Below are positions 1 to 60,847 of a stretch of 60,847 nucleotides of DNA, piece by piece; position 1 is the first letter of the stretch; every line of letters starts with the position of its first letter. The notes under the pieces were generated by a model. It was not told the origin of the DNA and made no database searches. It worked only from the letters and a program-made list of their open reading frames with translations. Made by a program: the position numbers and the translations under genes. This DNA is from an uncultured bacterium (GTDB lineage: Bacteria > Verrucomicrobiota > Lentisphaeria > Victivallales > UBA1829), in contig CASFTV010000023.1 in NCBI GenBank assembly GCA_949297765.1, forward strand, positions 1-60,847, given 5' to 3'.

Positions 1-104
1 CCGATCAGCTGGAAATTGATCCCGGCTTTCTGAAATGCCTGAATCATTCCCGTGGACGTCCCTCCGCCTCCGCAGAAGAGGTCTGCACAATATATTGTTT
101 TCAT
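1..104 (-). CDS. DNA (cytosine-5-)-methyltransferase, N-terminal fragment
   Basis: Only the first 34 codons are inside the window; the gene continues past position 1. The start of the protein reads MKTIYCADLFCGGGGTSTGM, which is the SAM-binding motif I (DLFCGGGG) of C5-cytosine methyltransferases. These enzymes methylate C5 of cytosine within a target site; in phages they often protect the phage genome from host restriction. The start codon overlaps the stop of the upstream 109-residue gene (ATGA), so it is the last visible member of the leftward phage operon. The catalytic Pro-Cys motif lies outside the window and cannot be checked. Confidence 0.8.
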   Translation of the reverse strand, partial: MKTIYCADLFCGGGGTSTGMIQAFQKAGINFQLI

Positions 105-430
105 CTCTTCCCCCTCGCTTTATTTTCAATTTTTTGCCACTCGGAAATTCTTTCTTCTGCAAGACGCTTTATTTCTGCGTTAAGTCCTTCCGGCTTTGGT
201 CCCAAACGTTCTAGAAGAATTTGCAGTACTTCCGCTGTTGTTTGTCCGAATTGGTACATATCAGGCGCGGCTGCGATCAGCGCGGCATTGGCCTCTTGTT
301 CACTGTCGCTTTTAGTAAATCCGGCATAAGTGTCAGCAACGAATATTGCGACTCCGCTTTTTTCCAATACTACTTTTGTTTTATCATTGAACAAAATGCT
401 CCAGGGGCCCTGCGTAAACAGTTCTTTCAT
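101..430 (-). CDS. small phage protein, function unknown
   Basis: A 109-residue protein starting MKELFTQGPWSILF. It carries the segment EQEANAALIAAAPDMYQ, a pattern common in small phage proteins of unknown function, and a charged helical C-terminus. The open frame extends upstream, but that extension is low-complexity antisense of the neighbouring gene. The chosen ATG overlaps the stop of the RusA-like gene as ATGA, the coupling pattern used along this operon. No enzymatic motif is recognised. Confidence 0.7.
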   Translation of the reverse strand: MKELFTQGPWSILFNDKTKVVLEKSGVAIFVADTYAGFTKSDSEQEANAALIAAAPDMYQFGQTTAEVLQILLERLGPKPEGLNAEIKRLAEERISEWQKIENKARGKR

Positions 431-825
431 TTTCCGATCTCCGTTATGATGAAGAGAACTCCGGGATAATCGCCATGCCAGCGTTCGATGGCTTCGAAAG
501 CAAGGATGGAATCGTCGATCCAGAAGCCGAGTTTTGTCATGATGTCTTCGACCCCTTTGAGGATATTGACGCCATCGGGTCTTGTTGTTTTCGGGACTGG
601 GAGACCATGATTCCGTTTGAGTGTTTCGCGAGTATGCGGCCAGGTCACGATCATCTGGAAAGCGACCGCTTCCTTGAATGGCTGATCGGGTACATGCTGT
701 TCGAGTATTGCCGTCCACTGCGCCATGGCCAGACGACAGGATGCCGTCGGGAGAAAGTTCTTGTTTCTCTGCTGGAACGTTGATTTCGGCGGGATTCCCG
801 CCCATTGGAATTCGATTTTTTTCAT
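427..825 (-). CDS. RusA-like Holliday junction resolvase
   Basis: A 132-residue protein in the size range of RusA (about 120), a phage-borne nuclease that cuts Holliday junctions during recombination or packaging. The segment RPDGVNILKGVEDIM followed by LGFWIDDS matches the family active-site region, in which Asp-x-Asp-Asn, a Lys and a later Asp (WLDD in E. coli RusA) are essential. Here the first Asp, the Asn, the Lys and the WIDD Asp are present, but the second Asp of the D-x-D pair reads Val. The enzyme may be altered or inactive. The protein ends in TEIGK, similar to the TEMG end of E. coli RusA. It lies between the primase-helicase and the methyltransferase, a normal phage position. Confidence 0.75.
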   Translation of the reverse strand: MKKIEFQWAGIPPKSTFQQRNKNFLPTASCRLAMAQWTAILEQHVPDQPFKEAVAFQMIVTWPHTRETLKRNHGLPVPKTTRPDGVNILKGVEDIMTKLGFWIDDSILAFEAIERWHGDYPGVLFIITEIGK

Positions 826-1055
826 GATTTTTTCTTTCTTGTTTTTTTTTGGGGGAAAGAGGGGCCTCTGCTTCCGGTAGCGGGGGGTGGAGGAGGGGCG
901 GACTTAAAACGCCCCCTCCACCCGCCACCCGGTAACGGGCAGAGTATCTTGCCATTCATATATACTTTAGTATATATGGGGGGTGCCTTTGCCTGATCGG
1001 GAGCACAACCATAAAAGGTCTTGCCGCCGCCTGCTGTTTTTACGCGTCGATCCAT
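822..1055 (-). CDS. possible small protein spanning the hairpin region
   Basis: A 77-residue frame that overlaps the end of the primase gene by 16 bases and whose stop overlaps the resolvase start in the ATGA arrangement typical of this operon. The protein is biased (runs of Pro, Gly, Lys) because it reads through the GC-rich hairpin, and no family is recognised. The coupling argues for translation, the composition argues against a folded product. Alternatively this is a noncoding spacer. Confidence 0.25.
   Translation of the reverse strand: MDRRVKTAGGGKTFYGCAPDQAKAPPIYTKVYMNGKILCPLPGGGWRGRFKSAPPPPPATGSRGPSFPQKKTRKKKS
868..943. other. GC-rich imperfect stem-loop
   Basis: A long imperfect inverted repeat. 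CTCTGC (868-873) pairs with GCAGAG (938-943), and a core of GGTGGAG..GGGGCG pairs with CGCCCC.CTCCACC around an A/T-rich loop near 901-909. On the minus strand it is not followed by a T tract (the run at 842-850 is A on that strand), so it is not a classical terminator. It lies between the primase and resolvase genes and could be an mRNA processing or stability element, or part of a replication site. Confidence 0.5.
957..978. repeat. 9-bp perfect palindrome, possible operator
   Basis: Arms CATATATAC (957-965) and GTATATATG (970-978) are perfectly inverted around TTTA. It is an A/T-rich dyad inside an otherwise G/C-rich stretch, 60 bp past the primase stop. The size and symmetry suit a repressor site or a small RNA hairpin. 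Confidence 0.45.
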
Positions 1056-3334
1056 ACGCTTTTTGCTCCTTCCGGATGTTGAAATCCAGCGTTTCCGAGT
1101 CGTTTTCTTGCGACGGATTCATCGACTCCGAGATAGTCTGCCAGACGTTTTGTCGTGACAGGTTTCCCGTCATCGAGGGCGGCGAATGCGACTCTGGTTT
1201 CCTGAATGGTTTCGGCTTTTTTCTTTGCGGCGGTCTCTTTTCCGATCCGGGCCCGTTCTTCGCGGGAGAGGGGGGCTCGGACGGGGAGTTCTCCGGTCGC
1301 GCGGGCGTCGCAGAGGAGGGTTTCGACCTCGTCCCCGGTGAGATGCAGGGGATAACGGAAAAAGGCATGGCGGTCAGGGAACGAGGGGAATTCGCGGAGG
1401 ATTCCCCCGATTCTCCATCCGGTCATGGCGCCGGCTGCGTGGAATTCGTCTGCGTTGACGCGATCGGCGTCCGGATCGAGTTCTCGAGCGCGACTGATGA
1501 GAGTTTCGAGGCGTTCCGCGTCTTCCATTTCGATTTCTTCCCGCCACCTGCAGTGGACGGTATCGAGAAGTCGCTGGAGACGGCGGACCTGGAAATGATA
1601 GCGGATCTGTTCGCGGCGCTTTTCGTCGATTTCGAGTTCGACCAGATCGATGAGTGCATCGGGGTCTCGAGCGAAGACGCCTGATCCGGACGCGCGGTCC
1701 TGCGCGCGTTTCTGTCCCTGATCGCCTTTGCTGTGGTGATGGCAGTAGATGACGGAGCATTTCAATTCGGTGCATACTTTGTCGAACTGGTTGCAGAATT
1801 TTGCCATTTGGTCGGCGGAGTTTTCGTCGCCGGTGATGACTTTGTAGATCGGGTCGAGGATGACGGCGGCATATCCTCGTTTTATTGCTCGGCGGATGAG
1901 TCGGGGTGCGAGTTCGTCCATGGGCAGCGCGTTTCCGCGGAGGTTCCATACGTCGATGTTTTCGATGGCAGGCGGATTGATTTTCTTTGCCTTGTAAATA
2001 TCGCGGATACGGTGGAGACAGCTTGCGCGGTCGAGTTCCAGGTTGACATAGAGGACGCGTCCTTGCCTGCACTTCCACCCGATCCATTCTTTTCCCTCGG
2101 CGATGGCGACGGCGAGTTCGAGCAGCAGGAACGATTTTCCTGCTTTCGATGGTCCGGAGACGAGCATTTTGTGTCCTTTCCGGAGGATTCCTTCGATGAG
2201 GCAGTCTGCGAGCGGCGGCAGATTTCCCCAGACATCGCCGAGACATTCGACGTCGGGCAGCTCATCGTTGAGGGCGGCGATCCAGTCGGCCCATTCGTTC
2301 CACGAGGCCTTTCCGAGGTTGGTTGCCACGAGTCTCTGGCGGACGCCTTCCCGGTCGGCGCCTGGCAGACGGGAGAGACGCGAAGGGTTCCGGTTTTTCC
2401 GGTCGATTGAGAGACCGTTCTTTCTGCAGATTTCGTAGAGGAAATCGACTCGTTTCTGATATTCGCGGTAATCGCCCGCCTCGATCCGGACGATTGCGTG
2501 GAGACTCTTTCCTCCGGAATGGACGAGCGCGGCGATGGGCAGTTCGAGTTTCCGGCAGATGGTGTACTGTTCGTTGACGGGGATTTCGTCGGATTCTACC
2601 AGAGCGAAGCGGAAATCGGTGACATTGGCATCGGCGACTCCTTTTCCGTCGAGGGGATTGAATCGGATCCACGCGCCGCATTCAGGTTCCCAGTCGCCGA
2701 TGACTCCTCCGAGATCGGTTCCGCAGTGAGCAAGCTGCCGGAGCAGTTCGCCCGCGGTGACGGAATAGATTCCCTTTCCGCCGGGGAGCCATTTTCTTTT
2801 TCCGCTTGCGTCCGGTTCGCTCTGGAACGCGGTGGCGACGTATCCGACATATTCATCGTTCTGGAAGAGGGTCCGGATGTATTCGGACAGTTCCTGCGGT
2901 CCTGATTTTCCGGAGTCGGGCGGCAGCGGTTCGATTTCGAGCCACTCTTTCCGGACGATCTGTTGATCTGCGTTTCCGCGGCTGGACCTGTTTTCCCGGA
3001 ATCCGGGGAGCGTGATTGGTTCCTCCATAGGAATGGGCTGATTGAGAAAGTCGTCTCCCTGTGGGCATACGGCGGGCGGAGTTCCTCCGCGGTCGCGGCA
3101 GAGTTTCACGAGGGTTCCGGCGGTGACAGGGGAAGCGCCCTTGTCGAGTCCGTCCCATCGCCTGGAACAGTCGTCTTTTCGGTATCGCGGATCGCGGCGG
3201 CTCCATGTATCCCACATTTCGAGAGATCCGCCTTCGTGTTTGATGGCGGCGCCGGCCTGGAGCCACTCGTTGTAATCGAGCGAAGCCGGATCGATCTGTC
3301 GGAGACATTCGGCGATGAAATCAAGATTCTCCAT
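1040..3334 (-). CDS. phage primase-helicase (PriCT-2, AEP-like and RecA-like ATPase domains)
   Basis: A 764-residue multidomain replication protein. Residues 10-80 (DYNEWLQAGAAIKHEG, AGTLVKLCRDRG) match the PriCT-2 domain of phage primases. Residues about 195-335 resemble an archaeo-eukaryotic primase domain: LVESDE near 246, SGGKSLHAIVRI near 273 and SRLSRLPG near 319. A RecA-like helicase domain follows with Walker A GPSKAGKS (394-401), Walker B VILDP and a CHHHSKG segment, as in RepA/AAA_25 proteins. The C-terminus looks like a winged helix (KRLADYLGVDESVARKRL). The start is supported by AGGAGG just upstream. It would prime and unwind the element's DNA. It overlaps the 67-residue upstream gene by 14 bases. 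Confidence 0.85.
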   Translation of the reverse strand: MENLDFIAECLRQIDPASLDYNEWLQAGAAIKHEGGSLEMWDTWSRRDPRYRKDDCSRRWDGLDKGASPVTAGTLVKLCRDRGGTPPAVCPQGDDFLNQPIPMEEPITLPGFRENRSSRGNADQQIVRKEWLEIEPLPPDSGKSGPQELSEYIRTLFQNDEYVGYVATAFQSEPDASGKRKWLPGGKGIYSVTAGELLRQLAHCGTDLGGVIGDWEPECGAWIRFNPLDGKGVADANVTDFRFALVESDEIPVNEQYTICRKLELPIAALVHSGGKSLHAIVRIEAGDYREYQKRVDFLYEICRKNGLSIDRKNRNPSRLSRLPGADREGVRQRLVATNLGKASWNEWADWIAALNDELPDVECLGDVWGNLPPLADCLIEGILRKGHKMLVSGPSKAGKSFLLLELAVAIAEGKEWIGWKCRQGRVLYVNLELDRASCLHRIRDIYKAKKINPPAIENIDVWNLRGNALPMDELAPRLIRRAIKRGYAAVILDPIYKVITGDENSADQMAKFCNQFDKVCTELKCSVIYCHHHSKGDQGQKRAQDRASGSGVFARDPDALIDLVELEIDEKRREQIRYHFQVRRLQRLLDTVHCRWREEIEMEDAERLETLISRARELDPDADRVNADEFHAAGAMTGWRIGGILREFPSFPDRHAFFRYPLHLTGDEVETLLCDARATGELPVRAPLSREERARIGKETAAKKKAETIQETRVAFAALDDGKPVTTKRLADYLGVDESVARKRLGNAGFQHPEGAKSVWIDA

Positions 3335-3524
3335 TTGGCGCCTCCTGTTCCGGGAAGAGACCGAGTCCGGGTCCGTGTTCGAGTTCTTCGAGGTAGCGGT
3401 CGATCTTCTCTTCGGCGGCTCTTGCCTGTTTGAGAATTTCGTAATCGCGCGTATGGAAATAGCGTTTCTGGAGATCGCGCATTGTTTTTACGTTCTGTTC
3501 AAAATCGGACATTTTCAACCTCAT
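3321..3524 (-). CDS. small phage protein, function unknown
   Basis: A 67-residue, highly charged, probably helical protein (MRDLQKRYFHTRDYEIL, then a Glu/Arg-rich helix). The first ATG overlaps the helicase stop as ATGA, favouring it over the internal Met at residue 5; the 3' end overlaps the primase start by 14 bases. Tight coupling between helicase and primase suggests an accessory replication role, but this is inference. No family name is certain. Confidence 0.6.
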   Translation of the reverse strand: MRLKMSDFEQNVKTMRDLQKRYFHTRDYEILKQARAAEEKIDRYLEELEHGPGLGLFPEQEAPNGES

Positions 3525-5140
3525 GCGGTTTTTTGTTTTCCGGTATCCGGCTGGAACGATTCCGGATCGATTCCGCGGGGGACGTTCCAGGAGTTTGCGA
3601 CGAGGCGGGAGATCATTTTATTTGCCTCGGCGAACTCCCAGGTTCCGACGTTGCGGAAATGGAATCGTTCGAGACAGCGGATCTGTTTTGGAGTTGCGAG
3701 ACCTTCCATTCTTCTTTTCTGAATTGTTTCGATGAGCCGAGCGGCGTGTCCGGCGCACTTGACCGAATCGGGGAAGATGCCGTCTTTTTCGAGCCTGGCG
3801 AGCTGCGCTGCGGAAGGCGGGGCCTGTTCGCGGAGATTGAACGGATCGGGTTCGTATTCCGCGACCTTTCCGCCGGGAGAGATCGACATTTCAAATTGAA
3901 GCGGATCGACGAGGCTTCGTTTCCGGAGTCTCTGTTTTTCGAGTTCTTTCGCGAGTGCTTTTTCGCGTTCCTGAACGGCGGAGGATTCCGCGTCCTGTTC
4001 GAGTTCGAGGAGATCGCCGCCGGAGTTATCGAGCGTTTTTTCGGCGAGGATTTCGGCGACTCTCCGGGAGATGTCTTCGTTCTGACAGATCAGATGCGCG
4101 GGCCGGCAGAGGTCATGTTTTTCGGTCTGCCAGAGGAAATCGAGGAGCAGGAGTTCCTTTTTCCCGGGGGCGAGCCGTGTTCCGCGTCCGACGATCTGGG
4201 CGTAAAGCGCGCGGACCTTTGTCGGACGAAGGCAGACGATGCAGTCCACGGCCGGTTCGTCCCATCCTTCGGTGAGGAGCATGGAGTTGCAGAGCACCTG
4301 ATACTTTCCTGCATGGAAGTCGGCGAGGATTTCGGCGCGGTCTCTGGATTCGCCGTTGACTTCTGCCGCGGTCAGTCCTGCCGCATTGAGCAGAGCGCAC
4401 ATTTTCTGGCTGGTAGCCACCAGCGGCAGAAAGACGACGGTTTTCCGGTTTCTGCAATGTTCCGTCATGAGATGGGCGATCTGTTCGAGATAGGGGTCGA
4501 GGGCGGATCCGAGCGCGGCGGCCTGAAAATCGCCGCTCTGGATCTTGACACCGGCGAGGTCGATGGACAGTGGCAGCGTGAGCGCCCGGATCGGGGAGAG
4601 ATATCCTTCTCGGATTGCGCGGACGAGGGTGTATTCATAGGCGATGGTCTCGAAGAGTTCTCCAAGATTTCGCCGGTCGCCGCGGTCGGCGGTTGCGGTT
4701 ACGCCGAGGATTTTTGCGTCCGGGAAGTGATCGAGCACGCGCCGGTAGGATGGCGAGACGGCGTGATGCGCCTCGTCCACGATGATGGTGTCGAAGTGAT
4801 TGTGTGCGAAACGTTCAAGTCTCTTCGCATTTTGCAGCGTCTGTACGCTCCCGACGGTGACGTTGAACCAGGAACCCTCGCTGGAGGAGTCCGCTTTTTC
4901 GAGAGCGGTCAGGAGTCCGGTGGAGGCACGGAGTTTGTCGGCGGCCTGCTTGAGGAGCTCTTCTCGATGGGCGAGGATGAGGACATTTCCGCCCTGCCGG
5001 ACTCTTTCCTCGATCACTTTGGAAAAGACGATGGTTTTTCCGCAGCCGGTCGGGAGGATCAGGAGTGTTTTGTCAATCCCCTCCCGCCACTGGGAGAGGA
5101 TTGCGTTTCGCGCTTCGTTCTGATAGGGTCGAAGTTCCAT
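3521..5140 (-). CDS. superfamily II DEAD/DEAH-box helicase
   Basis: A 539-residue helicase of the UvrB/Res-III type. It starts MELRPYQNEARNAIL (Q-tip region), then Walker A PTGCGKT near residue 32, motif II DEAHH, motif III VTATADR and motif VI QIVGRGTRLAPGKKE. The C-terminal 150 residues are phage-specific. Earlier in-frame codons were rejected because they are Arg-rich antisense of the downstream gene. It would unwind duplex DNA or RNA at the cost of ATP, probably in replication initiation or recombination. It is followed by ATGA coupling to the 67-residue gene. Confidence 0.88.
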   Translation of the reverse strand: MELRPYQNEARNAILSQWREGIDKTLLILPTGCGKTIVFSKVIEERVRQGGNVLILAHREELLKQAADKLRASTGLLTALEKADSSSEGSWFNVTVGSVQTLQNAKRLERFAHNHFDTIIVDEAHHAVSPSYRRVLDHFPDAKILGVTATADRGDRRNLGELFETIAYEYTLVRAIREGYLSPIRALTLPLSIDLAGVKIQSGDFQAAALGSALDPYLEQIAHLMTEHCRNRKTVVFLPLVATSQKMCALLNAAGLTAAEVNGESRDRAEILADFHAGKYQVLCNSMLLTEGWDEPAVDCIVCLRPTKVRALYAQIVGRGTRLAPGKKELLLLDFLWQTEKHDLCRPAHLICQNEDISRRVAEILAEKTLDNSGGDLLELEQDAESSAVQEREKALAKELEKQRLRKRSLVDPLQFEMSISPGGKVAEYEPDPFNLREQAPPSAAQLARLEKDGIFPDSVKCAGHAARLIETIQKRRMEGLATPKQIRCLERFHFRNVGTWEFAEANKMISRLVANSWNVPRGIDPESFQPDTGKQKTA

Positions 5141-5157
5141 TGACGGTCTCCGCAGGA

Positions 5158-5619
5158 TCAGAACGGGATATCGCCGCTGCTCTCTTCGTGAGGAGCGGGC
5201 GGGAGATATTTGAATGCGTTCTGTTTTTCGCTGGTTCCGTCGGATTTTTTCCAGTCGCGGATGGTGACTTTGACCCGGCCTTCTGCGCCGACAAACTTGT
5301 CCCATGCGATTCTGCAGCTTCTGGAATCCGGCGGGGTATGGCCGATGGATTTTGCGAGGTCGGAGAATTTCCACGCCCACTTCATATACATGCGGATGTT
5401 GTCGAATGCGTTTCCTGCGTATGTCCCGTCGGGATGTTCCAGTTTGAGCTGGAATCTGATATTGGTGTGGTTCGGCATTTTTTCAGTTTTTTCGACCTGT
5501 TCGCGTTTCATGGAGACGATCCGGAAGAGGTATTCGCCTTCCGGGATGATCTGATTTTCGTTTTCGACTTCGATTTCTCCGTCCATTGGGATTGCGGCGT
5601 ATTCATCGTACTGGCTCAT
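5158..5619 (-). CDS. DUF669-like / putative single-strand DNA-binding phage protein
   Basis: A 153-residue protein whose body (EGEYLFRIVSMKREQVEKTE, then NIRFQLKLEHPDG) resembles DUF669 proteins that sit beside Sak4-type ATPases in phages. The extreme C-terminus is SGDIPF, very like the acidic tip of single-strand DNA-binding proteins that recruits other replication proteins. Function as an SSB is inference from the tip and from the neighbours: a Sak4-like ATPase upstream and a helicase downstream. Confidence 0.65.
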   Translation of the reverse strand: MSQYDEYAAIPMDGEIEVENENQIIPEGEYLFRIVSMKREQVEKTEKMPNHTNIRFQLKLEHPDGTYAGNAFDNIRMYMKWAWKFSDLAKSIGHTPPDSRSCRIAWDKFVGAEGRVKVTIRDWKKSDGTSEKQNAFKYLPPAPHEESSGDIPF

Positions 5620-5622
5620 GAT

Positions 5623-6726
5623 TTACTTTCCTCTGTGAAGATTGACGTTATGGGTGATCGCCTTCCATCCGGCGATGATTCGTTTGAGAGTGCTGCAGTT
5701 GTAGTTTGTGATGGGGGTGTCCTTCGGGACGGCACCGATCTTTTCGATCTCGAAAGCGAGTTCCGCGCGGGAGATTCCGGAGGTAGCGAGGAGCTCTTCG
5801 ACCTGGCGGAGAAGTTCCTCCTGTTCGGGATTCTTCGTTTCCGGAGCGCGACGTTCCGCATCCTCTTCCGTTTTCTGTTCCGTTACGGTCGGCGGTTCCG
5901 GAGTTTTTGGTACGGCATCCGTTTCCGGTTCGGTCTTTGATTCCGGAGTTTTTGGTACGGCATCCGGTTCGGGTTCGGGCTTCATTTCCGGAGTTTTCGG
6001 TTCGGGATCGGGATTTCGCTGGAAGATTCCGGCGATCTGCCGGAACTCGAACGGCATTTTTTCGGGGAGATCGTATCGGTTTTTTGCATCCCAGCAGGGA
6101 TGGAAGCGGGAGAACATGACGCGCTTGTCGCCGCCACGAACCTTGACTTTTCCCTCTTCTTCGATGGTGAAGGTGTCGTATTTCACGAACAACGTGAGGT
6201 CGGACCATTTTTTCAGCACATCGGCGCTTTTGTCGGACATGGTGAGGGTGTATCGGTCGTGCCCGGTGTCGTCGGCCGGCTCATAGCGTTTGATTCTGGA
6301 GTGGGCGACGAAGAGGATGTTCATATTCTGGCGGAGCCGGAGCAGATCGAGGCGGTCGAGCAGGGTTGACCAGTCTTCTGCGAGTTTGTTCCACCCCTTT
6401 CCGTATCCCTTTTCGTATTTTTCGATGGAGTTGATGTTTGCCTCGGTGCAGATGTGTTTGATCATCATAGTTTCGAGCCAGTCGGCGGAGTCGATGACGA
6501 GGGTCCGGAACCCCTGCGCGTCGGCGCAGAGCTGACGGATGCACTCTTTGAATTCGGCATAGGTTCCCGGCGTGACGCGGGCAACATCCATCTGGAACGA
6601 TCCGCGTTCGACGTCGAGGAAGAGGGGCTCGGGCCAGCGGGCTGCGAAGGTGGTCTTTCCGATTCCTTCGACTCCGTAAACGATTCCTTTGACCGGCAGA
6701 ATTTTTTTTCCACGGGAGATTTCCAT
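5623..6726 (-). CDS. Sak4-like phage nucleotide-binding recombinase ATPase
   Basis: A 367-residue P-loop ATPase. The start MEISRGKKILPVKGIVYG leads to Walker A GVEGIGKTT near residues 17-25, then FLDVERGS, VIDSADWLE (Walker B) and FVAHSRIKRYE, the layout of AAA_24 / Sak4 phage proteins that assist single-strand annealing or RecA-like recombination. The last third is a Pro/Glu/Lys linker made from a 45-bp tandem repeat (see 5896-6000), followed by a helical tail. Upstream in-frame codons were rejected as antisense of the next gene. One base separates it from the SMC-like ATPase gene. Confidence 0.8.
   Translation of the reverse strand: MEISRGKKILPVKGIVYGVEGIGKTTFAARWPEPLFLDVERGSFQMDVARVTPGTYAEFKECIRQLCADAQGFRTLVIDSADWLETMMIKHICTEANINSIEKYEKGYGKGWNKLAEDWSTLLDRLDLLRLRQNMNILFVAHSRIKRYEPADDTGHDRYTLTMSDKSADVLKKWSDLTLFVKYDTFTIEEEGKVKVRGGDKRVMFSRFHPCWDAKNRYDLPEKMPFEFRQIAGIFQRNPDPEPKTPEMKPEPEPDAVPKTPESKTEPETDAVPKTPEPPTVTEQKTEEDAERRAPETKNPEQEELLRQVEELLATSGISRAELAFEIEKIGAVPKDTPITNYNCSTLKRIIAGWKAITHNVNLHRGK
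5896..6000. repeat. 45-bp tandem repeat within the Sak4-like gene
   Basis: Two 45-bp units (5896-5940 and 5941-5985) and a partial third from 5986, each starting TTCCGGAGTTTTTGGTACGG on the + strand. It encodes repeats built around DAVPKTPE. The period is a multiple of three, so copy-number change would only alter linker length. Confidence 0.85.
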
Positions 6727-6727
6727 A

Positions 6728-8059
6728 TTACCACTCCATTTCCTGATTGCTGTTATCGTTTGTTTCCTCCGGGATCGGGTCATTGGGATTCGGGAGTCGC
6801 GTTGGCGGGACGCCTTCTTCGACCGCGACGCCGTCTTCGATGACGATGGAACAGTCCTCGGTTCCGACTTTTGTGCAGATGGCCTGCAGATTTTCGTTTC
6901 TGAGCCATTCGTCGAATGCTTCGAGCTGATCGTGGTCAAAAGCTTCGAGTCCGTCGAGGAGGAGGAATCCGCACTCGGGCTTGAGTTTCCGGACGATTGC
7001 CGCGGCGACCCGGTACTGTTCCATGGTGCTCATGCAGTCCCAAGGCTGATTCCGGTAGAGGAGGACCGGGAATCCCTTTTCGTTTTTTCCGATGGCGAGA
7101 TCCGGGAGAGGCATGGGCGCGTTTCGGAGGAGATCGCGGCGTTCTTTGCGGATGGCCTCGAGAGCATCGGTAAGAGGCTGGAGTTTTCGTTCATACTCTT
7201 CGGCGTCGGCGATGGCATTTGCCTTGTCGAGGTTAGCGCGGACTTTTGCATTGATCTTTTCGATGGATGCGATTTTTGCTTCGAGTTCGGCGGTGGATTC
7301 GTTTGGGGAAATGGGATCTGCGTCGATGCGTTCAAGCTCACGTTTTGCCTGTTCGACTCGGTTTCGAGCGCCGGCGAGAGAGGTTTCGAGGCGTTCGATT
7401 TCGCGGATTGCCTCGTCGCGGTAACGGACCCAGGAAGCGCGGGTTTCGCGTTTTTCCTCTCGTTTTGCGTTGCGTGCAAGGATTGCCTGGGATTCGGCGA
7501 TGAGATCGGCTGCGGAGAGGGGCGTTTCCGGAACGTCTGGGAACTCGTTGAGTTCGGCTGCGAATTTTTTCTTCTGATCGACGATGACGCCGAAGTCGTG
7601 ACGTTTGTCATACGCCTGTTTTTCGCGAAGGTCGAGGGCTTCGAGCTGATCGCCGATTCCGAGGGTTTTCAGGAGGACTTCAGCTTTTTCAGAATCTTTC
7701 ATTGCGAGGAATTTCGGGAGATTGAGAGCGAGTTCCTCAATGAAGCTGTCGAGGAGAGCCTGTCCGCGTTTTCGTCCGGTAGCGTCCGTGACTTTGAGGG
7801 AAGCGTTTTTTCCTTTTCGTTCGACGACGAGTCCGCCGGAGAGTTCGATTCTGATTCGTGCGGGCGAGATCCCATCTTCTCTCTGCAGATTGCCGGGTCT
7901 GTATCGTTCGCCGCCGAGAGCATAGATGATTCCGTCAAGGACGGATGTTTTTCCTGCGGCGTTTTTTCCTCCGATAACAGTGAGACCGTTTTCGGCAGGC
8001 GCCATCCGGACGAGGGCGACCCGTTTGACGTTTTCGAGTTCAAAGCGAATAATTTTCAT
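6728..8059 (-). CDS. RecF/SMC-type AAA ATPase (Rad50-like) of phage
   Basis: A 443-residue protein with an SMC-like ABC ATPase split by a coiled coil. The start MKIIRFELENVKRV leads into Walker A GGKNAAGKTS near residue 30; residues about 165-310 are a heptad-rich coiled coil; the C-terminal lobe holds the Walker B-like segment GFLLLDGLEAFD. Proteins of this type (AAA_23) accompany phage recombination genes and are thought to process DNA ends together with a nuclease. No nuclease partner is visible here. The ATG overlaps the next gene upstream as ATGA. Confidence 0.8.
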   Translation of the reverse strand: MKIIRFELENVKRVALVRMAPAENGLTVIGGKNAAGKTSVLDGIIYALGGERYRPGNLQREDGISPARIRIELSGGLVVERKGKNASLKVTDATGRKRGQALLDSFIEELALNLPKFLAMKDSEKAEVLLKTLGIGDQLEALDLREKQAYDKRHDFGVIVDQKKKFAAELNEFPDVPETPLSAADLIAESQAILARNAKREEKRETRASWVRYRDEAIREIERLETSLAGARNRVEQAKRELERIDADPISPNESTAELEAKIASIEKINAKVRANLDKANAIADAEEYERKLQPLTDALEAIRKERRDLLRNAPMPLPDLAIGKNEKGFPVLLYRNQPWDCMSTMEQYRVAAAIVRKLKPECGFLLLDGLEAFDHDQLEAFDEWLRNENLQAICTKVGTEDCSIVIEDGVAVEEGVPPTRLPNPNDPIPEETNDNSNQEMEW

Positions 8060-8208
8060 TTTTCCTCCACTGTGTTTGAGTTGAAAGCCGAGATGCATTG
8101 TGATCCGGCGTATTTTTGTGTCATATGGACTTGAGCCGCCCTCCACCAGAGGGAGAGGATAAGACCGGCGGCGACACCGAAAAGGAAGGTGAGGACGAGG
8201 TTTTTCAT
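8056..8208 (-). CDS. small single-pass membrane protein
   Basis: A 50-residue protein starting MKNLVLTFLFGVAAGLILSL, one clear membrane helix, followed by a short polar tail. The ATG overlaps the stop of the HTH gene as ATGA and its stop overlaps the start of the ATPase gene, which supports translation despite its size. Function unknown. Confidence 0.6.
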   Translation of the reverse strand: MKNLVLTFLFGVAAGLILSLWWRAAQVHMTQKYAGSQCISAFNSNTVEEK

Positions 8209-8504
8209 TTTGTTTCCCGTTGTTTTCTGGGATATGTATCGAGCCATTGATCGAACGATTTTTTTTCGATCAGGACAGTGGAACGTTTTGCGGGTCCCAT
8301 TTTTTTCCAGATGAAGTGTCCGAGCCGCGCATGATTGTAGATATTCCATCGTTTGAGTCCGGAATAGAGCATTGCGTCATGAAGGTTGAGGAATCGCGGT
8401 TCTTTGATTTTTTTAACGGCCTGCGAGGAGGTGTCTGAAAATGATCTTCCATACGGAGCGAGCATGGTGTTGATTGCGTCGACGATCGGTTGAGGGATAT
8501 TCAT
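8205..8504 (-). CDS. helix-turn-helix DNA-binding protein (excisionase-like)
   Basis: A 99-residue protein. The central part (LHDAMLYSGLKRWNIYNHAR, then STVLIEKKSFDQWLDTY) matches the layout of MerR-like HTH_17 or excisionase domains: a short helix-turn-helix, a wing and a terminal helix with a conserved Trp. In phages such proteins act as excisionases or as regulators. ATGA overlaps join it to both neighbours. Confidence 0.6.
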   Translation of the reverse strand: MNIPQPIVDAINTMLAPYGRSFSDTSSQAVKKIKEPRFLNLHDAMLYSGLKRWNIYNHARLGHFIWKKMGPAKRSTVLIEKKSFDQWLDTYPRKQRETK

Positions 8505-8788
8505 TTCAGTTCTCCGTAATTAGCCGCGACTTCTGCGATGGCGGTGTTCATTCTTGAGACTTCTGCGAAGAGGAACGCTTCACCGATGGAATCTTTGACG
8601 AGATCGATCAAGATTTTTTTCTGAATCTCGGTAGAGATGTTGGGGAAGAGTTTCGTGATTTCGCGATAGACGGCAGCCGCGAGTTCTTTCTGATGGATTT
8701 CAGCGCGGGCCTGAGCGACGGAGAGGACTTTTTCGGAGAAGTCCCGGATTGTCTGCTCCATCATGGTTTGAGTTTTGGTTTTCATCAA
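8501..8788 (-). CDS. small helical phage protein, function unknown
   Basis: A 95-residue, Ala- and Glu-rich, probably all-helical protein (MMKTKTQTMMEQTIRDFSEK). No motif recognised. It sits in the early operon with ATGA coupling downstream. Start choice between Met 1 and Met 2 is open. Confidence 0.5.
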   Translation of the reverse strand: MMKTKTQTMMEQTIRDFSEKVLSVAQARAEIHQKELAAAVYREITKLFPNISTEIQKKILIDLVKDSIGEAFLFAEVSRMNTAIAEVAANYGELK

Positions 8789-8824
8789 AAATCTCCATGT
8801 TGAGAGTTTATATTCAGAGGATGG

Positions 8825-9052
8825 TTAGATTTTCCATTTCCCCCAGTTTTCGAGGAAAAAAGCGGTGTCTTCAATAGCATCCAGTAAGACTTGGATCTGG
8901 CATTCTTCCGGAGATGGACCCGGCGAGTGTGGGTTTTTGTGGAGTTCCCGAATCCGTTTGGCGCGGGCTTTTTTGGAGAGTTGTTTTGCCCCGGAAAGGC
9001 GAAAGCCGATCCGCTGGAGCTGATTCTGCTCGTAGTCATTCGACGTGCGCAT
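8825..9052 (-). CDS. small phage protein, function unknown
   Basis: A 75-residue protein (MRTSNDYEQNQLQRIGFRLS) with a basic N-terminal half and the segment PSPEECQIQVLLDAIEDTAF. A longer frame in another phase across the same bases has a Ser/Arg-rich shadow composition and was not used. GAGGTCAGC upstream can serve as ribosome binding site. Function unknown. Confidence 0.55.
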   Translation of the reverse strand: MRTSNDYEQNQLQRIGFRLSGAKQLSKKARAKRIRELHKNPHSPGPSPEECQIQVLLDAIEDTAFFLENWGKWKI

Positions 9053-9141
9053 GCTGACCTCCTATATTGCTGGTGTATTTTTGTAGGATTTTCAAAGGAA
9101 ATTTCTCCAAGCGGATCTGCTTCTAAAATTTGCATTAGGTA

Positions 9142-9330
9142 TTAATCTAATCCGTCTAATAAAAAAAGGGGAGAACATTTTAATGCTATTGCGTACTTTC
9201 TAGCTGTCCGGGTGTCATAGATTCCTTTACGTTCTAAGGTATTTACAGTTGGAGGTTTTACTCCTATTCGAGTTGCCAATTCTTTTTGTGTCAATTTTAA
9301 GATTAGGCGCATCTGTTTTAATTTTGTCAT
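9142..9330 (-). CDS. Cro-like XRE-family HTH regulator
   Basis: A 62-residue protein that is almost entirely one XRE helix-turn-helix: LTQKELATRIGVKPPTVNTL with a following scaffold helix ending PLFLLDGLD. It faces the CI-like repressor gene across an AT-rich spacer, the classical lambdoid immunity arrangement, and heads the leftward early operon. AACCTCCG (9336-9343) gives GGAGG on the minus strand upstream of the ATG. Confidence 0.8.
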   Translation of the reverse strand: MTKLKQMRLILKLTQKELATRIGVKPPTVNTLERKGIYDTRTARKYAIALKCSPLFLLDGLD

Positions 9331-9471
9331 GTTTAACCTCCGTGATTGTCTATTATAATATAAATAGATAAAAACCTAATTTCAAGAACTGTTTGAAAAT
9401 TATCTAAAAAATTATTTTGCAATCTATTTTTTTTATTTTATATTAACTATAATATTCTAATGAGGTGTATT
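9331..9471. promoter_or_regulatory. divergent immunity-region promoters and operators
   Basis: A very A/T-rich spacer between the two divergent XRE genes. TATAAT occurs at 9448-9453 upstream of the rightward repressor and ATTATA at 9352-9357 (TATAAT on the minus strand) upstream of the leftward gene. Short repeats around ATCTA and TAGATA (9364-9370, 9400-9406, 9421-9428) may be operator half-sites. GAGGTG (9462-9467) is the ribosome binding site of the rightward gene. Neither -35 element is clear. Confidence 0.5.
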
Positions 9472-9942
9472 GTGGCAACAAAGGAACGAAATGAGTATGA
9501 TGCAAAAATCGGAGGTGCTATTCGAGCATTAATGCCTGATAATTGTGACCAGAAGAACCTCGCAAAACAAATGGGAATTACTCCACCGACCCTTAGCCAA
9601 ATGTTGTCAGGAGTTGTGCCGTTTGCAATAGGACGTTTCTTCCAATTATTAGCATTGCTTAATCCCGAAGAGGATGTGTTGGAATACCTCTTCGAGTTGT
9701 ATCGGGAAAAATTATCTGCAGGACGCTATAATGAACTTATCTCTGTCCCGTGTGAAAATCGAACACCTTTAGAATGCAAAGAATTAGAAATAATTCAATT
9801 ATGGAATAATTCCCCATCTCCAATTCAAAAAACAACAGATGAAACAGATGTTGAGGAATTAATAGAACTTGTAAAACGATTGCCGAAAGCTCAACGACCA
9901 GTCTTTAAATCATTGATGCTGGCTGTTATTGATAATCATTGA
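9472..9942 (+). CDS. CI-like XRE-family repressor
   Basis: A 156-residue protein with an N-terminal HTH (NLAKQMGITPPTLSQML) and a C-terminal region without the Ser/Lys pair of LexA-type autocleavage. The GTG at 9472 is preferred because GAGGTG lies five bases upstream; an in-frame ATG at 9460 has no such site. The gene is far more A/T-rich than the chromosome around it. Divergence from the Cro-like gene makes it the probable lysogeny repressor. It runs almost directly into the DUF2971 gene. Confidence 0.75.
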   Translation: MATKERNEYDAKIGGAIRALMPDNCDQKNLAKQMGITPPTLSQMLSGVVPFAIGRFFQLLALLNPEEDVLEYLFELYREKLSAGRYNELISVPCENRTPLECKELEIIQLWNNSPSPIQKTTDETDVEELIELVKRLPKAQRPVFKSLMLAVIDNH

Positions 9943-9961
9943 TCAAGGTGTGGAGAGTGTG

Positions 9962-10771
9962 ATGAAACATGAAGGACTTGTCAGTCACTATACGTCTGTA
10001 TCCATTTTACCAGAGTTTTTAAAAAAAGATGCTTTTTTTTATGGGACGCATACTGATTTCTTGAATGATCCGACGGAGAAGAAATATGCCTTGACAATAT
10101 TTGATTCAAAAATTGAGCAGTCGGAATACAAAAAATATGCAGGAAATTTATATGAGGATTTTTCTATCTATACAGCGTCTCTATCTATTGACATGGATAA
10201 TATAAACCAATGGAGAGCCTATACATCGCAAGAGACTGGAGGTTTTTCTATTCAATTCTTTGCCAAAGAATTAGTTGATGCTAAATGGTCTAAAAGGCCT
10301 AAATATAACGAATATAAAAATGTGGAGGAACAATTCAAAAAAGGTTTTGGTTGTGGTCTAAAGGTTTGTTATGAACCAGAAGAAGTTGATGTTTTTTATG
10401 AAAAAGCTATGAAAGCTATAAAACATTGTATTAATAACAGCGATAATCAAGGATCAAAAGATCATGTTATAATTTATTGGCTATCTCTTTATCGCGCATT
10501 ATTCTCATGTTTTGTGAAAAATGAAAACTATAAAGATGAAAAGGAGTTTCGTGTGGCATATGTTACATCTCAAAAAAATGGTATAGAAATAATTGGAGGA
10601 AAGCCTCGAAAAAAATTGTTTGCTATACAACCTAATAAAATTCATAGTATCATAGTCTCTCCTCACGGGAATGTCGCACGGAACAGGCGTTTCGCAGAGG
10701 TTCTTTGTGAAAATGTGGGGTTATCATCAACTATTGTAAAGTTAAGCCAAGTGCCATTTAGAAATGAATAG
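9962..10771 (+). CDS. DUF2971-family protein
   Basis: A 269-residue protein. The N-terminus (LVSHYTSVSILPEFLKKDAF followed by THTDFLNDPTE) is the signature of DUF2971, a family of unknown biochemistry found on phages and genomic islands; the C-terminal part KEFRVAYV and the final I-x-x-I-I-V-S-P-H-G segment also fit. GGAGAG (9952-9957) favours the ATG at 9962 over the upstream one at 9929. Strongly A/T-rich. Expression with the repressor would make it a lysogenic-conversion gene; a role in superinfection exclusion is a guess. Confidence 0.75.
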   Translation: MKHEGLVSHYTSVSILPEFLKKDAFFYGTHTDFLNDPTEKKYALTIFDSKIEQSEYKKYAGNLYEDFSIYTASLSIDMDNINQWRAYTSQETGGFSIQFFAKELVDAKWSKRPKYNEYKNVEEQFKKGFGCGLKVCYEPEEVDVFYEKAMKAIKHCINNSDNQGSKDHVIIYWLSLYRALFSCFVKNENYKDEKEFRVAYVTSQKNGIEIIGGKPRKKLFAIQPNKIHSIIVSPHGNVARNRRFAEVLCENVGLSSTIVKLSQVPFRNE

Positions 10772-10823
10772 CGCAATCATGAAACTTTCCTATAGTAAAC
10801 AATCAGAATGGGGAGAGTAAGAC

Positions 10824-11306
10824 ATGAGTGAAGCTCAAGATAAATATTTTGAAGATTTACGCCGCAAATCCGGCATTCTTCCGCCGGAGGACGAGGGATT
10901 CTTCGGAGAGATGGGGAAGGGAGCATGTACTTCATTTTTCACGTTGTTGAAACCGTTTGCACCGGAATATAGTGAAGATGTTTTGCGGAGCAATCAGCAG
11001 TGGCGTTCTCCGGTCAATCCGTCGCCGATGTCCATGACGGGGCGCCTGATTGGTATTTGCTGGCCGCTGGATCTGATATTGATCGGTTTGGTGATATGGT
11101 ATATTTTTCGCCGATTGAAACGTTGCCGTGCGATGCGGAAAGCGGTTCAGGCGCTACGGGAAGAGCGGCAGATAGAGGCGTTGAGCGAATTGGAATCCGG
11201 GAATCTGGATCAGCTTTCATGGGCGCAGGCGCTCATTGCTGCGAAAGGGAATGAAGAGAAAGCGCGGGGAAAATATCTTGAAATACGGGCAAAGCGCAAT
11301 ACATGA
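10824..11306 (+). CDS. membrane protein, function unknown
   Basis: A 160-residue protein with one long hydrophobic stretch (GICWPLDLILIGLVIWYIF) near residues 77-95 followed by a basic segment (RRLKRCRAMRK) and a helical cytoplasmic tail; by the positive-inside rule the C-terminus is cytoplasmic. GGGGAGAG precedes the ATG. It is the last gene before the prophage border. No family recognised. Confidence 0.6.
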   Translation: MSEAQDKYFEDLRRKSGILPPEDEGFFGEMGKGACTSFFTLLKPFAPEYSEDVLRSNQQWRSPVNPSPMSMTGRLIGICWPLDLILIGLVIWYIFRRLKRCRAMRKAVQALREERQIEALSELESGNLDQLSWAQALIAAKGNEEKARGKYLEIRAKRNT

Positions 11307-11309
11307 GAC

Positions 11310-11412
11310 TACAGCATTTTTACAGCATTTCAAATTCCCTAAGTTTTTCCACATTTTTTTCTCGAGAGTGCAACGCATTCTATTCGGGGGGAAATGCTGT
11401 AAAAATGCTGTA
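11310..11412. repeat. perfect 21-bp inverted repeat at the prophage border
   Basis: Positions 11310-11330 and 11392-11412 are exact reverse complements, separated by 61 bp. Each arm itself holds two copies of ACAGCATTT, so four copies lie in a 2+2 arrangement. It starts four bases past the stop of the membrane-protein gene and lies 85 bp from the 3' end of the tRNA. A terminator is unlikely given the long loop; recombinase arm-type sites or a regulator array are possible. Confidence 0.85.
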
Positions 11413-11496
11413 ATTCAAATCTGAAAACGTATATTTAGCGGAATATTTGCGAAACGTTGAAAAGAGAGCAAAAGGGAACTTTTTGAGGCTAATGAA

Positions 11497-11572
<76 letters not shown>

Positions 11573-11725
11573 ACTCCTGCAAAGACATAATGTACCGCCC
11601 GATTCATCAAAATACAAGCGGAATATGAAATTTTATCGCTTTATTTCACACAGATCTCCATCAGGGAAAACTGCCGTCTCACAACGACAAAAAACCAGCA
11701 GGAAAAGTGAAAATGCAGGGAAGAA

Positions 11726-11802
11726 TGGTGCACCCGGTAGGAATCGAACCTGCAACCTTCTGGTCCGTAGCCAGACGCTCTATCCAATTGAGCTACGGGT
11801 GC
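11726..11802 (-). tRNA. tRNA-Arg (anticodon ACG)
   Basis: A complete cloverleaf on the minus strand. Acceptor GCACCCG pairs with CGGGTGC, anticodon loop CTACGGA gives ACG (read as inosine after editing), T arm GGTTCGATTCC, encoded CCA at 11726-11728. The second arginine tRNA in tandem, 153 bp upstream of the first. Confidence 0.95.
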
Positions 11803-11963
11803 TGTCGCTCAGAGATTGATCTCCGCAACTCCATTAATATATACCGGACTGCAGAAATGTCAAATGCTGTCATGGAAAAAATTCAAAGAAACCTTATGGG
11901 AGAAAAAAGCTCTTCTCCACGATCAGGCCGGCTTTTCCCTTCCTCCTTCCTAAGACTTTTCCC

Positions 11964-11991
11964 TTGAAATGGATTTTTCCGCTTCTATATT
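11964..11991 (+). promoter_or_regulatory. sigma70-type promoter of the DUF4173 gene
   Basis: TTGAAA (11964-11969), 16 bp, TATATT (11986-11991), about 35 bp upstream of the start codon. The A/T-poor flanks make the match stand out. Confidence 0.65.
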
Positions 11992-12027
11992 ATCTCCGTC
12001 AGTTCCAAAATAATGGAGGAAAATTCC

Positions 12028-13674
12028 ATGGAAAATCACAATCAATATAATTTATGGTATCCCGACAACCTGCGGCTTCTTTCCGTCCTGCTCGTTGCGA
12101 GTCTGGCGACCTTTCTCTTATATGAGCCGATTGTACCGCGTTCAATTCCCCTGACAGCATGTTATCTGACGCTTCTTGCGGCTCTCTGGCCGAAACGGAT
12201 GAATTTTCTCTCCCGGAATGCACGGATTCTATGGGGAATTCAGCTCGGTCTCTGCGGACTGGGACTGTTCTGGGCGCCCGGAGGATATGCCGCGGCATTG
12301 GCTCTCGCTTCGCTGTTCTGTTTCCGTCTGCTCTGCCGGGAGGAAACCGCGGATACGGCCGTCGGGCGATGGTTCCTGAAAGTGGCGGTTCTTCTGTTTT
12401 CCTTTCCCTTCGAAGCGTTGTATCAGATCCGTCAGGGCTCCCGCAATCTGAACGAGGCAAAAGGGATCGTCTCCCGCGTGATCCGTGGAATGCTTCTATG
12501 GATTCTTCCCATTCTGGGCAGTCTTTTGTTTCTGGCATTTTTCTCCGAGGCAAATCCGATCCTGGAGCGCTGGGTGGATGCCTGTATCGAACGGCTGAAA
12601 CAGATTCATTTTCCGTCCGCGGGACGCTGTCTGTTCTGGTGTTTCTGTGCTGCGGTGACTCTTGCGGCAACAGGTTTTTCCCTCTGGCAGAAAATCTATC
12701 CGGAGTTCCTGCAGAATCCGGTTCAGGGGACCTTCCGCGAACTTCCGGATGCGGCATCCCGGATGCTGGCAAAAATCATGACCCGCGGACTTCTGCTGTT
12801 CAATCTGCTGTTTCTTGTCCAGAATCTGCTGGATGTGGAATATCTCTGGGCGGGAGCAAAACTGCCGGACGGCATGAGCTATGCGGAATATGCTCATCGC
12901 GGCGCATATCCGCTGATCGTGACCGCGCTGATTGCCGGATTCCTCACGCTGCTGACCTTCAGCGGAAAATGCAGGGCTCCGGAGTGGAAGCATGCACGGA
13001 TTCTGGTTTATCTCTGGCTGGGACAGAATGTATTTCTGGTGGCCTCTTCCCTGCTGCGGCTGGGGAAATATGTGGCCGTGTACAGTTTGACGCATCTCCG
13101 CTTTGCGGCGGCGCTGTGGATGATGCTGGTCGGGATCGGACTGTGCCTGATTCTCTGCAAGATTCTGCGGGAAAAATCGCTGCGCTGGCTGTTCTGGGCA
13201 AACGGGATCCAGCTCCTCGTTCTGTTTCTGTTCGTGCTGTTTTTTGATCGTTCCGGATTCATCGCGGAATACAATTTCGCCCACTGCCGCGAAATTGCGG
13301 GACCGACAAAGGAGGGAATTGAACCGGCTCCGCTCGACAGGAGGTATCTGGTCAGACTGCTTCCCTCCTCGCTGCCGGTTCTGCTCCGGATGCGGAACGC
13401 GGGAATTCCTCTTCCGGAAACATGTTCTCTGCACGGGGAAATCCGGAAGCTGGAAGAGTCGCTCGGGAACTGGCGGACGTGGAATCCGGAGGCCTTCCGG
13501 CTTCTGCGGGCCGTGGAACACGAAGATCCTGGCGGTCGCTGCCGGAATTTCCCCCTCCTGCGAAGCGGATCCGCTGATTCCTTTCTCAAGACCGGACCGC
13601 CCCGGTTTCCGAGGTCCGGAGGAAGGAAGGAAAAATCTGTAAAAAGTGACCCCTTTTCCGGGAATTCGGTTTGA
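12028..13674 (+). CDS. DUF4173/DUF4153-type polytopic membrane protein
   Basis: A 548-residue protein with about twelve hydrophobic segments from residue 18 to 400. The stretch EYLWAGAKLPDGMSYAEYAH between membrane segments is typical of DUF4173 proteins, whose function is unknown. The soluble C-terminal 130 residues are charged. The ATG at 12028 is chosen because GGAGGA lies eight bases upstream; an ATG at 12013 would place that site inside the gene. Transcribed alone from its own promoter. Confidence 0.75.
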   Translation: MENHNQYNLWYPDNLRLLSVLLVASLATFLLYEPIVPRSIPLTACYLTLLAALWPKRMNFLSRNARILWGIQLGLCGLGLFWAPGGYAAALALASLFCFRLLCREETADTAVGRWFLKVAVLLFSFPFEALYQIRQGSRNLNEAKGIVSRVIRGMLLWILPILGSLLFLAFFSEANPILERWVDACIERLKQIHFPSAGRCLFWCFCAAVTLAATGFSLWQKIYPEFLQNPVQGTFRELPDAASRMLAKIMTRGLLLFNLLFLVQNLLDVEYLWAGAKLPDGMSYAEYAHRGAYPLIVTALIAGFLTLLTFSGKCRAPEWKHARILVYLWLGQNVFLVASSLLRLGKYVAVYSLTHLRFAAALWMMLVGIGLCLILCKILREKSLRWLFWANGIQLLVLFLFVLFFDRSGFIAEYNFAHCREIAGPTKEGIEPAPLDRRYLVRLLPSSLPVLLRMRNAGIPLPETCSLHGEIRKLEESLGNWRTWNPEAFRLLRAVEHEDPGGRCRNFPLLRSGSADSFLKTGPPRFPRSGGRKEKSVKSDPFSGNSV

Positions 13675-13698
13675 CTTTTTTCGTACAGGATGTATACT
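13671..13698 (+). promoter_or_regulatory. strong sigma70-type promoter of the PFOR gene
   Basis: TTGACT (13671-13676), 16 bp, TATACT (13693-13698), giving a leader of about 95 bases before the ATG. The -35 overlaps the stop codon of the preceding gene. Confidence 0.7.
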
Positions 13699-13801
13699 TG
13701 CAAAGTGTCATTGTCGCGTGGGTTGATTTCAAGACTGCGCACGATGTTTTGAAATCAGCACAGGCATTGTTCATTTAAACCCGCTAAGGAGGAAATTTCG
13801 A

Positions 13802-16800
13802 ATGTCGGGCATCACAAACACGCAAGACGGTAACTATTGTGCCGCACACGTCGCTTACGCACTGAGCGAAGTCGCAGCCATCTACCCGATCACCCCGTCG
13901 TCCACCATGGGAGAATGGGTGGACCAGTGGGCGGCAGAAGGCAGAAAGAACATTTGGGGGCAGGAAGTCAGAGTTGCGGAAATGCAGTCGGAGGCCGGTG
14001 CCGCAGGAGCCGTTCACGGTTCTCTGGTTGCCGGAGCGCTCACGAGCACATATACCGCGTCCCAGGGTCTGCTTCTCATGATCCCGAACATGTACAAGAT
14101 CGCCGGAGAACTGATTCCGACGGTGTTCCATGTAACCGCCCGCGCGCTCGCCGCTCAGTCGCTCGCCATTTTCGGCGACCACTCCGACGTGATGGCCTGC
14201 CGCAACACCGGATTCGCTCTTCTGGCGGCCGCTTCCGTCCAGGAAGAGATGGATCTTGCGCTCGTCGCCCACCTTTCCACCTACAAGGCCCGCGTTCCGT
14301 TCCTGCAGTTCTTCGACGGATTCCGGACCTCGCACGAAGTGCACAAGTATCACGAAATCACCTACGATGAGATCCGCGAACTTGTGGAACCGAAATACAT
14401 CGAGGAATTCCGTGCCCGCGCACTCCGCCCGGATGCTCCGATCACCAATGTCGGCGCTCAGAACCCGGACGTCTACTTCCAGGGCCGCGAAACGGTCAAC
14501 AAATTCTACAACGCCGCGCCCGCGATCGTTCAGGAATACATGGACAAGATCGCCGCGAAGACCGGCCGTCAGTACCACCTCTTCGACTATGTCGGCGCGG
14601 CCGATGCCACTGACGTGATCGTCGCAATGGGCTCCAGCTGCGAAACGATCGACGAAACCGTCGAATACCTCAATGAAAAACGCGGCATGAAGCTGGGACT
14701 GGTAAAGGTCCGCCTGTATCGCCCGTTCGATGTCGAAGCCTTCCGGAAGGCTCTGCCCTCCACAGTCAAGCGGATCGCCGTTCTCGACCGCACCAAAGAG
14801 CCGGGCGCTATCGGCGAACCGCTCTATCTGGACGTGGTCGTGGCTCTGACCGGAATGAACATCCGGATCATCGGCGGACGCTACGGACTCTCCTCGAAGG
14901 AATTCACGCCGTCGATGGTTCTCGCGGTGTTCAAGCACCTCGCGAAGGACGGATTCCACGGATTCACGGTCGGTATCGACGATGATGTGACCAACACCTC
15001 CCTCAAGGTTGAGGAAGAGATCGTCACCGAGCCGGAAGGCACCACGAACTGCATGTTCTGGGGTCTCGGCGGCGACGGAACGGTCGGAGCGAACAAGAAC
15101 TCCATCAAGATCATCGGAAAATACCGCGAGGATATGGACGCTCAGGCGTACTTCTCCTATGACTCGAAGAAATCCTTCGGCGTCACGGTATCGCATCTGC
15201 GCTTCGGCGTGAAACCGATCAAGAGCACCTATCTGATCACCTCGCCGGACTTCGTCTCCTGCTCCTCCTTCAGCTATGTCGGACGCTACGACCTGCTGAA
15301 GGGCATCAAGGAAGGCGGAACCTTCCTGCTGAACTCCCACTACGCCAACGACGAAGTGTTCCAGCACCTGACGCGCGACATGCAGGAAACGATCCTCAAA
15401 AAGAAGATCAAATTCTACAACATCAACGCGGAGAAACTGATTGCCGAACAGCCCGGACTCCGCGGCAAAGGCGCCAACACCGTCATGATGGTGGCCTACT
15501 TCAAGGTCTCCGGCATCGTTCCGTTCGAAAAGGCGGAAGAGGGCATGAAGGAGATGACCAAGAAGACCTTCAAGAAGAAAGGCGACGATGTCGTCAACAT
15601 GAACCTCGCTCTGATTGACGCGGCGATCAACGCCTGTCAGCAGGTTCAGGTTCCTGCCTCCCTCGACGGCATTCCGTGCGCTCCCGAGGTCAAACTGCTC
15701 CCGGATCACGCATCCGAGTTCGCGAAGAAGATCATCGAACCCTCGATGAAGCTCCAGGGAGACAGCATTCCGGTTTCGGCGATGTCCGTCGACGGGAAGA
15801 TCCCGACCGGAACGGCATGTCTCGAAAAACGCGGCATTGCTCCGCGTGTTCCGAAGTGGAATTCCGCAACCTGCGTGCAGTGCAACGTCTGCGGCATGGC
15901 CTGTCCGCATGCGGCGATCCGCGCGAAGCTGATCGAACCGGCGGAACTCGCCAACGCTCCGGCCTCCTTCAAAGCCGTTCCCGCAAAGGGACGCGATGCG
16001 GCTCTGCAGTTCAAGATCCAGGTCTATATTGAAGACTGCACCGGCTGCGGCGTCTGCGTGGATCAGTGCACGGTCTTCAAGGGCGGAAAACTCGCTCCCG
16101 CGCTGACTTGGTCGACCCTCGAGGCCGAACGCGCCGCAGGCGAAAACGAGAACGAGAAGTTCTTCAACGACGTCCTCCCGGACAACGTGATGGGCTCCAA
16201 CCCGATCACCACCGTGAAGGGCGCGATGCTCCGCAAACCGCTGTTCGAATTCTCCGGAGCGTGCGCCGGCTGCGGCGAAACGCCGTATGTCAAACTGATG
16301 GCTCAGCTGTTCGGCGAAAACGTCATGATCGCGAACGCCACCGGCTGCTCCTCCATCTACGGCGGAACGTTCCCGACCATTCCGTACACCAAGGACAAAA
16401 ACGGCCGCGGTCCGGCATGGGCGAACTCCCTGTTTGAAGACAATGCGGAATTCGGATTCGGCATGCGCATGGCGGTGGATGCCAACCGCGCTCTGCTGAA
16501 GCAGGAAGTGGAAAAGATCCTTGCCGGCGACAAGGCCCCGGCGGAACTGAAGGATGCTCTCAGCGGCGCCATGAGCCACTGGGACAACTCCAAGACTCCG
16601 GAAGCCATCGAAGCGCAGGCGAAAGCCAAAGCGGCGATCGCGAAGGCGCTGGAAGGCTGCGACTGCCCGACGCTCAAGAAGGTCAGCGAACTTTCCGACT
16701 ACTTCTGTGATAAATCCGTGTGGATCATCGGCGGTGACGGCTGGGCGAACGATATCGGCTACGGCGGTATCGACCACGTCCTCGCCCAGGGCAAGAACGT

Positions 16801-17350
16801 CAATATTCTCGTTCTGGACACCGAAGTCTACTCCAACACCGGCGGACAGGCATCCAAGGCCACTCCGACCGCCGCGGTCGCAAAATTCGCCGCGGGCGGA
16901 AAGAGAACCTATAAGAAGAACATGGGCTTCATGAGCATGAGCTACGGCTATGTCTATGTTGCCTCTGTTTCGATGGGCGCCGACAGGAACCAGACCATGA
17001 AGGCCTTCCTGGAAGCGGAAGCCTATGACGGTCCCTCCATCATCTTTGCCTATGCGCCCTGCATCGCGCACGGCATCGACATGTCCAAGACCCAGACGGA
17101 GGAAAAACGCGCGGTCGACTGCGGCTACTATCCGCTCTACCGCTACAACCCGGCCAAGGAAGTTCCGTTCACATGGGATGTCAAGGCCGCTCCGAATGGC
17201 GCCTTCCAGGAGTTCATCCGCTCCGAAGGTCGTTACAAATCTCTTCTGAAGGCCAATCCGACCCAGGCGGAAGAACTCTATGCGAAAGCCGAGGCGGATG
17301 CCGCCAAGCGCATGGAATTCTATCAGCAGGTCGGAGCGCTGATGAAGTAA
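13802..17350 (+). CDS. nifJ: pyruvate:ferredoxin (flavodoxin) oxidoreductase
   Basis: An 1182-residue single-chain enzyme, normal for the family. It oxidises pyruvate with CoA to acetyl-CoA and CO2 and reduces ferredoxin, the central step of anaerobic fermentation. Visible elements: the N-terminal pyruvate-binding part IYPITPSSTMGEW; two 4Fe-4S motifs (CVQCNVCGMACP near residue 690 and CTGCGVCVDQC near 745); GACAGCGETPY near 820; and the thiamine diphosphate segment GGDGWANDIGYGG with DTEVYSNTGGQ. AAGGAGG sits eight bases before the ATG. Codons are strongly biased to C-ending forms, which together with the promoter suggests very high expression. It is monocistronic and ends at a terminator. 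Confidence 0.97.
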   Translation: MSGITNTQDGNYCAAHVAYALSEVAAIYPITPSSTMGEWVDQWAAEGRKNIWGQEVRVAEMQSEAGAAGAVHGSLVAGALTSTYTASQGLLLMIPNMYKIAGELIPTVFHVTARALAAQSLAIFGDHSDVMACRNTGFALLAAASVQEEMDLALVAHLSTYKARVPFLQFFDGFRTSHEVHKYHEITYDEIRELVEPKYIEEFRARALRPDAPITNVGAQNPDVYFQGRETVNKFYNAAPAIVQEYMDKIAAKTGRQYHLFDYVGAADATDVIVAMGSSCETIDETVEYLNEKRGMKLGLVKVRLYRPFDVEAFRKALPSTVKRIAVLDRTKEPGAIGEPLYLDVVVALTGMNIRIIGGRYGLSSKEFTPSMVLAVFKHLAKDGFHGFTVGIDDDVTNTSLKVEEEIVTEPEGTTNCMFWGLGGDGTVGANKNSIKIIGKYREDMDAQAYFSYDSKKSFGVTVSHLRFGVKPIKSTYLITSPDFVSCSSFSYVGRYDLLKGIKEGGTFLLNSHYANDEVFQHLTRDMQETILKKKIKFYNINAEKLIAEQPGLRGKGANTVMMVAYFKVSGIVPFEKAEEGMKEMTKKTFKKKGDDVVNMNLALIDAAINACQQVQVPASLDGIPCAPEVKLLPDHASEFAKKIIEPSMKLQGDSIPVSAMSVDGKIPTGTACLEKRGIAPRVPKWNSATCVQCNVCGMACPHAAIRAKLIEPAELANAPASFKAVPAKGRDAALQFKIQVYIEDCTGCGVCVDQCTVFKGGKLAPALTWSTLEAERAAGENENEKFFNDVLPDNVMGSNPITTVKGAMLRKPLFEFSGACAGCGETPYVKLMAQLFGENVMIANATGCSSIYGGTFPTIPYTKDKNGRGPAWANSLFEDNAEFGFGMRMAVDANRALLKQEVEKILAGDKAPAELKDALSGAMSHWDNSKTPEAIEAQAKAKAAIAKALEGCDCPTLKKVSELSDYFCDKSVWIIGGDGWANDIGYGGIDHVLAQGKNVNILVLDTEVYSNTGGQASKATPTAAVAKFAAGGKRTYKKNMGFMSMSYGYVYVASVSMGADRNQTMKAFLEAEAYDGPSIIFAYAPCIAHGIDMSKTQTEEKRAVDCGYYPLYRYNPAKEVPFTWDVKAAPNGAFQEFIRSEGRYKSLLKANPTQAEELYAKAEADAAKRMEFYQQVGALMK

Positions 17351-17375
17351 TACCGCGGATCAGAATCCGAAACAC

Positions 17376-17418
17376 AGCGCGTCCGGTTTCCCGAAAGGAG
17401 CCGGACGCGCTTTTTATT
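17376..17418 (+). terminator. Rho-independent terminator of the PFOR gene
   Basis: AGCGCGTCCGG (17376-17386) pairs perfectly with CCGGACGCGCT (17401-17411), 14-base loop, followed by TTTTTATTT. Confidence 0.92.
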
Positions 17419-17492
17419 TCCGGATCGGCGGAGGAATTGATCCGATCTGAACAAGAAGGAGAAAGAGGCGGGAAGAGACGTCCGGAGAGGAT

Positions 17493-17870
17493 TCAAGCCT
17501 CGGCCACCGCCATGGCGATGGCATGTCCGCGCTCATGGCTGATGCTGATGAAGATCTTCCGGATTCCGAGTGAATGCATCGTTTTTGCGCCGGCCCCCGA
17601 GAGGGTCGCATGAGGAGCACCGGAGGGATTTCCGACGATCTCGATATCGCGCCATGCGCACCCTGCGCCGAGACCGCAGCCCAGAGCTTTTGCAACGGCC
17701 TCTTTTGCCGCCCATCGTCCGGCGACGAACGGAATCCGGTCGCCGCGCCGGTCGGCTTCTTCGGCCTCGCGGTCGGTGAGGATATAAGAGGTAAAGCGGT
17801 CGCCGTGCCGCTGCAGAACGGCAGAGATCCGTTCAATTTCGACAATATCCGTTCCGATTCCGACGATCAT
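17493..17870 (-). CDS. acpS: holo-[acyl-carrier-protein] synthase
   Basis: A 125-residue protein of normal AcpS length. It transfers 4'-phosphopantetheine from CoA to acyl carrier protein. Motifs: GIGTDIVEIERI at the N-terminus (Mg-binding Asp), RWAAKEAVAKALG (catalytic Glu/Lys), and ISISHERGHAIAMA near the end. Its start overlaps the radC stop as ATGA, so it is the last gene of the leftward purT-radC series. Confidence 0.93.
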   Translation of the reverse strand: MIVGIGTDIVEIERISAVLQRHGDRFTSYILTDREAEEADRRGDRIPFVAGRWAAKEAVAKALGCGLGAGCAWRDIEIVGNPSGAPHATLSGAGAKTMHSLGIRKIFISISHERGHAIAMAVAEA

Positions 17871-18811
17871 GTTCCGCGTCCTTTCTTTTTTCCTCTCCGG
17901 TCGGAAGCCTTCAGATAGGAGACCGGATCCTCGGTAACCTGGAAATCGCGTTCCCGGGTGAGCGGTTTCACACCGCCGGGACCGTTGCCCTCCTTGATGT
18001 CGCGCATAGCCGAAAGACGGGCCAGAGCGCTGAATGCTTCAGCGCTCTGCTCCTCGGGAGAGAGATCCTTCCGGGCGTTCCCCCGGGCAGGAGCGGGGGA
18101 CAGGGGATGTTCCATCGGGATCAGCTCCCCCGCCTCAATGCTGTAGCAGGCGTTCCGGGTGATGATCAGGTGGTCGAGAATGTCCAGGCGCATCGCCTCG
18201 GCTGCGATCTTGATGGAGCGCGTGAGCTGGAGATCGGCGGGCGACGGAGAAGGAGTCCCGCTCGGATGGTTGTGAAGAAGGATAATCCCGCGGGCCGACA
18301 TGTTCAGTGCGCGCGCCATCAGCTGCCGCGGATGGATGTAAAGCTGATCAATCGTCCCTTCCACAAGGATTTCATCGCCGATGACCTCGTTCTGGGTATT
18401 CAGGTAAACCACCATGAAAACCTCGTTTTCCAGTCCGGCAAGTTTCATTTTTGCATAGCGGAGGACCTCCTGTGTGGAGGAGACCACCTCCCTCCCCTGC
18501 ACCTGCTCGTAAAGATAATCTGTGCAGAGCCCTTTCATCAGGCGGATCAGAAGAGCGACATTCGGACCGACTCCGGGAACTTTTGTCAGCCGGTCGGCCG
18601 GAGCATCCATGATCCCGCTGAGCGATCCGAATTCCTTCAGCATGGCTTTTGCGATCGGCTTCACATCGCGCCGGCTGATCGCAAAGGTCAGAAGAAGTTC
18701 GAGTTTTTCATAATCGAGCAGCCCGTCATGCCCGGCCTTCCGATACCGTTCCCGCAGACGCTCCCGATGCCCCGCCGCGCCTTCCGGATGAAATGAACTG
18801 TGTCCCTTCAT
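17867..18811 (-). CDS. radC: RadC-family JAB-domain protein with C-terminal extension
   Basis: A 314-residue protein. Residues 1-100 hold a helix-hairpin-helix region (LTKVPGVGPNVALLIRL) and residues 105-230 the MPN/JAB metal-binding domain with HNHPSGTPSPSPAD, the zinc-ligand signature. RadC proteins are widespread but their activity is unsettled. It exceeds the usual 220-230 residues by about 85: after LIPMEHPLS comes a charged, probably disordered tail. ATGA overlaps link it to acpS and to the RNA methyltransferase. Confidence 0.9.
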   Translation of the reverse strand: MKGHSSFHPEGAAGHRERLRERYRKAGHDGLLDYEKLELLLTFAISRRDVKPIAKAMLKEFGSLSGIMDAPADRLTKVPGVGPNVALLIRLMKGLCTDYLYEQVQGREVVSSTQEVLRYAKMKLAGLENEVFMVVYLNTQNEVIGDEILVEGTIDQLYIHPRQLMARALNMSARGIILLHNHPSGTPSPSPADLQLTRSIKIAAEAMRLDILDHLIITRNACYSIEAGELIPMEHPLSPAPARGNARKDLSPEEQSAEAFSALARLSAMRDIKEGNGPGGVKPLTRERDFQVTEDPVSYLKASDRRGKKKGRGT

Positions 18812-20010
18812 GGCTGCGACCCGCGCTTGAGATATGTCAGAGATTCAAAATGAGCTGTCGACGGAAAGAAGTCAAACAATCCGGTCTCCTCCACCTGCCA
18901 TCCCTGCGCTTTGAAAAGCGCAAGATCGCGGGCAAGCGTATCCGGTCCGCAGGAAACATACACAAGATCATGGATCGAACTTTTTCCGATCGTCTCAATC
19001 ACACGTTTTTCCAGCCCCGTCCGCGGCGGATCGACCAGCAGCAGCGCGCGCCGGTCCGGATGGAGCGGAAGCTGATCCAGCATCCGGACCGCATCCCCGG
19101 CCAGGAACCGGCTGCGCGGACGGCCCCGCTCCCGCAGATTCCGCGATGCCGCCCGAACAGATTCCGCATCGGCCTCCACGCCGAAAATTCTCTCCACACC
19201 CGCCTCCGCCGCAAGCGCGGAAAACACGCCGCAGCCACAGTAAAGTTCAATGAAAATCTCCGGAGCAGCCGTCCGGAGAATCCGGAGGACCTCCGTTCCC
19301 AGCCGCGCGGCCATTCCGGTGTTGATCTGGAAAAAAGATCCGCGCGGAACCGAAAAATCTCCGAAAGAAGGCAGTGTATCCGTCAGCCATTCCCCTCCGC
19401 ACCCCTCTTCCAGCAGAAGCGCACCGTCGGACGGGGTAAAGCGGAATGTCAGAAATGATCGCCCCTCGGGGAGGTGAGCCCGGAACAGGGAATCGTTCAG
19501 CTTCTCCGCCATCCGGCGGGAAATCTCCGGACAGGCAAGCAGACAATTCCGGAGATCAAGCACGGTCCGATTGTCCTCCATCAGATAGCCGGTCCGGACG
19601 GAGGACCCGGACTTTTCCGCCGTCAGACGGATTTTGTTGCGCCAGCCCGTCCGCTGCGGAGCCGCCGCCGGCGGACGCATGGCAGACGGAGCGGCAAGTC
19701 CCGGATGAACCAGAAACCGTTCAAACTGCCGCTGTTTCCATTCCAGTTCGGCGGCATAGGTGACATGCGCATACCTGCATCCCGGACACTCTCCGGCATA
19801 CGGGCAGAGCGGTCGGACCCGCTGCGGCGACGGAGTCAGAATCTCCCGGATCTCCGCCTCCGCATACGTTTTTTTCTCTCGGACAATCTCAACGGAAAGA
19901 AGATCCCCCGGCGCTCCGCCGCGAATAAAACAACGTTTTCCGGACGGCATCGCAGCCACCGCTTTTCCGCGATAGGCGAACGCATCCGGTTTGAGAATCA
20001 CATCCTGCAT
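18808..20010 (-). CDS. TrmA/RumA-type RNA uracil-5-methyltransferase
   Basis: A 400-residue class I SAM-dependent methyltransferase. The N-terminal 60 residues resemble a TRAM RNA-binding domain; CPYAGECPGCRY gives three Cys of the iron-sulfur cluster seen in RlmD/RlmCD proteins; ELYCGCGVFSALAA is the SAM loop; DPPRTGLEK and YVSCGPDTLARDL carry the catalytic Cys. The likely target is a uracil in 23S rRNA (RlmD/RlmCD), but the exact site cannot be told. The ATG at 20010 is used; a TTG at 20025 is also possible, and neither has a strong ribosome binding site. Confidence 0.88.
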   Translation of the reverse strand: MQDVILKPDAFAYRGKAVAAMPSGKRCFIRGGAPGDLLSVEIVREKKTYAEAEIREILTPSPQRVRPLCPYAGECPGCRYAHVTYAAELEWKQRQFERFLVHPGLAAPSAMRPPAAAPQRTGWRNKIRLTAEKSGSSVRTGYLMEDNRTVLDLRNCLLACPEISRRMAEKLNDSLFRAHLPEGRSFLTFRFTPSDGALLLEEGCGGEWLTDTLPSFGDFSVPRGSFFQINTGMAARLGTEVLRILRTAAPEIFIELYCGCGVFSALAAEAGVERIFGVEADAESVRAASRNLRERGRPRSRFLAGDAVRMLDQLPLHPDRRALLLVDPPRTGLEKRVIETIGKSSIHDLVYVSCGPDTLARDLALFKAQGWQVEETGLFDFFPSTAHFESLTYLKRGSQP

Positions 20011-20034
20011 CTTCGTACATACCAATCTTCATGT

Positions 20035-21222
20035 TCAGCGGGTGCCGGCTTCCACGATCATCGCTTTCCGCCACCGTTTCCCGACGCTTTTCAGGGAATA
20101 GACCGCGCCGAGCGTATCCATTGCGATCAGTTCTCCCGGCTCGAAGCCGGGGAACAGATAGCGAACCGTCCCCAGAGTTCCCGGACGCACGGTTTTCGGC
20201 TCGCAGGCGGAAATCTGCGCCAGTGTTTCCGGATCAATCCGGCAGATCCGCCCCTTGATCAGGCGCATCAGGAAAAACAGCGAGTCGCGTTCCTGCCAAA
20301 CCATCGTTCCCGTCGAATCGGACGCAACCTCCTTCTGTTTTCCCTCCACCCGGAAAAACACCCGGCAGCGTCCTCTTGAATCCGGCTCCGATGCAAACGC
20401 AAACGCGCTTCCATCCGGTTTCAGACAAACCATCGAACGGAGATGCAGCGCCTCCGGAAGCGGCTCCTTCCGGAGAACCTCTCCGCTGCCCGCATCAAAA
20501 CGATAGATGGCATCCTCCGCAACCGCAATCAGCGTTTTCCCGTCCGGAGTCACACACAGAAACGGGCGCGGACCGGAACGGAGGGTCCGTCCTGCGCCGC
20601 TTTTCAGATTCCTCATCCGGATCACGCCGTCCGCGCCGGCGGAGAAAAGCGTACGTCCTGCAAGCACAAATGCAAACGGGTTTTCTCCTGCCAGGAATCC
20701 GGTCTCGCGGCCCTCCGCAAGATTCAGCACAACCAGTCCCGCCGGCTGTTTCAAGCTCTCCTGCTCCTCCGCTTGGGCGACCGCATAGTCCAGCGAACTG
20801 CCGAGCCGCAGCGCTGTCAGTTTCCGGCCGATCTCAAAATATCCGCAGATCCGTTTGCGCGGCACATCCAGGAGGACGATCCGCCCGCCCTGCGGCCCGT
20901 CGGTTCTGCCGATGGTTTCCAGAAATGCGATCAGACTTCCGTCCGCCGCAGAGGCGGCGTCGGCAATCCGCAGATGTCCCGTCCCGGTAAGACTCCATCC
21001 GGGCGTCCACCGGTAATCCTTCCGCTGATCGGGATAGGCGGTGGAAAGAGTCCGCTCCTTCCCCTTCGGAAGCGGCTGAAGCCGGTCCTCCGAACGGATG
21101 TTCTTCTCCGCCTCGATGTTCGGAACCGGCCCGAACTCTTCATTCGGAATCCGGATTTTCAGTGCATTCTCCGCGGCGGAAAGAAGAAAAACCGTCAGGA
21201 ACAGCAGCAGAAAACGCATCAT
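20035..21222 (-). CDS. secreted beta-propeller-like protein, function unknown
   Basis: A 395-residue protein with a signal peptide (MMRFLLLFLTVFLLSAAENA). The rest is beta-rich with WD40/YVTN-like repeats: GRIVLLDVPRKRICGYF, GLVVLNLAEGRETGFLAG, DGVIRMRNLKSG, DAIYRFDAGSGEVLR, each a strand pattern with a turn. It lacks enzyme motifs and is probably a periplasmic or surface scaffold. It lies between purT and the methyltransferase in the same direction. Confidence 0.65.
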   Translation of the reverse strand: MMRFLLLFLTVFLLSAAENALKIRIPNEEFGPVPNIEAEKNIRSEDRLQPLPKGKERTLSTAYPDQRKDYRWTPGWSLTGTGHLRIADAASAADGSLIAFLETIGRTDGPQGGRIVLLDVPRKRICGYFEIGRKLTALRLGSSLDYAVAQAEEQESLKQPAGLVVLNLAEGRETGFLAGENPFAFVLAGRTLFSAGADGVIRMRNLKSGAGRTLRSGPRPFLCVTPDGKTLIAVAEDAIYRFDAGSGEVLRKEPLPEALHLRSMVCLKPDGSAFAFASEPDSRGRCRVFFRVEGKQKEVASDSTGTMVWQERDSLFFLMRLIKGRICRIDPETLAQISACEPKTVRPGTLGTVRYLFPGFEPGELIAMDTLGAVYSLKSVGKRWRKAMIVEAGTR

Positions 21223-21262
21223 GACCTTTTTCTTCCTTCCCTTGTTCTTCCGCGGATTCCGT

Positions 21263-22444
21263 TCAAAGTTTCACGGTCAGAGCGGCTCTCATTTTTTCGA
21301 CTTTTGCAAGAGCTTTTTCGACGGATGTGTCCCGGGCGAGCAGCACGCCGAGACGGCGGTGTCCGTTCAGTTCGCCCTTTCCGAAAATCCGCATGGCGGT
21401 ATCCTTCTCCGCCAGCACCTGCTCCAGTCCGCCGAATGCGACATGGTTCGAGACGCCGTCCACGACAATCGCCTTGGAGGCGGAAGGCCCGTGAAATGCG
21501 ATATTCGGAATCGGCAGCCCGAGAATCGCGCGGGCATGAAGCGCAAACTCCGAAAGATCCTGCGAAATCATCGTCACCATTCCCGTATCGTGCGGACGGG
21601 GACTGATTTCGCTGAAGATCACCTCGTCGCCCTTGATGAACATTTCCACGCCGAAAATTCCGCGGCCGCCGATGGCTCCGGTGATTTTCCCGGCGATCTC
21701 CTCCGCCTTCCGGAGCGCCGCTTCGCTCATCGCCTGCGGCTGCCAGGACTCCTGATAATCGCCGTTGACCTGATGATGCCCGATCGGCTTGAGGAACGAG
21801 GTTCCCCCTCCGTGGCGCACAGTGAGGAGCGTGATCTCGTAATCGAAATCGACGAATCCCTCCACAATCACTTTTCCAGCTCCGGCGCGCCCGCCCTCCT
21901 GAGCCGTATGCCACGCGCTGTCGAGATCCGATTCGGAGCGGATGACGCTCTGGCCGTGTCCCGATGAACTCATCACCGGCTTGACCACGCACGGAATGCC
22001 GATCTCGGCAACCGCCTTCCGGTACTCCTCCTCCGTGGAGGCGAAGCGGTAGCGGGACGTCGGGAGTCCGAGCTCCTCCGCGGCGAGCCGGCGAATTCCT
22101 TCCCGGTTCATTGTCAGATAGGTGGCCCGCGCGTTCGGGATAACCGTATAGCCCTCCTGTTCCAGCTTCAGCAGTTCCGGCGTGGCAATCGCCTCGATTT
22201 CCGGCACGATGTAGTCCGGTTTCTCCGCTTCGATCACATCCCGGAGCGCCTTTGCGTCAAGCATGTTGATCACATGGCTGCGGTGGGCGACCTGCATCGC
22301 GGGAGCGTTCTCATAGCGGTCCACGGCGATCACTTCGACGCCGAGCCGCTGCAGTTCAATCGTCACTTCCTTCCCCAGTTCTCCCGATCCGAGAAGCAGG
22401 ACCTTGACCGCACTTAATGTAAGAGCCGTACCCAATGTCGTCAT
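21263..22444 (-). CDS. purT: formate-dependent phosphoribosylglycinamide formyltransferase
   Basis: A 393-residue ATP-grasp enzyme (family length about 392). It makes formyl-GAR from GAR, formate and ATP in purine synthesis. Motifs: [20 protein letters not shown] at the N-terminus, [15 protein letters not shown] (ATP-binding), and [17 protein letters not shown] (metal-binding). The ATG at 22444 is preceded by GGGAGGAAAG; upstream in-frame codons lie in the promoter region. Confidence 0.95.
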
Positions 22445-22489
22445 CTTTCTTCCTCCCATCTGAATATCGTCGTTGAAAACACGGGGATG

Positions 22490-22518
22490 AATATACGATT
22501 TCAGGACGTTTTTTTCAA
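22490..22518 (-). promoter_or_regulatory. sigma70-type promoter of purT
   Basis: On the minus strand TTGAAA (22513-22518), 17 bp, TATATT (22490-22495), about 45 bp before the purT start. Confidence 0.65.
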
Positions 22519-22588
22519 GCATCGGAAAAAAAAACATGAAAATTTCGCGTTCTTTTTTCCGGAGAAACGCTCCGGACGGCGGATGGAA

Positions 22589-23629
22589 TCACCTTCTGTT
22601 CTCATCCGTCAGGAGAACAAAGGGGGAGGTTCCCGCCGGAACCCGGGAATGGATTTTCCCGCTGCTGTCGATCAGGAAGGTCCGGACGGAGACATCCAGC
22701 GTTTCCGCAAGCGCGGGTCCGCGAATGAACAGGGAGGTCGACAGCGCGTCGGAATCGACGCCGCGGGGCGCAACCACCGTCGCGGAAACACTTCTGTCCA
22801 CCGGGAATCCCGTGGACGGATCCACGATATGCGTATACCGTTTTCCCCCGATCACGACATAGCGTTCGTAGTCCCCGCTGGTCGCGATGCTTTCGTTCAG
22901 GATGGAGACCACGGCCACCTGGTCCTCCGCGGACCTGGGATCCCGGATTGCGATCCGGTAGTTCTCCCGTCCCGGCGGCGGCAGAGAGAGAGTCCGCATG
23001 TTGCCGCCGAGATCCACAAATCCCCGGCGGATCGACGTCTCCTTTTCAATCGCCTCCACCGCCTTGTCCACCGCCCATCCCTTCGCGATTCCGCCCAGAT
23101 CAATGGACATGCCGGGAACTTCGAAAAACACACTCCTCTGCGCATCCTCAAAACGGATTTTCTGAAATCCGCACAGTTGTTTCGCCTCGGCGATCTCCCG
23201 GGCGTCCGGCAGAGTTTTCCGGGCGCGGTGGAATCCCCAGACCTTCATCAGCGGACGGATGGTCGGGTCGAATGCCCCGCCGGAAATCCGGTGATATTTC
23301 CGGCATTCCAGAAGGATCTCCCACAGCTCCGGAGAACAGCGGAACGGCTCCTTCGCCGCGGAAGCGTTCAGACGCCCCAGTTCGCTTTCCGGATCGAAAT
23401 AGTTGCAGAGAGCCACCACCTTTTCCATTGCTCCGCGTGCCGCACGGAATCCGCGCTCAATCTGCCGCGTATCCGGATCAATCAGGGTGACTTTTGCCCG
23501 GGTGCTCATCACGGGGAAGGAGAGAGTCTCCCTTCGATAGCGGGATGCTGATTCGAAATACCGGATTCCGCCGAGAAGGACGCAGGCAATCACCGCCCAC
23601 AAAACCGCCACACCAATTCGTTTCGTCAT
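22589..23629 (-). CDS. apbE: FAD:protein FMN transferase, membrane-anchored
   Basis: A 346-residue ApbE-family protein that attaches FMN to Thr of electron-transfer proteins such as Rnf/Nqr subunits. An N-terminal hydrophobic helix (VAVLWAVIACVLLGG) anchors or exports it. Motifs: FPVMSTRAKV, GGAFDPTIRPL, SIDLGGIAKGWAVD (FAD-binding), GNMRTL, YTHIVDPSTGFPV and DSDALSTSLF (metal-binding Asp). No Rnf or Nqr gene is in the window. It lies three bases after xerD. Confidence 0.93.
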   Translation of the reverse strand: MTKRIGVAVLWAVIACVLLGGIRYFESASRYRRETLSFPVMSTRAKVTLIDPDTRQIERGFRAARGAMEKVVALCNYFDPESELGRLNASAAKEPFRCSPELWEILLECRKYHRISGGAFDPTIRPLMKVWGFHRARKTLPDAREIAEAKQLCGFQKIRFEDAQRSVFFEVPGMSIDLGGIAKGWAVDKAVEAIEKETSIRRGFVDLGGNMRTLSLPPPGRENYRIAIRDPRSAEDQVAVVSILNESIATSGDYERYVVIGGKRYTHIVDPSTGFPVDRSVSATVVAPRGVDSDALSTSLFIRGPALAETLDVSVRTFLIDSSGKIHSRVPAGTSPFVLLTDENRR

Positions 23630-23632
23630 ATT

Positions 23633-24526
23633 CTAGGACCTCGGATGAAATTTCCGGTGGACCGCGAGAAGCTGGCGCTGATCCACATGCGTGTAAATCT
23701 GAGTTGTCGCGATATCCGCATGCCCCAGCATCTCCTGAATGACGCGGAGATCCGCCCCGTTCTCCAGCAGATGGCTGGCAAAGGAGTGGCGCAGAGTATG
23801 CGGATGAATGTTTTTCGTGATTCCCGCCTGAAGAGCCGCCTCCTTGATAATCGCCCAGATGCGTTCGCGGTCAAGCACTTTCCCCCGGTGGGAGAGAAAC
23901 AGCGTGGTCTCGTCCGGATTCTTCAGCAGGTTGGGACGCGACTTGGTCAGATAGCGGCGGATCGCCTGCAGCGCAAGATGGCCGACCGGAACGATTCTCT
24001 CCTTTGATCCCTTCCCCAGCACCCGGATGACCCCGTCCTCCATGTTGATGGAGGAGACCTTCAGCGACGCCACTTCGGAAACGCGCAGTCCGCAGGCGTA
24101 CATCACCTCCAGAATCGCCCGGTTGCGGATCGCCAGAAAATCCTTGGCATTCACCGCATAGACATTCATCAGCGCCTCCACTTCGCGCGACGACATGAAC
24201 TCCGGAAGGATCCTCCAGAGCTTGGGGGAATCCATCACTGCCGTAATTTCTTCCGGAATAAATTTTTCCTGAAACAGATAGCGGAAAAACACCTTGATCG
24301 CCACCAGGCGCCGGGCAAGACTTGTCGGCTCCATTCCGTTTTCCTTGTGTTCGCCGAGGAAGTCGATAATATCGTCCCGGGAAACTTCTTTGAATTCCGT
24401 CTTCCCCAGTTTTCCAAGGAACGCGATGAAGTCCTGCAGATCGCATCTGTATGCCGCGATGGAATTTCTGCTCAATCCGCGCTCCATGGCAAGATATCCG
24501 CAGAAATGCTGTAATAACTTTTCCAT
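23633..24526 (-). CDS. xerD: site-specific tyrosine recombinase XerD
   Basis: A 297-residue tyrosine recombinase of standard XerC/D length, without phage-type arm-binding extras. It resolves chromosome dimers at dif together with XerC. Catalytic residues: Arg in ACGLRVSEVASL, Lys near GKGSKERIVP, HTLRHSFASHLL, LGHADIATTQ and the nucleophile in IYTHV. It is more likely chromosomal XerD than a prophage integrase because it is 12 kb from the prophage border and in a housekeeping setting. XerC is an alternative. Confidence 0.9.
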   Translation of the reverse strand: MEKLLQHFCGYLAMERGLSRNSIAAYRCDLQDFIAFLGKLGKTEFKEVSRDDIIDFLGEHKENGMEPTSLARRLVAIKVFFRYLFQEKFIPEEITAVMDSPKLWRILPEFMSSREVEALMNVYAVNAKDFLAIRNRAILEVMYACGLRVSEVASLKVSSINMEDGVIRVLGKGSKERIVPVGHLALQAIRRYLTKSRPNLLKNPDETTLFLSHRGKVLDRERIWAIIKEAALQAGITKNIHPHTLRHSFASHLLENGADLRVIQEMLGHADIATTQIYTHVDQRQLLAVHRKFHPRS

Positions 24527-24547
24527 AACCAGTACCTACCTCCCGGT

Positions 24548-24576
24548 ACCATACCACACGTCCCCGGTTTTATCAA
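24548..24576 (-). promoter_or_regulatory. sigma70-type promoter of xerD-apbE
   Basis: On the minus strand TTGATA (24571-24576), 17 bp, TATGGT (24548-24553). The leader would be only about 15 bases, with GGGAGG upstream of the ATG. Confidence 0.5.
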
Positions 24577-24691
24577 TCGGCGGACGGAGTTTTTCAGGAA
24601 AAATCCCCCGTTTCAGCCGGCTGTTTCCGGAAAAAAACGCCGGCAAACTCAAAAATCTCCGGAAAAGGAAAGAAAAAAATCGGTTTGAGGA

Positions 24692-24720
24692 TTGACTTTT
24701 CCGGAATCTTAATATATTAT
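24692..24720 (+). promoter_or_regulatory. promoter of the candidate noncoding RNA
   Basis: TTGACT (24692-24697), 17 bp, TATTAT (24715-24720). It is divergent from the xerD promoter and has no credible gene directly downstream. Confidence 0.65.
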
Positions 24721-24726
24721 CTTATT

Positions 24727-25197
24727 GAAGGAGAAGAACATCGGTCTTCCGGGACAGGCGGAGTCCTCCGCGGAATGCGGAACGCTCCCGGAAACCGGAT
24801 CCGCGTTTTTCCCGGAAAACCCGAAAAGCGCGGAAAAAAGAAAGCTGCATTGTGCGGGAGTTCTCCCCGCTGTGCTCTTTGAAAAAAATTACCCGGGGCA
24901 TTTTCAGACGCTTCCCGTTGACCAGCGAAGCCTCTGAGCGGAGAAATCCGGACCGCGCGGAACCCGTTCCGCCGGAGCAATGATTTTTCCGACACACCCC
25001 CTTCATGAAACGAGGAATAAAATCCGGGAAACCGCAAGTACGACGGATGAGTGTTTTGCAAGAATTCACGAATGTTATGGCATCCGCCGGAGGAGCGGAG
25101 AAACGGCGATTCTTCCTTTCGAGACGGGAAACGCTCTGAGAAGCACCGGGGAATTTTTCCAACGGAGCGGAGGAGCAGATCCACGCTCCGTTTTTTA
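24727..25197 (+). ncRNA. candidate long structured noncoding RNA (about 470 nt)
   Basis: The stretch from the promoter to the terminator at 25161-25199 has no plausible gene on either strand. It holds several strong short hairpins: GCGGAG/CTCCGC (24750-24765), GCGGG/CCCGC just before 24872, and GCGGAAC/GTTCCGC near 24955-24975. A boxA-like TGCTCTTTGAAAA (24873-24885) follows the second hairpin, as in rRNA leaders. I could not match it to RNase P RNA, tmRNA, 6S or SRP RNA. A spurious transcript or decayed gene remains possible. The 5' end is estimated from the -10 element. Confidence 0.45.
24873..24885 (+). promoter_or_regulatory. boxA-like antitermination motif
   Basis: TGCTCTTTGAAAA closely resembles the NusB/NusE boxA element of rRNA operons (TGCTCTTTAACA in E. 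coli; a TTCTTTGAAAA form in Firmicutes). A hairpin with GCGGG/CCCGC arms lies immediately upstream, in the boxB position. Confidence 0.5.
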
Positions 25198-25199
25198 TT
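25161..25199 (+). terminator. Rho-independent terminator of the candidate RNA
   Basis: AACGGAGCG (25161-25169) pairs with CGCTCCGTT (25184-25192), followed by TTTTATTT. Confidence 0.85.
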
Positions 25200-25215
25200 T
25201 GGAAACGAAACAGCA

Positions 25216-25255
25216 GAAAGGACGGTGCGGAACAACTATTCCGCACCGTCCTTTC
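25216..25255. terminator. 17-bp stem hairpin closing cluster A
   Basis: Arms 25216-25232 and 25239-25255 are perfect reverse complements around CAACTA. On the minus strand it follows the stop of the secreted-protein gene by 27 bases and is followed by a T-rich stretch (CTGCTGTTTCGTTT), so it most likely ends the leftward operon. Confidence 0.8.
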
Positions 25256-25282
25256 GCATCTTCGGATCAGATGAAGTCCGGA

Positions 25283-26029
25283 TTATTCCGGCTGGAACGT
25301 GAGTGTGAACTCCCATTTCCACACGGTTCCGGCGGGATGTGTGACCGGTTTTGCAGTCCACTTCGCCGGCGGATTGACAAGGATCGTAAAGTCTTTTCCC
25401 CCCCACATGCGGGAATCCATATAGGAGAAGGAGATCTCTTTTCCGCCGGAGAAGGCAAGGATTCCCTTTTCGGTGGAGATGCGCAGGGAATCCCCATCCA
25501 GACGGAATTTCGGATTATAGGTTTCCGGAAGGACCTTGAACTCCTCCTGGCCTCTGCGAATCACCTGAACACCTCTTCCGAAGAGAGAAGCGGGCATGAC
25601 GACATTGGTCTGAAAAAGCCGGAGATGCGTCTGCAAATCAATTTTCTGCGTGACTTCGGACTGAATGGAGATCCGGTTCGGTTCCATGACACAGACCACC
25701 TGATAGTCTGCCGCATCCTTGAATTTTTTATTGCTGAGGGTGGACTTGACCGTGAAAGAGAGTTTTTCTCCGTCCCGTTTGAAAACCGCTTTTTTTGAGA
25801 AGTCCCACGTCTGGAAGAAGCGGGCATCATGTTTTTCCATGCCTTCCGGGATCTTGTAGTTTCCCATCAGATTGACGGCATGGATCAGAGGAACCCCTTG
25901 ATAGCGAATATCCTGAATAAATCCGTTCGCCCCGATTTTTGCCGAAAAACCGGGACTCTGGTACACCTCTGCATAGGAGCAGATGCTCAGTGCCATTGTA
26001 CAGAGTCCTGTGAGAAATAATTTTTTCAT
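25283..26029 (-). CDS. secreted beta-sandwich protein of cluster A, function unknown
   Basis: A 248-residue protein with a signal peptide (MKKLFLTGLCTMALSICSYA). The mature part alternates strands (FSAKIGANGFIQDIRYQG, SFTVKSTLSNK, RISIQSEVTQKID, WKWEFTLTFQPE) and looks like a single beta-sandwich, comparable to domains that bind or process glycans. No catalytic motif is recognised. It is the last gene of cluster A, 40 bases after the GH2 gene, and would be co-transcribed with it. Confidence 0.65.
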   Translation of the reverse strand: MKKLFLTGLCTMALSICSYAEVYQSPGFSAKIGANGFIQDIRYQGVPLIHAVNLMGNYKIPEGMEKHDARFFQTWDFSKKAVFKRDGEKLSFTVKSTLSNKKFKDAADYQVVCVMEPNRISIQSEVTQKIDLQTHLRLFQTNVVMPASLFGRGVQVIRRGQEEFKVLPETYNPKFRLDGDSLRISTEKGILAFSGGKEISFSYMDSRMWGGKDFTILVNPPAKWTAKPVTHPAGTVWKWEFTLTFQPE

Positions 26030-26069
26030 TTTTTGTTTTCCTTTCTTTCTCTGTTTTTGAATCGGGAGA

Positions 26070-29000
26070 TCAGAATTTTTCTCCGGTCAGGCCGATCAGA
26101 CCGATGACCGCTTTTCCATGACTTTTCAGAACGATATCCCGGATTTTCTTCTCCGGATGAGGATTGATCCATTCAAAGAGAAAAACCGCTACAATTCCTC
26201 TCTTGTTCATACCGGTCCATACACATTCACAGCGGGATCGCTTCGGAGCCGGAGCCCACCAGTCTCCAATGGTGTCCGGAGCGATGATCGGAATTTTCAC
26301 CGTTTCACCGGTCTCGTATGTCACGACATATTCTCCGACTTCATTCGGACTCGTTTCTGAAATCCACGCTCCGGAATGGAGGAACAGCAGCCGTTTCATC
26401 GCACCTCCTACCGCAACAGCCTTCGATTCCGGCTTGAATTTCAGCTGCGGATTTGCGGACTGCACCACGCAGGACCTTCCGCCGTTCTCCTCCGGTTTGA
26501 TCACATCAAAGGGCACCATGCCGAACAGGCGTTTCCCGACGGGGAACGGGGAAAGATCATTTGAGGGTCCCTGATCGGTCCATCCTCCTTTACCGTCACG
26601 CTCCACGGGATCGGAGAACCCCATATTTGCGGCGTCGCGCAGGGAAATGAACTCCGCCGCCGCATACGAGAGCGGAGCGTGTTTCGGACGAGGAAGACCG
26701 GCAAACGGTTTTGCATCTTTCCGGGTGGAATCATCCAGAACGGTCTCCAGCAGCTGCCGGGCGAAACGGGCGGCGGCGGAATCGTTTTTCAGAGTTTTTG
26801 TCACATCGGCCTGACAGAACAGGATATCGCCTTTCCCCAGTTTGAGATGCGCAGCGACCATCCCGAACCGCCCGGCGCCCCAATAAGTGGTATCGGATCC
26901 GACCAGCAGCGCACAGGAGGAAACCGGGGCAATGCAGGCGTGGTAAACGGACCAGTCTTTCTGATTCCAGCCGAAGAAATGCTCCTGCGTGAATCCCTGC
27001 ATTGCCGGATGGTCAAAACGGACGATTTCCGAGAACATTCCCGGGCCTGCAAGCATATATTCCAGCTCCATCAGGAAAGGAATCCGTCCGAGGAAGGACT
27101 GCTCGAAAACAAGGATGCGTTTTCCGTTCTCCGCAAACTTCCGGATTGTTTCCGCCGCATCAGAAACTTTGCTGTCGATGGAGTCCGATCCGATGACCAG
27201 GATGTCGAAGGAGTCCAGATTCCGGAAATCGCGGATCGTCTGAAATGGAAGCCGGAACGCCTGAAGCAGTTTCATGGAGGAATAGGGTTTGAGTCCGCCG
27301 AAAACCGAGGAAGTATCGTAGAGCGCGATCTTCTTTTCCGTCGGAATCGCACGGAAAAGATCGGCGCGGCCGCGCACAAACAGATTCCGATCCCGTTCAC
27401 AGAGAATCTTCCCGTCGGAAAGGAGACGATGAACCAGACGGAACGCCCCGGCCGACCCGGGAGCCCGGAATTTCACCGGCAGCGTTTTCTTCGCTCCAAC
27501 ATCCAGGTCTCCGACCGGGACTGCCGTCCGGGAGACCGGTTTTCCATTCTGTTCCAGGACCAGTTCAAACACAACATTTTTCTGAGGAGTCTCACTGTTG
27601 TTGACCGCGTTCAGAACGGTTCGGATCTCTTCTCCGCTGAAACGGTTGGGCGCAAGATAGTCCAGAACCGCAATCACCGGGGAATTGACGCGCGCCAGAT
27701 AGCGGAACGCATCGGTCTTACGGAATGTGACAGATTCAAACGGCCACGCATTGCTCAGAGTCAGATAGGGATTGGCGATATTTTCATATCCGTCATATTC
27801 CGGCCAGAGTTTGCGATAGGGCTCCAGATTCAGTTCCGTATAGATTCCGCGGCCGAGATCCCGTTGGAACACTGTATTTCGCGCGCCCCAGTTCCGCACC
27901 CAGTGGAGGATGAGGAAACTGTGCTCGGGATGCTCCCGCTGCCACAAATCAAGCGCATAGAGGTATTTCTCCCATTCCGGCTGAGGAGCGTCTTCCGATT
28001 TCCAGAGATGGTCGAAAAGGTACGAGAACGAATGCTCGCTCATATAGCAGGTTTCACCATTCATGATCGGAGGCATTTTTTCTCCGTAGTATTTGCGGAC
28101 GGTCCGGATCAGCAGTTCGGCGACCGGTTCACACTCCGCGATCGTGGAATTGTTGATCGTTCCGGTATAGTCATGGGTGTCGATATAATCGAATTTTTCC
28201 GTATCGTGCATCTCCTTGACATTGGAAGCATCCTTCCAGAAGCGGCCGGAGGAGTTGGTGGTCGGGCGCTGCTGTTTGTCAACGCGATGGAACAGGTCGT
28301 AGAGATTGTTCAGAAGTCTTGTCACACGGGGATCCTCGTACTGGCGGATTTCGTTGCCGAAACTGTAGGTCGCAATGGAGGGATGGGAGTAGGAACGCCG
28401 AATCCGTTCCTTCATTTTCTGAACGAATTCCGGGAGAAGATTTCCCTGTTTGTCACATGCTCCATCAAAACCCTTGACGGCGATTTCCTCCGCTTTTTTC
28501 GCATTTTTGATCGCTGTTTCCGGATAGCTCAGCTCATCGGTGATCAGGATCCCCAGCTCATCAAACGTATCATACCAGAGACGGGGTGCGGTTGAGGAAT
28601 GCATCCGGACATGGTTCAGATTGCCATCCGAAAACAGACTCTTCAGATAACGGCGGAGGCTGTTCCGTGCGTTGAAGCGAAACGCATGGAAATATCCATG
28701 CCGGAATCCTGGAATCATTTCATCAAAACTTCTGCAGAATCCGCGCAGGAAAACGGGTTTTCCGTTCAAGACGAAATTTCCATTTTCAACTCCGAACGTC
28801 CGAACACCGAATCGCTGAACTCCACTCACTTCTCCGCGGGCATTGCGAACCCGGATGCCGTAGAGAAACGGCGATTCGCAGCTCCAGAGCTTCGGATTTT
28901 CCAGATGTGCGGTGCCGGAAACAAGAGCAAGACCGTCTTCCAAATAGCGCTTCCCGAAAGCGACTGTTCCGGCTTTCCGGCCGCTGTTCCACTCGAAGAT

Positions 29001-29795
29001 CTCCCCGGTCCAGCGGTCCGTATCCGCGGGAGCGGAGGAACCGGAAAGGATACATTCAAAGAAGACGTCCTTCCGATTCGGACGGGTCGTCACAAGGATG
29101 TTTGCCGTATATGCCTGCGGACGGACATCCAGATAGACCAGATCCGTAATTCCCGCCAGTCCGCCCCATCCCCACGGCTGAACAGGATGTCCGCTGTGAA
29201 ACAGGCGTACTGCCACAGTATTCTTTCCCGGACGCAGAGCATCTGTCACATCATAGCTCTGCGGGATATGCGGACCGCGATAATGAACTTGCGGAATGAA
29301 GCGAGGCCCCTCGCCAACCTTTCTGCCGTTGACATAGACCGTATAATCGCCGAGCACTTCATCGAAACTCAGCACCGCCCGTTCCTTCGGGCCGAGCGCG
29401 GGAAGCTGGAACTCTCTGCGGAACCATGCCACGCCTCCCCATGTGCGGGTCTCCTTCGGCAGAGCCTCGATCATGGCTTTCCAGGTCGTATCGGCGGGAA
29501 CCTTCATCCGGAACGGCACATGGATATTGTTGGGGACCACATCCTGTTCCCAGGAGGAATCGTCGAAATCCGCCTCATAATACCGTTTCAGAGTCCCCTC
29601 GTCACGCGGATTGTTTTTCCGGTCCGAGGAGACCTTCTTCAGCTTCCACCAGCCGCCGAGCGACATCCGTTTCAGGTGGGGCAGATAAATATCCGAAGTC
29701 CGCGGGTCCGGCTGATACGTCTCCGGTCCCGGGACCGCTCCCGTCAGAACCCATGCGGAAAAAAAGGCAAGACATCCGCAAAGAATTGATTTCAT
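26070..29795 (-). CDS. secreted glycoside hydrolase family 2 enzyme with C-terminal accessory domain
   Basis: A 1241-residue exported enzyme (signal peptide ending WVLTGA). Residues about 45-225 form the GH2 sugar-binding domain (WFRREFQL, YVNGRKVGEG), about 230-340 the immunoglobulin-like domain, about 340-640 the TIM barrel. GNE gives the acid/base Glu482 and NGE the nucleophile Glu581, a normal spacing for GH2. Residues about 850-1030 resemble a glutamine-amidotransferase-like fold without its catalytic Cys. Residues 1046-1241 are an accessory domain shared with both cluster B glycosidases (GGWTDQG, IGDWW, NPHPEKKI). Substrate is unknown; beta-galactoside or beta-glucuronide activity is typical of the family. 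It follows the pseudopilin gene by 45 bases. Confidence 0.85.
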   Translation of the reverse strand: MKSILCGCLAFFSAWVLTGAVPGPETYQPDPRTSDIYLPHLKRMSLGGWWKLKKVSSDRKNNPRDEGTLKRYYEADFDDSSWEQDVVPNNIHVPFRMKVPADTTWKAMIEALPKETRTWGGVAWFRREFQLPALGPKERAVLSFDEVLGDYTVYVNGRKVGEGPRFIPQVHYRGPHIPQSYDVTDALRPGKNTVAVRLFHSGHPVQPWGWGGLAGITDLVYLDVRPQAYTANILVTTRPNRKDVFFECILSGSSAPADTDRWTGEIFEWNSGRKAGTVAFGKRYLEDGLALVSGTAHLENPKLWSCESPFLYGIRVRNARGEVSGVQRFGVRTFGVENGNFVLNGKPVFLRGFCRSFDEMIPGFRHGYFHAFRFNARNSLRRYLKSLFSDGNLNHVRMHSSTAPRLWYDTFDELGILITDELSYPETAIKNAKKAEEIAVKGFDGACDKQGNLLPEFVQKMKERIRRSYSHPSIATYSFGNEIRQYEDPRVTRLLNNLYDLFHRVDKQQRPTTNSSGRFWKDASNVKEMHDTEKFDYIDTHDYTGTINNSTIAECEPVAELLIRTVRKYYGEKMPPIMNGETCYMSEHSFSYLFDHLWKSEDAPQPEWEKYLYALDLWQREHPEHSFLILHWVRNWGARNTVFQRDLGRGIYTELNLEPYRKLWPEYDGYENIANPYLTLSNAWPFESVTFRKTDAFRYLARVNSPVIAVLDYLAPNRFSGEEIRTVLNAVNNSETPQKNVVFELVLEQNGKPVSRTAVPVGDLDVGAKKTLPVKFRAPGSAGAFRLVHRLLSDGKILCERDRNLFVRGRADLFRAIPTEKKIALYDTSSVFGGLKPYSSMKLLQAFRLPFQTIRDFRNLDSFDILVIGSDSIDSKVSDAAETIRKFAENGKRILVFEQSFLGRIPFLMELEYMLAGPGMFSEIVRFDHPAMQGFTQEHFFGWNQKDWSVYHACIAPVSSCALLVGSDTTYWGAGRFGMVAAHLKLGKGDILFCQADVTKTLKNDSAAARFARQLLETVLDDSTRKDAKPFAGLPRPKHAPLSYAAAEFISLRDAANMGFSDPVERDGKGGWTDQGPSNDLSPFPVGKRLFGMVPFDVIKPEENGGRSCVVQSANPQLKFKPESKAVAVGGAMKRLLFLHSGAWISETSPNEVGEYVVTYETGETVKIPIIAPDTIGDWWAPAPKRSRCECVWTGMNKRGIVAVFLFEWINPHPEKKIRDIVLKSHGKAVIGLIGLTGEKF

Positions 29796-29840
29796 TCGTT
29801 TTTCCTTTCTCTGTTTTTATTTTTATTTCCACTTATTTGT

Positions 29841-30563
29841 TCAATCTTTTCCGTAAGGATAAAAATTCCGGTCGACGCTTTCCAGCTGTCGATTCAGGGA
29901 CGCGGGAGCCATCGACGCAACATGACCGTCGAAAAAGAATCCGTTGGCCTTCTGCAGATGCCGATAGGCGATATACCCCTCAGTCAGACTTGTATCTTCT
30001 CCTTGTTCAAGATAGTAGGCAAGAAGATAGTTGGTCTTGTAGTCACTAAAAGTCCCGTTCTTTCCGGAGACTTCCGCCATTGCAATCTTCTCCGAAGGCG
30101 ATTTAACCCGGTTCATCTTATAGTATGCCAGAATATATTGTCCGCTTGCCAAAGGCGGGTCAGGAATTGTCGATCTCTGCGTTTTTCCAAATCCGTAGGC
30201 GGTCTTCGCATATTTGTGTCTCGGCCACGTTGTAAAGGGGACCTTGGCACACACAAAACGAGCTTCCCAGTAATTGGGGTAGTTTTTATCATATTTGATG
30301 CCGACCAGATCCAGAAATTCCTTGTTTGCATGAATCGTCCCGTTATCATTGCCCCAGTGATTGGGAACTGACATATCGTTGTTCTGCTGGGCATACATCA
30401 GCCAGCCGAGGGCAATCTGCTTCACCTGTCCGGCACAAGTCATCATATTGGCCTTCTCCCGTGCGCTGTTCAGAGCCGGAAGAAGGACCCCGGCAAGGAT
30501 CGCGATGATCGCTATTACGACCAGAAGCTCTATCAAGGTAAATCTTTTAACCATCCTTCTCAT
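29841..30563 (-). CDS. pseudopilin-like protein with H-x9-DG motif (cluster A, first)
   Basis: A 240-residue protein starting [20 protein letters not shown], the type IV pilin/type II secretion N-terminal helix. The rest is a globular head with [16 protein letters not shown] after the helix and [16 protein letters not shown] near the end (H-x9-DG), a layout typical of PVC bacteria. The residue before the Phe-Thr is Arg, not the Gly normally cut by prepilin peptidase. GGGAGG lies six bases before the ATG. It probably assembles in or sits on the inner membrane; the link to the neighbouring glycosidase is from context. Confidence 0.85.
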
Positions 30564-30629
30564 CTTATCCTCCCTTGTTTTATTTTATAATCAGCTTCTG
30601 CTGCATCGCCGTTCCGGAAAATCAGGAGA

Positions 30630-30652
30630 TGGAAATCCCCCGGGATTTTCAT
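30630..30652. other. intergenic hairpin between the two pseudopilin genes
   Basis: GGAAATCC and GGATTTTC form a short inverted repeat around a C/G-rich loop in the 161-bp spacer 30564-30724. It could tune relative expression by attenuation or mRNA processing; there is no T tract. Confidence 0.35.
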
Positions 30653-30724
30653 CCCCGTCATCTCTTCCTTCTCCGCAAATTCATTCAATTCTGCACAAGA
30701 CTGTAGCAAATTCATAAATCCTCA

Positions 30725-31495
30725 TCACCGGGCATACCAGTACATGGACGGTTTGAACTGAAGGGGATTGGTAATCCGCGCTGCACTTTCCTTCAGATTG
30801 GCAACATGACCGTCATAAAAGGAAAAATTGATGGTTCGCCGTCCGCCATGACGGTATGCCAGATAGCTGCGGACATCTCCGCTGATCACAGCTCCGTTCA
30901 CAGGGATTTGTTCATCCGCATACTGAAGGTAGGTGCTCAACAACGTCATCTCCGCGCTGTATACACCGCTCCCGCACGGAGCCTGAAACGTTTCTATTAA
31001 AAAAGCCTTTGCTGAGGGTGACTTGACCATACTGGACGGTTTGATATAATTTTCCGAATGCCAGTAATTGTTTGGCAGAATTCCTGTGATATTTTGCAGC
31101 CCGTAAAATGCCGGACCAACAACCCACTTTTTCGAAGAATATATTTCCCGTGCCTTGGGACAAATGTTTTTCATGTCCCAATAGTGGGAATACATCGGAT
31201 TCGACGTGTCATATTTAATTCCGGCAATCCCCAGGAAAGTCCGGTTCGCACTCCACAAGGCATCCACCTTATTGCCCATGGGTCCCTCTTGCACCGGCAT
31301 AAGCCAGCCATCGTAACTGTCGCAGTAAATGAGGGCGGAGGTTGTCATCGTTTTCATCTGGTTCAGACACTGCGTCTGATACGCCATTTCCCTTGCTTTA
31401 TTCAAGGCAGGAAGAAGCATCCCTGCAAGAATTGCTATAATTGCAATCACGATAAGAAGTTCTATCAGAGTAAAAAACCTTCTCCTTTGTTTCAT
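30725..31495 (-). CDS. pseudopilin-like protein with H-x9-DG motif (cluster A, second)
   Basis: A 256-residue paralogue of the neighbouring pseudopilin. It starts MKQRRRFFTLIELLIVIAII, then CLNQMKTMTTSALIYCDSYD, and ends with YRHGGRRTINFSFYDGHVA. The pre-helix residues are Arg-Phe, so the canonical Gly at -1 is missing again. AAGGAGA precedes the ATG. It follows the regulator gene by 45 bases, so regulator, both pseudopilins and the hydrolase are probably one transcript. Confidence 0.85.
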   Translation of the reverse strand: MKQRRRFFTLIELLIVIAIIAILAGMLLPALNKAREMAYQTQCLNQMKTMTTSALIYCDSYDGWLMPVQEGPMGNKVDALWSANRTFLGIAGIKYDTSNPMYSHYWDMKNICPKAREIYSSKKWVVGPAFYGLQNITGILPNNYWHSENYIKPSSMVKSPSAKAFLIETFQAPCGSGVYSAEMTLLSTYLQYADEQIPVNGAVISGDVRSYLAYRHGGRRTINFSFYDGHVANLKESAARITNPLQFKPSMYWYAR

Positions 31496-31540
31496 GCTTT
31501 TCTCCTTATTTTATTATCACGTTTCATTTCAGCAATTTCT

Positions 31541-32566
31541 TTACCGAAGAATCAGAGGAAGAGAAATTTTACGAATTCCCATTCCCGCATTGTCTTTCTT
31601 CAACTGCAGTTTCACCAGATCCGCGGTTTCCGCGGCAAGCTCATCAAACAACGGTTTGTAACAGATTTCATGAAATCCCGCATCCTGCGGCAGAGAATCG
31701 GCATTGTGAACAATCGCACAGGTCTTCGCCAGATCCGGGTTCAGACTCATCAGCAGGTCAACCACTTCATTATTGAACAGCAGCGTATCGCAGACGGCAT
31801 CAACCGGGATTCCATAGCGAATGATCTTCGCAAGCTCATCCAGCGACGTCGTATAATCCTTCAGGAAAAAATTCTCATTCAGCGGCACTCCCGCCTCTGC
31901 GAATGCCCGCCGGAATCCGGGGAATGAGGCATTCCATTCATACATGTCATGAAGGAAAACGATATTTTTTCTTCCCTCTTTCAACAGTTGTTTTCCACAC
32001 CGGTATCCCCAGTCCTCGTAATCGAAAAAAGCAGAACCAGACGACACATTACAAGGATTGAACGAAAAAACAACCGGAAGATCCATCTGTCTCAATTCCT
32101 TCATGAACGTATTGGATCCACAGCAGACAAGCGCATCCAGCTGTTCATCCTGAATTTCCCGGATCACTCCATCCGGATCGGAAGTCCCGACCGTGACCAG
32201 ATGCACTACCGCCGGAATGGATACCAGCTGTTTCAGAAGCGCTCCCACTGCGCAGCCGAGATACTTGTCCAGATGCACGGTGCGGCCATCTCCGACCATC
32301 ACGCCGACCACCGGCAGTTTTTTCCCGAGCGCGACTGTCGAAGGTTTTGCCGGATTGGTGAACGAACCGATTCCCCGCTTGCCGATAATATGCCCTTCCG
32401 CAGTCAGCTCCTTCATCGCCTTGCTGACCGTGGTCCGGCTCACGCCGAACTTTTCCGACAGCTCCTGAATCGTCGGAATCTGCACCGCCTTCCCGCCTGA
32501 CCGGAGAATCAGATTCATCACATACCGGCGGATTTTCTGATATTCTGCAATTCCGATGTTCGTCAT
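31541..32566 (-). CDS. GntR-type winged-helix regulator with LacI-like sensor domain (cluster A)
   Basis: A 341-residue transcription factor. Residues 8-72 are a GntR winged helix ([43 protein letters not shown]); residues about 85-335 resemble periplasmic binding proteins (PVVGVMVGDG, DALVCCGSN, GYRCGKQLLKEGRKNIVFL). Such hybrids sense sugars in GntR/AraR regulators. It is paralogous to the regulator at 52826, with near-identical DNA-reading helix, so both may bind related sites. It is first in its operon, downstream of a consensus promoter with a 10-bp-period repeat. Confidence 0.88.
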   Translation of the reverse strand: MTNIGIAEYQKIRRYVMNLILRSGGKAVQIPTIQELSEKFGVSRTTVSKAMKELTAEGHIIGKRGIGSFTNPAKPSTVALGKKLPVVGVMVGDGRTVHLDKYLGCAVGALLKQLVSIPAVVHLVTVGTSDPDGVIREIQDEQLDALVCCGSNTFMKELRQMDLPVVFSFNPCNVSSGSAFFDYEDWGYRCGKQLLKEGRKNIVFLHDMYEWNASFPGFRRAFAEAGVPLNENFFLKDYTTSLDELAKIIRYGIPVDAVCDTLLFNNEVVDLLMSLNPDLAKTCAIVHNADSLPQDAGFHEICYKPLFDELAAETADLVKLQLKKDNAGMGIRKISLPLILR

Positions 32567-32579
32567 TTTTTCATCACAG

Positions 32580-32643
32580 GTTTATATTAGTTTATAAAGT
32601 GCGGCTTTTATGTAATTATAGAACAGAAGCGGGAAAATGTCAA
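32580..32643 (-). promoter_or_regulatory. consensus promoter and direct-repeat operator of cluster A
   Basis: On the minus strand TTGACA (32638-32643), 17 bp, TATAAT (32615-32620), both perfect consensus. About 20 bases downstream of the -10, GTTTATA occurs twice on the + strand (32580-32586 and 32590-32596) with a 10-bp period, i.e. TATAAAC repeated on the transcribed strand. The position suits an autoregulatory operator. Confidence 0.75.
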
Positions 32644-32972
32644 GACCTTTCCGATAAAAAATTTCAAGATTTTTCGGAAGAGGGAGATGGGGAATGCTGC
32701 GATTTCCGAATCGGAAAGGTTGGATTTTTTTGTTCCGGAACTTGTTTTTTGCCGTTGCGGAGATACATTATTCCTTCATGATTTCCGTATTGCACCGGCG
32801 GCGGAAACGCCGTGCAGGAAGAGGGGTCCCGCGGCGGAGAAAAACCGATCCGTCCGCGCTGTGCCGATCGAACTTGTTCGGGAAAAGCTCCGCATCCGCA
32901 CGATCCCCGTTCTTCCCCGGAGCAGCGAAGAGATCCGGAAGATTCAATGAACTTATTTATTCGCGGCAGGGA
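32644..32972. other. gene-free stretch upstream of UPF0371
   Basis: About 330 bp between the divergent cluster A promoter and the UPF0371 start. Open frames cross it but are Arg/Ser-rich and lack start signals. Only weak promoter-like elements are visible (TTGCCG and TATTCC around 32750-32775). I see no repeat or RNA gene in it. Confidence 0.5.
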
Positions 32973-34490
32973 ATGATGAAAACTGGTTTCGACAATGCAC
33001 TGTATCTTCAGGAGCAGTCCGAAGAGATTCTGAAACGGGCTCGCTGTTTCGACAACAAACTCTATCTGGAATTCGGCGGGAAACTCGCATACGACTTTCA
33101 CGCGGCACGGATTCTCCCGGGATTCGATCCGAACGTGAAGCTCCAGCTTCTCCAGCGCCTGAAAGAGGAGATCGACGTGGTGATCTGCATCTATTCCGGC
33201 GACATCGAACGCAAAAAGATCCGCGCGGACTTCGGCATCGCCTATGACGCCGACACGCTCCTGATTATCGACAATCTCCGGGAATGGGGGATCTCCGTCA
33301 AAGCGGTGGTGGTCACCCGCTATGACGACCATCCGGCGGTCAACCACTTCATCAACAAACTGGAACGGCGCGGCATCCGGGTCTACAAGCACCGCGCAAT
33401 CAAAGGGTATCCGGCCGACGTCGACCTGATCGTCAGCGACAGCGGATACGGCGCAAACGAATACATCGAAAGCGACAAGCCGATCGTCATCGTCACAGGT
33501 CCCGGGCCGAGCAGCGGAAAAATGGCCACCTGCCTCTCCCAGGTCTATCACGAACACCGCCGGGGCATCGCGGCCGGATACGCAAAGTTTGAAACCTTCC
33601 CCGTCTGGAATCTTCCCCTGAACCATCCGGTCAACATCGCCTACGAGGCCGCCACCGCCGACATCGGCGACATCAATATGGTCGATCCGTTCCACCTGGA
33701 ACACTACCATACGCTCGCAGTAAATTACAACCGGGACATCGAAATCTTCCCCGTCGTCCGCCGGATCTGCGAACGGATCATGAAACCGGAACTCTGCTAC
33801 AAGTCGCCGACGGACATGGGCGTCAACCGCGTCGGCTTCGCGATCACCGACGACGCGGTCGTCTGCGAAGCCTCGAAACAGGAGATCATCCGCCGCTACT
33901 TCCGCTACCAGTGCGAATACACGCTCGGCGGAGCGGAACGCAAAACGGTCGACCGGGTCAAGGTCCTCATGGACAACCTGGCCCTGAAGGAAACCGACCG
34001 CCGGATCGTCGAACCCGCCCGAAACGCCGCACTCCGCGCATCCCGGACAAAAGGAAAAGGCAACGACGGCTTCTTCTGCGGCGCCGCCATCGAACTTCCG
34101 AATGGAGAGATCGTCTCCGGAACCAACTCGCCGCTGATGCACGCGGCCTCCAGCTGCATTCTGAACGCGATCAAAAAGATTGCAAAGCTCCCCGACGAAC
34201 TCCAGCTGATCGCGCCCGGCGTCATCGACTCCGTGCGGCTTCTGAAAAAGAATATTTTCCGCAGCCGGAGAGTCAGCCTGGATCTGGATGAAACCCTGAT
34301 TGCCCTGAGCGTCAGCGCAAACAGCAATCCGACCGCCAAGCTGGCCATGAAGGAACTCCGCAAACTGGCGGGCTGCGAAATGCACATTTCCCATCTCCCG
34401 ACCCCGGGCGACGAGGCGGGCTTGCGCAAACTCGGAATCAATCTGACCTGCGACGCAAAATTCGCAAGCCGGGATCTTTTCGTCGACTGA
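32973..34490 (+). CDS. UPF0371 / DUF1846-family protein
   Basis: A 505-residue protein of the size of UPF0371 members. Its start MMKTGFDNALYLQEQSEEIL and segments FGGKLAYDFHAARILPGFDP, VTGPGPSSGKMATCLSQVYH and NHPVNIAYEAATADIGDINM are very characteristic. The family is structurally known but has no established function; the glycine-rich GPGPSSGK loop suggests nucleotide or phosphate binding. GGCAGGGA is the ribosome binding site; a further 93 in-frame codons upstream have an artificial composition. It is convergent with comEC. Confidence 0.88.
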   Translation: MMKTGFDNALYLQEQSEEILKRARCFDNKLYLEFGGKLAYDFHAARILPGFDPNVKLQLLQRLKEEIDVVICIYSGDIERKKIRADFGIAYDADTLLIIDNLREWGISVKAVVVTRYDDHPAVNHFINKLERRGIRVYKHRAIKGYPADVDLIVSDSGYGANEYIESDKPIVIVTGPGPSSGKMATCLSQVYHEHRRGIAAGYAKFETFPVWNLPLNHPVNIAYEAATADIGDINMVDPFHLEHYHTLAVNYNRDIEIFPVVRRICERIMKPELCYKSPTDMGVNRVGFAITDDAVVCEASKQEIIRRYFRYQCEYTLGGAERKTVDRVKVLMDNLALKETDRRIVEPARNAALRASRTKGKGNDGFFCGAAIELPNGEIVSGTNSPLMHAASSCILNAIKKIAKLPDELQLIAPGVIDSVRLLKKNIFRSRRVSLDLDETLIALSVSANSNPTAKLAMKELRKLAGCEMHISHLPTPGDEAGLRKLGINLTCDAKFASRDLFVD

Positions 34491-34502
34491 TCCCGGCCGC
34501 AC

Positions 34503-36653
34503 TCATTCGGCAAGCGGCAGCCTCCTCCAGCGGAAATCCCGTTCCAGAGGCAGAAAAAATGATCCGCTTTCGCGTCCGTCCCGGAAAAGCGCAAATTGCT
34601 CTCCGCCCGCGGTCTTCCGGAAGCGGACCAGAATCCCGTTCCAGGGATGCGGGAGACGGTATTCCGTTTCCTCGCCGTTCTTCCGGACATCCACCGGGAG
34701 GGTGACCCCTTCTTCCGACGGCATCCCCCGCTCCGCCGCCGTTTTCCGCGCCGTTCGCGCAGAGAGGGCGTTCACGCGGACCGGGGAACCGAACGACAGA
34801 TTCCGGACACGGATCATTTTCAGAAAAGAAGCCGCTCCGCCGCAGGATTCCCGGCGGGCAGAATCGCAGAACAGCTCCTCCACGGCGCCGATTCCCTCGG
34901 AGCGGAGCCATGCGACGGCATCTCCAGCCCCCTCATAGTCCGGCACGTTGAACACGAACGCCCGGGCAAGTCCGGGATCCGCGAAAATCAGCATCGGGCG
35001 CACCCCTCCCCCATGACGGATCAGCAGCTCCGGAGTACGGAAGCGGGGCAGCAGGAGCAGTCCGGCAAAACAGAACGCCAGCAGAACGGACAGAACCGCC
35101 TCCCATTCTCTTCTCCGGCAGACGAGAAGCAGCGCCAGCAGAAGCAGAAACGCCGTCGCACACCACCACGGGGAAGGCGATGTGTAGAACGCCCCCTCCT
35201 CTCCGAAAAACGAGGAAATTCCCCGGATCAATCCCAGCAGCGGAGCCATCAGGACGCCGCAGAGAACAAGCGCTCCGGGAATCCAGCAGACAAGAAGCCC
35301 GCAGACAAACACCGCAAAACAGAGCCACGCCGCCGGCGCCATCAGCAGATACGCCGGAACCGCATACGGCGAAAACAGCCCCTGATGAAACATGGAAACC
35401 GCAAACGACGCCAGATACGCCGCCAGCGACGCTCCGAATGAAAAGATCAGGAACTGCATCCCTGCACGGCGCAGCGGACCGGGATCGGAAAAACAGTATT
35501 TCCACCGGGAAAACGCGGCCGTCCGGACCCCGTTCAGGAAATCCCGGCACAGAAGAAGGAAAAAGACACAGAGAAACGAATACTGAAATCCGAGATCCAG
35601 CGGAGAGAGCGGATTCCAGAGAATCAGAAGAACCGCGGCCAGCGCAATGGTATTCATCGGATCGGTCCGGTAATGAAAGGCCTTCAGGAACGCCCAGACG
35701 GCAAACATCACAAACGCACGGAACGCCGGTCCCTGCATCCCGGTCGAAAGGGCGTAGAGCAGGACCGGAAACGGAACAGCAAACCAGCGGACCGCAAACG
35801 GAAGCGGACGCAGGATCAGCAGCAGAACCGACGCAAACAGCCCGATGTGAAGTCCGCTGACACAGAGAACATGAATCGTTCCGCTGCGCAGAAAATCGGA
35901 ACGGATTTCCGCGTCGATCCCCTGTTTCATTCCAAACAGGAGGGCGGAGGCGATGGCGCGCTCCTCCGCACCGAGTTTTCCGCCCAGTGATTCCAGAATT
36001 TTTCCCCGGAGATCGCAGAGGTGGCGGAACAGGGAATCCCCTTTCCGGAGCAGTTTCCCCTCGCGTGCGGTAAAGATCCGGGCGACCCCCTTTCCCCGGG
36101 CATACGCGGCAAAATCGAACGCCGCCGGAGATTCCGAATTCCGGAGTGGTTCCAGCACTCCGCTCAAATGGAGACAGTCGCCGTATCCGGGAGTCAACGC
36201 CGTCGAAATAGGGAAACGGACGAACACCCTTTCCCGTACCGTCCGCCACTCATCCGCGGACGTATAACGGAACGCGCGCACCTCCGCCAGCACATTGTTC
36301 GGTGCGTTCCGGAGCCACTCCGGCATTCCGCCGCAAAGCGAGGGATCCTTCATAACCGCACGGATCTCCGCCCCGGTGGCCCGGTCGGGCAGCGCGGCGC
36401 CGTCACCGGGAGCCGATAAAAGAAACGACAAGGCCAGAAGCAGAGAAGGCAGCACCCAGACACGCAGCGTCCGTGCGCTCCCGAGCAATCCCCAGGCAAT
36501 CAGAGTCAGCGGTAGCGGAGCAAGAAAGCAGAATCCGTCCGGCGCGCCGGGAAAAATCAGAGGAAGAGCCCCCGCGTTCAGCAGAGCGGCGGTCATCCAG
36601 AGACAGGGATAACGGTCCGCCGATTCCGCAAACGCCGTCGGAATCCGGATCAT
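34503..36653 (-). CDS. comEC: ComEC/Rec2-type DNA uptake channel with degenerate C-terminal domain
   Basis: A 716-residue polytopic membrane protein. The N-terminal soluble part contains an OB-like DUF4131 region (residues about 90-190), followed by the Competence domain with SGTIHVLCVSGLHIGLFASV and GMQGPAFRAFVMFAVWAFLK. The C-terminal region (from about residue 575) aligns by eye to the metallo-beta-lactamase part of ComEC, but the H-x-D-x-D-H motif reads CDSARRES, so hydrolase activity is probably lost. The family moves single-stranded DNA through the inner membrane. The start overlaps the kinase-like gene as ATGA. Confidence 0.82.
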   Translation of the reverse strand: MIRIPTAFAESADRYPCLWMTAALLNAGALPLIFPGAPDGFCFLAPLPLTLIAWGLLGSARTLRVWVLPSLLLALSFLLSAPGDGAALPDRATGAEIRAVMKDPSLCGGMPEWLRNAPNNVLAEVRAFRYTSADEWRTVRERVFVRFPISTALTPGYGDCLHLSGVLEPLRNSESPAAFDFAAYARGKGVARIFTAREGKLLRKGDSLFRHLCDLRGKILESLGGKLGAEERAIASALLFGMKQGIDAEIRSDFLRSGTIHVLCVSGLHIGLFASVLLLILRPLPFAVRWFAVPFPVLLYALSTGMQGPAFRAFVMFAVWAFLKAFHYRTDPMNTIALAAVLLILWNPLSPLDLGFQYSFLCVFFLLLCRDFLNGVRTAAFSRWKYCFSDPGPLRRAGMQFLIFSFGASLAAYLASFAVSMFHQGLFSPYAVPAYLLMAPAAWLCFAVFVCGLLVCWIPGALVLCGVLMAPLLGLIRGISSFFGEEGAFYTSPSPWWCATAFLLLLALLLVCRRREWEAVLSVLLAFCFAGLLLLPRFRTPELLIRHGGGVRPMLIFADPGLARAFVFNVPDYEGAGDAVAWLRSEGIGAVEELFCDSARRESCGGAASFLKMIRVRNLSFGSPVRVNALSARTARKTAAERGMPSEEGVTLPVDVRKNGEETEYRLPHPWNGILVRFRKTAGGEQFALFRDGRESGSFFLPLERDFRWRRLPLAE

Positions 36654-37435
36654 CTCTTTCTCCGCCGGACAGCCTCTGCCAGTTCCTCCGCGGAAAAGGA
36701 AAACGGCCCGGCATACCGTTCCGCCGCCGTCCGGCAGAGAGAATCCGGATCCAGACTGCCGGGAAAGACGGCGCAAATAGAAGAGAGCAGACGAACAAGA
36801 TCCGCAAACATCCGTTTCCGGCAGGGAGAGTGAAGCACACATCCTCCGTCGAGATCCCACGTTCCCGCCTGTCCACCCGCGGTCAGATAGAGGTTGCTGA
36901 GTTTGAAATCTCCATGGACAATCCCGCTTTCATGGATACGGGAAAGCAGCGGCAGAATTCTGTCGATCAGGCGGGCAAGCATCCGCTCCGGCTCCGCAGC
37001 ACGGGCAAGCAGGAGATGAACATTCTCCGCATCCTCCCGCGCCTCGTTGACAATATATCCGGCGCGCAGGAAAAATCCCGCCACCCGGAATTCGCCGACC
37101 GCAAGCACGGCGGGAGTTTCAATTCCCGCACGCACCAGAGCATTCGAACATTCGGCGGCCCGGAAGGCGCGCGCTCTGCGGAACAGATAGCGCAGCGTGA
37201 ACCGAAGCCCCTTGTTGTTGGTCCGCTTGAGAAAGACGCGTCCGCATCCGGGAAACGGAACGACGGCGGCGGTGGTGGTTCTGGAATTCTTCAGCGGAGA
37301 AGCCTCCTCCAGAACAGCGTCCAGACGGTCCAGGAAATGCAGGAACTCCTCGGACGGGATCCCCGGAGCCAGCCGGAAATTCCAGCCGTTCCGATGAAGC
37401 TCCACAGGCTGTTCTGCCCGGTTCCAGAAATTCAT
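36650..37435 (-). CDS. lipopolysaccharide-kinase (WaaP/InaA-like) family protein
   Basis: A 261-residue small kinase-fold protein. Residues about 170-180 read VHGDFKLSNLYL, the catalytic loop with Asp and Asn, and TWDLDGG is the Mg-binding Asp. VFLKRTNNKG in the N-lobe supplies the ATP-binding Lys. Members phosphorylate heptose or Kdo in the LPS core. GGAGAG upstream supports the ATG at 37435 over codons further upstream. Coupled to comEC by ATGA, so the two are co-translated. Confidence 0.75.
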   Translation of the reverse strand: MNFWNRAEQPVELHRNGWNFRLAPGIPSEEFLHFLDRLDAVLEEASPLKNSRTTTAAVVPFPGCGRVFLKRTNNKGLRFTLRYLFRRARAFRAAECSNALVRAGIETPAVLAVGEFRVAGFFLRAGYIVNEAREDAENVHLLLARAAEPERMLARLIDRILPLLSRIHESGIVHGDFKLSNLYLTAGGQAGTWDLDGGCVLHSPCRKRMFADLVRLLSSICAVFPGSLDPDSLCRTAAERYAGPFSFSAEELAEAVRRRKR

Positions 37436-37521
37436 GATCCCCGCTCTCCGTAATTGTTTCGCGAACAATGTAGCACATTTTCCGGAGATTGCAAAAAAAT
37501 GTTTTTTATTTCTCCGGCGCA

Positions 37522-37549
37522 TTGTATTTCAAGTGCGCCCGTGTATATT
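37522..37549 (+). promoter_or_regulatory. promoter of the Minf_1886-family gene
   Basis: TTGTAT (37522-37527), 16 bp, TATATT (37544-37549), about 70 bp before the start codon; GGGAGG precedes the ATG. Confidence 0.55.
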
Positions 37550-37617
37550 ATTTCAGAGGAGGGGAATGATTCGAATTCCGCAGGCCTGAAGAAGGAGGCG
37601 GAGACGGGAGGGCTGCC

Positions 37618-38043
37618 ATGCCGGACGAGAATTTTGTTGAAATCGTGGAAAAAATCATCCGGAGCGATCTCCGCTATCCGGCCGACGCATACGAATTTGT
37701 CAACGAGTCGGTCAAATTCACGATCCGGAAACTCCGCAGGGAGTCCAAATCGAAGCAGGAACGCCATGTAACGGGAGAAGAACTCATTCACGGCGTTGCG
37801 GAATACGCGGCACAGGAGTTCGGCCCCCTCGCCTGGAGCGTGCTGGAGGAGTGGCGACTCGTGAGCGGATCGGCAATCGGCGACGTGGTCTTCAACATGA
37901 TCCGCAGCGGACTGCTGACCGCAAGCGAAAACGATTCTCGCGAAGATTTCAACCGGATCCCGGATCTTCGAACCCTCCTGCCGACGCATTCCGGAAGAGC
38001 CGAAAAGAAAAAAAACGGAACCATGCCGCCCCTCATCGCCTGA
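37618..38043 (+). CDS. Minf_1886-family protein, function unknown
   Basis: A 141-residue protein. The line-up of IIRSDLRYPADAYEFVNESV, HVTGEELIHGVAEYAAQEFG and GDVVFNMIRSGLL followed by EDF matches the Minf_1886 family, a small helical family largely restricted to Planctomycetes, Verrucomicrobia and relatives. No activity is known. Its presence supports the taxonomic placement. It stands alone between the kinase-like gene (divergent) and the LysM gene. Confidence 0.8.
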   Translation: MPDENFVEIVEKIIRSDLRYPADAYEFVNESVKFTIRKLRRESKSKQERHVTGEELIHGVAEYAAQEFGPLAWSVLEEWRLVSGSAIGDVVFNMIRSGLLTASENDSREDFNRIPDLRTLLPTHSGRAEKKKNGTMPPLIA

Positions 38044-38074
38044 AAAAATCTTTCGCTCTTTCCAGGAAAACCAT

Positions 38075-38102
38075 TTGATTTTCCTGACTTTTGGGATAAA
38101 CT
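38075..38102 (+). promoter_or_regulatory. promoter and inverted repeat upstream of the LysM gene
   Basis: TTGATT (38075-38080), 16 bp, TAAACT (38097-38102). The -35 lies within an inverted repeat CAGGAAAA (38063-38070) / TTTTCCTG (38079-38086), which could be an operator or the end of the previous transcript. Confidence 0.5.
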
Positions 38103-38149
38103 ATCAGACAATGAAACTTGATTAAAACAGACCAGGGAGGTTGAACGAG

Positions 38150-39331
38150 ATGAAGGGAAGATTGTTTGTCGGAGGAGTGTCCGCCGCACTGTTGGCCGGC
38201 GGAATGATGCTTGCAACCGGATGCGCGTCCGTGGAGGATGCGCCGATGCCTCCGGGCGCCTACGTCCCGCCGGAAACAGAGGCGCCGATCGCCGTAAAGG
38301 GAACAGAGGAACAGCCTCAGGTGCAGGGAATTCAGTCTGTCGCTCCGGTGACACCGGTTCTCATTGAGAACCCGGAACCGGTCACTCCCCCGCCGGCCTC
38401 CACAGAAAAACCCGAACCGAAAACCACTCCCGCGACAACCAAACCCGTGGCAAAACCCGTTGCAAAACCCGCCCGGAAAACGGAAACAACCCATACCATT
38501 CAGAAGGGCGATTCCTTCTGGAGCATCGCTCTCCTTTACGGCGTGACCATGGATGAGGTCATCGCGGCAAATCCCGGCATGGATCCGCTGAAGCTGAAGA
38601 TCGGAGACAAAGTCACCGTTCCCGCACCGGGCCCCCGCAAAGCGGTGAAAAAGAGCAGTGCGAAAGCCGTCTCCAAACCGGCGAAGACCGCTCGCAGAAG
38701 CGGAAAGAAAACCGTGGCAAAACCGGTGAAGGATGACGGACTTTATGTGGTCCGGAAAGGCGATTCCTTCAGCCGGATCGCCGCCCGTCACCACATCAAG
38801 GCGGCCGATCTCGCCGCGGCCAACGACATGACGCTGGATCAGACGCTTCAGATCGGTCAGAAACTTGTGATCCCGAAACCGGGACAGAAAACCGCACCGG
38901 TGAAACGTCAGGCAAAACCGATCGACACCGCATCGAAGAAGGCCGGCACCGCCGCGCAAAAGACGGAAACGGAAGTTCCTGCACCGGCAGTTCCCGGAAC
39001 GACTTCCGCAGCGGATGCCGTTCCCGTCCCGGAAGTCCCGGCAGTTCCCGGAGAGAAGACTCCTGCGCCGGCCGGAACAGCTGCGCCGTCGGAAGCGGCC
39101 GCTCCCGCCGCACCGGTTGCTTCTCCCGCGGCTCTGAGCGCCGTCTCGGAAGACACCACGCCGACCGCGGTTCCCGTAACCGGAGGTTACACCGCAGACA
39201 TCGACGAAGATACCACGCTGGAAGCGCTGGCAAAGAAATATGGATTCGGCGTTTCCGAACTGAAAAAACTCAATCCGGAGATTCCCGCCGACGGCAAAGT
39301 CCGTGCGGGATCGACCATCAAGCTGCCCTGA
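38150..39331 (+). CDS. lipoprotein with three LysM domains
   Basis: A 393-residue protein. A lipoprotein signal ends LATGC at about residue 25. A Pro/Thr/Lys-rich linker leads to LysM 1 (HTIQKGDSFWSIALLYGV), a basic linker, LysM 2 (YVVRKGDSFSRIAARHHI), an Ala/Pro-rich linker of about 100 residues, and a divergent C-terminal LysM 3 (DEDTTLEALAKKYGFGVSEL). LysM domains bind peptidoglycan, so it probably ties the membrane to the wall. There is no attached hydrolase domain. The ATG at 38150 is favoured by GGGAGG nine bases upstream over a TTG at 38141. Confidence 0.88.
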   Translation: MKGRLFVGGVSAALLAGGMMLATGCASVEDAPMPPGAYVPPETEAPIAVKGTEEQPQVQGIQSVAPVTPVLIENPEPVTPPPASTEKPEPKTTPATTKPVAKPVAKPARKTETTHTIQKGDSFWSIALLYGVTMDEVIAANPGMDPLKLKIGDKVTVPAPGPRKAVKKSSAKAVSKPAKTARRSGKKTVAKPVKDDGLYVVRKGDSFSRIAARHHIKAADLAAANDMTLDQTLQIGQKLVIPKPGQKTAPVKRQAKPIDTASKKAGTAAQKTETEVPAPAVPGTTSAADAVPVPEVPAVPGEKTPAPAGTAAPSEAAAPAAPVASPAALSAVSEDTTPTAVPVTGGYTADIDEDTTLEALAKKYGFGVSELKKLNPEIPADGKVRAGSTIKLP

Positions 39332-39354
39332 TCCGCAGGGGATTTGAAATTCAG

Positions 39355-39394
39355 CGCCGGACCTGATTGAATCATCAGTCCGGCGTGTTTTTTT
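39355..39394 (+). terminator. Rho-independent terminator of the LysM gene
   Basis: CGCCGGA (39355-39361) with CTGAT pairs with ATCAG and TCCGGCG (39374-39385), followed by TGTTTTTTTT. Confidence 0.88.
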
Positions 39395-39406
39395 GGATGT
39401 GATTGT

Positions 39407-40096
39407 ATGCTGTTCTACAAAAATACAGGAATCGTCATTGCGGCCGGAGGCAGCTCCCAGCGCTTCGGCGGAGGGAACAAACTTCTCTGCGAACTGAACG
39501 GAATGCCGGTGTTTCTTCACTGCATCCATACGCTCGGCACACTGGTTCCGGCAGACAACATCGTCCTTGCGGTGCATGAGAAATTTCAAAAGGAATTCCA
39601 GCGCCAGATAGAGCGGTCGATGCCGGGTCTTCTTCTCCGGATGGTGCCGGGGGGAAACACCCGGACGGAATCTGTTTTCCGAGCGCTCGAAGCCCTGCCG
39701 GGAAATCTGGAGTTTGCCGCCATTCACGATGCGGCCCGGCCGCTGGTGACAACGGATCTGTTCCGCCGCTGTCATGAAGCCTGCTGCGAACACGGGGCGG
39801 CGGTCGCTGCCCATCGGATCAACGATACGGTCAAGATGGAGGACGGCGACGGAAAACTTGCAACTCCTCCGGTCGAACGGGATCGGCTCTGGGGAATCGA
39901 AACGCCTCAGATCTTCCGTCTTTCCGACCTGAAAACGGCGCTCCGGAAAGCCCTTGACGACGGGAAATCCTTCACGGATGACGCCGCTGCACTGGAATTC
40001 TATTCCGGTCTCCGCCCGGTCCCGGTGGAAAATGCGGAACCCAACATCAAGATCACCCGGGTGGACGACCTCCGCATTGCCGCCGCCTTTTTGTAG
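39407..40096 (+). CDS. ispD: 2-C-methyl-D-erythritol 4-phosphate cytidylyltransferase
   Basis: A 229-residue enzyme, normal for IspD. It makes CDP-methylerythritol in the MEP isoprenoid pathway. Motifs: IVIAAGGSSQRFGGGNK (CTP-binding Gly/Arg/Lys), RTESVFRAL, IHDAARPLV and SFTDDAAALE. The start lies just past the terminator of the LysM gene with a weak ribosome binding site (GGATGTGA), so either read-through or an unseen promoter within 38332-39400 is needed. Convergent with kdsD. Confidence 0.93.
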   Translation: MLFYKNTGIVIAAGGSSQRFGGGNKLLCELNGMPVFLHCIHTLGTLVPADNIVLAVHEKFQKEFQRQIERSMPGLLLRMVPGGNTRTESVFRALEALPGNLEFAAIHDAARPLVTTDLFRRCHEACCEHGAAVAAHRINDTVKMEDGDGKLATPPVERDRLWGIETPQIFRLSDLKTALRKALDDGKSFTDDAAALEFYSGLRPVPVENAEPNIKITRVDDLRIAAAFL

Positions 40097-40109
40097 AGAT
40101 CGTGCGGCA

Positions 40110-40134
40110 CATTCGGCTGGAACGGGTCCGGCCG
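40110..40134. terminator. hairpin between convergent ispD and kdsD
   Basis: TTCGGC (40110-40115) and GGA pair with TCC and GCCGAA (40129-40134). No T tract on either side, so termination would be weak or factor-assisted. Confidence 0.45.
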
Positions 40135-40138
40135 AACC

Positions 40139-41116
40139 TTACATCAGTTTGAGTCCGGGAAGGTCCTGGATATCGACAACACCAACCACTTTGCCATCCG
40201 CATCCGTGACGATGATGTCGTCCACCTTGCGCGCTTCGACCAGCCGGAGGACTTCGACCGCCAGGGCATCCTGACAGATGGAGGCGGGATTCGGTGTCAT
40301 CACTTCCGCAATGTTCTTCATGAGAATGTCGGGCACACCGGCGCGGCGGCGGAAATCGCCGTCCGTGAAGATGCCGACCGGATGCATCGCATCGTCGACG
40401 ATAATTGCGGAACCGCTGCGGCAGGCGGTCATTTTAAGGAGGGTGTCCCGGACATTGAACTCCCGGGTCACCACAGCGAGACGCTCTCCGCTGCGCATGG
40501 CATCGCCGACGCGCATGGTGACCGCCCGTCCGATCGCTCCCGCGGGATGGAGTCTGCCGAAATCCTCTTTTGTAAACTTCCGGAGAGCAAGAAGAGTCAT
40601 CGCGAGAGCGTCGCCGATCGCGAGCTGCACGGTGGAGGAGGTGGTCGGCGCCAGATTGAACGGACAGGCTTCGCGGGGAACGGCGGTCTCCACATGGATG
40701 TCGCTGAGCTGCGCAACCGTGGAGTTCCGGTTTCCGGTCAGGGAGGCGACCCGGACACCGAGCCGTTTTGCCGGAACGATCACGCGGACCAGTTCATCGC
40801 TCTCTCCGCTGTAGCTGATGGTGATGAGAAGATCGTCCTTCTGGATCATTCCGAGATCGCCGTGCATGGCTTCCACGGGGTGCATGAAGATGGTCGGCGA
40901 CCCGGTGCTTGCCATTGTCGCGGCGATTTTCCCGCCGACATGTCCGCTTTTCCCGAGACCGGAAATGATGATTTTCGCACCGGAATCCAGAGTTTTCGCG
41001 CAGGCCTGCACCAGTTTTACAAAATCTTCGCCGAGCGATCCGCGGATCGCTTCAAGGCCTTCTATTTCAATGGAGAGAACCTCCTTCGCCTTTGCCAGTA
41101 TTGTTTCGGAATTCAC
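40139..41116 (-). CDS. kdsD: arabinose-5-phosphate isomerase
   Basis: A 325-residue protein with an SIS domain and two CBS domains, matching KdsD/GutQ length. It converts ribulose 5-phosphate to arabinose 5-phosphate for Kdo and hence LPS. Motifs: ISGLGKSGHVGGKIAATMAS, HPVEAMHGDLGMI, SYSGESDEL; CBS repeats from about residue 205. The GTG at 41116 is chosen because GAGGAGG lies seven bases upstream and the product length fits; an ATG at 41149 would include the promoter. Confidence 0.92.
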   Translation of the reverse strand: MNSETILAKAKEVLSIEIEGLEAIRGSLGEDFVKLVQACAKTLDSGAKIIISGLGKSGHVGGKIAATMASTGSPTIFMHPVEAMHGDLGMIQKDDLLITISYSGESDELVRVIVPAKRLGVRVASLTGNRNSTVAQLSDIHVETAVPREACPFNLAPTTSSTVQLAIGDALAMTLLALRKFTKEDFGRLHPAGAIGRAVTMRVGDAMRSGERLAVVTREFNVRDTLLKMTACRSGSAIIVDDAMHPVGIFTDGDFRRRAGVPDILMKNIAEVMTPNPASICQDALAVEVLRLVEARKVDDIIVTDADGKVVGVVDIQDLPGLKLM

Positions 41117-41140
41117 GTTTTCGCCTCCTCTGTTTCGGAT

Positions 41141-41168
41141 AATATACACCGGGGAAAGAAGAACTCAA
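41141..41168 (-). promoter_or_regulatory. sigma70-type promoter of kdsD
   Basis: On the minus strand TTGAGT (41163-41168), 16 bp, TATATT (41141-41146), about 25 bp before the GTG start, which supports the GTG start. Confidence 0.6.
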
Positions 41169-41176
41169 GGGGATGT

Positions 41177-41785
41177 TCAAGGAATCTCGACTTTCCAGTT
41201 TTTGTAATAGTATTCGCGGTCGCGGCTGGAAATTTCGCGGAGGACGCGGCAGGGATTGCCGACAGCGACCACGTTCGGCGGAATATCCTTTGTCACGACG
41301 CTCCCTGCGCCGATGACGCTGTTCTCCCCGATGCGAACCCCCGGCAGAAGAATCGCACCGGCGCCGATCCAGACATTGCTGCCGATCCGGACCGGAACAT
41401 TGAACTGCGCAACCCGGCGGCGGAGTTCCGGATCAATCGGATGGCCCGCCGTGGCGACAACCACATTCGGACCGAACATCACGCTGTCGCCGACATAAAT
41501 ATCGGTATCGTCCACAAGCGTCAGATTGAAATTCGCGTAGACATTGTTCCCGAAATGGGTGTTGATCCCCCAGTTCGCATGCAGCGGCGGCTCCACATAG
41601 CAGTTCTCGCCGACCTCCGCCAGAATCTCCTTCAGCAGGGCCATGCGTTTCGGCATCTCGCTCGGACGGGTCCGGTTGAAATCGTAAAGACGGTCCAGAC
41701 ATTTCTGCTGCTCCCGGGTCAGCTCCTCATCCGTCCAAAAGTACAGTTTTCCGCTCTTCATGCGTTCCTTCACACTCATGCCCAT
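41177..41785 (-). CDS. maltose/galactoside O-acetyltransferase family protein
   Basis: A 202-residue left-handed beta-helix acetyltransferase. The N-terminal helical part (MKSGKLYFWTDEELTREQQ) is the Mac domain; then hexapeptide repeats with GHPIDPELRRR (catalytic His region), IGSNVWIGAGAILLPGVRIG and VIGAGSVVTKDIP. It transfers acetyl from acetyl-CoA to a sugar; LacA and Maa cannot be told apart here. AAGGAG lies eight bases before the first ATG. It follows its own promoter and precedes kdsD. Confidence 0.9.
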   Translation of the reverse strand: MGMSVKERMKSGKLYFWTDEELTREQQKCLDRLYDFNRTRPSEMPKRMALLKEILAEVGENCYVEPPLHANWGINTHFGNNVYANFNLTLVDDTDIYVGDSVMFGPNVVVATAGHPIDPELRRRVAQFNVPVRIGSNVWIGAGAILLPGVRIGENSVIGAGSVVTKDIPPNVVAVGNPCRVLREISSRDREYYYKNWKVEIP

Positions 41786-41819
41786 CGACCGGACTCCTTT
41801 CTGGTTTCTTTTTTTGATT

Positions 41820-41847
41820 ACAGTATCCGGTCTCCGCTCTTTGTCAA
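41820..41847 (-). promoter_or_regulatory. promoter of the acetyltransferase gene
   Basis: On the minus strand TTGACA (41842-41847), 16 bp, TACTGT (41820-41825), 35 bp before the start. Confidence 0.5.
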
Positions 41848-41924
41848 ATGAAAACCGCTGATCTCTTCCGGAAAATTACGGAAAACAAGGAGAAAAAAAA
41901 TCTCTTTTTTCTCTTTCTTTTCCC

Positions 41925-41962
41925 TTTTCAGGATTTGTTTTCCTGAAAAACGGATTTATATT
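41925..41962 (+). promoter_or_regulatory. promoter with inverted-repeat operator of the LacI-type gene
   Basis: TTTTCAGGA (41925-41933) and TCCTGAAAA (41941-41949) form a perfect 9-bp inverted repeat with a 7-bp spacer. TTGTTT (41935-41940), 16 bp, TATATT (41957-41962) gives the promoter, so the repeat covers the -35 region. Autoregulation by the LacI protein is the simplest reading. Confidence 0.55.
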
Positions 41963-42014
41963 GCAAATGAAGCAAGAATCTAAAAAAATTCTTCAGCCAT
42001 TCAAGGAGAGGACA

Positions 42015-42965
42015 GTGAAAATTCAGGAAATTGCCAGGCTGACGGGGGTTTCTCCGTCGACCGTCTCGCGGGTGTTCAGCCACCATCCGAACATCCGGGA
42101 AGATGTACGGGAACGGGTATTCGCGGTGGCCAAGCAGTATTCATACCATCCGCGGCTTTCCACAAAGCAGCGGAACGTGGTCATCATCACGCCGTATGAG
42201 TCGATTTATCCGGTACAGTGCTGCGTGGAAATGCTGCTGATGGCTCTGACGCACGAACTGCCCGGACATGGATTCCGTCTGGAAATCCTTCCGCAGGACA
42301 ATCTGGAACGGCTCGACAGCATTCAGTTCTGCGCGGCGGTGGCGATCGGCGCCGAACCGTGCGAATTCAAGGAGTGGGAAAAGCGCTTTTCCGTTCCACT
42401 GGTCATCGTGGACCGGGACGCGGCACGGGATTATCCGGGAGTCTGGCTGGTCCGCTCCGACGAGGAACAGGCGATGGAACTGGCGATTGCCCATCTTCAT
42501 GAACGGAGATGCCGGAAGATCGGCTGCATCATCCACGGTGCGCCGGGAACAGGCAATGCGGACATCCGCTGCCGTGCGGTCCGGAACTCCCTGCAGGCCC
42601 ACGGATTCCCCGCGGACGACTCGCTCGTACACTACTCCGCCGACGAGCAGTATGTGGAGATCATCGGGAAACTGCTGCGCAAGGGGATCGACGCACTCTT
42701 CTGTCCGGGAGGAAGCGGAGGAATCATCGCCGCCTACGCGCTTTCGCTGTTCAACCGGCGGATTCCGGAAGATGTCTCCCTGATCGCATCGGAACAGACC
42801 TTCTTCTCCCGTTACGGAGTTCCTCCGCAGACAACGATTTCCCCCGACTACAAAGCGCTCGCGGCAGCCGCGGCGGATCTGATCGAAGCCCGGATCGGGA
42901 ATGCCGACTTTCCCCGCCGCACCGTTCTGCCCTACATCCTCAATCCGCGGGAAAGCGTGCGCTGA
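42015..42965 (+). CDS. LacI-family transcriptional regulator
   Basis: A 316-residue regulator. The N-terminal helix-turn-helix reads IQEIARLTGVSPSTVSRVFS with the hinge VAKQYSYHPR; the rest is a periplasmic-binding-protein sensor (VVIITPYESIYPVQ, VPLVIVDRDAA, DALFCPGGSGGIIAAYAL). The GTG at 42015 is preferred because AAGGAGAGG is just upstream and it places the HTH at the very N-terminus as usual; an ATG at 41961 adds 18 residues. Ligand and targets unknown; no sugar operon adjoins it. Confidence 0.88.
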   Translation: MKIQEIARLTGVSPSTVSRVFSHHPNIREDVRERVFAVAKQYSYHPRLSTKQRNVVIITPYESIYPVQCCVEMLLMALTHELPGHGFRLEILPQDNLERLDSIQFCAAVAIGAEPCEFKEWEKRFSVPLVIVDRDAARDYPGVWLVRSDEEQAMELAIAHLHERRCRKIGCIIHGAPGTGNADIRCRAVRNSLQAHGFPADDSLVHYSADEQYVEIIGKLLRKGIDALFCPGGSGGIIAAYALSLFNRRIPEDVSLIASEQTFFSRYGVPPQTTISPDYKALAAAAADLIEARIGNADFPRRTVLPYILNPRESVR

Positions 42966-43094
42966 ACGGCCGGAAAAACCATCCGGAGGACGATGAATTT
43001 CCGAAATATTTTCATTCCGGAAATTGCTTATTCCGTTTCGGAGTGTAAATTACATTCATACATGCCATTTTGAACGACGGAAAAGGAGTTCGGA

Positions 43095-44456
43095 TTGAAA
43101 ACGCAGGAAAATACACCGAAAATGGTCTGCATTGTCAGCCTCGGGTGTCCGAAAAATTTTGTCGACACGGAAGTTGCGGCAGGATCCCTCCTGTGCCGCG
43201 GTCTCGGAATCACCGGGGACGCGGAGGAGGCCGATCTCCTGCTGATCAACACCTGCGCCTTCATCGAACCCGCTCGCAAAGAAGCAACGGAGGAGATCCG
43301 GAAAGCGGTCCGCTGGAAAAAGAAACGCGCCGGAAGAGAGATTGTCGTGGCAGGCTGCCTGAACCAGTGGAACGGCGCGGCAGACCTCCGGAAACGCTTT
43401 CCGGAAGTCGATCTGTGGACCGGGATTGACGCGGTCGAACGGATGGGCGAACTTCTCGCCAGACCGCATCTCTCCGCGGGAACGGAGATTTCCGCCGTTC
43501 CCTCCTATCTTTATGACGAAACCACGCCCCGCGTCCTCCTGACACCGGGACACTACGCCTATCTGAAAATCGCCGACGGCTGCGACAACCGCTGCGCCTA
43601 CTGCTCCATTCCCGGCATCCGCGGACCCCTGCGCAGCCGGAGCCTGAAATCGGTCCTTGCAGAGGCGCGCGCCCTGATCGACGGCGGCGTGAAGGAACTG
43701 ATCGTCATCGCACAGGACACAACCGCATTCCGCCGGGACAGGGGAGAAAAAAACGCCGCGGCAAAACTGATCCGGGAACTGGACCGTCTGGACGGCGATT
43801 ACCGGTTCCGTCTGATGTATCTGCACCCGGCGTCCGTCACGGACGCGGTGGTCGGAGCGCTGGCGGATGCGGAACATCTGGCCCGCTGCGTGGAAATGCC
43901 GCTGCAGCATATCGCCGACCGGATGCTGCTCTCGATGGGCCGGAAGGTCGGTGAAAAGACGACGCGGGAAGCGGTCCGCAAAGTCAGGGAAATCGCCCGC
44001 TGCGCCATCCGCACGACATTCATGGTCGGGTTCCCGGGTGAGACGGGGGATGATTTTGAAACGCTCCTCCGCTATGTGGAGGAGGAGAAATTCGCCCGTC
44101 TCGGCGCGTTCTGCTTCTCGCCGGAGAAGGGAACGCCGGCGGCGGCCTTTCCGCATCCGGTCCCGCGGAAAACGGCACAGAGACGGTATGAACGGCTTCT
44201 GGAGGCGCAGAACGCGATCTCGCTTGCCGCGAACCGGGAGCTGGTGGGGAAGGAGATCTCCGTGATCGTGGACTCCGTGGAAGGACGCGGCAAAGGATTC
44301 GGACGCACGGAACTGGACGCTCCCGAAATCGACAATCAGATCGTCCTGAGGAAAATTCCGACAGGAATGAAACCGGGGACGTTCGCCCGGGCGCTTGTCC
44401 GCTCGGCAAAAGCATACGACATTACGGCGGACATCACCGCATTCAAGGAGGAGTAG
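43095..44456 (+). CDS. rimO: ribosomal protein S12 methylthiotransferase
   Basis: A 453-residue radical-SAM enzyme. It adds a methylthio group to an Asp of ribosomal protein S12. N-terminal cluster Cys are in VSLGCPKN, NTCAF and AGCL; the radical-SAM motif is CDNRCAYCSIPGIRG near residue 165; the C-terminal 65 residues are a TRAM domain. The start is TTG at 43095, six bases after AAGGAG; an ATG at 43122 is an alternative. First gene of a tightly packed operon through the serine hydrolase. Confidence 0.93.
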   Translation: MKTQENTPKMVCIVSLGCPKNFVDTEVAAGSLLCRGLGITGDAEEADLLLINTCAFIEPARKEATEEIRKAVRWKKKRAGREIVVAGCLNQWNGAADLRKRFPEVDLWTGIDAVERMGELLARPHLSAGTEISAVPSYLYDETTPRVLLTPGHYAYLKIADGCDNRCAYCSIPGIRGPLRSRSLKSVLAEARALIDGGVKELIVIAQDTTAFRRDRGEKNAAAKLIRELDRLDGDYRFRLMYLHPASVTDAVVGALADAEHLARCVEMPLQHIADRMLLSMGRKVGEKTTREAVRKVREIARCAIRTTFMVGFPGETGDDFETLLRYVEEEKFARLGAFCFSPEKGTPAAAFPHPVPRKTAQRRYERLLEAQNAISLAANRELVGKEISVIVDSVEGRGKGFGRTELDAPEIDNQIVLRKIPTGMKPGTFARALVRSAKAYDITADITAFKEE

Positions 44457-44459
44457 AAC

Positions 44460-45074
44460 GTGACAGACAATCTGAGAAATCTTCCGAACCGGATCACTCT
44501 GAGCAGAATTCTGCTGATTTTTGTTTTTGTGGCACTTGCCAACATCCGTTCGGACAGCATCGGCTTTTTCATACCGACCGTCAGCCGGGAGATTGAACAG
44601 ATCTGCCATGTGGTGGCGTATGTGGTGGCAATTCTTGCGGCATTCACGGATCTTCTGGACGGGTATCTGGCGCGGAGATTTCATCTGGAGAGCGACTTCG
44701 GGCGTCTGGTGGATCCGCTCGCGGACAAAATTTTCGTGGTCGGGACATTTGTGATGATGGCGGAATACAAACTGATGCCGGGCTGGATCATCATCGTGGT
44801 GCTGACCCGGGAATTCATGGTGACGGGACTCCGGATGCTGGCAACCCACAAAGGAGTGGTGATTTCCGCGGACAAGTGGGGAAAACTCAAAACGATTCTG
44901 CAGATGGTTTCGCTGCTAATCGGCGGAGCATCGTGGGTCGGGCTGTTTGACATTCATCAGAAAACGATCTGGGTGACATGGTATGTTCTTCTGCTGATTA
45001 TGACGCTGGTCACGATTCTCTCCGGGATCGGTTATTTCCTCAAAAACAAAAGCCTTTACACGGAAAACACATGA
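44460..45074 (+). CDS. pgsA: CDP-diacylglycerol-glycerol-3-phosphate 3-phosphatidyltransferase
   Basis: A 204-residue membrane enzyme that makes phosphatidylglycerophosphate. The CDP-alcohol transferase signature is complete: DLLDGYLARRFH then GRLVDPLADK. At least five hydrophobic segments. It starts with GTG three bases after the rimO stop and ends in an ATGA overlap with hflX. Confidence 0.92.
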   Translation: MTDNLRNLPNRITLSRILLIFVFVALANIRSDSIGFFIPTVSREIEQICHVVAYVVAILAAFTDLLDGYLARRFHLESDFGRLVDPLADKIFVVGTFVMMAEYKLMPGWIIIVVLTREFMVTGLRMLATHKGVVISADKWGKLKTILQMVSLLIGGASWVGLFDIHQKTIWVTWYVLLLIMTLVTILSGIGYFLKNKSLYTENT

Positions 45075-46423
45075 CGCGGAATCTGACAGAGGAAACAACG
45101 GACGAACTCTACCGGACGGAGGAACCGGCGGAACAGAAGCCGAAATCCGGCGCGTTTCTGGTCGGCGTGACGGAACAGGGAGAATCGCCGGGCGAAGCGC
45201 GGGAACATCTGGATGAACTGCGGGAACTGGTCGGAACGCTCGGATATCCGGTCGTCGGCGAAATGATGACGGCGATCCGCGTTCCGAATGTGAAATTCTA
45301 TCTCGGGACAGGCAAGGCGGAAGAGGTCTGCACCGCGGCCAAACAGGCGAATGCGGAGCTGATCGTTTTCGACACGGAACTCGGGCCGTCCCAGCAACGG
45401 AATCTGGAACGCCTCGCACGGACAAGTGTCGCGGACCGTCAGGAGATCATTCTGGATATTTTCGCCGACCGCGCCCAGACAAAAGAGGCGGTTCTGCAGG
45501 TGGAACTTGCCCGGAATCAGTATTTTCTTCCCCGCCTCACCCGCGCGTGGAGCCATCTTTCCCGGCAGCGCGGCGGAGCGAAAGGAACCCGCGGCGAAGG
45601 CGAAAAACAGATCGAATATGACCGCCGCATGGTCAAACAGCGCATCGCACAGCTGGAAACAGAACTTGCCGCGGTGCGCCGCCAGCGCGGCATTCAGCGC
45701 AGAGGGAGAATCCGGCGGGAGATGCCTCTGGCGGCGATTGTCGGCTATACGAACGCGGGGAAATCCTCGCTGCTGAACGCGCTGACCGGATCGGAGGCGC
45801 TGGTGGAGGACAAGCTCTTCGCCACGCTGGACCCGACAACCCGCAAACTGCGGCTGCCGAACAAGAGCGAACTTCTTCTGACCGATACGGTGGGATTTGT
45901 CCGCAAACTGCCCCACTCCCTGATCGAAGCGTTCAAATCGACGCTGGAGGAGGCGGTGCTTGCGGATTTTCTCGTTCTGGTGCTGGACAGTTCAAGCCCG
46001 GATGTGGAATCCCACTGGCAGACCACGCTTTCGGTGCTCAGCGAACTCGGAGCGCAGGAAAAACCGATTCTGACCGTTTTCAACAAGAGCGACCGCCAGA
46101 AAGATGCGCTGATCCGGACCCATCTGCACGCCCTTGCTCCGGACGGGGTGTTCATCTCCTGCCGGACCGGAGAGGGACTCGACGAACTGCGCCGGGCTTT
46201 GACGGCTTTCATGAAAAAACGGACGCTGATTGATGATCTTCAAATTCCGCCGGACCGCCCGGATGTGGTGGCGGCGGTCTATTCCAGGGCCTCTCTTCTG
46301 GAAGGCCGATACCAGGATGACGGATCGTTCCGCTGCACGGTCCGCATCCCCAACGCGCAAAGCGACTATTTTGCGCCGTTTTCCCGCTCAATGACAGAAC
46401 ACAAGATGGAGGAACATCGATGA
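45071..46423 (+). CDS. hflX: HflX-family ribosome-associated GTPase
   Basis: A 450-residue GTPase that splits or rescues stalled ribosomes. The N-terminal domain includes KFYLGTGKAEEV and FDTELGPSQQRNLE; the coiled linker GGAKGTRGEGEKQIE; G1 GYTNAGKSSLLNAL, G3 DTVGF, G4 NKSD. All G motifs are intact. Upstream in-frame codons lie inside pgsA. Its stop overlaps the start of the coiled-coil gene as ATGA. Confidence 0.93.
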   Translation: MTRNLTEETTDELYRTEEPAEQKPKSGAFLVGVTEQGESPGEAREHLDELRELVGTLGYPVVGEMMTAIRVPNVKFYLGTGKAEEVCTAAKQANAELIVFDTELGPSQQRNLERLARTSVADRQEIILDIFADRAQTKEAVLQVELARNQYFLPRLTRAWSHLSRQRGGAKGTRGEGEKQIEYDRRMVKQRIAQLETELAAVRRQRGIQRRGRIRREMPLAAIVGYTNAGKSSLLNALTGSEALVEDKLFATLDPTTRKLRLPNKSELLLTDTVGFVRKLPHSLIEAFKSTLEEAVLADFLVLVLDSSSPDVESHWQTTLSVLSELGAQEKPILTVFNKSDRQKDALIRTHLHALAPDGVFISCRTGEGLDELRRALTAFMKKRTLIDDLQIPPDRPDVVAAVYSRASLLEGRYQDDGSFRCTVRIPNAQSDYFAPFSRSMTEHKMEEHR

Positions 46424-49400
46424 AATTCAGACTGATCGCCCTGCTGGCGCTCGCAACGGCGCTGCCGATTCAGCCGCTCTTTTCGCAGAGCGGCAGCAAC
46501 GCATCCGAAACCTCGACCGACGTCTGGAGCACATGGCGCAAAGGATTTGAGAATTACGAAAAAGCGGAAAAAGCCGCCAAAAACAAGGATTATGCGCTCG
46601 CAATTTCCAGTTACCGGGCATCGCTGAGTGCATTCCGGGCGGTAAAGGAGTCGAATCCGAACTGGAACCGGAGCGTGATCAGCTATCGGATCGACCTGTG
46701 CCTGCGGAAGATCCGCGCGGTGCAGGAGCTGCAGTCGGCCGCGGCCAAACAGGCGGAAAAGGCCAGGCCGAAAGTTGCAAAGCCCGCGCCGAAGCGCCCG
46801 GTGTATCAGAGAGAGGACTTTGTAACGCAGTCGCTGCGAATGCGGGCGCGTCTCGCGGAGGCGGAAAAGGAAATCGCATCGCTGAAGCGCTCGCTGGATC
46901 TCAATGCGAAAGCCGCAGAACAGGTGAAAAATCTGATCCGGGAAAAGAATGAACTCATTGAGAAGAACAATATGCTTAATCTGCTTCTCGAGGATTCGAA
47001 GGAGAAACTCAAGCGGGCGGACCGCAGCCGGGACCGGGACCGCAGAATCGTGGAGGAAAAGGCAAAAGTCACCGCGCTCTCCGACAAGCTCCGCAATCTC
47101 GAAGTGGAGATGGATACGCTGAAACGCCAGAAGGCGGAAGCACAGAACCGGCGCAACGAAGCGGAACTGGCGCTGCGGGAAAATGTCCGGCAGATTACCG
47201 CGCTCACCGCATCGGTGGAGACGGCCAAACTTGTACAGAAGGAAAATCAGCTTCTTCTCTCCCAGGTTGTGGAAATGAAGAAGGACCGCATGGAGCTCCA
47301 GCAGAAACTCACGGAAGCGAACCGGAAGATCTCCGATCTCAATGCCCAGCTGACGAAGATCCGTGAAGGAATCGACCTCCCGGAAAACATCCGCAGGATT
47401 CAGGACAATGCCAACGTTGTAATGAAGGACAACGAATATCTCCGCACGCTGAACAACAAGAACATGCAGGAGCTGGAACTTCTCCGCAAGAGCAGCGCCT
47501 CCCTCTCCGCGGAGTTGACGAAGATCACGGCGCAGTACAAACAGACCGAAGCCGCGTATTCCCGGCTCTCCAGCCAGACGCTTCAGACAAAACAGCAGCT
47601 CTCGGACGCGGAGAAGCAGGCGCAATCCTACAAAGCGGCCGCGGAACTGCTCCAGAAGGAGCGGGACGGACTCAAAACGGAGCTTGCGGCGTTTGCAAAA
47701 CGATATGAATCGCTTCTCAAGAATGCGTCGCGGTCGGATGCTCTTTCGGCAGAGCTTCTGAAAAAGGAGAAGGAGCTTCAGACCTTCGCCCGGAAGACCA
47801 CGGAACTGGATCTTGCGCTCGCGAAACTGAAAAAGGAACACGAAAGCGCGCTGGAGGCCGTAAAGAAGGCGGGAGCGGAGCAGTCCGCAGCCGCGGTTGC
47901 CGACGCAACGGCAAAACTGAAAGCGAACATGGACCGCCTCTCCGCGGAAAATCTGAAACTGAAAGTCGATTCCGAGAATCTGCGGACGGCGCTTTCCAAA
48001 TCGCAGGAACTCGAACAGCAGGTCCGGAAACTGAATGCGGAAAATGAGAAGCTCAAACGGGAAGCGGCGGAGTTCAAGGTTTCCCTGGAGCGTTTCCACA
48101 AGGATGCTGCGGGAAAGAACCCCCTGTCCGCGGAATATGACTCTCTCAAACGGCGCGCCGACACGCTGAAAAAGGATCTCGACCGCGCATCCGCCGACCG
48201 GAACAGATTGCAGGATGAGCTGAAACGGACCCGGAATGACGCCGTCCTGCTCAAGAAATACAATGAGATTGTCGCCAACAACAACCGTCTTTCCGCGGAG
48301 TACAATGCGCTCAAGGAGGAGTTTGAACGCTTCAAAGCATCCGCGGCCAAGGTGAATCAGTCAAGCTTTTCCGCCGGAAAGATTGCGGAGGAGAATGAAC
48401 GTCTGAAACGGGAGGCGGCGGATCTCCGCGCGAAACTGGAACGCCAGATGCGCCGGACGGAAGTCAACGCCGCCTCGGCGGCCGACCTCACCCGGAAAGG
48501 ACAGGAACTCTCCGGAGCGGGGAAATCCGATCGCACAGCTCTTCTGGCAGAGGAAAATGCCCGGATCAAAAAAGAGTTCGATGCGCTGAAGACCTCGGCG
48601 GCTCTTCTGTCGGCGGACAACGCCACGCTGAAAAAAGCTCTGGCCGATCATCAGAAGCTTCAGTCGAGGACCGAAGCGCTCATCCGGGAGAACACCCGTC
48701 TTCAGGCGGAATATACCGCTCTGGAGCGCGCCACAGCCAAAGACGGACTCGCCGCCCGGATCAAAACGCTCCTTCAGGAGAACCGGAATCTGCGGAACGA
48801 AACGGAGACCCTGAAAGGCAGTGTTGCGCGTCTGATGAAACTGGTGGACAATCCTCAGCTGGCGCCCTCGCTGGTGGAGCAGACCATTCAGGAGAACAGC
48901 ACACTGCGTCTTGAGATCCAGAAGCAGAAGGATCAGATTGAAACGATCCGCGGACAGCTTGCTGCAAATGAAACCCGCCGGAAGGAAAACGATGCCCGCC
49001 TTGTCACGCTTCTGAACTCCGTGCGCAACTCCCAGGAATTCATCCGTCAGCGGGACGAGACCATCCGGGGACTCAACGCCCAGATCGAACAGCTGAAACG
49101 CCGCGACCCGACCTCCGCCTCGAAAGAGATCGCGGCTCTTTCCGCAACTGTGACGGAACTCAAGGAGGGGAAAGTCCAGTTTGAAACGGCGCTCGCCAAC
49201 CTGAATGAGGTGCGCCGCAAGCTGGAGACGGAAAATGCCGGACTGAAAAACCGTCTGGAGCTTGCCGGACGGGAAGCGGAGGCTCTCCGCAAACAGCTCG
49301 GCCAGCCAAGACCTCAGGGAGAACTGGAACGCCGGAATCTGGAACTGCTCGAAGCGGCGTCGAAGTATGAAAAACTCTATACGAAGACCTCGCGGGAACA

Positions 49401-50211
49401 CAAGGATCTGACGCTCCGGGTTCAGACGCTGGACAAGGCGATGGCCGATGCGAACAAACGGCTTGCAGAATCCTCCGTCACCATTGAACAGATGCGCGGG
49501 GAACTCAAAAAGTGGACCGACGACCCGATCTCCATGAACGATCAGACGGTCTACAAGAAAAATCTGGCACTGGACAAAGTCGTCGGCGAGAACGAAGAGC
49601 TCCGCCGCGAGGTGGAACGTCTGAAAGCGGAACTTTCGGTCTCCAACGATTCGCTGCGCAAAAGCAAACTTTCCATTGTCGCGATGGAGAAACGCTTCCG
49701 GGAAGTTCTGCTCACGCTCAAGGAGTACAAACAGGAAAATACCGACGCCGTCCTCCGGATCGACAGCCGGAAACAGCAGGAAGCCGAACGCGAAGAAGAG
49801 GAAAAACTGAAGAAACATCAGGAGATCATTGCCCGGGCTAGAAAACTTCAGGAAAAGAAAGCCTCCGCGAAAAAGGACGATGCAACGAAAACACTCCGGA
49901 TCGAAAAAGCGGAACCGGAAAAGAACGAACCGGAAAAGAGCGAAACGGGCAAGCCGGCAGACGAAGCCAAATACAAATCCGCCATGTCGATCGCCCGGAA
50001 AGCAGAACAGGAAAACAACACCGCCGTGGCGCTGATGAACTACTGGCGCGCCGTCGATGCATGGGCGGAAAGCGTGGAAGCTCATCTCGGCCTGGTGCGG
50101 ACCTATCTGGCGCGCGGCGACAAGGCCAGCGCGCAGAAGGCGTACGAGACCGCAAGAAAATTCGGACTGAAACAATCCAGCGAGCTGGAACAGAAACTTT
50201 ACGGAGAATAA
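46420..50211 (+). CDS. giant secreted coiled-coil protein with TPR-like ends
   Basis: A 1263-residue protein with a signal peptide (MKFRLIALLALATALPIQPL). Residues about 40-100 (FENYEKAEKAAKNKDYALAI) look like a TPR-type helical repeat. Residues about 135-1160 are almost unbroken coiled coil, rich in Leu, Glu, Lys and Asn heptads, interrupted near 840 and 1070. A charged Glu/Lys linker leads to a second TPR-like region (ALMNYWRAVDAWAESVEAHL to the end). If fully extended it could span well over 100 nm, so a cell-envelope spacer or filament role is possible. No homologous family is certain. It is coupled to hflX by ATGA and precedes ybaB by four bases. Confidence 0.8.
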   Translation: MKFRLIALLALATALPIQPLFSQSGSNASETSTDVWSTWRKGFENYEKAEKAAKNKDYALAISSYRASLSAFRAVKESNPNWNRSVISYRIDLCLRKIRAVQELQSAAAKQAEKARPKVAKPAPKRPVYQREDFVTQSLRMRARLAEAEKEIASLKRSLDLNAKAAEQVKNLIREKNELIEKNNMLNLLLEDSKEKLKRADRSRDRDRRIVEEKAKVTALSDKLRNLEVEMDTLKRQKAEAQNRRNEAELALRENVRQITALTASVETAKLVQKENQLLLSQVVEMKKDRMELQQKLTEANRKISDLNAQLTKIREGIDLPENIRRIQDNANVVMKDNEYLRTLNNKNMQELELLRKSSASLSAELTKITAQYKQTEAAYSRLSSQTLQTKQQLSDAEKQAQSYKAAAELLQKERDGLKTELAAFAKRYESLLKNASRSDALSAELLKKEKELQTFARKTTELDLALAKLKKEHESALEAVKKAGAEQSAAAVADATAKLKANMDRLSAENLKLKVDSENLRTALSKSQELEQQVRKLNAENEKLKREAAEFKVSLERFHKDAAGKNPLSAEYDSLKRRADTLKKDLDRASADRNRLQDELKRTRNDAVLLKKYNEIVANNNRLSAEYNALKEEFERFKASAAKVNQSSFSAGKIAEENERLKREAADLRAKLERQMRRTEVNAASAADLTRKGQELSGAGKSDRTALLAEENARIKKEFDALKTSAALLSADNATLKKALADHQKLQSRTEALIRENTRLQAEYTALERATAKDGLAARIKTLLQENRNLRNETETLKGSVARLMKLVDNPQLAPSLVEQTIQENSTLRLEIQKQKDQIETIRGQLAANETRRKENDARLVTLLNSVRNSQEFIRQRDETIRGLNAQIEQLKRRDPTSASKEIAALSATVTELKEGKVQFETALANLNEVRRKLETENAGLKNRLELAGREAEALRKQLGQPRPQGELERRNLELLEAASKYEKLYTKTSREHKDLTLRVQTLDKAMADANKRLAESSVTIEQMRGELKKWTDDPISMNDQTVYKKNLALDKVVGENEELRREVERLKAELSVSNDSLRKSKLSIVAMEKRFREVLLTLKEYKQENTDAVLRIDSRKQQEAEREEEEKLKKHQEIIARARKLQEKKASAKKDDATKTLRIEKAEPEKNEPEKSETGKPADEAKYKSAMSIARKAEQENNTAVALMNYWRAVDAWAESVEAHLGLVRTYLARGDKASAQKAYETARKFGLKQSSELEQKLYGE

Positions 50212-50215
50212 GATC

Positions 50216-50554
50216 ATGTCAATGTTCGGATCCCTCGGGGAGATGGCCGGACTTCTGAAGAAGTTCGGCGAAATCCAGAGCAATATGAAAAAGATGCAGC
50301 AGGAACTTGCGGCGATCGAAGTCCGCGGGACCTCGCATTCGAAGATCGCAGAAATCGTCATGTCCGGCGACATGGTGGTCAAGAGTGTGCATCTGGAAGG
50401 TTCGGCGCTCTGCGCGGAGAACCGGGAACTGGTCGAGGAAGCGGTTCTGGAGGCGGTGGCATCCGCGCTCCAGCAGGTGAAGATGGAGGGCGCAAAACGG
50501 CTTTCCGACGCAACCGGCGGACTCAATCTTCCCGGACTGACTCCCGGAGCGTGA
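50216..50554 (+). CDS. YbaB/EbfC-family nucleoid-associated protein
   Basis: A 112-residue DNA-binding protein typical of this family, which commonly sits directly upstream of recR. It starts MSMFGSLGEMAGLLKKFGEI with a Met/Gln-rich helix, then a beta part (VVKSVHLEGSAL) and a helix (VEEAVLEAVASALQQVK). Three bases separate its stop from the recR start. Confidence 0.93.
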   Translation: MSMFGSLGEMAGLLKKFGEIQSNMKKMQQELAAIEVRGTSHSKIAEIVMSGDMVVKSVHLEGSALCAENRELVEEAVLEAVASALQQVKMEGAKRLSDATGGLNLPGLTPGA

Positions 50555-50557
50555 ATC

Positions 50558-51199
50558 ATGCAGAACGCCGCTTATCCGGAAGCGTTTCAGGAGCTGATGG
50601 AGCTTCTGCGCGGACTTCCCGGGGTCGGGCGCCGGAGCGCGGAACGGATGGCGCTTCAGCTTTACACCTGGGAGCCGGAACGGCTTCACATGCTGGCGGA
50701 AACGCTGGAAACCCTCCATGAGCGGACAGGGATCTGTCCCGAATGCGGAGGAATGTCTTCCGGGCCGGGAGAGCGATGTGCGATCTGTGCCTCGCCGCAG
50801 CGGGACGCCACTCAGATCTGCGTGGTGGAGGATATTCCGCAGATGCGTTCCATCGAAGCGGGAGGGGTCTACCGGGGGAAGTACCACATTCTCGGCGGAA
50901 CGCTCGCTCCGCTGGAAGGGCGTCTCGCCGATTCGCTTTCGATTGATCCGCTCCTGAAACGGATCGACGCGGGAAACGTGCGGGAGGTGATCCTTGCGCT
51001 CGGTTCCGACGTGGAGGGACAGGCAACCGCCGTTTTCCTCGCCAATTTACTGAACAGCAAACCGGTCAAAATCAGCCGTCCAGCGCAAGGGCTTCCGGCG
51101 GGTTCGGATCTCAGTTACGCGGATCCCGCCACCATTGCCGTCGCGCTGAGCGGGCGCATTGATTTTGCCCGACCCAACAACGGAGATTTGCAGAAATGA
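50558..51199 (+). CDS. recR: recombination mediator protein RecR
   Basis: A 213-residue protein of normal RecR size, acting with RecO/RecF to load RecA at gaps. Elements: helix-hairpin-helix LRGLPGVGRRSAERMAL; four-Cys zinc finger CPECGG...CAICASP; Toprim domain CVVEDIPQMRSIEAGGVYRG with HILGGTLAPLEG; Walker B-like end. The stop overlaps the start of the serine hydrolase as ATGA. Confidence 0.95.
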   Translation: MQNAAYPEAFQELMELLRGLPGVGRRSAERMALQLYTWEPERLHMLAETLETLHERTGICPECGGMSSGPGERCAICASPQRDATQICVVEDIPQMRSIEAGGVYRGKYHILGGTLAPLEGRLADSLSIDPLLKRIDAGNVREVILALGSDVEGQATAVFLANLLNSKPVKISRPAQGLPAGSDLSYADPATIAVALSGRIDFARPNNGDLQK

Positions 51200-52617
51200 T
51201 CTGGGAACTTCCCCGATCCACGCCGGAAGCGGTCGGCATTCCGTCCGAAACGCTGATCCGCCTCATCACCGAACTGAAAAAGCTGGATTCCCTGAACAGC
51301 ATCATGATCCTGCGCCGGGGACGGGTCTGCGCGGAAGGATGGTGGAAACCCTACGCGCCGGAGATCCCGCATATTCTTTTTTCGCTCAGCAAAAGTTTCA
51401 CCTCCTGTGCGGTCGGGATTGCGCAGGAGGAAGGGCTGCTGAGGATTTCCGATCCCCTTCTCTCCTATTTCCCGGACTATGACGGAGTTGTAACCGATCC
51501 CCGGATGCGCCGCGTAACGCTGCGGAATCTCCTGACGATGGCCAGCGGACACGCCTCCTGCGCCCGCCCCGCCATGCTCGCGGATCCTGACGGAGACTGG
51601 GTCCGCGGATTCCTTGCTTCGAAGCTGGACTTTGAACCGGGGAGCCGTTTTGTCTACAACTCCGCGGCGACCTACATGCTGGCGGCGGTCCTGCGGAAAG
51701 TCTCGGGGCGAAACGTGCGCGAGTACCTGATCCCCCGTCTGTTCGATCCGCTCGGCATCACGCCGGGAATGTGGGAGTGCTGTCCGAAGGGGACCAATGT
51801 CGGCGGATGGGGACTCTATCTCAAAACGGAGGATCTCGCAAAATTTGCCCAGCTGCTTCTGGACGGCGGAATCCGGAACGGGAAACAGCTGATTCCGGCA
51901 GACTACCTGCGCGAGGCAACCGCCCGCCAGATCGACAACTCCATGAACGAGGCTCCCGACTGGAAACTCGGCTACGGCTATCAGTTCTGGCAGAGTCAGC
52001 ACGGATTCCGCGGCGACGGCGCCTCGGGACAGAACGCACTGGTCCTCCCGGAACAGGAGATTGCTCTTGTCACCACGGCGGGACTGGCCAACATGCAGAA
52101 CATCCTGACGCCGATCTGGGAGATTCTTCTTCCGTCTCTGGCTTCCGGACCGCTGCCGGAAAATCCTTCGGGGAACAAAGAGCTTTCCGCGCTTCTGAAC
52201 TCGCTCTCGATTCCTCCGGCATCGGGGGATCTGACCCGCCGCCATGCTCCGGCGCAATGGGAATTTCTTCCGAATGAGGCGGGGATCACCCGTCTTGCCA
52301 TCACCTTCGGAGAAAAGGAGTGCCTTCTGGAGTTCCATTCGAAGCACGGGGTCGAACAGCTCCGGGCGGGATTCGGATTCAACTGCGACAGCCGCATTCA
52401 GCTGAACGACCATCTTCCCCGCCGGACCGCCGCAAGCGCCGCATGGCTCGACAGCAGCATTCTGGAACTTCAGCTCTGCTGTTACGAAACCTCCTTCCGC
52501 GAAGTGTTCCGCATCGACTTTTCCTCGACGGATCAGCCCCTGACCGGAAGCTGCCGCTTCAACACCTTCCGCAATCCGTTTCTCCCGGATCTCCGGACGA
52601 AGGGAAACGGCCGCTGA
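51196..52617 (+). CDS. serine hydrolase, class C beta-lactamase-like
   Basis: A 473-residue protein of the beta-lactamase/penicillin-binding-protein fold. SLSKSFTS near residue 61 holds the catalytic Ser and Lys (S-x-x-K), and YNSAATYML near 152 the Tyr (Y-x-N). GFRGDGASGQ may be the third motif. The C-terminal 120 residues form an extra beta-rich domain. No signal peptide is visible, so it is probably a cytoplasmic esterase-type enzyme rather than a resistance beta-lactamase. Overlaps recR by four bases. Convergence with no neighbour; the next gene starts after a new promoter. Confidence 0.85.
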   Translation: MIWELPRSTPEAVGIPSETLIRLITELKKLDSLNSIMILRRGRVCAEGWWKPYAPEIPHILFSLSKSFTSCAVGIAQEEGLLRISDPLLSYFPDYDGVVTDPRMRRVTLRNLLTMASGHASCARPAMLADPDGDWVRGFLASKLDFEPGSRFVYNSAATYMLAAVLRKVSGRNVREYLIPRLFDPLGITPGMWECCPKGTNVGGWGLYLKTEDLAKFAQLLLDGGIRNGKQLIPADYLREATARQIDNSMNEAPDWKLGYGYQFWQSQHGFRGDGASGQNALVLPEQEIALVTTAGLANMQNILTPIWEILLPSLASGPLPENPSGNKELSALLNSLSIPPASGDLTRRHAPAQWEFLPNEAGITRLAITFGEKECLLEFHSKHGVEQLRAGFGFNCDSRIQLNDHLPRRTAASAAWLDSSILELQLCCYETSFREVFRIDFSSTDQPLTGSCRFNTFRNPFLPDLRTKGNGR

Positions 52618-52739
52618 AAGAGAGTCGGAGAAGATCGGCCCCCCCGTCTCCGGAGGATCCGTTTCTTCTTCCACGCCTCTTTCTGCCCATGAGGAAAAGC
52701 GGTTTTCTGAAAAATCAAATTTTTCTGCCAATCCGGATC

Positions 52740-52796
52740 TTGACATTTTCCGCAGAATATGCTATAATGTATAACATTGGCAAACAATGGCAAACA
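52740..52796 (+). promoter_or_regulatory. consensus promoter and direct-repeat operator of cluster B
   Basis: TTGACA (52740-52745), 17 bp, TATAAT (52763-52768), a perfect sigma70 consensus. TGGCAAACA occurs twice downstream (52778-52786 and 52788-52796) with a 10-bp period, starting about ten bases past the -10. The layout mirrors the cluster A promoter. Confidence 0.8.
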
Positions 52797-52825
52797 CTTA
52801 TCCTTTATTTGAGGGGAGAAATCGG

Positions 52826-53875
52826 ATGGTAAAAGCGGAAAGCCCCATTACGGAATATATGAAGATCCGGCGTTATGTGATGACGCTGATTCTTCGTGCG
52901 GGTCAGAAATCGGTCCGGATTCCGACCGTGGTGGAGCTGGCGGAAAAATTCGGAGTGAGCCGTCCGACGGTCAGCAAGGCGATGAAGGAGCTGACGGAAG
53001 ATGGCTACATCATAGCGCGTCCGCGTCTGGGCAGTTTCACGAATCCGGCCCGGAACCAGATGCTCCAGGACGCGTCATCCAAAGCGGTGATCGGTATACT
53101 GGAAGGGGACGGCATGATCGCCCACTACACGTCCTATCTTGCCCGTCAGCACGCGCACATGATGCTGGAGCTGGCAAAACTGCCGGTGATGATGCACCTG
53201 ATCTCCCTGACATCGCACAAGCTGAAGGAGATACTTCGGGATATCGAGGCGGAAACGCTGGATCTTCTGATCTGGATCGGAGCAGCAGAAAACCACCTTC
53301 CGGTCATTCAGGAGCTGCGGAAAAAAGGACATCGGATACTGCTCTACAATTCGCCGCTGAATCTTCCGGGAACCATCCGGATGGACTACTGGACGGCAGG
53401 TTTCCGGATCGGGAAAAAACTGATGGAAGAGGGACGGCGCAATCTGATCTATCTTCCGGCGGTTGAACAGCAGACCATTCAGCTTGAAGGACTGAAAAAA
53501 GCCTATGGAGAATCCGGGATTACGCTCAATGAGAATTTCTTTCTCCGGTCAATAAACACCTGTTTTGACGATCTGGAGAAAATGCTGCGTTTCGCCCCGC
53601 AAATTGACGCCATCTTCTCCACGATTCCATCCCATCCGATGCTGTTTGAGATTCTGCGGAAAAACCGTCCCGATTACCGGGAGACAATGAGTCTGGTCCT
53701 TCCGGATGTCCGGGAGGATTCGCCGGATTTCAACGGCTATACTTATCTGTATTCTTTTGAACAGGCCGCCCGCGCCCTCGCGGACCGGGTGAAACGAACA
53801 CTGGACGGAGAGGATCTTCCGGCAGATCCCCTTCCCGTTCCTCTGGAAATCAAACAGGTTCACTGCAACCACTGA
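52826..53875 (+). CDS. GntR-type winged-helix regulator with LacI-like sensor domain (cluster B)
   Basis: A 349-residue paralogue of the regulator at 31541-32566. The winged helix ([42 protein letters not shown]) is closely alike; the sensor part ([48 protein letters not shown]) is more diverged, implying a different ligand. Upstream Met at 52787 would fall on the repeat; GGGGAGA supports 52826. It heads cluster B, ten bases before the pseudopilin gene. Confidence 0.88.
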
Positions 53876-53885
53876 CAAGGAAAGG

Positions 53886-54665
53886 ATGTCTGACATGAAC
53901 CACACGGAACTCAGAGCGGAAACCGCTGAAGGAAGAGCAAAATATTTTACTTTAATCGAGCTTCTGGTTGTAATTGCGATCATTGCGATTCTGGCTGGAA
54001 TTTTACTTCCTGCGTTGAATTCGGCGCGGGAGAAAGGGCATGCAATATCGTGTCTGAACTCGCTCCGCCAGATCGGAAACGGAATGATGCAGTATGCCGG
54101 AGAGTGGAGTGACCGGACACCGATTGTATTCGATGGAACCTCAGGTTCAGAACTCCGATGGTACATGAACGAAGCCTTTGTGCAGGCAGTCGGGGCGAAA
54201 TCAGTCGGACGGGTATCGGGAACGAACTATTTTTACATCTGGGAAAAGAAATATGTCTGTCCGAAAGCGACCAAAACCGGCTGGGGCAGCAACTATCGGA
54301 ATGTAAACGCGGTCTACGGCATGGCGTTCTGGGGAGCCAGCCATCAGGAGAACTGCACCGACACAAGTGTTTGGTGCGGCAGACGTTACATCCAGCTCAA
54401 CAAAGTCCGGATTCCCACGGAAAAAATCATGTTCGACGAACGGGCGACCGCCGCATACGGACAGGCGGTTCCGAGTATCGGCAGTCAGAATACCCGCGAT
54501 CCGACGCTCTACGCGGCCACCGGGGACGATTCATCCGGAGTCGCCTACCGTCATGGGAACGGACAGCTCGCCAGCACAATCTTCTGGGACGGACACGCCG
54601 CATTGACAAAAGCCTCCACCATGATGAGCATGAAAAACGACTGCTGGCGCCCCTATAACGATTAA
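53886..54665 (+). CDS. pseudopilin-like protein with H-x9-DG motif (cluster B)
   Basis: A 259-residue protein with a 20-residue polar leader then [19 protein letters not shown], the pilin-type helix. Head: [21 protein letters not shown]-terminal [19 protein letters not shown]. The residue before the Phe is Tyr and before that Lys, so the canonical Gly at -1 is again missing. AAGGAAAGG precedes the ATG. It lies 27 bases before the glycosidase gene and ten after the regulator. Confidence 0.87.
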
Positions 54666-54692
54666 TGAAATTTCAGAAAAGAAGGAGTCTTT

Positions 54693-57600
54693 ATGAATCG
54701 ATCATTTCCATTTCTTATCGCCGCCTTTCTCCTCTGCAGCGCGAGCGGAGAGGAGCTGCTGAACCGCTCGTTTCAGACGGAAGAGAGTCTGAAAGACATC
54801 ACGTCCAAACTTCCCGGCACCCACTCCCTTGTCACGCTTGAGGACGGAAAAAAAGCGCTTGAACTCCGGATTCCGGAAACAGCGGAACAAAGGCGGAACG
54901 TTCTGATCTGGCGGGGAAAGGGGAAGGATTTTCAGAATCGGAATGTCCGCTTCTCGGCGGAACTGCGCGTGGATTTGAAGTCTCCGCTGAAGAAGTGGGA
55001 CGGCGGCCAGTTCGCCGTCTGGGGGGCACGTCCGAACGGGAAAGCCGGGATCTGGAAAGACAGCAAATACATCGGTGTCGGGAAAAAAGACTGGAAGGCG
55101 TATTCCTTTGAGTGCCGCTTTCCGGACGATCTCCAGTCGCTTCAGCTGATGATCGGGAGCAGCGGAGCCGCAGGCAAAATCTGGGTTCGGAACTTGAAAA
55201 TCGAGTCGGACGAGACCTTCCTTCCGCTCGCGGAAGCGGCAAACATGGGATTTGCCGATGAGGTCGCCGGAGACCGGAAAGGCGGATGGCACGATCAGGG
55301 AAGCAATATGGATGCCTCCCGCTTTCCCGTCGCAAAACAGACGTTTGCCAATGTCCCGTTCCAGATTGTCGATCCGAAGAAGAACAGCGGGAAATCCATT
55401 GTTGTCTTTGAAAGTCCGCGTCTTCCGAACGGACCGAAACGAATAGAGATTTCGCTCTCCGCTCCCGCTGCCGGCCGCTATCTCTATCTGCTCCACTGCT
55501 CCGCATGGGGACAGAAAAAAGGAACAACTGCCGGATGGATCGACGTCTACGGCGGCAATAAGGGAAAAGCTGAAATTCCGGTTGTCTACGGCAGGGATCT
55601 GATCGACTGGTGGGGCGAAAAGGGCGCGGAAAACGCCGTGACGGGAACGCCGATTCCGGCAAAAGGCGGCTCGGGAGCTGCCTATGTCTCCCGCTTTGAA
55701 CTGCCGGAGAGCGTTCTCCCAGTTCGCAAGGTGGTCTTCCGGAAAGAGCCGGGAGCCAATGCCATGTGGATGCTGATCGGAGCAACGGTATCGGAAAGGA
55801 AATACCGCTATCCGGAACAGAAAAAACAGGTGATGCGGGAAAACCGGATCTGGAAAGCGCTTCCGCAGCGGATCGCGCCGGTGCCGAAAGCGGGAACCGC
55901 ACTGGATCTCTCGGGTCTTTTCCCGAAACACCGGACCGGGGAATTCGGACGGGTCGTCCTCGGAAAAAGCGGACAGTTTGAATTTGAGAAACGCCCGGGA
56001 GTTCCGCTCCGCTTCCAGTCCTTCTCCATGGGCCGCGAATTCTGGAACCACTACAACGGAGGCATCGAACTTTCCGACAGGAAGTCCGTCGACGCCTTTG
56101 TGGAACAGGTGGAACGGAACGGATACAATATGGTCCGGATCTGGGCGAATGCCCTGCGGAATATGGAGTGGAGAACACTGAACGCCTTTGAATTTTCCGA
56201 ACGGATTCTCGATCTTCTGGATTATCTGGCCTACCGTCTTCAGGAAAAAGGGATTTACATCTACCTTTCTCTCCCGATGCCGACCATCGGGTTCGACAAA
56301 TGTTATCCGTGGGGCGGGCCGGACAAGCTGGGCTGGTCTCTCTACCGGAACAAACGGGATTTCGACGCATGGTGCAAAGGGACCGAAATGCTGCTGAATC
56401 ATCGCAATCCGTACACGAAGACCCGCTATGTGGACGATCCGCAGATCGCGTTCCTTGATCTGAACAACGAACTGGAGTTTGCGTTCATCCGGGCGGACGA
56501 CCGCTTTGCACCGCTCTTCCGGGAGTTTCTGAAAAAGAAATACAAAACCTTCTCCGCACTGAAGGCCGCCTGGAAATCGGATGCGGCAAACCTGAACTCG
56601 TTTGAGGATATCCGGACCTTCCAGCCGCTCGGCAAGGACCGTCCCGGACAGCTCAACCGGGATCGCGCGGAGTTCGTCACGGAACAGGAACGCGGACTCT
56701 ATGAACGGGAGCTTGCCTTTGTCCGCAAACTGGGTTACAAAGGTCCGGTGACCACATTCCTGATGGGCAAATCCATGCGGCATGCCGGAGTGCGGAAAGA
56801 GTTTGACTTCGTCTCCAGCAACAGCTATCACGACCACCCGATCGGGAGTTCCGCCAACGAGGCGCGGATCTCGCAGGCAAGTTCGATCGGCAACACGGCC
56901 AACACCGTGCGGAGTTTCCTTTCGGCGCGTCTTTACGGGAAGCCGTTTGTCGTCAGCGAACACGGCCACTGCTACTGGAACCGCTACCGCTACGAACACG
57001 GTTTTGTGATGGGCGGATACGCCGCACTGAACGGCTTCGATGTCCTGACCGGCTTCATGATGCCGATCACGATTCAGGAAAATCACCGGATCTTCGATTT
57101 TGAGATCCGCTTCGATCCGATCCGGCGGGCGACGGAACTGATGACCGCCCTTCTGTTCCGGCGCGGCGATGTGCAGACAGCGCCGTTCTCCACGCGGATT
57201 CAGATGAATCTGCACGATGTGATCCAGAGCGACGCCATCACGGATTCGATCAACGCCTCCCAGCTTCAGATGGGGCTGATCGGACGCTGTTTCGTGGATC
57301 AGACCTCCCTTCCCGCCCGGCCGCAGGAGCTTGTAATGCCGCGGATCGGCGCCTCGGCAACGGCGGTCCGGCGCGCCGATTCCAGCATTGTCGATTCCTC
57401 CTCCGGAACATTCGACATGGATTCCGCTCTCCGCGAACTCAAAAAACGGAGTGTTCTCACGCGGAACAACCGGACCCATGCGGAAAAAGAAATCTTTGAA
57501 AGCGTAACCGGCGAACTTTTTCTCGACAGCCGGAAAAACCGGATGACGATTGCAACCCCCCGTTTTCAGGGAATCTGTGCGGAAGCGGGAAGCACGGCGG

Positions 57601-57986
57601 ATTTCCCGAATTTCTCCGTGAAATCAATGAACCGGCGCGGCTGTCTGGCGCTTGCGGCCATCGACGGAGAAAAAGATCTGGAAAACGCGAATCGCCTTCT
57701 TCTGTTCATCGTCACCAACGCGCTGAATTCCGGAACGACGTTTGAAGACGAAGATCAGCGGGTGCGCCTGACAAGAGGCGAAACACCGGTTCTTGTCGAA
57801 ACGGGCTCCTTCCGCGTGCAGATCCGGACAAAACAGGCGGAAAACTTCAAGATCCGCGCGCTCGGACTGGATGGAGTGCCTCTTGCGGAACTTCCGCTGA
57901 AAAAGATCTCCGGCGGAGTGGAAGTGACGATCGACACGGCGGCGATTCCCGGCGGCCCGTCCCTCTACTTCGAGCTGAGCCGCTGA
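54693..57986 (+). CDS. secreted multidomain glycoside hydrolase (cluster B)
   Basis: A 1097-residue exported enzyme (signal peptide ending CSASG). Residues about 20-175 resemble a CBM4/9-like jelly roll; residues 180-370 are the accessory domain shared with the two other large glycosidases (GGWHDQG, LIDWWGEKG). Residues about 410-860 form a clan GH-A TIM barrel: NNELEF gives the likely acid/base Glu593 and VVSEHGHCYW the nucleophile Glu756. The family is probably GH5/GH42-like but cannot be fixed by eye. A C-terminal beta domain ends the protein. AAGGAG precedes the ATG. It follows the pseudopilin gene and is convergent with the last gene. Confidence 0.8.
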   Translation: MNRSFPFLIAAFLLCSASGEELLNRSFQTEESLKDITSKLPGTHSLVTLEDGKKALELRIPETAEQRRNVLIWRGKGKDFQNRNVRFSAELRVDLKSPLKKWDGGQFAVWGARPNGKAGIWKDSKYIGVGKKDWKAYSFECRFPDDLQSLQLMIGSSGAAGKIWVRNLKIESDETFLPLAEAANMGFADEVAGDRKGGWHDQGSNMDASRFPVAKQTFANVPFQIVDPKKNSGKSIVVFESPRLPNGPKRIEISLSAPAAGRYLYLLHCSAWGQKKGTTAGWIDVYGGNKGKAEIPVVYGRDLIDWWGEKGAENAVTGTPIPAKGGSGAAYVSRFELPESVLPVRKVVFRKEPGANAMWMLIGATVSERKYRYPEQKKQVMRENRIWKALPQRIAPVPKAGTALDLSGLFPKHRTGEFGRVVLGKSGQFEFEKRPGVPLRFQSFSMGREFWNHYNGGIELSDRKSVDAFVEQVERNGYNMVRIWANALRNMEWRTLNAFEFSERILDLLDYLAYRLQEKGIYIYLSLPMPTIGFDKCYPWGGPDKLGWSLYRNKRDFDAWCKGTEMLLNHRNPYTKTRYVDDPQIAFLDLNNELEFAFIRADDRFAPLFREFLKKKYKTFSALKAAWKSDAANLNSFEDIRTFQPLGKDRPGQLNRDRAEFVTEQERGLYERELAFVRKLGYKGPVTTFLMGKSMRHAGVRKEFDFVSSNSYHDHPIGSSANEARISQASSIGNTANTVRSFLSARLYGKPFVVSEHGHCYWNRYRYEHGFVMGGYAALNGFDVLTGFMMPITIQENHRIFDFEIRFDPIRRATELMTALLFRRGDVQTAPFSTRIQMNLHDVIQSDAITDSINASQLQMGLIGRCFVDQTSLPARPQELVMPRIGASATAVRRADSSIVDSSSGTFDMDSALRELKKRSVLTRNNRTHAEKEIFESVTGELFLDSRKNRMTIATPRFQGICAEAGSTADFPNFSVKSMNRRGCLALAAIDGEKDLENANRLLLFIVTNALNSGTTFEDEDQRVRLTRGETPVLVETGSFRVQIRTKQAENFKIRALGLDGVPLAELPLKKISGGVEVTIDTAAIPGGPSLYFELSR

Positions 57987-58014
57987 GCGCAAGAATCCGC
58001 CACGGGTTCGCGCC

Positions 58015-60847
58015 TCACTCGGCGTCGAACCCGATCCCGCGGAGGCAGACGGATGTCCACCAGTTCTGCTGAAGCACGATTTTCCCCTGCGCACCGGACG
58101 GCGCCGGAAGTTCCGCGAGCAAAGTTCCGTTGAGTTTGAATGCAACGCTCTTTCCGGTATAAGTTCCTGTCAGGAGATAGGGGCTTCCCGGTTTGATTTC
58201 GGGAATCTGAAACTCTTTCCGGACAGACTCCTTTCCGTTGCGGATCTCTGCAAGGAATCCTTTCCGATCCTTGAAATTGAGGGAAAGCGAAAACCGTTCC
58301 GCTCCCCTCCGAAGCAGACTCAGCGTGACCCGGGGAACCTTTGACTCATTCAGAAGTTCCAGAGAAACGGATCCTTTTCCGAACGTGCGGCGGCTGAGAA
58401 ATCCGCTGTTGGAATCCTGGGTCCGGATGCGCAGACCGCGGCCGTCCGTGGGTTCCAGCAGGATCTTATGCCGCATCGTTTTCAGATAATGCGGTTCCGG
58501 AACGAAGAATGCGTCGAACTCCTCCGCGCTGGAGATCGGAGTCAGAGAAGAAGAGCCGGCTTCCTCCATCGTGATTCCCAGCACGATCGGAACGGTCGAG
58601 CCGTTCGCGGAAAGGATGTCGAGGGAGCGGATTTCCGTTTCGGGACGGGGATTTTTCCACTGCCAGAGAAAGAATCCGTGTCCGTTGCTGTTGCGCCAGG
58701 CGATCTGTTTTTTCTGTTCGACGGGAGTTGCCTCCAGATACCAGTCGCCGATCTCTTTTCCGGTCCGGATCGGGATATCCTGCGATGTTCCATCCACATA
58801 GTGGACCCGGTAGGTCAGGACCTGTTTGTTCTTTTCCGCCCAGACGGTGGTGTGGAAGAAATAGAGATTCTTCACCTTTGCATGAACCGGAATTCCGCGG
58901 ACCGCCTCCGGAAGTGCGGAGTTCTTCCCGCGGGTGGATTTCAGCACAATGCAGGTTTTGTATTCGTTCATATCCGGGCGGATGAAGTCGCAGAGGACCC
59001 CGTCGAGCACTTCGGGATAGAGCGGAACATGGTCGAGGCTCATCGTGCGTCCTTCGTCGGACCAGCCGCCGAGACCGTCGCCCGCCTTGTTGTCCACATA
59101 CTCGCGGTTGCAGAACGGACGCAGATCAATGGCTCTCGTACGCGTCGGATCGGGGGAGTACTGTGTTTTGACCGCTCTGCGTTTCTGTTCCAGTTTCTCT
59201 TCCTCCCGGCGCTTTTCCGTCCGGAGCCCATCTTCGGAAACCGGCGTGAACGGGCCGAACTCCTTGTAGAGCGATTCCTCTCCGAAAGCGACGATTCCAC
59301 GGCTCTGCGGCGGCAGAAGATAGAGGAATCCGTGTTTGGTTTCCGGCAGTTTCTTCCGGGAAATCAGATCGAATGCGGCGCTCTTCCGTTCCGGCTTCAG
59401 CGTGAGAAGTTTCGGATACGAGTCGTAGTTGAACAGGAAGGCGGCGTGTTTCCCGTTGAGTTTCGAAACATGCAGTTCCACGTTCGGAGGCAGTTCCGTT
59501 CCATTCGCGTTTGCAATCGCCAGCGAGGGGCGAACCTGGTGCCGTTCCAGAATTCCTCCCAGCAGCGCCGCCAGCGGATACATGCGAAGTTCAGGAAGAA
59601 TGAAGTAGACATACCCCTTGCCGAACGCTTTGCGGAACAGGGCGCCGCGTCCGCCGCACTGTCCGATCTCCTCCCATTTTCCATCGAAAGCGGGGGTAAG
59701 GGAGAGACGGCCCTTCAGGTCTCCGGGCAGAACACCGCTCCGGAAACGAGTCTCGAATGCGGCGTATCCGGCGGCGGGATTTTCCGTGATGCGGATCTTC
59801 CAGCCAGGATACGAGTTCCATTCCGAATTGGGATTGTCGTATTCATCCAGTCCGGGGAAGGTGCGGCCGAGAATCAGGATTCCGCCGCGCCGGACAAATT
59901 CCATCAGACGTTTCACCGTTCCCGGCATGGTGTTGCTGACTCCCGCGGCAACGATGACTTTGTAGCGGTCGGCGCGTCCCTCCGCCAGATGTTCTTCCAC
60001 AATCACATCGGTCGGATAATGGGATAAAACAAGCGCACTGTTGTAGAACGGCATCAGATGTGCGTCGGGCAGATCGGAACGGAATCCTGTCCGGCGCGAG
60101 GTCGGGTACGAGAGAAGAACCGCTGTTTCCGTTTTGATTCCTCTGTCTCGCGGCAGGAAGAACTCCCCGAATTTCGCAATCTCCTTTTTCGCCGGAGCAA
60201 ACTCTGTCAGCCGTTCGGGAGCGAACGCAAACGGATTCAGCAGTTCCCAACTGTACTTTTTCGCGGAATTCTGCATGCCCTTGACATTGCGTTCATGATC
60301 TTTCAAACGCCCTATTCCGGAATTCCAAGCCCAGAAATTAGTTGCCCCGGAATGATGGATCGCATCCTGCCAGACCGCATTGAAGATGGAACGTCCCGTT
60401 CCATAGTTTTCATCATTGAACAGAGGTTTCCCCTCCGCGAGGACCTTGTAATATGCATAGATGGCCAGGGACTCCTGACCGACGAAATCGGGCGCATCCA
60501 GAGTCCGGACCGGTTCCCTGCGCAACCCGTCAGGTTGAATATTGGCACCGCCGGTCGGATAGACAACCGCATTCAGCACTTTCGACATCCGGTACATATT
60601 GAAATTGTTGACGGAAATGGTCCGATACATGCCTCCTCCGTTGATCTGATTGGTCACATAAGCATTTGGATCAATCTTACGGATTTCCGCCTGTCCGAAC
60701 GCGCAGAGATCGACCGCGCACTCCTCCATGAATTTTCCCCATTCGATAAACAGTCCGAGATTCTCCTTCTGATCCTTGAATCGGGACGCTGCCTCGAACG
60801 ACGCATACGAGCTTTTCCAGAGACGGTTCATCTCTTCCGGATTTTTA
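58015..60847 (-). CDS. GH42-like multidomain glycoside hydrolase, 5' end missing
   Basis: The frame stays open to the window end, so the N-terminus (signal peptide and start of the barrel) is not seen; at least 943 residues are present. The first 200 visible residues are the second half of a TIM barrel with NDENYGTGRS (possible nucleophile Glu) and TNFWAWNSG. Next is a glutamine-amidotransferase-like domain as in GH42 (VIVAAGVSNTMPGTVKRLME, GGILILGRTFPG). After a Lys/Glu linker comes the accessory domain shared with the other two glycosidases (58561-59136; GGWSDEG, IGDWY, NPRPETEI), then a LamG-like jelly roll to the end. It probably acts on the same glycan as its convergent neighbour. Confidence 0.75.
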   Translation of the reverse strand, partial: KNPEEMNRLWKSSYASFEAASRFKDQKENLGLFIEWGKFMEECAVDLCAFGQAEIRKIDPNAYVTNQINGGGMYRTISVNNFNMYRMSKVLNAVVYPTGGANIQPDGLRREPVRTLDAPDFVGQESLAIYAYYKVLAEGKPLFNDENYGTGRSIFNAVWQDAIHHSGATNFWAWNSGIGRLKDHERNVKGMQNSAKKYSWELLNPFAFAPERLTEFAPAKKEIAKFGEFFLPRDRGIKTETAVLLSYPTSRRTGFRSDLPDAHLMPFYNSALVLSHYPTDVIVEEHLAEGRADRYKVIVAAGVSNTMPGTVKRLMEFVRRGGILILGRTFPGLDEYDNPNSEWNSYPGWKIRITENPAAGYAAFETRFRSGVLPGDLKGRLSLTPAFDGKWEEIGQCGGRGALFRKAFGKGYVYFILPELRMYPLAALLGGILERHQVRPSLAIANANGTELPPNVELHVSKLNGKHAAFLFNYDSYPKLLTLKPERKSAAFDLISRKKLPETKHGFLYLLPPQSRGIVAFGEESLYKEFGPFTPVSEDGLRTEKRREEEKLEQKRRAVKTQYSPDPTRTRAIDLRPFCNREYVDNKAGDGLGGWSDEGRTMSLDHVPLYPEVLDGVLCDFIRPDMNEYKTCIVLKSTRGKNSALPEAVRGIPVHAKVKNLYFFHTTVWAEKNKQVLTYRVHYVDGTSQDIPIRTGKEIGDWYLEATPVEQKKQIAWRNSNGHGFFLWQWKNPRPETEIRSLDILSANGSTVPIVLGITMEEAGSSSLTPISSAEEFDAFFVPEPHYLKTMRHKILLEPTDGRGLRIRTQDSNSGFLSRRTFGKGSVSLELLNESKVPRVTLSLLRRGAERFSLSLNFKDRKGFLAEIRNGKESVRKEFQIPEIKPGSPYLLTGTYTGKSVAFKLNGTLLAELPAPSGAQGKIVLQQNWWTSVCLRGIGFDAE

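Follow-up and report, generated by a model that had tools for sequence, protein, structure and literature searches.

The recurrence of one domain in otherwise different glycosidases raises the question of what this domain is and what it does for the enzymes that carry it. In the window analysed here, a stretch of 60,847 nucleotides from an uncultured bacterium of the Victivallales (Lentisphaeria), three large enzymes had been proposed to share an unnamed segment of about 190 residues, regarded as a mobile accessory module plausibly serving glycan binding or docking to a partner such as a pseudopilin (the original prediction). All three segments are present at the coordinates collected in Table 1, and each pair has been found to be homologous by blastp, with 26-32% identity and pairwise E-values between 1.5e-15 and 3e-29 (32%, 4e-24; 27%, 1.5e-15; 32%, 3e-29 for the individual pairs). 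The proposed signature has been recovered as well, namely GGWxDxG, then IP followed by V or I, then DWW or DWY, with NPHPEKKI and NPRPETEI in two of the copies. The first carrier consists, in this order, of a signal peptide, an N-terminal CBM4/9-like region, the module, a GH-A type catalytic domain and a C-terminal beta region, and the third carrier has an incomplete catalytic domain, with a reading frame that is open to position 60846 at the contig end.

Table 1. Positions of the module copies, their carrier enzymes and the adjoining pseudopilin genes in the window.
Feature	Position	Strand	Description
Pseudopilin gene	53886..54665	+	Carries an N_methyl motif of 20 residues; separated from downstream carrier 1 by 27 bp
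Carrier 1 ORF, 1097 aa	54693..57986	+	Pfam Glyco_hydro_42 at residues 560-766, E 8.6e-17
Module copy 1	55230..55802	+	Residues 180-370 of the GH5/GH42-like enzyme; AlphaFold pLDDT 93.9
Near-invariant loop, copy 1	55242..55301	+	N184..G203; reads NMGFADEVAGDRKGGWHDQG
Carrier 2, GH2 enzyme, 1241 aa	26070..29795	-	Module at C-terminus
Module copy 2	26073..26660	-	Last part of the GH2 enzyme, residues 1046-1241
Pseudopilin gene (N_methyl/DUF1559)	29841..30563	-	Separated from downstream carrier 2 by 45 bp
Second pseudopilin gene, upstream of carrier 2	30725..31495	-	
Carrier 3, GH42-like enzyme	58015..60831	-	N-terminus lost at contig end
Module copy 3	58561..59136	-	Internal to the GH42-like enzyme, with one more domain C-terminal to it; AlphaFold pLDDT 94.1

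The absence of a name for the module has been upheld against Pfam and NCBIfam, including the CBM families that these collections contain, as no meaningful match was obtained among 83 copies in the former and 55 copies in the latter. A PHROG search gave no match, viral or phage relatives were searched for and none were found, and the module profiles A4 and A8 retrieved no chain from the PDB sequences at E-values up to 10. Two matches in the PDB sequence search, to CTLA-4 and to a TAL effector repeat (the latter with an artificial consensus as the query), have been set aside as chance.

AlphaFold2 models have been obtained for two of the three segments, copy 1 (from an 83-row alignment) and the GH42-like copy (from a 55-row alignment), and both are predicted to form the same beta-sandwich rather than unrelated folds, with a pTM of 0.91 in either case. 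The two copies are only 21% identical to each other, and the models are not fully independent because their alignments overlap. Both closely resemble chain A of AziU3/U2 from Streptomyces sahachiroi (PDB 7WUW, 8GS1), with Z 16.3 and 2.8 Å over 166 residues at 13% identity for copy 1 and Z 17.1 and 2.9 Å over 162 residues at 19% identity for the GH42-like copy, whereas all other PDB structures score Z 7.8 or less; Foldseek has likewise ranked this structure first (E 2.3e-4). One subunit of AziU3/U2 thus appears to share the whole-domain fold of the module, while sequence similarity between them has not been detectable using the profiles tried. AziU3/U2 is an aziridine synthase that works via sulfate displacement (PMC12559475) and whose substrate in antibiotic synthesis is a sulfated amino acid (PMC12559475, PMC9570651); its fold has been reported as novel (PMC11168924). 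Whereas the AziU subunit belongs to a biosynthetic enzyme complex, the module is a domain appended to glycosidases.

In this last respect the module resembles the beta-sandwich CBMs (CBM29, CBM16, CBM6, CBM11 and others), which are also appended to glycosidases; these, however, are without its family-specific conserved loop and have no Pfam sequence match with it. These CBMs align with about 106-126 of the about 195 residues of the models at Z 7-8, which may reflect no more than a common beta-sandwich arrangement, and kinship to the beta-sandwiches of Cry toxins, meprin, ephrin receptors and phage tails has been rejected at the same Z 7-8 as this common arrangement. What characterises a CBM, a contiguous and discretely folding domain within a carbohydrate-active enzyme, is also what the isolated models (pLDDT 94) and the glycosidase carriers indicate for the module. 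On these models, the segment at 55230-55802 represents an unnamed beta-sandwich module of about 190 residues that folds by itself and has the predicted fold of an AziU3/U2 subunit.

The three glycosidases singled out in the window carry the module, as had been claimed, but this number has turned out to be a large undercount, since a profile built from the three copies recovers 61 of them in the genome to which the window belongs (98% complete at 4.23 Mb). Three further genomes of the same genus contain 73, 53 and 51 copies and a sister genus 47; the other genera tested in the family have 0-2, whereas 15 were counted for a genus from a second family. Across the phylum the distribution is patchy, the module being present in 66 of 289 genomes, a survey in which few candidates were scored and the counts per genome are lower bounds. 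Among the named records with the module are Victivallis vadensis DSM 14823 and many Victivallales and Lentisphaerae MAGs; according to the record titles, from which the spread beyond Verrucomicrobiota has been read and which may include misbinned MAGs, it also occurs in MAGs of Planctomycetota, Phycisphaerae, Spirochaetes, Omnitrophota and Clostridia. This looks like an older module that has been amplified in one lineage, and these relatives point to a Victivallales-like bacterium as the source of the window.

A divergent copy on a plasmid of Deinococcus sp. KNUC1210 (L200:5587-6564) has been counted as real. It forms the C-terminal part of a protein of 325 aa, whose gene adjoins one of GH20 type within a sugar ABC transporter operon, and it has kept the GW and a G of the loop, not the full signature. 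Plasmid matches in Streptomyces and Novosphingobium are without profile support and have been discarded as chance, the Novosphingobium match lying on the strand opposite to an annotated GH1 gene.

The 61 carrier ORFs extracted from the own genome fall into two types according to the placement of the module, which is N-proximal in 38 and C-terminal in 23. In the N-type carriers it occupies about residues 160-580, ahead of a GH-A type (GH5/GH42-like) catalytic domain that Pfam assigns to Cellulase in 11 and to Glyco_hydro_42 in 9, the remainder being too divergent for Pfam; in the C-type carriers it follows GH2, GH42, GH36, GH20 or unassigned catalytic domains. Carriers in other lineages have been found to be GH2 and GH5/GH42-like enzymes, together with a weak GH10 match. 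Every carrier with a recognisable catalytic domain is a glycosidase, and a hydrophobic, signal-like N-terminus is seen in 51 of the 57 testable carriers. The description as a mobile module is borne out by its occurrence on at least five glycosidase types and on either side of the catalytic domain; on a FastTree phylogeny of 138 modules (123 labelled rows), N and C placement have been exchanged no fewer than six times. The module has moved, yet it has spread mostly with whole genes and is inherited in this way within each carrier type. One GH2-type carrier (L053:828-5531) differs in its layout, with C-terminal TPR repeats behind the module.

Regardless of the catalytic partner, the N-terminal part of the module retains the near-invariant loop pattern N-x4-D-x4-D-G-K-G-G-W-T-D-Q-G, on GH2, GH42, GH5-like and other carriers alike. 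Over 138 copies, of which 80 database copies were fetched by patterns spanning part of the loop and are biased toward it, N9, D14, D19, G22, G23, W24, D26 and G28 (model numbering) are conserved to 96-99%, followed by N56 (94%), Q27 (92%), W131 (91%), H93 (90%) and W97 (88%). The 55 profile-found copies of the own genome keep the same conserved positions. In the model of copy 1 the loop falls in an ordered, non-strand stretch, and its constancy would be expected of a shared ligand, of a metal or of a structural site rather than of substrate-specific recognition.

Taking these features together, we consider it about an even chance (roughly 0.5) that the module represents a new CBM-like family that probably binds one common ligand. 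In such a mechanism the carrier enzyme would be exported and the module, like a carbohydrate-binding module, would hold the exported enzyme on glycan. We infer four elements here, glycan binding, the position of the site, the common ligand and the metal: the putative glycan site would include the N-terminal loop with its conserved N, D, D, GGW, D and G, together with the conserved H and W residues, and the ligand would be a single widespread sugar motif, with a metal possibly bound as well, instead of the substrate of each enzyme. A ligand shared by all carriers is probable because the signature stays constant whatever the catalytic partner. Glycan binding is plausible, as the module is a predicted beta-sandwich on secreted glycosidases and large secreted enzymes comparable to the carriers, lacking the module, bear CBM9 or malectin domains. 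Like the module, the CBM9 and malectin domains of this genome occur in large secreted proteins downstream of a pseudopilin gene; they are, however, different, named sequence families, none of which matches the module. Against a CBM-like role, the sole close fold relative is a part of a biosynthetic enzyme and not a sugar binder (PMC12559475). For CBMs that target a substrate, a site so constant over 61 paralogs on different enzymes would also be unusual, and a purely structural site would account for it too. A connection with sulfated glycans, prompted by the sulfated AziU substrate, has been dropped, as PF00884 sulfatases gave no match in the whole own genome; related Lentisphaerae are often described as sulfatase-rich.

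A structural module would pack on or space the catalytic domain, with the loop as a folding or metal-stabilised element that has no ligand role. The invariance of the loop irrespective of the partner would suit this explanation, as would its many small conserved G and D residues, which are typical of an ordered loop, and glycosidases such as GH2 enzymes often bear extra beta-sandwich domains that have no binding role. Because unrelated catalytic folds carry the module at one end or the other, however, no common interface is expected, and H93, W97 and W131 in the model look like more than packing residues, so that we regard a structural role as somewhat unlikely. A catalytic function akin to that of the aziridine synthase could be read from the strong fold match to one AziU subunit and from the near-invariant polar residues; the secreted glycosidases, though, give no hint of an AziU-like sulfated amino acid as substrate, and the lack of detectable sequence similarity to AziU3/U2 adds to making an enzymatic role highly improbable.

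Docking to a partner such as the pseudopilin formed part of the original prediction. In this case the module would tether each enzyme to a partner on the cell surface, for instance the pseudopilin encoded just upstream or another common surface component, and an invariant signature would suit one common partner. The adjacency itself is real: among carriers with enough flanking sequence, a pseudopilin gene on the same strand, ending at most 400 bp upstream, precedes 41 of 56, comprising 29 of 36 N-type and 12 of 20 C-type carriers (one false-positive C-type match having been left out of the latter). The pairing is not specific for the module, however, because large secreted enzymes without it have pseudopilins (N_methyl/DUF1559) upstream too. 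At least 150 pseudopilin (N_methyl) matches are present in the own genome, and at sampled module-unlinked loci an ORF of at least 250 aa comes next after 19 pseudopilin genes, in no case with the module; these ORFs mostly have signal-like N-termini and include GH5, GH2, CBM9 and malectin proteins. Likewise, 4 of 15 GH2 genes without the module have an upstream pseudopilin, all four encoding 1108-1824 aa and thus being among the larger ones. On a tree, module-paired pseudopilins are interleaved with the others and form no clade of their own, and their clustering is only weak, since 18 changes are needed, a number that shuffled labels (mean 23.6) reach as their minimum. The pairing therefore seems to be a trait of secreted enzymes in general, and a docking function of the module is quite unlikely.

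Returning to the CBM-like reading, its widest form would be a large unnamed superfamily of secreted-enzyme modules that one Lentisphaeria lineage has amplified to some 50-70 copies per genome, with a fixed binding site for a common ligand and an ancestry shared with AziU3/U2 of antibiotic producers, a combination that we put forward as speculative and doubtful as a whole. An unnamed domain with about 60 copies in one genome, on many of its secreted glycosidases, hides part of the glycan handling of these gut and environmental bacteria, and a name for it would bring an annotation to hundreds of proteins from Victivallales and other PVC bacteria. Through the fold match, a biosynthetic enzyme whose fold was reported as novel is connected with a widespread secreted module, which offers a testable origin for AziU3/U2, and point mutants in the invariant loop would allow function to be tested directly.

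Some further observations concern the genomic surroundings. Most of the sampled pseudopilin genes lie directly upstream, on the same strand, of a large secreted-looking enzyme, as if there were one for each. In the window, a gene for a beta-lactamase-fold protein and a GntR-type regulator (51196-53872) are located just upstream of the pseudopilin and carrier 1 pair, and a 1263-aa ORF (46420-50211, plus strand), whose Pfam matches are of the coiled-coil type only, adjoins an HflX-type GTPase gene.
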